Below, piece by piece: positions 1 through 12,777 of a stretch of 12,777 nucleotides of DNA. Each line of letters starts with the position of its first letter. Position 1 is the stretch's first letter. A program made the position numbers and the translations under genes. The notes under the pieces were generated by a model. The model searched no databases, was not told the DNA's origin, and saw only the letters and a program-made list of their open reading frames with translations. The DNA lies in the NCBI GenBank assembly GCA_009782015.1, contig WQUP01000110.1:1-12777 (forward strand). Reading direction: 5' to 3'. This DNA is from Endomicrobiia bacterium. GTDB taxonomy: Bacteria; Elusimicrobiota; Endomicrobiia; Endomicrobiales; Endomicrobiaceae.

Positions 1-1287
1 TTTTCCGTGGTGCATGTCAACATTCATCTGTTCTATGTCGTCGCAGACGTTTATGAAAATGGACTCTTTGGAAAGCACAAGGCCGAGGCCGTGACATGTC
101 GGGCAGGTGTCTCCGAGCAGCGAAAACAGCGACTCCCTTTTGCGTTCCCTCGTCATCTCTATGAGGCCGAGCCTGGTTATAGGCCAGATCTTTATTTTTG
201 CTTTGTCGCCTCTTGTCGCGTCGCGCAGCTTATCCAAAACTTTCTGCCTGTTGGCCGCCTTTTTCATGTCTATGAAATCTATGACGATTATTCCGCCGAT
301 ATTTCTTAAGCGCAGCTGCCTTGCGGTTTCTTCCGCGGCTTCGAGGTTAGTCATTACCGCCGTCTCTTCCTGGGAGCTTTTGGCGGTAAACTTTCCGCTG
401 TTTACGTCTATAGCGCACAGGGATTCGGCTTCCTGTATTATCAGGTAGCCGCCGGATTTAAGCTTTGCTTTGTTTGAGCGCAGCCTTTTTATCTCTTCTT
501 CTATGCCGTAAGCTTTAAAAATCGCCTGCCTGCCGTCGTACAGAACTATTCTGTCGGAAAGTTCCGGAGAGATTATATCTATAAAATCTTTAACGTCGTC
601 AAACTCTTTGCGGGAATCTATGTGCATGAGAATAACGTCTTCGCTGAAGTAGTCTCTGACGGTCTGGAAAACCACGCCGAAATCTTTGTGTATCCTGCTC
701 ATCGGAGGCGAATCTTCAAACCTGCGCACTATCGAAGACCACAAACGCGTAAGATACTTTATCTCTCTTTTGATTTCGTCTTCGGTGGCGTCTTCCGCTT
801 CGGTGCGCACTATTATGCCGCCGGGAATATCTTCTTTAATGCGGCAGATTATTTCTTTGAGCCTGCCGTACTCTTCCTTATCTTCGATGTTTTTTGAAAT
901 TCCGATATTGTTGCTGAAGGGCATATATACAAGCAGCCTTCCCGGAAGGGATATATCCATGGTAACTTTCGGGCCTTTGGTGTTTATCGGCTCTTTGTAA
1001 ACCTGCACCATTACGTCTTGTCCGGCTTTTATCGTTTTTTCTATCTTTTTTTCGTGTTTTGGCGCGACTATGTCGTCTGCGCCCAGATAAGCGCTTTTGC
1101 CAAAACCTATATCGACAAAAGCGGAGTTGAGCGCGGGAACGATATTTTGCACCCGCCCCTTGTAAATGTTGTTGAGTATTTTTTCCGACTCGCGCCTTTC
1201 TATAAAAAGATCGAGAAGCCTTCCGTCTTCAAGCACCGCCACCTTCGTTTCTTCTAAAGTCCTGTTCACTACTATTTCTTTTTTCAC
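1..1287 (-). CDS. rng: Ribonuclease G/E family endoribonuclease, 3' end cut by window edge
   Basis: RNase E/G endoribonucleases cut single-stranded RNA near 5' monophosphate ends and act in rRNA maturation and mRNA decay in the cytoplasm. The visible 429 residues carry an S1-type RNA-binding region (about 37-120, containing NIYKGRVQNIVPALNSAFVD), the catalytic core with the metal-binding aspartates in CAIDVNSG (D294) and IVIDFIDM (D337/D340), and the zinc-link motif CPTCHG (C395, C398). RNase G proteins are usually about 490-510 residues, so some 70-90 C-terminal residues lie off the left edge, and the long unstructured tail of RNase E is not expected. The start is GTG at 1287: the codon just upstream in frame is TAA, and AGGTGA lies 6 nt before the GTG. 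The start overlaps the TGA of the preceding gene in the tetranucleotide GTGA, so translation is probably coupled. Lying downstream of a TIGR03960-type radical SAM gene is a recurrent arrangement. Whether it behaves as RNase G or E cannot be told. Confidence 0.96.
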   Translation of the reverse strand, partial: MKKEIVVNRTLEETKVAVLEDGRLLDLFIERRESEKILNNIYKGRVQNIVPALNSAFVDIGFGKSAYLGADDIVAPKHEKKIEKTIKAGQDVMVQVYKEPINTKGPKVTMDISLPGRLLVYMPFSNNIGISKNIEDKEEYGRLKEIICRIKEDIPGGIIVRTEAEDATEDEIKREIKYLTRLWSSIVRRFEDSPPMSRIHKDFGVVFQTVRDYFSEDVILMHIDSRKEFDDVKDFIDIISPELSDRIVLYDGRQAIFKAYGIEEEIKRLRSNKAKLKSGGYLIIQEAESLCAIDVNSGKFTAKSSQEETAVMTNLEAAEETARQLRLRNIGGIIVIDFIDMKKAANRQKVLDKLRDATRGDKAKIKIWPITRLGLIEMTRERKRESLFSLLGDTCPTCHGLGLVLSKESIFINVCDDIEQMNVDMHHGK

Positions 1288-2633
1288 TTAAAATCACCTA
1301 TTGTCCTGTTTTTTATTATTGCGTCCATTACGTTCTTCGCCGTATCCGCATAAATTCTCGCGCTGTCCGCGGGCGCTCCGCCCGAGGGCGCTCCGTCCGA
1401 TGGCGCTTCGCCCGGAGGCGATTCGCCCGAGGGCGATGCGCCCTCCGCAACGGCTGCCGACACCGAAGAGTTATCGACAAAAATCACGCTGCCTGATGAA
1501 AACGCTTTTTTTATAAGCTCGTTTGACTTCGCGTCAAGCGGATAGCCGGCAACTACCAGCTTTACGCCGTTTTTTTCGCAAACTTCGTTTATTTTTTTGA
1601 TATCCGACAAAATCCAGCCGCTCACAATCGCTATTTTGTTCGCGTAATCAGCGGCTCCTATCGCGGCTATCGAATTTATCTCCGGGATTCTTTCGCCGAG
1701 ATAACTCTTCATCACTCTTGCAAAATACAAAATTTCCGCCGCTGCCCTGCCGTCGTACGTCATAAACATCACCGAGAGCCCTTTGTAACACTGGTTGTTT
1801 TTGTCAAAAGGGTTTGCGAGTATCCCGTCTTCAAGCATCTTTAAGGCCTTGTCCGCGTTCTTTCCCTTGCTGTCAAGCAGATACAGCGAGCTCAGCGAAT
1901 AGTAAACGTTTGAGTCCAAAGGATTTGCCGCAAGCATATCCGTCAGTATCTCTTCGGCTTGCGCGTAGCGCTTGTTGTTGATAAAATCCCACGCGGTTCT
2001 GTATCTGGTAGTATAAGACGCCGGCGCCACTTTCTGCTTGAAATCGTCCGTGAGAACGTGAAAGGACGGCATTACTTTAGGCGTATAACCGCCGACTTTC
2101 TTTGCCCCGTTTTCGGAAAACGCCCTGTACGCTCTTGAAAAAGCGTACTGCAAAACGGCTTTTTTCGCGCCGGCCGCCGGAGAATTATACATGCTTGCAA
2201 CGCCGGTGTTAAGCTTTTCGACGGCATTCACGTCGTTTTCTTCCACGAACGGACTTTCCGGAGCATAACGGCCTATAGAAGAGAGGTACCCCGTAAGGCC
2301 GTTCAGATTGTAAAAGTTAGCCTCTCCGGCCATCATCACCACGTACTCGGTTCCTTTTTGCTTTTCAAGAAGGTCGGTAACAAGCGTAAGGCACTGGGCG
2401 GTGTTCATGTCAAAAAAGGAGTAGTTAAAAACCGCGACTTTGTCTTTCCCGTACTGTTTGTCAAAGAGGGTCTGCAAAATGTCGGAGTATATGTACGCGC
2501 CTTTGTTGCCGAGAACTATCGAATCGCCAACGCAGAAAACGCCTGGCTTTACTTTATCGTCTCCGTAAGCCGCGCTTAAAAAAATGAAGATCCACAATGA
2601 TGCAATGGCAGCTTTTATGAGTTCACGGTTCAT
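1284..2633 (-). CDS. Secreted SGNH-hydrolase-like protein with TPR segment and Pro/Gly/Ser-rich C-terminal repeat
   Basis: The product is a 449-residue exported protein. Residues 1-24 form a signal peptide (basic start, hydrophobic core LWIFIFLSAA, likely cut after AYG). The SGNH signature follows: block I is VGDSIV (S38 as presumed nucleophile), and block III is probably MAGEANF (G103, N106). Residues about 205-290 look like two TPR units (NNKRYAQAEEILTDMLAANP and a second ending ILANPF). The C-terminus has five pentapeptide repeats (397-421) and a short helix. Two family hallmarks are not evident: the block II Gly (the segment reads NYSFFDMNT) and the C-terminal D-x-x-H that supplies the catalytic base, so this may be a non-catalytic or diverged relative. 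ATG 2633 is preferred over an upstream TTG at 2657 because AGGAAG (2645-2650) precedes it and the signal peptide starts cleanly there. It overlaps the radical SAM gene by 11 bp and RNase G by 4 bp, so it is in the same operon. Substrate unknown. Confidence 0.8.
   Translation of the reverse strand: MNRELIKAAIASLWIFIFLSAAYGDDKVKPGVFCVGDSIVLGNKGAYIYSDILQTLFDKQYGKDKVAVFNYSFFDMNTAQCLTLVTDLLEKQKGTEYVVMMAGEANFYNLNGLTGYLSSIGRYAPESPFVEENDVNAVEKLNTGVASMYNSPAAGAKKAVLQYAFSRAYRAFSENGAKKVGGYTPKVMPSFHVLTDDFKQKVAPASYTTRYRTAWDFINNKRYAQAEEILTDMLAANPLDSNVYYSLSSLYLLDSKGKNADKALKMLEDGILANPFDKNNQCYKGLSVMFMTYDGRAAAEILYFARVMKSYLGERIPEINSIAAIGAADYANKIAIVSGWILSDIKKINEVCEKNGVKLVVAGYPLDAKSNELIKKAFSSGSVIFVDNSSVSAAVAEGASPSGESPPGEAPSDGAPSGGAPADSARIYADTAKNVMDAIIKNRTIGDFK
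1294..1299 (-). promoter_or_regulatory. Shine-Dalgarno site for the RNase G gene
   Basis: On the minus strand AGGTGA is followed by 6 nt and then the GTG at 1287. The site lies inside the last codons of the upstream SGNH/TPR gene. Together with an in-frame TAA directly before the GTG, it fixes the non-ATG start. Confidence 0.75.
1371..1445 (-). repeat. Five tandem 15-bp units encoding a pentapeptide repeat
   Basis: Five imperfect 15-bp units (plus-strand consensus GGGCGCTCCGCCCGA) begin at 1371, 1386, 1401, 1416 and 1431. On the coding strand they give EGASP, SGESP, PGEAP, SDGAP and SGGAP. The block is far richer in G+C than its surroundings and forms a flexible low-complexity linker in the SGNH/TPR protein. 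The copies differ mostly by single substitutions, as expected from replication slippage. Confidence 0.9.
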
Positions 2634-5223
2634 AAATTTTACCGCTTCCTGTTTCAATGTACAAATTCAACCTTTCTATTGAGTATATTTTGGCATAAAT
2701 TTCTTCATTTTCCAATAGTTTTTTTAAAATCATTCCCGGTTTGACGCTCTTGCCCTGCCCGAAACGCAAAAGGAGTTTAAGAACGCCGTTTTCGCAGCTC
2801 ATGCTTTTAATAAGCGGCTTTGCATCTATCTGCACGGTTTTGCCTTTCTTCATTTTTTCTACGATTATCTCTTTTTGCGATAAAAACTCGTCTATTTTTT
2901 CCTGCGTTATATTTACATTTTGCACTGAAAATTCAGACAGATTTGCCAAACTGTCTATGGCAGGAAACGTCATCGGCGCCCTCTTTGCCGATATGATTTT
3001 AAACCCATCCGGCAGCGCCGCCGCAAAGCTGTCCGTCACGGCTTTGGGCTCAACTTTTTGCGTAAAATAGAGTTCCATATACTCCGCCGAACTCTCTTCC
3101 CCGACAGAAAGCGGCGGGCCGTAAGCGGATTTTACCTGCGGGCTAAATCCTGCCGTATATGCAACCGGAAGGCCGGAACGCCTTGCCGCTCTTCTGAAAA
3201 CTTCTATCTGCTCCAGATGCGAAACAAACTTTGCTTTGCCTTTTTTTGAAAAACGAAGCCTCATGCGCATAACCGGCGGATTTGCCGCGTGCATTGCCGC
3301 CGGCATTGCCGGCTCTTCATAATTCTCGGGAAGGGCGCATTGCGCCTTATCAAATTTTTCTGTCTCGGCAGAGGCGGTTTCGTTAATGCCTTTTATATAA
3401 TCGGCATACAAGGTATGCTTGGTTACGCCGAAATTTATATGCTCCCACGGGAGGAGTTCGTCCTCTTTTATTGTACGATAGACATAAAAATCAAGGCTTA
3501 GGCCGCTTTCGGAGATTGCTTCGCTCCAAATGTCGTTGCCGAATTTGTCAGCCCACTGGTCAAAGCGCGCGCCTTTTTGCCATGCTTTGTAAATTGCCCG
3601 CGATACGCGGCGGTCGCCTTTTGCTATGAAAGCTTCAATCACGCTTGCGCGGTGATTGTGGGCTTTGATTTTTGCCGGAAGAATTTTATTCAGATAATCT
3701 ATTTTCTCTTTTATTTTTTCAGCGGAAATCATAGGCGCCCATTGGAAAGCGGTCTGGGCTTTTGGCACAAACGGCGAAACCGTGATATTAAAACTGAGGC
3801 CGTCTCCGGCCCCGAGGCCCTTGGCCTCTTTTTTTACAAGGCGCACCAACGTATTTATGCCTGCTAAATCGGCATCCGTTTCCGTAGGGAGCCCTATCAT
3901 AAAATACAATTTTATAGTTTTCCAACCCATAGCGTTGGCCGTGAGAAGCGTTTTGACTATCTGTTTTTCGGAAAGATATTTCCCGATTACATTGCGCAGC
4001 CTGTCCGTGCCTGCTTCCGGGGCAAAAGTAAGGGTCGGCCTTTTGGCGCGGTTTATGTACTGAGCAACTCTTAAAGAATGTTCGTTGCATCTGAGCGACG
4101 GAAGCGATATGCTCAGGTTTGAGCTTTTGTAAAGATTGTTTGTCTCAATCAAAAGTTTGTCCAGCTGCCTGTAATCGCTTGAGGAAAGAGACGAAAACGC
4201 GACCTCTTCATATCCTGTTGACTCGATTCCTTTCTTGACCAGTTCCAATAGAACGCTCAAGGGGCGTTCGCGCCACGGTCTGTAATACTTTGACGCCTGG
4301 CAAAATCTGCACTGACCCGGGCATCCGCGCGCTACTTCGATATTGAGCCTGTTGTGCACGGTTTCGACAAAAGGCACTATTTTTTTTTCGGGGAAATAAG
4401 CGTTTTCGAGATTTAAAGTTCTTTTGTTTATGACGGGTTTTGTTGTTGCCGTCATTGCGAGCGCTGAAGGGGCGCGGCAATCCAGCGTCTTTAAAGACTG
4501 GATTGCCGCGTCAGGACTTTGTCCTTCCTCGCAATGACGACAGAAATGAGATGTTTTTACCGATTTCACCGTGCCGTCACTATTGTACTCCACATCGTAA
4601 AGCGACGGCACATATACTCCGTCAATTTTTGAAAGCTCCTTGAGCTTCTCAGATTTAGGGAGCTTGGCTCCCTTTTTCATAACTTCTATTATTTCAGGCA
4701 AAGCCTCTTCGCCGTCGCCGATTACAAAAGCGTCGAAAAAATCTGCAAAAGGCTCGGGATTTGTCAAAGCAGGACCGCCGCCGATTATCAAGGGGACCTT
4801 GTCCCCTGGGACATTGTCCCCTCTGTCCGCAGCAAACGGCGCAATGCCGGCAAGGTCAAGCATGTTGATTATATTTGCGGCGACAAGCTCGCTCTGTATT
4901 GTAAAGCCCACTATGTCAAAACTTTTCAAACTGCTCTGCGACTCAAGCGAAAAAAGCTCAACCTTCCGCTCCCGCAGGATTTTTTCCAAATCCGAATCCG
5001 GAGCAAAAGCCCGTTCGCAGCGTGCCAGTTTCTTTTCATTAATCAAATGGTACAGAATTTCAATCCCGAGATTTGACGCGCCGACTTCGTAAACATCAGG
5101 AAAGCACAGGCAAACGGAAAAATCCGCTGACATATCGGCAGGATGAGAGTTAAGCTCGCCGTTTATGTATCTCGCGGGTTTTTGCACAAGAGTTAATATT
5201 TCGTCGATTTGCGGATTTTTCAT
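2623..5223 (-). CDS. Fused TIGR03960/TIGR03936-type radical SAM protein with in-frame insertions
   Basis: The 866-residue product joins two units that are often separate neighbouring genes. The first (about 1-600) is a TIGR03960-type B12-binding radical SAM protein: an N-terminal cobalamin-binding-like region (CFPDVYEVGASNLGIEILYH, then LIIGGGPALTNPEP and VIGDGEEALPE), then the radical SAM core with the 4Fe-4S motif CPGQCRFC (C301, C305, C308). The second (from about M652, RMRLRFSKKGKAKFVSHLE onwards) is a TIGR03936/DUF2344 domain. The substrate of this family is not established, as far as I know; it commonly sits beside RNase G and ribosomal protein L21 genes, which suggests an RNA or ribosome role. 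Two stretches look foreign: residues 229-258 are encoded by a palindromic element, and the DNVPGDKVP stretch (residues about 135-144) by a doubled 15-bp palindrome. The reading frame survives both. ATG 5223 has no clear Shine-Dalgarno sequence. It is the first gene of the operon with the SGNH and RNase G genes. Confidence 0.93.
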   Translation of the reverse strand: MKNPQIDEILTLVQKPARYINGELNSHPADMSADFSVCLCFPDVYEVGASNLGIEILYHLINEKKLARCERAFAPDSDLEKILRERKVELFSLESQSSLKSFDIVGFTIQSELVAANIINMLDLAGIAPFAADRGDNVPGDKVPLIIGGGPALTNPEPFADFFDAFVIGDGEEALPEIIEVMKKGAKLPKSEKLKELSKIDGVYVPSLYDVEYNSDGTVKSVKTSHFCRHCEEGQSPDAAIQSLKTLDCRAPSALAMTATTKPVINKRTLNLENAYFPEKKIVPFVETVHNRLNIEVARGCPGQCRFCQASKYYRPWRERPLSVLLELVKKGIESTGYEEVAFSSLSSSDYRQLDKLLIETNNLYKSSNLSISLPSLRCNEHSLRVAQYINRAKRPTLTFAPEAGTDRLRNVIGKYLSEKQIVKTLLTANAMGWKTIKLYFMIGLPTETDADLAGINTLVRLVKKEAKGLGAGDGLSFNITVSPFVPKAQTAFQWAPMISAEKIKEKIDYLNKILPAKIKAHNHRASVIEAFIAKGDRRVSRAIYKAWQKGARFDQWADKFGNDIWSEAISESGLSLDFYVYRTIKEDELLPWEHINFGVTKHTLYADYIKGINETASAETEKFDKAQCALPENYEEPAMPAAMHAANPPVMRMRLRFSKKGKAKFVSHLEQIEVFRRAARRSGLPVAYTAGFSPQVKSAYGPPLSVGEESSAEYMELYFTQKVEPKAVTDSFAAALPDGFKIISAKRAPMTFPAIDSLANLSEFSVQNVNITQEKIDEFLSQKEIIVEKMKKGKTVQIDAKPLIKSMSCENGVLKLLLRFGQGKSVKPGMILKKLLENEEIYAKIYSIERLNLYIETGSGKIYEP
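4450..4539. repeat. Palindromic element A, in frame inside the radical SAM gene (GTCATTGCGA subfamily)
   Basis: The 90-bp element is bounded by the perfect 11-bp inverted repeat CGTCATTGCGA (4450-4460) / TCGCAATGACG (4529-4539). Inside is a second perfect inverted repeat, CGCGGCAATCCAG (4473-4485) / CTGGATTGCCGCG (4498-4510), around the palindrome GTCTTTAAAGAC (4487-4498). A small hairpin AGGAC-TTT-GTCCT (4513-4525) and a weak GCGC/GCGC pair (4461-4475) flank it, so three hairpins can form within an outer stem. At 30 codons it keeps the radical SAM frame open and encodes residues 229-258 (starting CRHCEEGQSPDAAIQ). Peptides like HCEE...DAAIQ are a familiar translation of dispersed repeats in many bacterial genomes, supporting its identity as a repeat rather than native protein sequence. 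Confidence 0.88.
4792..4821. repeat. Tandem pair of 15-bp palindromes adding ten codons to the radical SAM gene
   Basis: Two adjacent 15-mers, GGGGACCTTGTCCCC (4792-4806) and TGGGACATTGTCCCC (4807-4821), are each palindromic around a 3-nt centre. Together they are exactly 30 bp and encode GDNVPGDKVP within ADRGDNVPGDKVPLIIGGGP. From memory of the family, the segment between the Arg and the PLII-GGP motif is normally shorter. The same 13-15 bp module is found in elements B and D. Confidence 0.75.
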
Positions 5224-5228
5224 TGTTA

Positions 5229-5257
5229 ATTTTACACTTGATTGTCATCCTGAGGAA
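5229..5257 (-). promoter_or_regulatory. Possible promoter of the radical SAM operon, near-leaderless
   Basis: On the minus strand TAAAAT (5234-5229) is a fair -10 box lying only 5 nt before the ATG at 5223. A weak -35 candidate, TTCCTC (5257-5252), sits 17 bp upstream in the end of element B. Transcription would then start at or next to the ATG, which agrees with the lack of a Shine-Dalgarno sequence. The -35 match is poor, so this is a suggestion only; the operon may instead be read through from the HEPN gene. Confidence 0.28.
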
Positions 5258-5336
5258 ACTTTGTTTCCGAAGGATCTAGATGTCTGGATTCTTCGGCAGT
5301 TTGGGACATTGTCCCTTCACTGCCTCAGAATGACAA
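5242..5336. repeat. Palindromic element B, intergenic (GTCATCCTGAGG subfamily), cloverleaf-like
   Basis: The 95-bp element nearly fills the gap between the HEPN and radical SAM genes. The outer arms are TTGTCATCCTGAGG (5242-5255) and CCTCAGAATGACAA (5323-5336), with 13 of 14 positions paired. Between them three hairpins follow one another: GGAAAC-TTT-GTTTCC (5254-5268); CCGAAGGATCTAGA / TCTGGATTCTTCGG (5267-5280 / 5283-5296, two mismatches); and CAGT-GGGAC-ATT-GTCCC-ACTG (5297-5322). As RNA or single-stranded DNA this could fold as a cloverleaf. No U-tract follows on either strand, so it is not an obvious intrinsic terminator, although it could shield the upstream mRNA end. Confidence 0.85.
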
Positions 5337-5349
5337 CAACGGCTGAGAT

Positions 5350-5802
5350 TTATTTATGAGCATACTGAGGATAGCTATCCTCAAGCCAGCGTTTTATTTC
5401 GGTCTCAAACGCTTCGGCTTCTTTTATGAGTTCCGTTACTTCTGTGGAAGAGACGTTAAAAACGCCGGTATAGTCAACCTCATTTCTTTTTGCCCTGCAG
5501 GAATCAAAATATATTGCCGTTTTCCCATGCTCTTTCCCCAGAATATCAGGCAGCGCGTCAAAAACCGCGGCATGATGGCCGGCGCCTTTAGTGTCGTAAC
5601 CGCTGCACAAAAGCGCTATCTTGCCAAGCTGCAAAGCCGCGTTATAGGCCGTAGCGTAACGTCTGTCGTCGGAAAGAGCTTCGATCTTGGCGTCTTTTAT
5701 GTCGCGCTCAACGACTTTCAGCAGATTTGAAATTTCATCAGCTGAGGTTTTGCGTTTTTTTATGCGGTCAGCCGCCAAAAGTTTTGTTAAAGTCATCTTC
5801 AT
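5350..5802 (-). CDS. HEPN-domain protein, putative toxin partner of the adjacent nucleotidyltransferase
   Basis: The 150-residue all-helical protein resembles HEPN proteins of the SAV_6107-like type. The sequence shows the N-terminal helix with RRYATAYNAALQLGKIAL, the GAGHHAAVF turn, and the late motif SCRAKRNEVDYTG. In HEPN toxins an R-x4-6-H motif is the RNase active site. Here the Arg-Asn (R106-N107) is kept but the His position is Asp (D110), followed by Y111, so RNase activity cannot be assumed. In characterised HEPN/MNT pairs, MNT modifies a Tyr near this motif by AMPylation. The gene overlaps the upstream nucleotidyltransferase by 35 bp, the usual tight coupling of such pairs. The start is ATG 5802, or the third codon ATG 5796, which has a better-spaced GGGAA before it. 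It stops with TAA at 5350, just ahead of element B. Confidence 0.8.
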   Translation of the reverse strand: MKMTLTKLLAADRIKKRKTSADEISNLLKVVERDIKDAKIEALSDDRRYATAYNAALQLGKIALLCSGYDTKGAGHHAAVFDALPDILGKEHGKTAIYFDSCRAKRNEVDYTGVFNVSSTEVTELIKEAEAFETEIKRWLEDSYPQYAHK

Positions 5803-6358
5803 TTCCCGTTAAAAAAATTTTTTTGGCTCTCATAAGTTCCGTGACAAAATGGTTTGAAATTTCAAGCTTTTTCTTAAATTCGTCTTTTGTCATCAGCATG
5901 TAGTTTATCTCTTTAAAATAACCTTCTTTGAGAGGGCTGAAAGCCGCAGATAAATCTTTCGCGCTTATGTTTCCTATTACAAAAACGTCCAAATCGCTGT
6001 CTTTGTTTTCTTTTCCGTCCGCATACGAACCGTAAATAAAAGCAAAATCCACGGCATCCGCATTATCCTTAAGCGCAGCTTTTATTCCCGCTTGGACATC
6101 CGGAAACTTCAGGAAAATATCCCTGAGCTGTTTATAAATAACCCAGTTTTTGTTTATCGAATAATATGTGATTTTTGAAGACGGAAACTTATTCAAAGCG
6201 CCTATAGAATCCAGCTTTTTAAGTTCCCTGTTCACAGCGGTAACCGGCTGGGATATAAGCTGAGCTATCTGATTTTGGTAGAACTTTTCATCGCTGTGAA
6301 GCAAAAGCAGCCGCAGCAGTCCGGTTCTAGTTTTTGAAGAAAATAAGATTTCAAGCAT
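5768..6358 (-). CDS. Winged-helix/MNT nucleotidyltransferase, putative antitoxin and autorepressor
   Basis: The 196-residue product has two parts. Residues 1-70 form a winged helix-turn-helix of ArsR/MarR-like shape (KFYQNQIAQLISQPVTAVNRELKKL, then a wing ending KITYYSINK). Residues about 100-185 form a minimal nucleotidyltransferase with the full signature G110-S111-x10-D122-x-D124 (IYGSYADGKENKDSDLDVFV). MNT proteins next to HEPN genes act as antitoxins, in studied cases by AMPylating the HEPN toxin; the fused DNA-binding domain suggests this one also represses its own promoter. That fits the two palindromic operators around the -10 box just upstream. Start ATG 6358 is the first in frame after the promoter, with a short leader of about 29 nt and only a weak GAGAG-type ribosome site. 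The antitoxin precedes the toxin and their ends overlap by 35 bp. Solitary regulatory nucleotidyltransferases exist, so the toxin-antitoxin role is inferred from the pair. Confidence 0.85.
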   Translation of the reverse strand: MLEILFSSKTRTGLLRLLLLHSDEKFYQNQIAQLISQPVTAVNRELKKLDSIGALNKFPSSKITYYSINKNWVIYKQLRDIFLKFPDVQAGIKAALKDNADAVDFAFIYGSYADGKENKDSDLDVFVIGNISAKDLSAAFSPLKEGYFKEINYMLMTKDEFKKKLEISNHFVTELMRAKKIFLTGNEDDFNKTFGG

Positions 6359-6377
6359 GATTTCACTCTCATTTGTT

Positions 6378-6411
6378 ACACAATTTGTGCATTATTATAC
6401 ACAAATTGTGT
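6378..6411. promoter_or_regulatory. Paired CACAAWTTGTG operators around the -10 box
   Basis: Two 11-bp palindromes, CACAATTTGTG (6379-6389) and CACAAATTGTG (6400-6410), differ only at the central base. Their centres are 21 bp apart, close to two helical turns, so two repressor dimers could bind the same DNA face. One covers the predicted transcription start and the other lies in the -35/-10 spacer, with TATAAT between them. Binding would block RNA polymerase. The winged-helix domain of the first gene is the natural candidate repressor, by inference. Confidence 0.75.
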
Positions 6412-6423
6412 ACTGAAAGTCAA
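6394..6423 (-). promoter_or_regulatory. Sigma70-type promoter of the nucleotidyltransferase-HEPN operon
   Basis: On the minus strand TTGACT (6423-6418) is the -35 box and TATAAT (6399-6394) a consensus -10 box, separated by 18 bp. Transcription should start near 6387, leaving a leader of about 29 nt before the ATG at 6358. This is the best promoter match in the window. Confidence 0.8.
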
Positions 6424-6460
6424 ATGAACCTCCGCGCAGCAAGACTGCACGGTATCAGTT

Positions 6461-6567
6461 GTCATGCCGACAAAAGTCGGCATCCATTTTTAAACTTGGA
6501 TAGCCTGTCCCGTAGTGTTTTAATACGGGAACGGCTAAGCGGTTACCCGCGGCAAGTCTGCGGGGTA
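6461..6567. repeat. Palindromic element C, intergenic, one end decayed
   Basis: This multi-hairpin stretch lies between the giant gene's stop and the antitoxin promoter. It holds ATGCCGAC-AAAA-GTCGGCAT (6464-6483, perfect 8-bp stem), ATCCA / TGGAT (6482-6486 / 6497-6501), TAGCC-TCCCGTA / TACGGGA-GGCTA (6501-6514 / 6524-6537, 12 pairs with one internal loop), and TACCCGC / GCGGGGTA (6544-6550 / 6560-6567, one bulge). The left end GTCAT matches the other elements, but the expected right end ATGAC is missing, so it looks degenerate or composite. It is closest to element E. It may mark the 3' end of the giant transcript, although no U-tract follows. Confidence 0.65.
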
Positions 6568-6593
6568 GATTTCAAATAATTAAAACCGGGTTT

Positions 6594-9500
6594 TTAAGCG
6601 GCGGAAAGGATTTTCTGGATGCGCAGGATGTTTGTATCCGCGTAGGGATCTGACGGCATTGTTATAATTTCTTCTTTCCAAGCAGACGGCAATAATTGCG
6701 CAACTTCAAGAAGCGTCTTTTGATAGCTTGCATCGTCAGACGGGTTTTGACGCAGTTCTTTCATTATTTCGTTTGCAAGCCGCTGATCATTTTGCGCAAC
6801 GGCATAACGCATCAAATCCGGCCAATCTTTATTTGTCAATTGCGTTTTGCCGGAAATAAACATGGTTATTAACTCTTGCGCCTGCGCTTCCGGGATGACT
6901 TGTTCAGGCTCTGTCGATTTGCCAACATTTGCCTTTGCGGTATTTGCTCTTGCCTGCACTACTTTATATTTTTTGTTTGCGTTAAAACCGAACTCTATAT
7001 CCGGGTCGAAGTTAAATTTTTTCCTTATTTTTAGTATTGCTCTTACGATTTCTCTTATTTCGATTATTTCTCCCGTTTCTTCATCTTCTTTGCTGAATAT
7101 TCTTATTTTTCGGCCTTCAGCCGCTTTTACCAATTCGCTTGTTCCGTATTCATTTGTTATTATTTTCCATTCTTTATCTTCCGGCTCGTAGTCAAGTATT
7201 TCAAATGCGCCTTTTTCAAAGTCCGTTATCCTGACCTTTATTTCATCGGACGCCACCTTATTTCCTACTATCCCCTCGCAATCCCCGTATGCCGCATTTA
7301 TCGTGAGAATATCGCCGTCAAGTATTGCCACGCCGCTTTTTTCAAAATCTTCCCAATCTTGTATTGCCATCGCGGGATATACAATTGTGCCGCTGTTTAT
7401 CATATATTCTATGGCGCGGTCTGAATAAAACGCTTCCAATATTTCCGGAATAGCTTTTGGAGCTTGTTCTCTTTTTACTTTTTTCTTTGTTTCTCCCATG
7501 CCTGCAAACGGATGAGTTTGGTCATCTTCCCCTTCTCCTGCAGAACGAAATGCCGCTGCTTTGATGTTTAGTTTTTTCATCATTTTTATTACTGCATCCG
7601 TCAATTTTTTTGCCTGTTTTTCTTTGCCTTGCGCTTCTCTTATCAACTCTTTTATTGCGTTTCGGCGCGGTTCTATGCGGCTTTTCTTTTCCTCAAAACT
7701 CAAACTGCCGTCGGCTATTATACTGCTTATCTCCTGCTCCAATCTGTCAAATTCTAATCCTTTGCTGCCGACATAATATCTTACCGCGTTCTTGTCTAAT
7801 ACCAGTCCGTCGGGAATTATATTTTCGTCTTTAAACACTTCTTGCCGCATTACCGCCAGATTCCAGCCTTTGTTTCCGTTTTTTTCTTTGTCTGAGAGTT
7901 TTAAATCTTTGAAAGTTTTTATTATTTCTGCAATGCTTAATTCGTTTAGCGGGGTCTTTACTTTGTCATTCTGCGCAATAGTCGCAGAATCTATGGAATT
8001 AACTTCCTTATTGTTTATAGATCCTGCGACTGCGGGGACAATGTCCCCTTCGCGCAGGATGACAGATTGGGATGGAAGCACGGTTTTGGGGTCTAAAAAT
8101 TCTATCATTGAAAGTTTGCGGTTCATCGATACTTTATCGCCGGTTTTTAGTGTTATTTTTATGCCTTCCGCCGTCTGCGCCTGTATTCCGTTTATGTTTC
8201 TTATTTCCCCTGCAGGTTTAACCGACGAAATCTCTACCATATTATCTTTTTGCAAGACCGCTCTCTTTAACACCATTGACGGTTTTTCGCGGTTTCTTGT
8301 TTCTATAGCCGCATGGCTTGTATAACCGCCGCCTAAAGTCAGTACGGCTCCGATATGGTTTAATATCTCCATATCGTCGGGAGTGGTATATGGCACCGCC
8401 CAGATAAGTCTTTTTGCTCTTTGCGGATCGGTCTCTATTATTTTTTTAATTTTTGTTCTGTCTGCATCTACTATTATTTCCCCTGCAAATGTCTCGCTTG
8501 TTCCTTCCGAAGTTACTGAAGTTGCCGCAGTAAGATTTTTTGTTATATTTATTTCTTGTTTCAATGCGTTTATTAATGAATTTTGTTCGCTTTTGCTTAT
8601 TGTTTCGAGCTTTAAATTTTCATAACCTTCCTGCGTTAATCTTTCTATTAATTTTGCCGCGCTTATCGGCCTGCCGCGGTCGCTTGCAAGTCTGACTTTT
8701 GCCGCTTTTATTGTTTTTCTTTTGCTAACTACTGCTTTTACCGATAGATAATCCCCGTCCTCTAACTGAATATAGCCCGTTTGCAAAGTGTTTTGCCCGC
8801 CGAGTTTTGCGACTTCTTGAAACTTGAAGTATCTGGGGTTAATTATCTGGTTTATTATGCTGCCGGCTTCAAACATATTATTTCTGTTTTCGCCCTGCAA
8901 ATCACCGGCAATCTCGGCAATAACGTCATAGTTTTCATTCTTTTCCAATTGGCCGTTTTCATTTAATATAATTCTTCCTTCCGCATACGCCCTTTCCAAA
9001 GGCTCGTTGAAATATTTATCTATTACGGACTGCGGATTGTAATCATATTCTTTCTTTAAATCATCCTTGATTACTTCAAGTCCTAAGTTTTGCAATATAG
9101 TGTTTAATTTATTCTGAATTCTTTTTAACGGCGGATATGCGGATTTATAGTAATTAACAGCATTGCCATTAAATTCCGCCGCAAAAAAATTACGGACATA
9201 TAAATCCACATCCTTATTTGTATATGTTTTTCCGAATAAAAAATAAGGCTGGAAAGTTAAAGTTTTAAACAAACATATTGTTTGGGCTAATATATTTGCC
9301 AAATCCGCATCATTATTAAGTCCGGTGTCTTTATCAAGTTTTGCGTCTATTCCTAAAGTTTCTCCTTCGTATTTAACCGCGCTAAAGCCTAATTTTTCTA
9401 AAACTCTTTTCATATATTCCAATCTGAATCTTTCATCGGTGCCCTTATCGCCTTCATAAAAAGATACCGATATTCCTCTGCCGCTTTGGCTAAAATCCGC

Positions 9501-12500
9501 TTTTAATGAAATTCTGCTGGTCGAAGTTCTTTCGTAGCTCCAAAACAACAGATTGTCTTTCAAAAGCATTTTGTTTATATCGAATTCATAATCGGCTGCC
9601 ATCAGCGTTCTAAACATTTTCATTATTTCGGAATTTATTTTCCCGTCTTTTGATAAATTGATTATTTTTATTTCTTTCGGGCGCGTATTTATCCCCAAAT
9701 TGGAAAAATAGGCGTTCGCGTCTTTTCCTTCGTCTCCCAAGCCGTATAGATAACTATTTAAAATCCCGACAAACTCTTTTACCGCATCTTCATGCGAACC
9801 GTTAAACAACCATTCGTTCAGCAGTTTTCTTATTTTTTGCCAATTGTCCTTGCGTATATCTTCCTTAATGCCGTTTTTAAATGTTTTATACTCCCTTTGC
9901 CATTTTTTCGCGGCAGCGGGTGCAAATAACGACATTATTTCTATCATCCGCTCAAAGTAACCGAGCGCCGTATTTAAACTTTGTTTGTCGCTGACCGTAT
10001 TTACAAAGTTCACGGATTTTTCATTATAATCTAAAAAAGAGATTTCGCCGGTTTCGCTCGGGGAAAATAAATCAATAATTTCAACGATGTTGCGCATTTC
10101 GGGCGAGGAAACGTCTATGTAGGAAGATCCGGCGAAAAGATATTTTTCTTTTTTTTCTGCCGGCGCAAACAATGCCGTCTGATGCAGCTTAGACGCTAAA
10201 GGTGTTAATGAAAATTCTTTCCGGTAGCCCGCTTCTTTCAAAAACATCCCCGGAACGTATTTTGGATATTGTATTTTAACTTCGTGGGATTTTAATTTTC
10301 TCGCAAAATCTAAAACTTCTTTATAATGTTCCGGGCCGGCTAAAGGAACAAGTTTTATTATCAGTTCTATTGCTTCAATGGTAATTCCTTCTAAGTCGAA
10401 TTTTTCTAAGAACATTTTTTGAAACAATTTATTTTCTTTATATCGAGCGGCGGTTTCTTTAAATTTCTCAGGATCAATTTTATTATTTTTGGCAAAACTA
10501 GCTGCTGAAGACGTAATGTGGTTATTTAACTCGGGCAGCTCAGACATAAGAATTCCTACATTTTCTATCCCTTCGGCAGTAACTTCGGCTCTATTCTCAA
10601 GAAGATTGTAAAACCACGGCGTATTTTGATATTTGGCAATTATCTTTTTAAATTTTTCAGGGTCTATTTCATTACCCAACGCAAAAGAGTAAAACTTTTC
10701 TACGTCAAAATCAACGCCAAGATATGATTCAATGGTATCAAGATTTCTTATTCCGTCAGCCGTAATTAAAGGTATCCGGTATTTTCCTGAAAAAAGCTCA
10801 TCTTCAAACCATTTTTTGCCTTTGAAATCTTTTATTATCTTTTTAAGCTGCCCGGGAGAAATTCTACTGTAACGCCCGAAGTCAACTAAATTAGGCGTAG
10901 TTTTAACGCCTAATTTAGATATAAGTATTCCGATATTTTCTAATCCTTCGGCGCTAAGTTCGTATATACGGTATTTGCCGGAAAAAATTTCCCTAAACTC
11001 GGGGTATTTTTTATATTCATTGACTATGCGTTTAAATTCTTTCGGAATAATTTTATTATTCTTTCCAAAACGATGATACAACTCAACCGAATAATCAAGT
11101 TTTAGAGTTGACGCCGCATAACATATATTTTCTAAGCTGTCGGCGGTAAGCGCGGAAAGACTATTATTACCCGAAAAAATTTGCTGGAACATTTTTTTGC
11201 TGTTTTTATATCTTGCGGCTATATCTGCCAAATCCTGCACGGATATTTTGTAGTCTCTCCAATCACTGACCAAATCTATTTCTTTTATGCCGATATTTAA
11301 AGCGGTAAGCGTTGTGATGATATTTTCCAGCGCGTCCGTTGTAAGATGACTGATTATGTAAACATCCGTAGAAAACATATATTGGAATAATTCGTTTTTT
11401 TCATAATATCCGGCAAATAGTTTTTTAATTTTTTCAAGAGAGTTTTTTGGATTTATTACAAATCCCGTTAAGCCCGTAAGATCCCTGTTAAAATAAGACA
11501 TAATAAACGCGGTTTTTTCTATTGCTTCTTCACTGACGCCTTTTTCTGATTTAGAAAGAAGTTCGTAAAACCAAGGTTTATCCTGATACCGCGCGGCAAT
11601 TTTTTTAAATCTTTCATGGCGGATTATGTTATCTCCCGCAAACTTTGCAAACGCATCTACGCTGAAATCATCCCCCATGTAAGACGCGATAGTATCAATG
11701 TTTTTTATTGCGTCAGCCGTAAGATCTTTTCCGGCTTTCTTGATAAGCTCATAAAACCAAGGTTTGTTCCCGTATTGCGCGATTATTTCTTTAAATTTTT
11801 CATGCGGAATTTTGTTTCCCGCAAAACCTGCAAACGCGCCTAAGTTAAAATCATCGCCCAAATAAGATGAAATAGTATCGATATTTTTTACTCCTTCGGC
11901 CGATATTTCATAATCTTTGGAAGCAAAATCTTGAATCCATTTATATTTATTTATCAATCTTTTAAATACTCTTACGGGGATTTTGTTACTAGTAATAAAG
12001 CTGGCTAATTTATACGTAGTATTAACGTTAAAAGTATCTGCAAACGCAGATAGTTTTTCTATGCTTTCGGGTGTTAACTTAGAACGCCAGCTTATATCAT
12101 AATCACGTGAAAAAAGCTCTTGAAACCATGCTTTCTTTCCGAATTTTTTAACCATTTTTTGAAATTCTTTTGATTTGGCGACCCATGTTTTAATTAACTG
12201 CGCAGGAGAAAAATCCGGAAATTCATTATTTAACCGTGGTGCAAAATAATATACATTATCGGCTGTGGTTATTTCAAATCTGTTTTTCTCCGTGAACTTT
12301 ATGGAGATTTTTTCTTTATCTTCTTTATCTTTGTTATAGGCTTGCGCTGTTTGTAATATTATTTCTGAAAATTCTTTATCGCCAAATACTCCGCTTTTGT
12401 GAAGTTTTGCTATTTCCATAAACACGGTTTGTAATTCATTCGCATATCCTGTTTCAACAAGCAGCGCGAATGCGTTTATATTTGCTTCATCTGTCTGCGC

Positions 12501-12777
12501 TTTTTCTTGTTCGTTAAACTGTTTTATATATATTTTTTCCGCTGTTTTTACTTCCGTATTGATTTTTGGCGTCAATACCAATACGGATAATCCTTTGCTT
12601 ACAAGTATTTGTTTTAACTCTTCCGTATGGAACCCGCCGGTTACTGCAACGGAGACATTCTCTTTGTCATAGAACATAGCTTCAAGCTTGTCATTCCCGA
12701 ATGTTTTTGTCGGGAATCCATTTAAAGACAACGCGGATCCCCGATTACGACCTTCGGGGATGACAGGCTTGGGGGTG
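6594..12777 (-). CDS. Giant repeat protein with phosphohistidine and PPDK-like ATP-binding domains, 5' end beyond window
   Basis: At least 2,060 residues are visible and the frame is open at the right edge. The first start-like codon (TTG 12731; numbering below uses it as 1) lies inside element E and is not credible as the true start. Order: a short conserved segment VAVTGGFHT (29-36); about ten helical repeats of ~62 residues (about 174-812); a central region of unknown fold (to about 1395), including LDKDTGLNNDADLANILAQT; a PEP-utiliser swivelling domain with GGGYTSHAAI (putative phospho-His H1473); an element-derived linker (about 1556-1590); and a PPDK/PEP-synthase-type ATP-binding domain (about 1600-1935) with AFRSAGEGED (R1729), PFAGMGET, SGVAILDGD, YGDCEGIVGNKV and VVQARANT; then a ~110-residue tail. 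Having both domains but no PEP barrel, and His before ATP, recalls glucan water dikinases, so transfer of an ATP phosphate through His to an unknown acceptor is plausible. There is no visible signal peptide. Substrate unknown. Confidence 0.85.
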   Translation of the reverse strand, partial: TPKPVIPEGRNRGSALSLNGFPTKTFGNDKLEAMFYDKENVSVAVTGGFHTEELKQILVSKGLSVLVLTPKINTEVKTAEKIYIKQFNEQEKAQTDEANINAFALLVETGYANELQTVFMEIAKLHKSGVFGDKEFSEIILQTAQAYNKDKEDKEKISIKFTEKNRFEITTADNVYYFAPRLNNEFPDFSPAQLIKTWVAKSKEFQKMVKKFGKKAWFQELFSRDYDISWRSKLTPESIEKLSAFADTFNVNTTYKLASFITSNKIPVRVFKRLINKYKWIQDFASKDYEISAEGVKNIDTISSYLGDDFNLGAFAGFAGNKIPHEKFKEIIAQYGNKPWFYELIKKAGKDLTADAIKNIDTIASYMGDDFSVDAFAKFAGDNIIRHERFKKIAARYQDKPWFYELLSKSEKGVSEEAIEKTAFIMSYFNRDLTGLTGFVINPKNSLEKIKKLFAGYYEKNELFQYMFSTDVYIISHLTTDALENIITTLTALNIGIKEIDLVSDWRDYKISVQDLADIAARYKNSKKMFQQIFSGNNSLSALTADSLENICYAASTLKLDYSVELYHRFGKNNKIIPKEFKRIVNEYKKYPEFREIFSGKYRIYELSAEGLENIGILISKLGVKTTPNLVDFGRYSRISPGQLKKIIKDFKGKKWFEDELFSGKYRIPLITADGIRNLDTIESYLGVDFDVEKFYSFALGNEIDPEKFKKIIAKYQNTPWFYNLLENRAEVTAEGIENVGILMSELPELNNHITSSAASFAKNNKIDPEKFKETAARYKENKLFQKMFLEKFDLEGITIEAIELIIKLVPLAGPEHYKEVLDFARKLKSHEVKIQYPKYVPGMFLKEAGYRKEFSLTPLASKLHQTALFAPAEKKEKYLFAGSSYIDVSSPEMRNIVEIIDLFSPSETGEISFLDYNEKSVNFVNTVSDKQSLNTALGYFERMIEIMSLFAPAAAKKWQREYKTFKNGIKEDIRKDNWQKIRKLLNEWLFNGSHEDAVKEFVGILNSYLYGLGDEGKDANAYFSNLGINTRPKEIKIINLSKDGKINSEIMKMFRTLMAADYEFDINKMLLKDNLLFWSYERTSTSRISLKADFSQSGRGISVSFYEGDKGTDERFRLEYMKRVLEKLGFSAVKYEGETLGIDAKLDKDTGLNNDADLANILAQTICLFKTLTFQPYFLFGKTYTNKDVDLYVRNFFAAEFNGNAVNYYKSAYPPLKRIQNKLNTILQNLGLEVIKDDLKKEYDYNPQSVIDKYFNEPLERAYAEGRIILNENGQLEKNENYDVIAEIAGDLQGENRNNMFEAGSIINQIINPRYFKFQEVAKLGGQNTLQTGYIQLEDGDYLSVKAVVSKRKTIKAAKVRLASDRGRPISAAKLIERLTQEGYENLKLETISKSEQNSLINALKQEINITKNLTAATSVTSEGTSETFAGEIIVDADRTKIKKIIETDPQRAKRLIWAVPYTTPDDMEILNHIGAVLTLGGGYTSHAAIETRNREKPSMVLKRAVLQKDNMVEISSVKPAGEIRNINGIQAQTAEGIKITLKTGDKVSMNRKLSMIEFLDPKTVLPSQSVILREGDIVPAVAGSINNKEVNSIDSATIAQNDKVKTPLNELSIAEIIKTFKDLKLSDKEKNGNKGWNLAVMRQEVFKDENIIPDGLVLDKNAVRYYVGSKGLEFDRLEQEISSIIADGSLSFEEKKSRIEPRRNAIKELIREAQGKEKQAKKLTDAVIKMMKKLNIKAAAFRSAGEGEDDQTHPFAGMGETKKKVKREQAPKAIPEILEAFYSDRAIEYMINSGTIVYPAMAIQDWEDFEKSGVAILDGDILTINAAYGDCEGIVGNKVASDEIKVRITDFEKGAFEILDYEPEDKEWKIITNEYGTSELVKAAEGRKIRIFSKEDEETGEIIEIREIVRAILKIRKKFNFDPDIEFGFNANKKYKVVQARANTAKANVGKSTEPEQVIPEAQAQELITMFISGKTQLTNKDWPDLMRYAVAQNDQRLANEIMKELRQNPSDDASYQKTLLEVAQLLPSAWKEEIITMPSDPYADTNILRIQKILSAA
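7964..8064. repeat. Palindromic element D, in frame inside the giant gene (GTCATCCTG subfamily)
   Basis: The ~101-bp element is bounded by TGTCATTCTGCGCAA (7964-7978) and TTCGCGCAGGATGACA (8049-8064). The inner arms AGTCGCAGAATCTAT (7980-7994) and ATAGATCCTGCGACT (8017-8031) pair at 14 of 15 positions. The 15-bp palindrome GGGGACAATGTCCCC (8034-8048) sits between the inner and outer right arms. Translated in the gene's frame it gives about 34 residues (VILREGDIVPAVAG onwards) between the phosphohistidine and ATP-binding domains. End sequence, internal plan and the GGGGAC module all match element B. Confidence 0.85.
10300..12215 (-). repeat. About ten tandem ~62-residue protein repeats in the giant gene
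   Basis: Nine full copies and partial copies at both ends share the pattern LTaeaIeNIdtI-SyLg-Df-v--Fa-Fa--NkI-peKFKkIia-Y--kpWFyeLfS. Examples are LTADAIKNIDTIASYMGDDF followed by KFKKIAARYQDKPWFYELLS-type segments, and ITADGIRNLDTIESYLGVDF with KFKKIIAKYQNTPWFYNLLE. The spacing and alternating hydrophobic pattern suggest three helices per unit stacked into a solenoid, as in ARM/HEAT-like scaffolds, but I do not recognise a named family. Copies 2, 3 and 8 are the most alike, pointing to recent duplication. Confidence 0.85.
12684..12770. repeat. Palindromic element E, in frame near the visible 5' part of the giant gene (GTCATTCCCGA subfamily)
   Basis: Outer arms AAGCTTGTCAT (12684-12694) and ATGACAGGCTT (12760-12770) pair at 10 of 11 positions and enclose 87 bp, which is 29 codons. 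Inside are hairpins ATTCCCGA / TCGGGAAT (12693-12700 / 12710-12717) and ATCCCCGA / TCGGGGAT (12737-12744 / 12754-12761). The giant gene's frame runs through it without a stop and on to the window edge. The left half resembles element C (both continue ATCCATTT...AAA). Confidence 0.78.

Follow-up and report, generated by a model that had tools for sequence, protein, structure and literature searches.

In plant glucan and phosphoglucan water dikinases (GWD and PWD) the swivel domain precedes the ATP-grasp domain and there is no PEP barrel. PEP synthase likewise combines ATP-grasp and swivel domains, the latter with a GGxTSHAA motif according to the available text of PMC12167813, and the same text describes two-component phenolic dikinases (HpeHI, CreHI, PpsAB) that carry a swivel histidine without a pyruvate barrel, HpeHI as two separate chains. 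The rifampin phosphotransferase RPH-Lm also has an ATP-grasp fold and a swivel histidine and no pyruvate barrel, with the ATP-grasp domain first, the histidine last, and Lys22, Arg117 and Thr136 positioning ATP (accessible part of PMC4844700). A second group of relevant proteins, the giant ORFs of Omnitrophota and the huge proteins of Elusimicrobiota, is portrayed in the excerpts of PMC10066038, PMC11573180 and PMC12057145 available to us as very large, poorly annotated and often from host-associated lineages, and neither a shared head or tail nor dikinase cargo is described in those excerpts. Here we analyse a gene that shares features with both groups: it encodes a single giant chain with a dikinase module embedded in it, the module having the inverse domain order to PEP synthase and no PEP/pyruvate barrel. 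The head-bearing giant family to which the gene belongs was not found described in the literature we searched. Among the matches listed from open-licence papers there was no description of head, tail or dikinase family, the part of PMC3482391 available to us holds nothing on a head-bearing dikinase family, and the main text of PMC11257099 does not mention giants, dikinases, secretion or large proteins.

The window, by which we mean the whole stretch of 12,777 nucleotides that was analysed, is an entire contig (C110) of a draft Endomicrobiia genome (G000; 1.58 Mb in 290 contigs, 71% complete). The frame of the giant gene stays open for 2060 codons up to the last bases of the window, which are the contig end, and because the window is the whole contig the protein must be truncated by the assembly. 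It is not complete in the window: its N-terminal part lies past the contig end, where our residue numbering starts (Table 1). A 30-base stretch there (window 12735-12764) has a 97% identical copy in another contig (L022), which suggests that the assembly broke inside a dispersed repeat. This repeat marks the 5′ end as an assembly break and is the point in favour of regarding the frame as an assembly or frame artefact that fuses unrelated genes. The arrangement of head, swivel and ATP-grasp domains is nevertheless found again in P0004 and L019, and the frames that hold module matches, in 20/60 genomes, are free of internal stops. Given this recurrence across genomes we dropped the artefact reading for the part within the window and regard it overall as extremely improbable.

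Table 1. Features of the giant gene, given as window positions and as residues counted from the contig end
Feature	Position	Strand	Details
Giant gene	6594..12776	-	2060 codons in view; 5′ end beyond contig end; stop codon 6594-6596
Last piece of N-terminal head	12516..12722	-	Residues 19-87, matching head profile 389-442 (59.3 bits); GGFH motif, H50
Nine ~62-residue repeats	10428..12128	-	Residues 217-783; profile search
Central domain, proposed acceptor-binding part	8457..10373	-	About residues 802-1440; near-invariant N918, H995, S1042, R1118
Swivel phosphohistidine domain core (PEP-utilizers)	8268..8405	-	Residues 1458-1503; catalytic H1488 at 8313-8315; Pfam
ATP-grasp domain (PPDK_N)	6915..7877	-	Residues 1634-1954; K1636, R1744, E1750, T1763, E1928, Q1941, R1943; Pfam
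C-terminal tail ILSAA	6597..6611	-	Common to head-bearing family

Elsewhere in the window, genes for a HEPN protein (SAV_6107-like; 5350-5802) and a nucleotidyltransferase (5768-6358) lie on the minus strand immediately downstream of the giant gene and match two candidate defence models in PADLOC, PDC-M05B (E 3e-50) and PDC-M05A (E 5e-47); the giant protein itself had no match in the PADLOC search. Within a radical SAM gene, short pieces of the stretch at 4381-4560 recur in other contigs and resemble intragenic repeat elements. A 15-base tandem repeat at 1352-1443, inside the gene for a TPR-like protein (1284-2657), codes for a low-complexity Gly/Ala/Pro/Ser stretch.

The first-pass annotation had placed a phosphohistidine domain before the ATP-binding domain, the inverse of the order in PEP synthase and PPDK. 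Profile searches bore this out. Pfam PEP-utilizers matched residues 1458-1503 (E 8.3e-8, 32.2 bits against a cut-off of 23.1) and PPDK_N residues 1634-1954 (E 4.3e-26, 92.4 bits against 27), both above their cut-offs, so the order stands; the chain stops 106 residues past the PPDK_N match. As a control, the ordinary PPDK of the same genome (L022) gave PPDK_N, PEP-utilizers and PEP-utilizers_C in the usual order. The absence of a PEP/pyruvate barrel and of a starch-binding domain, claimed from the sequence, likewise held, neither PEP-utilizers_C (PF02896) nor any carbohydrate-binding module being found by Pfam at E≤1 across the 2060 residues in view. The sole other Pfam match at E≤1, Intein_splicing at residues 282-387, fell below threshold (15.9 bits against a cut-off of 35.8) and was rejected. 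Against NCBIfam, the best match was PEP synthase PRK06464.1 (E 3.7e-27, 94.7 bits against a model cut-off of 598). By its PPDK_N domain, its swivel domain and histidine and its ATP-contacting residues the module can be assigned to the PEP synthase/PPDK/RPH superfamily, yet its domain order would make it neither PEP synthase, PPDK nor RPH proper, the first two being excluded also by the missing barrel.

The catalytic motifs are intact, as first proposed: H1488 (in GGGYTSHAA), K1636, R1744, E1750, T1763, E1928, Q1941 and R1943 are all there. In our reading of motif and spacing, K1636, R1744 and T1763 would correspond to Lys22, Arg117 and Thr136 of RPH. Across modules of the same genome and its relatives, conservation in the ATP-grasp domain was K 47/47, R 47/47, E 47/47, E 49/49, Q 48/48 and R 48/48, and the swivel histidine was kept in 46/47, the exception being one of two swivel hits in frame L098; these counts take every hit spanning the position, exclude the 9 to 11 of 58 ATP-grasp hits that fall short, and rest on two profiles that were both built from five of the same modules. 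The 39 other modules in our alignment (A4) are 19-52% identical to that of the window, and near-invariance of the catalytic positions at such identities strongly argues for an active enzyme. We conclude that the dikinase module is probably catalytically active. A different explanation is that the domain was captured, is catalytically idle and has been retained for a structural or binding role in a surface giant. This would accord with the available portion of PMC10066038, where sparsely annotated giant ORFs of Omnitrophota are interpreted as adhesins or coats. The window copy also deviates at one near-invariant position of the central domain (1087, serine in the window and histidine in the other 36 of 37 sequences), which counts against this copy being fully normal. 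Near-absolute catalytic conservation at 19-52% identity would not, however, be expected of an idle domain, and we consider this explanation very unlikely.

A structure model of 1163 residues (mean pLDDT 82.3) placed the module among the same relatives. Foldseek returned 5hv1 (E 3.0e-14), 2ols (E 6.3e-13), 5hv6 (TM 0.80 by target length) and 2fm4, the carrier domain of PPDK (E 1.1e-3); with the whole 1163-residue model as query, ~340 columns aligned to RPH, a length that fits the ATP-grasp domain. When 40 modules were combined into a profile and compared with solved structures, the profile matched PEP synthase and rifampin phosphotransferase (the latter deposited as PEP synthase) in its ATP-grasp part, and PPDK and Enzyme I in its swivel part. 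Descent from the genome's own PPDK was considered and rejected: BLASTP against L022 gave nothing significant for the ATP-grasp half (best E 0.23) and a weak match for the swivel half (E 6.7e-8).

These comparisons bear on the proposal that the protein is glucan water dikinase-like, of which the domain order stood and the kinship was weakened, since the ATP-grasp half matches PEP synthase and RPH in both sequence and fold. The likeness to the plant enzymes is one of order only: both have the swivel ahead of the ATP-grasp domain and no PEP barrel, whereas the window protein is a giant without a starch-binding module, has a swivel motif of the PEP synthase type and belongs to a family of bacterial giants with heads. 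The order, shared with plant GWD, would nonetheless fit a bacterial analogue that phosphorylates glycogen or another polysaccharide in the cytosol, or glucans outside, and 50/60 genomes, this one included, hold a match to the glycogen phosphorylase family. Phosphorylase genes occur also in module-free genomes (for example G008, G009 and G014), and on this ground we rejected a glycogen link. Moreover, Pfam detected no carbohydrate-binding module at E≤1, and the nearest relatives found in sequence and fold were PEP synthase and RPH, GWD sequences lying outside the comparison. A search of the open-licence literature on GWD, phosphohistidine and PPDK yielded no paper. We therefore judge a glucan dikinase analogue to be distinctly unlikely.

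Upstream of the catalytic pair, the long array of ~62-residue repeats noticed at first reading was recovered as nine units, three of them independent finds, six having seeded the profile. Two or three such repeats occur in P0004 and P0005 and several in L034, none were detected in the remaining module-bearing frames searched, and in L019 a membrane segment of the CPBP/Rce1 type occupies the position of the array; the repeats resemble a spacer or scaffold that can be exchanged. The central domain, by contrast, accompanies the catalytic pair. It has no match in Pfam (about residues 802-1440), and N918 (35/35), H995 (37/37), S1042 (37/37) and R1118 (36/37) are conserved within it. The first-pass annotation had supposed that either the repeats or the central region chooses the acceptor of the phosphate. 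The copy number of the repeats varies and they go undetected in the other frames searched, whereas the central domain keeps company with the catalytic pair. The former part of this idea is therefore unlikely, and we take the conserved central domain to be the likely acceptor site.

The visible N-terminus identifies the protein as one of a family. It holds the last piece of a domain of ~444 residues, here called the head, which stands at the N-terminus of many giants of the same genome and its relatives. Head matches were found in at least 35/60 genomes, this one included, with at least 17 in this genome and up to at least 26 in one genome. Foldseek found nothing for the head at E≤0.001, a comparison with the sequences of solved structures gave a best E of 0.04 to an unrelated protein, and no consistent Pfam family emerged apart from DUF1722, whose weak matches (9/21 members, best E 4.4e-6) we take as helix likeness and reject as an assignment. 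With respect to the Ere/ChaN (Tiki) superfamily, the head is Ere/ChaN-like at best. In the loop ahead of the GGFH motif of the head, several proteins (L019, L024, L087 and L102) are expanded by extra repeat-like sequence. Three proteins labelled Omnitrophota (P0085, P0097 and P0117) have distant heads of 21-25% identity, which possibly link the giant ORFs of that phylum to the head-bearing family.

A signal-peptide-like stretch precedes the head in 27/27 frames with a complete head start, as called by a crude hydrophobicity rule and in other frames than that of the window, whose own N-terminus lies beyond the contig end. Many of the segments ahead of the head have, by eye, an A-x-A-like end, and in a wider set 99/105 head proteins starting with M carry a signal-like start by a similar rule. 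The closest full-length relative, P0004 (1995 residues, 51% identity over the module), consists of a signal-like start, head, repeats, swivel and ATP-grasp domain without a further hydrophobic segment; the window protein, too, has no hydrophobic segment past the head. At the other end of the chain, a short motif such as ILSAA or MLAAA terminates 23/25 family frames with a stop (that of the window included) against 2/124 other frames of at least 300 residues, counts that come from related genomes and so are not independent, and from a pattern written after the tails were seen. One of the two non-family frames with the motif (744 residues, 5′-truncated) adjoins the L019 giant. In the wider set the tail was present in 64/106 proteins, truncated ones counted in, and it was mostly absent where the heads are most distant. 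The tail may serve as a sorting or processing signal.

Dikinase modules, taken as matches above 100 bits, were present in 20/60 genomes: 19/36 of the family of the window, 1/7 others of its order and 0/17 outside the order. A further 31 genomes have module matches reaching at most 28.1 bits, nearly always in frames of ~900 residues, as expected of ordinary dikinases, and 9 have no match. The named relatives are Endomicrobiaceae (Elusimicrobiota), with matches in Candidatus Endomicrobium neocapritermitis, Ca. E. embiratermitis, Ca. Ruminimicrobiellum species and Elusimicrobia bacterium isolates. According to the available text of PMC11257099, the Endomicrobiaceae include free-living gut bacteria as well as endosymbionts of termite flagellates, Endomicrobiellum being of the latter kind, so presence and loss of the module can be compared with lifestyle. 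None of the six small-genome relatives of genus g8 (1.0-1.3 Mb) has the module and three lack the head among the matches listed, so their lifestyle does not require the module.

The dikinase module is one of several kinds of cargo. A PPDK_N label is borne by 28/105 head proteins, a share biased by a query head taken from a dikinase giant; other labels comprise LMW phosphatase and several metabolic families. P0066 (3483 residues) has a signal-like start and head ahead of phosphoglucomutase domains, PGK (E 3.9e-128) and PGI (E 3.8e-178), and ends in MLAAA. Above cut-off, PGK was found in a giant frame in 6/60 genomes, at least 2/6 of these frames being head-bearing (G001:C78 and G004:C17). Five of the six genomes also encode PGK in full within a frame of 419-441 residues, and in the sixth, G007, ordinary PGK was seen as a 71-residue fragment at a contig end. 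Since a complete ordinary PGK coexists with the giant one in 5/6 genomes, cytosolic need does not explain the giant copies; they look additional, which would fit a use outside the producer's cytosol. One other giant of 3451 residues (L032 3-10355, plus strand) combines a head piece with LMW phosphatase and trypsin-like domains. Weak glycogen-phosphorylase-like stretches were also noted in G052:C35 (3502 residues, E 2.4e-8), G047:C16 (3236 residues, E 1.2e-7) and G041:C63 (7386 residues, E 8e-4).

We propose that the gene belongs to a multigene family of giant mosaics exported by the Sec route in the Endomicrobiaceae and their order, each laid out as a signal peptide, an Ere/ChaN-like head, a variable middle (a helical repeat array here, a CPBP/Rce1-type membrane segment in several relatives), in this case a dikinase module, and, at the C-terminus, a short conserved tail. 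The window copy, assigned to the family by its head piece and tail, would probably be exported as well. In the proposed reaction the ATP-grasp domain would bind Mg-ATP, H1488 on the swivel domain would accept the beta-phosphate with release of AMP and Pi, and the swivel domain would then deliver the phosphate to an acceptor bound by the central domain. Such a protein would act outside the producing cell, its ATP presumably coming from another cell or the surroundings. Taken together, an exported mosaic giant with an active module of the PEP synthase/RPH type and an acceptor site in its central domain is the reading that we favour, with a confidence slightly better than even.

Against export, ATP is not expected in the periplasm, and CPBP-bearing relatives with an odd number of membrane segments could have a cytosolic module, the number of segments being variable. 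The signal-like segment might accordingly be a mere membrane anchor, or the chain might return, leaving the dikinase to work in the producer's cytosol in a possibly metabolic or regulatory role. The reaction requires ATP, the family's cargo (PGK, PGI, phosphoglucomutase, LMW phosphatase) looks cytosolic, and membrane segments of the CPBP type do lie between head and module in relatives such as L019. On the other hand, the segments before the head resemble signal peptides in every frame with a complete head start, many with A-x-A-like ends; neither the window protein nor P0004 has a hydrophobic segment past the head; and an ordinary PPDK is encoded in the same genome, as a complete PGK accompanies the giant copy in most genomes that have one. 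We regard a cytosolic dikinase as unlikely, and continue to prefer the exported one.

More tentatively, and with rather less than even confidence, we suggest that this lineage exports a whole repertoire of giant mosaics, defined by an Ere/ChaN-like head and a sorting tail and bearing working enzymes of cytosolic type, which would constitute an undescribed delivery system. To our knowledge, ATP-dependent phosphotransferases beyond the cytosol are rare among bacteria; a family of giants exported with their dikinase and PGK cargo intact would, if real, raise the questions of where their nucleotides come from and what their substrates are. Head and tail together provide simple sequence handles by which part of the unannotated giants of Elusimicrobiota, and perhaps distantly of Omnitrophota, could be sorted into one system. 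If the proposal is true, these bacteria would deliver phosphoryl-transfer chemistry, in the form of dikinase, PGK, PGI, phosphoglucomutase and LMW phosphatase, into or onto other cells of the gut community.
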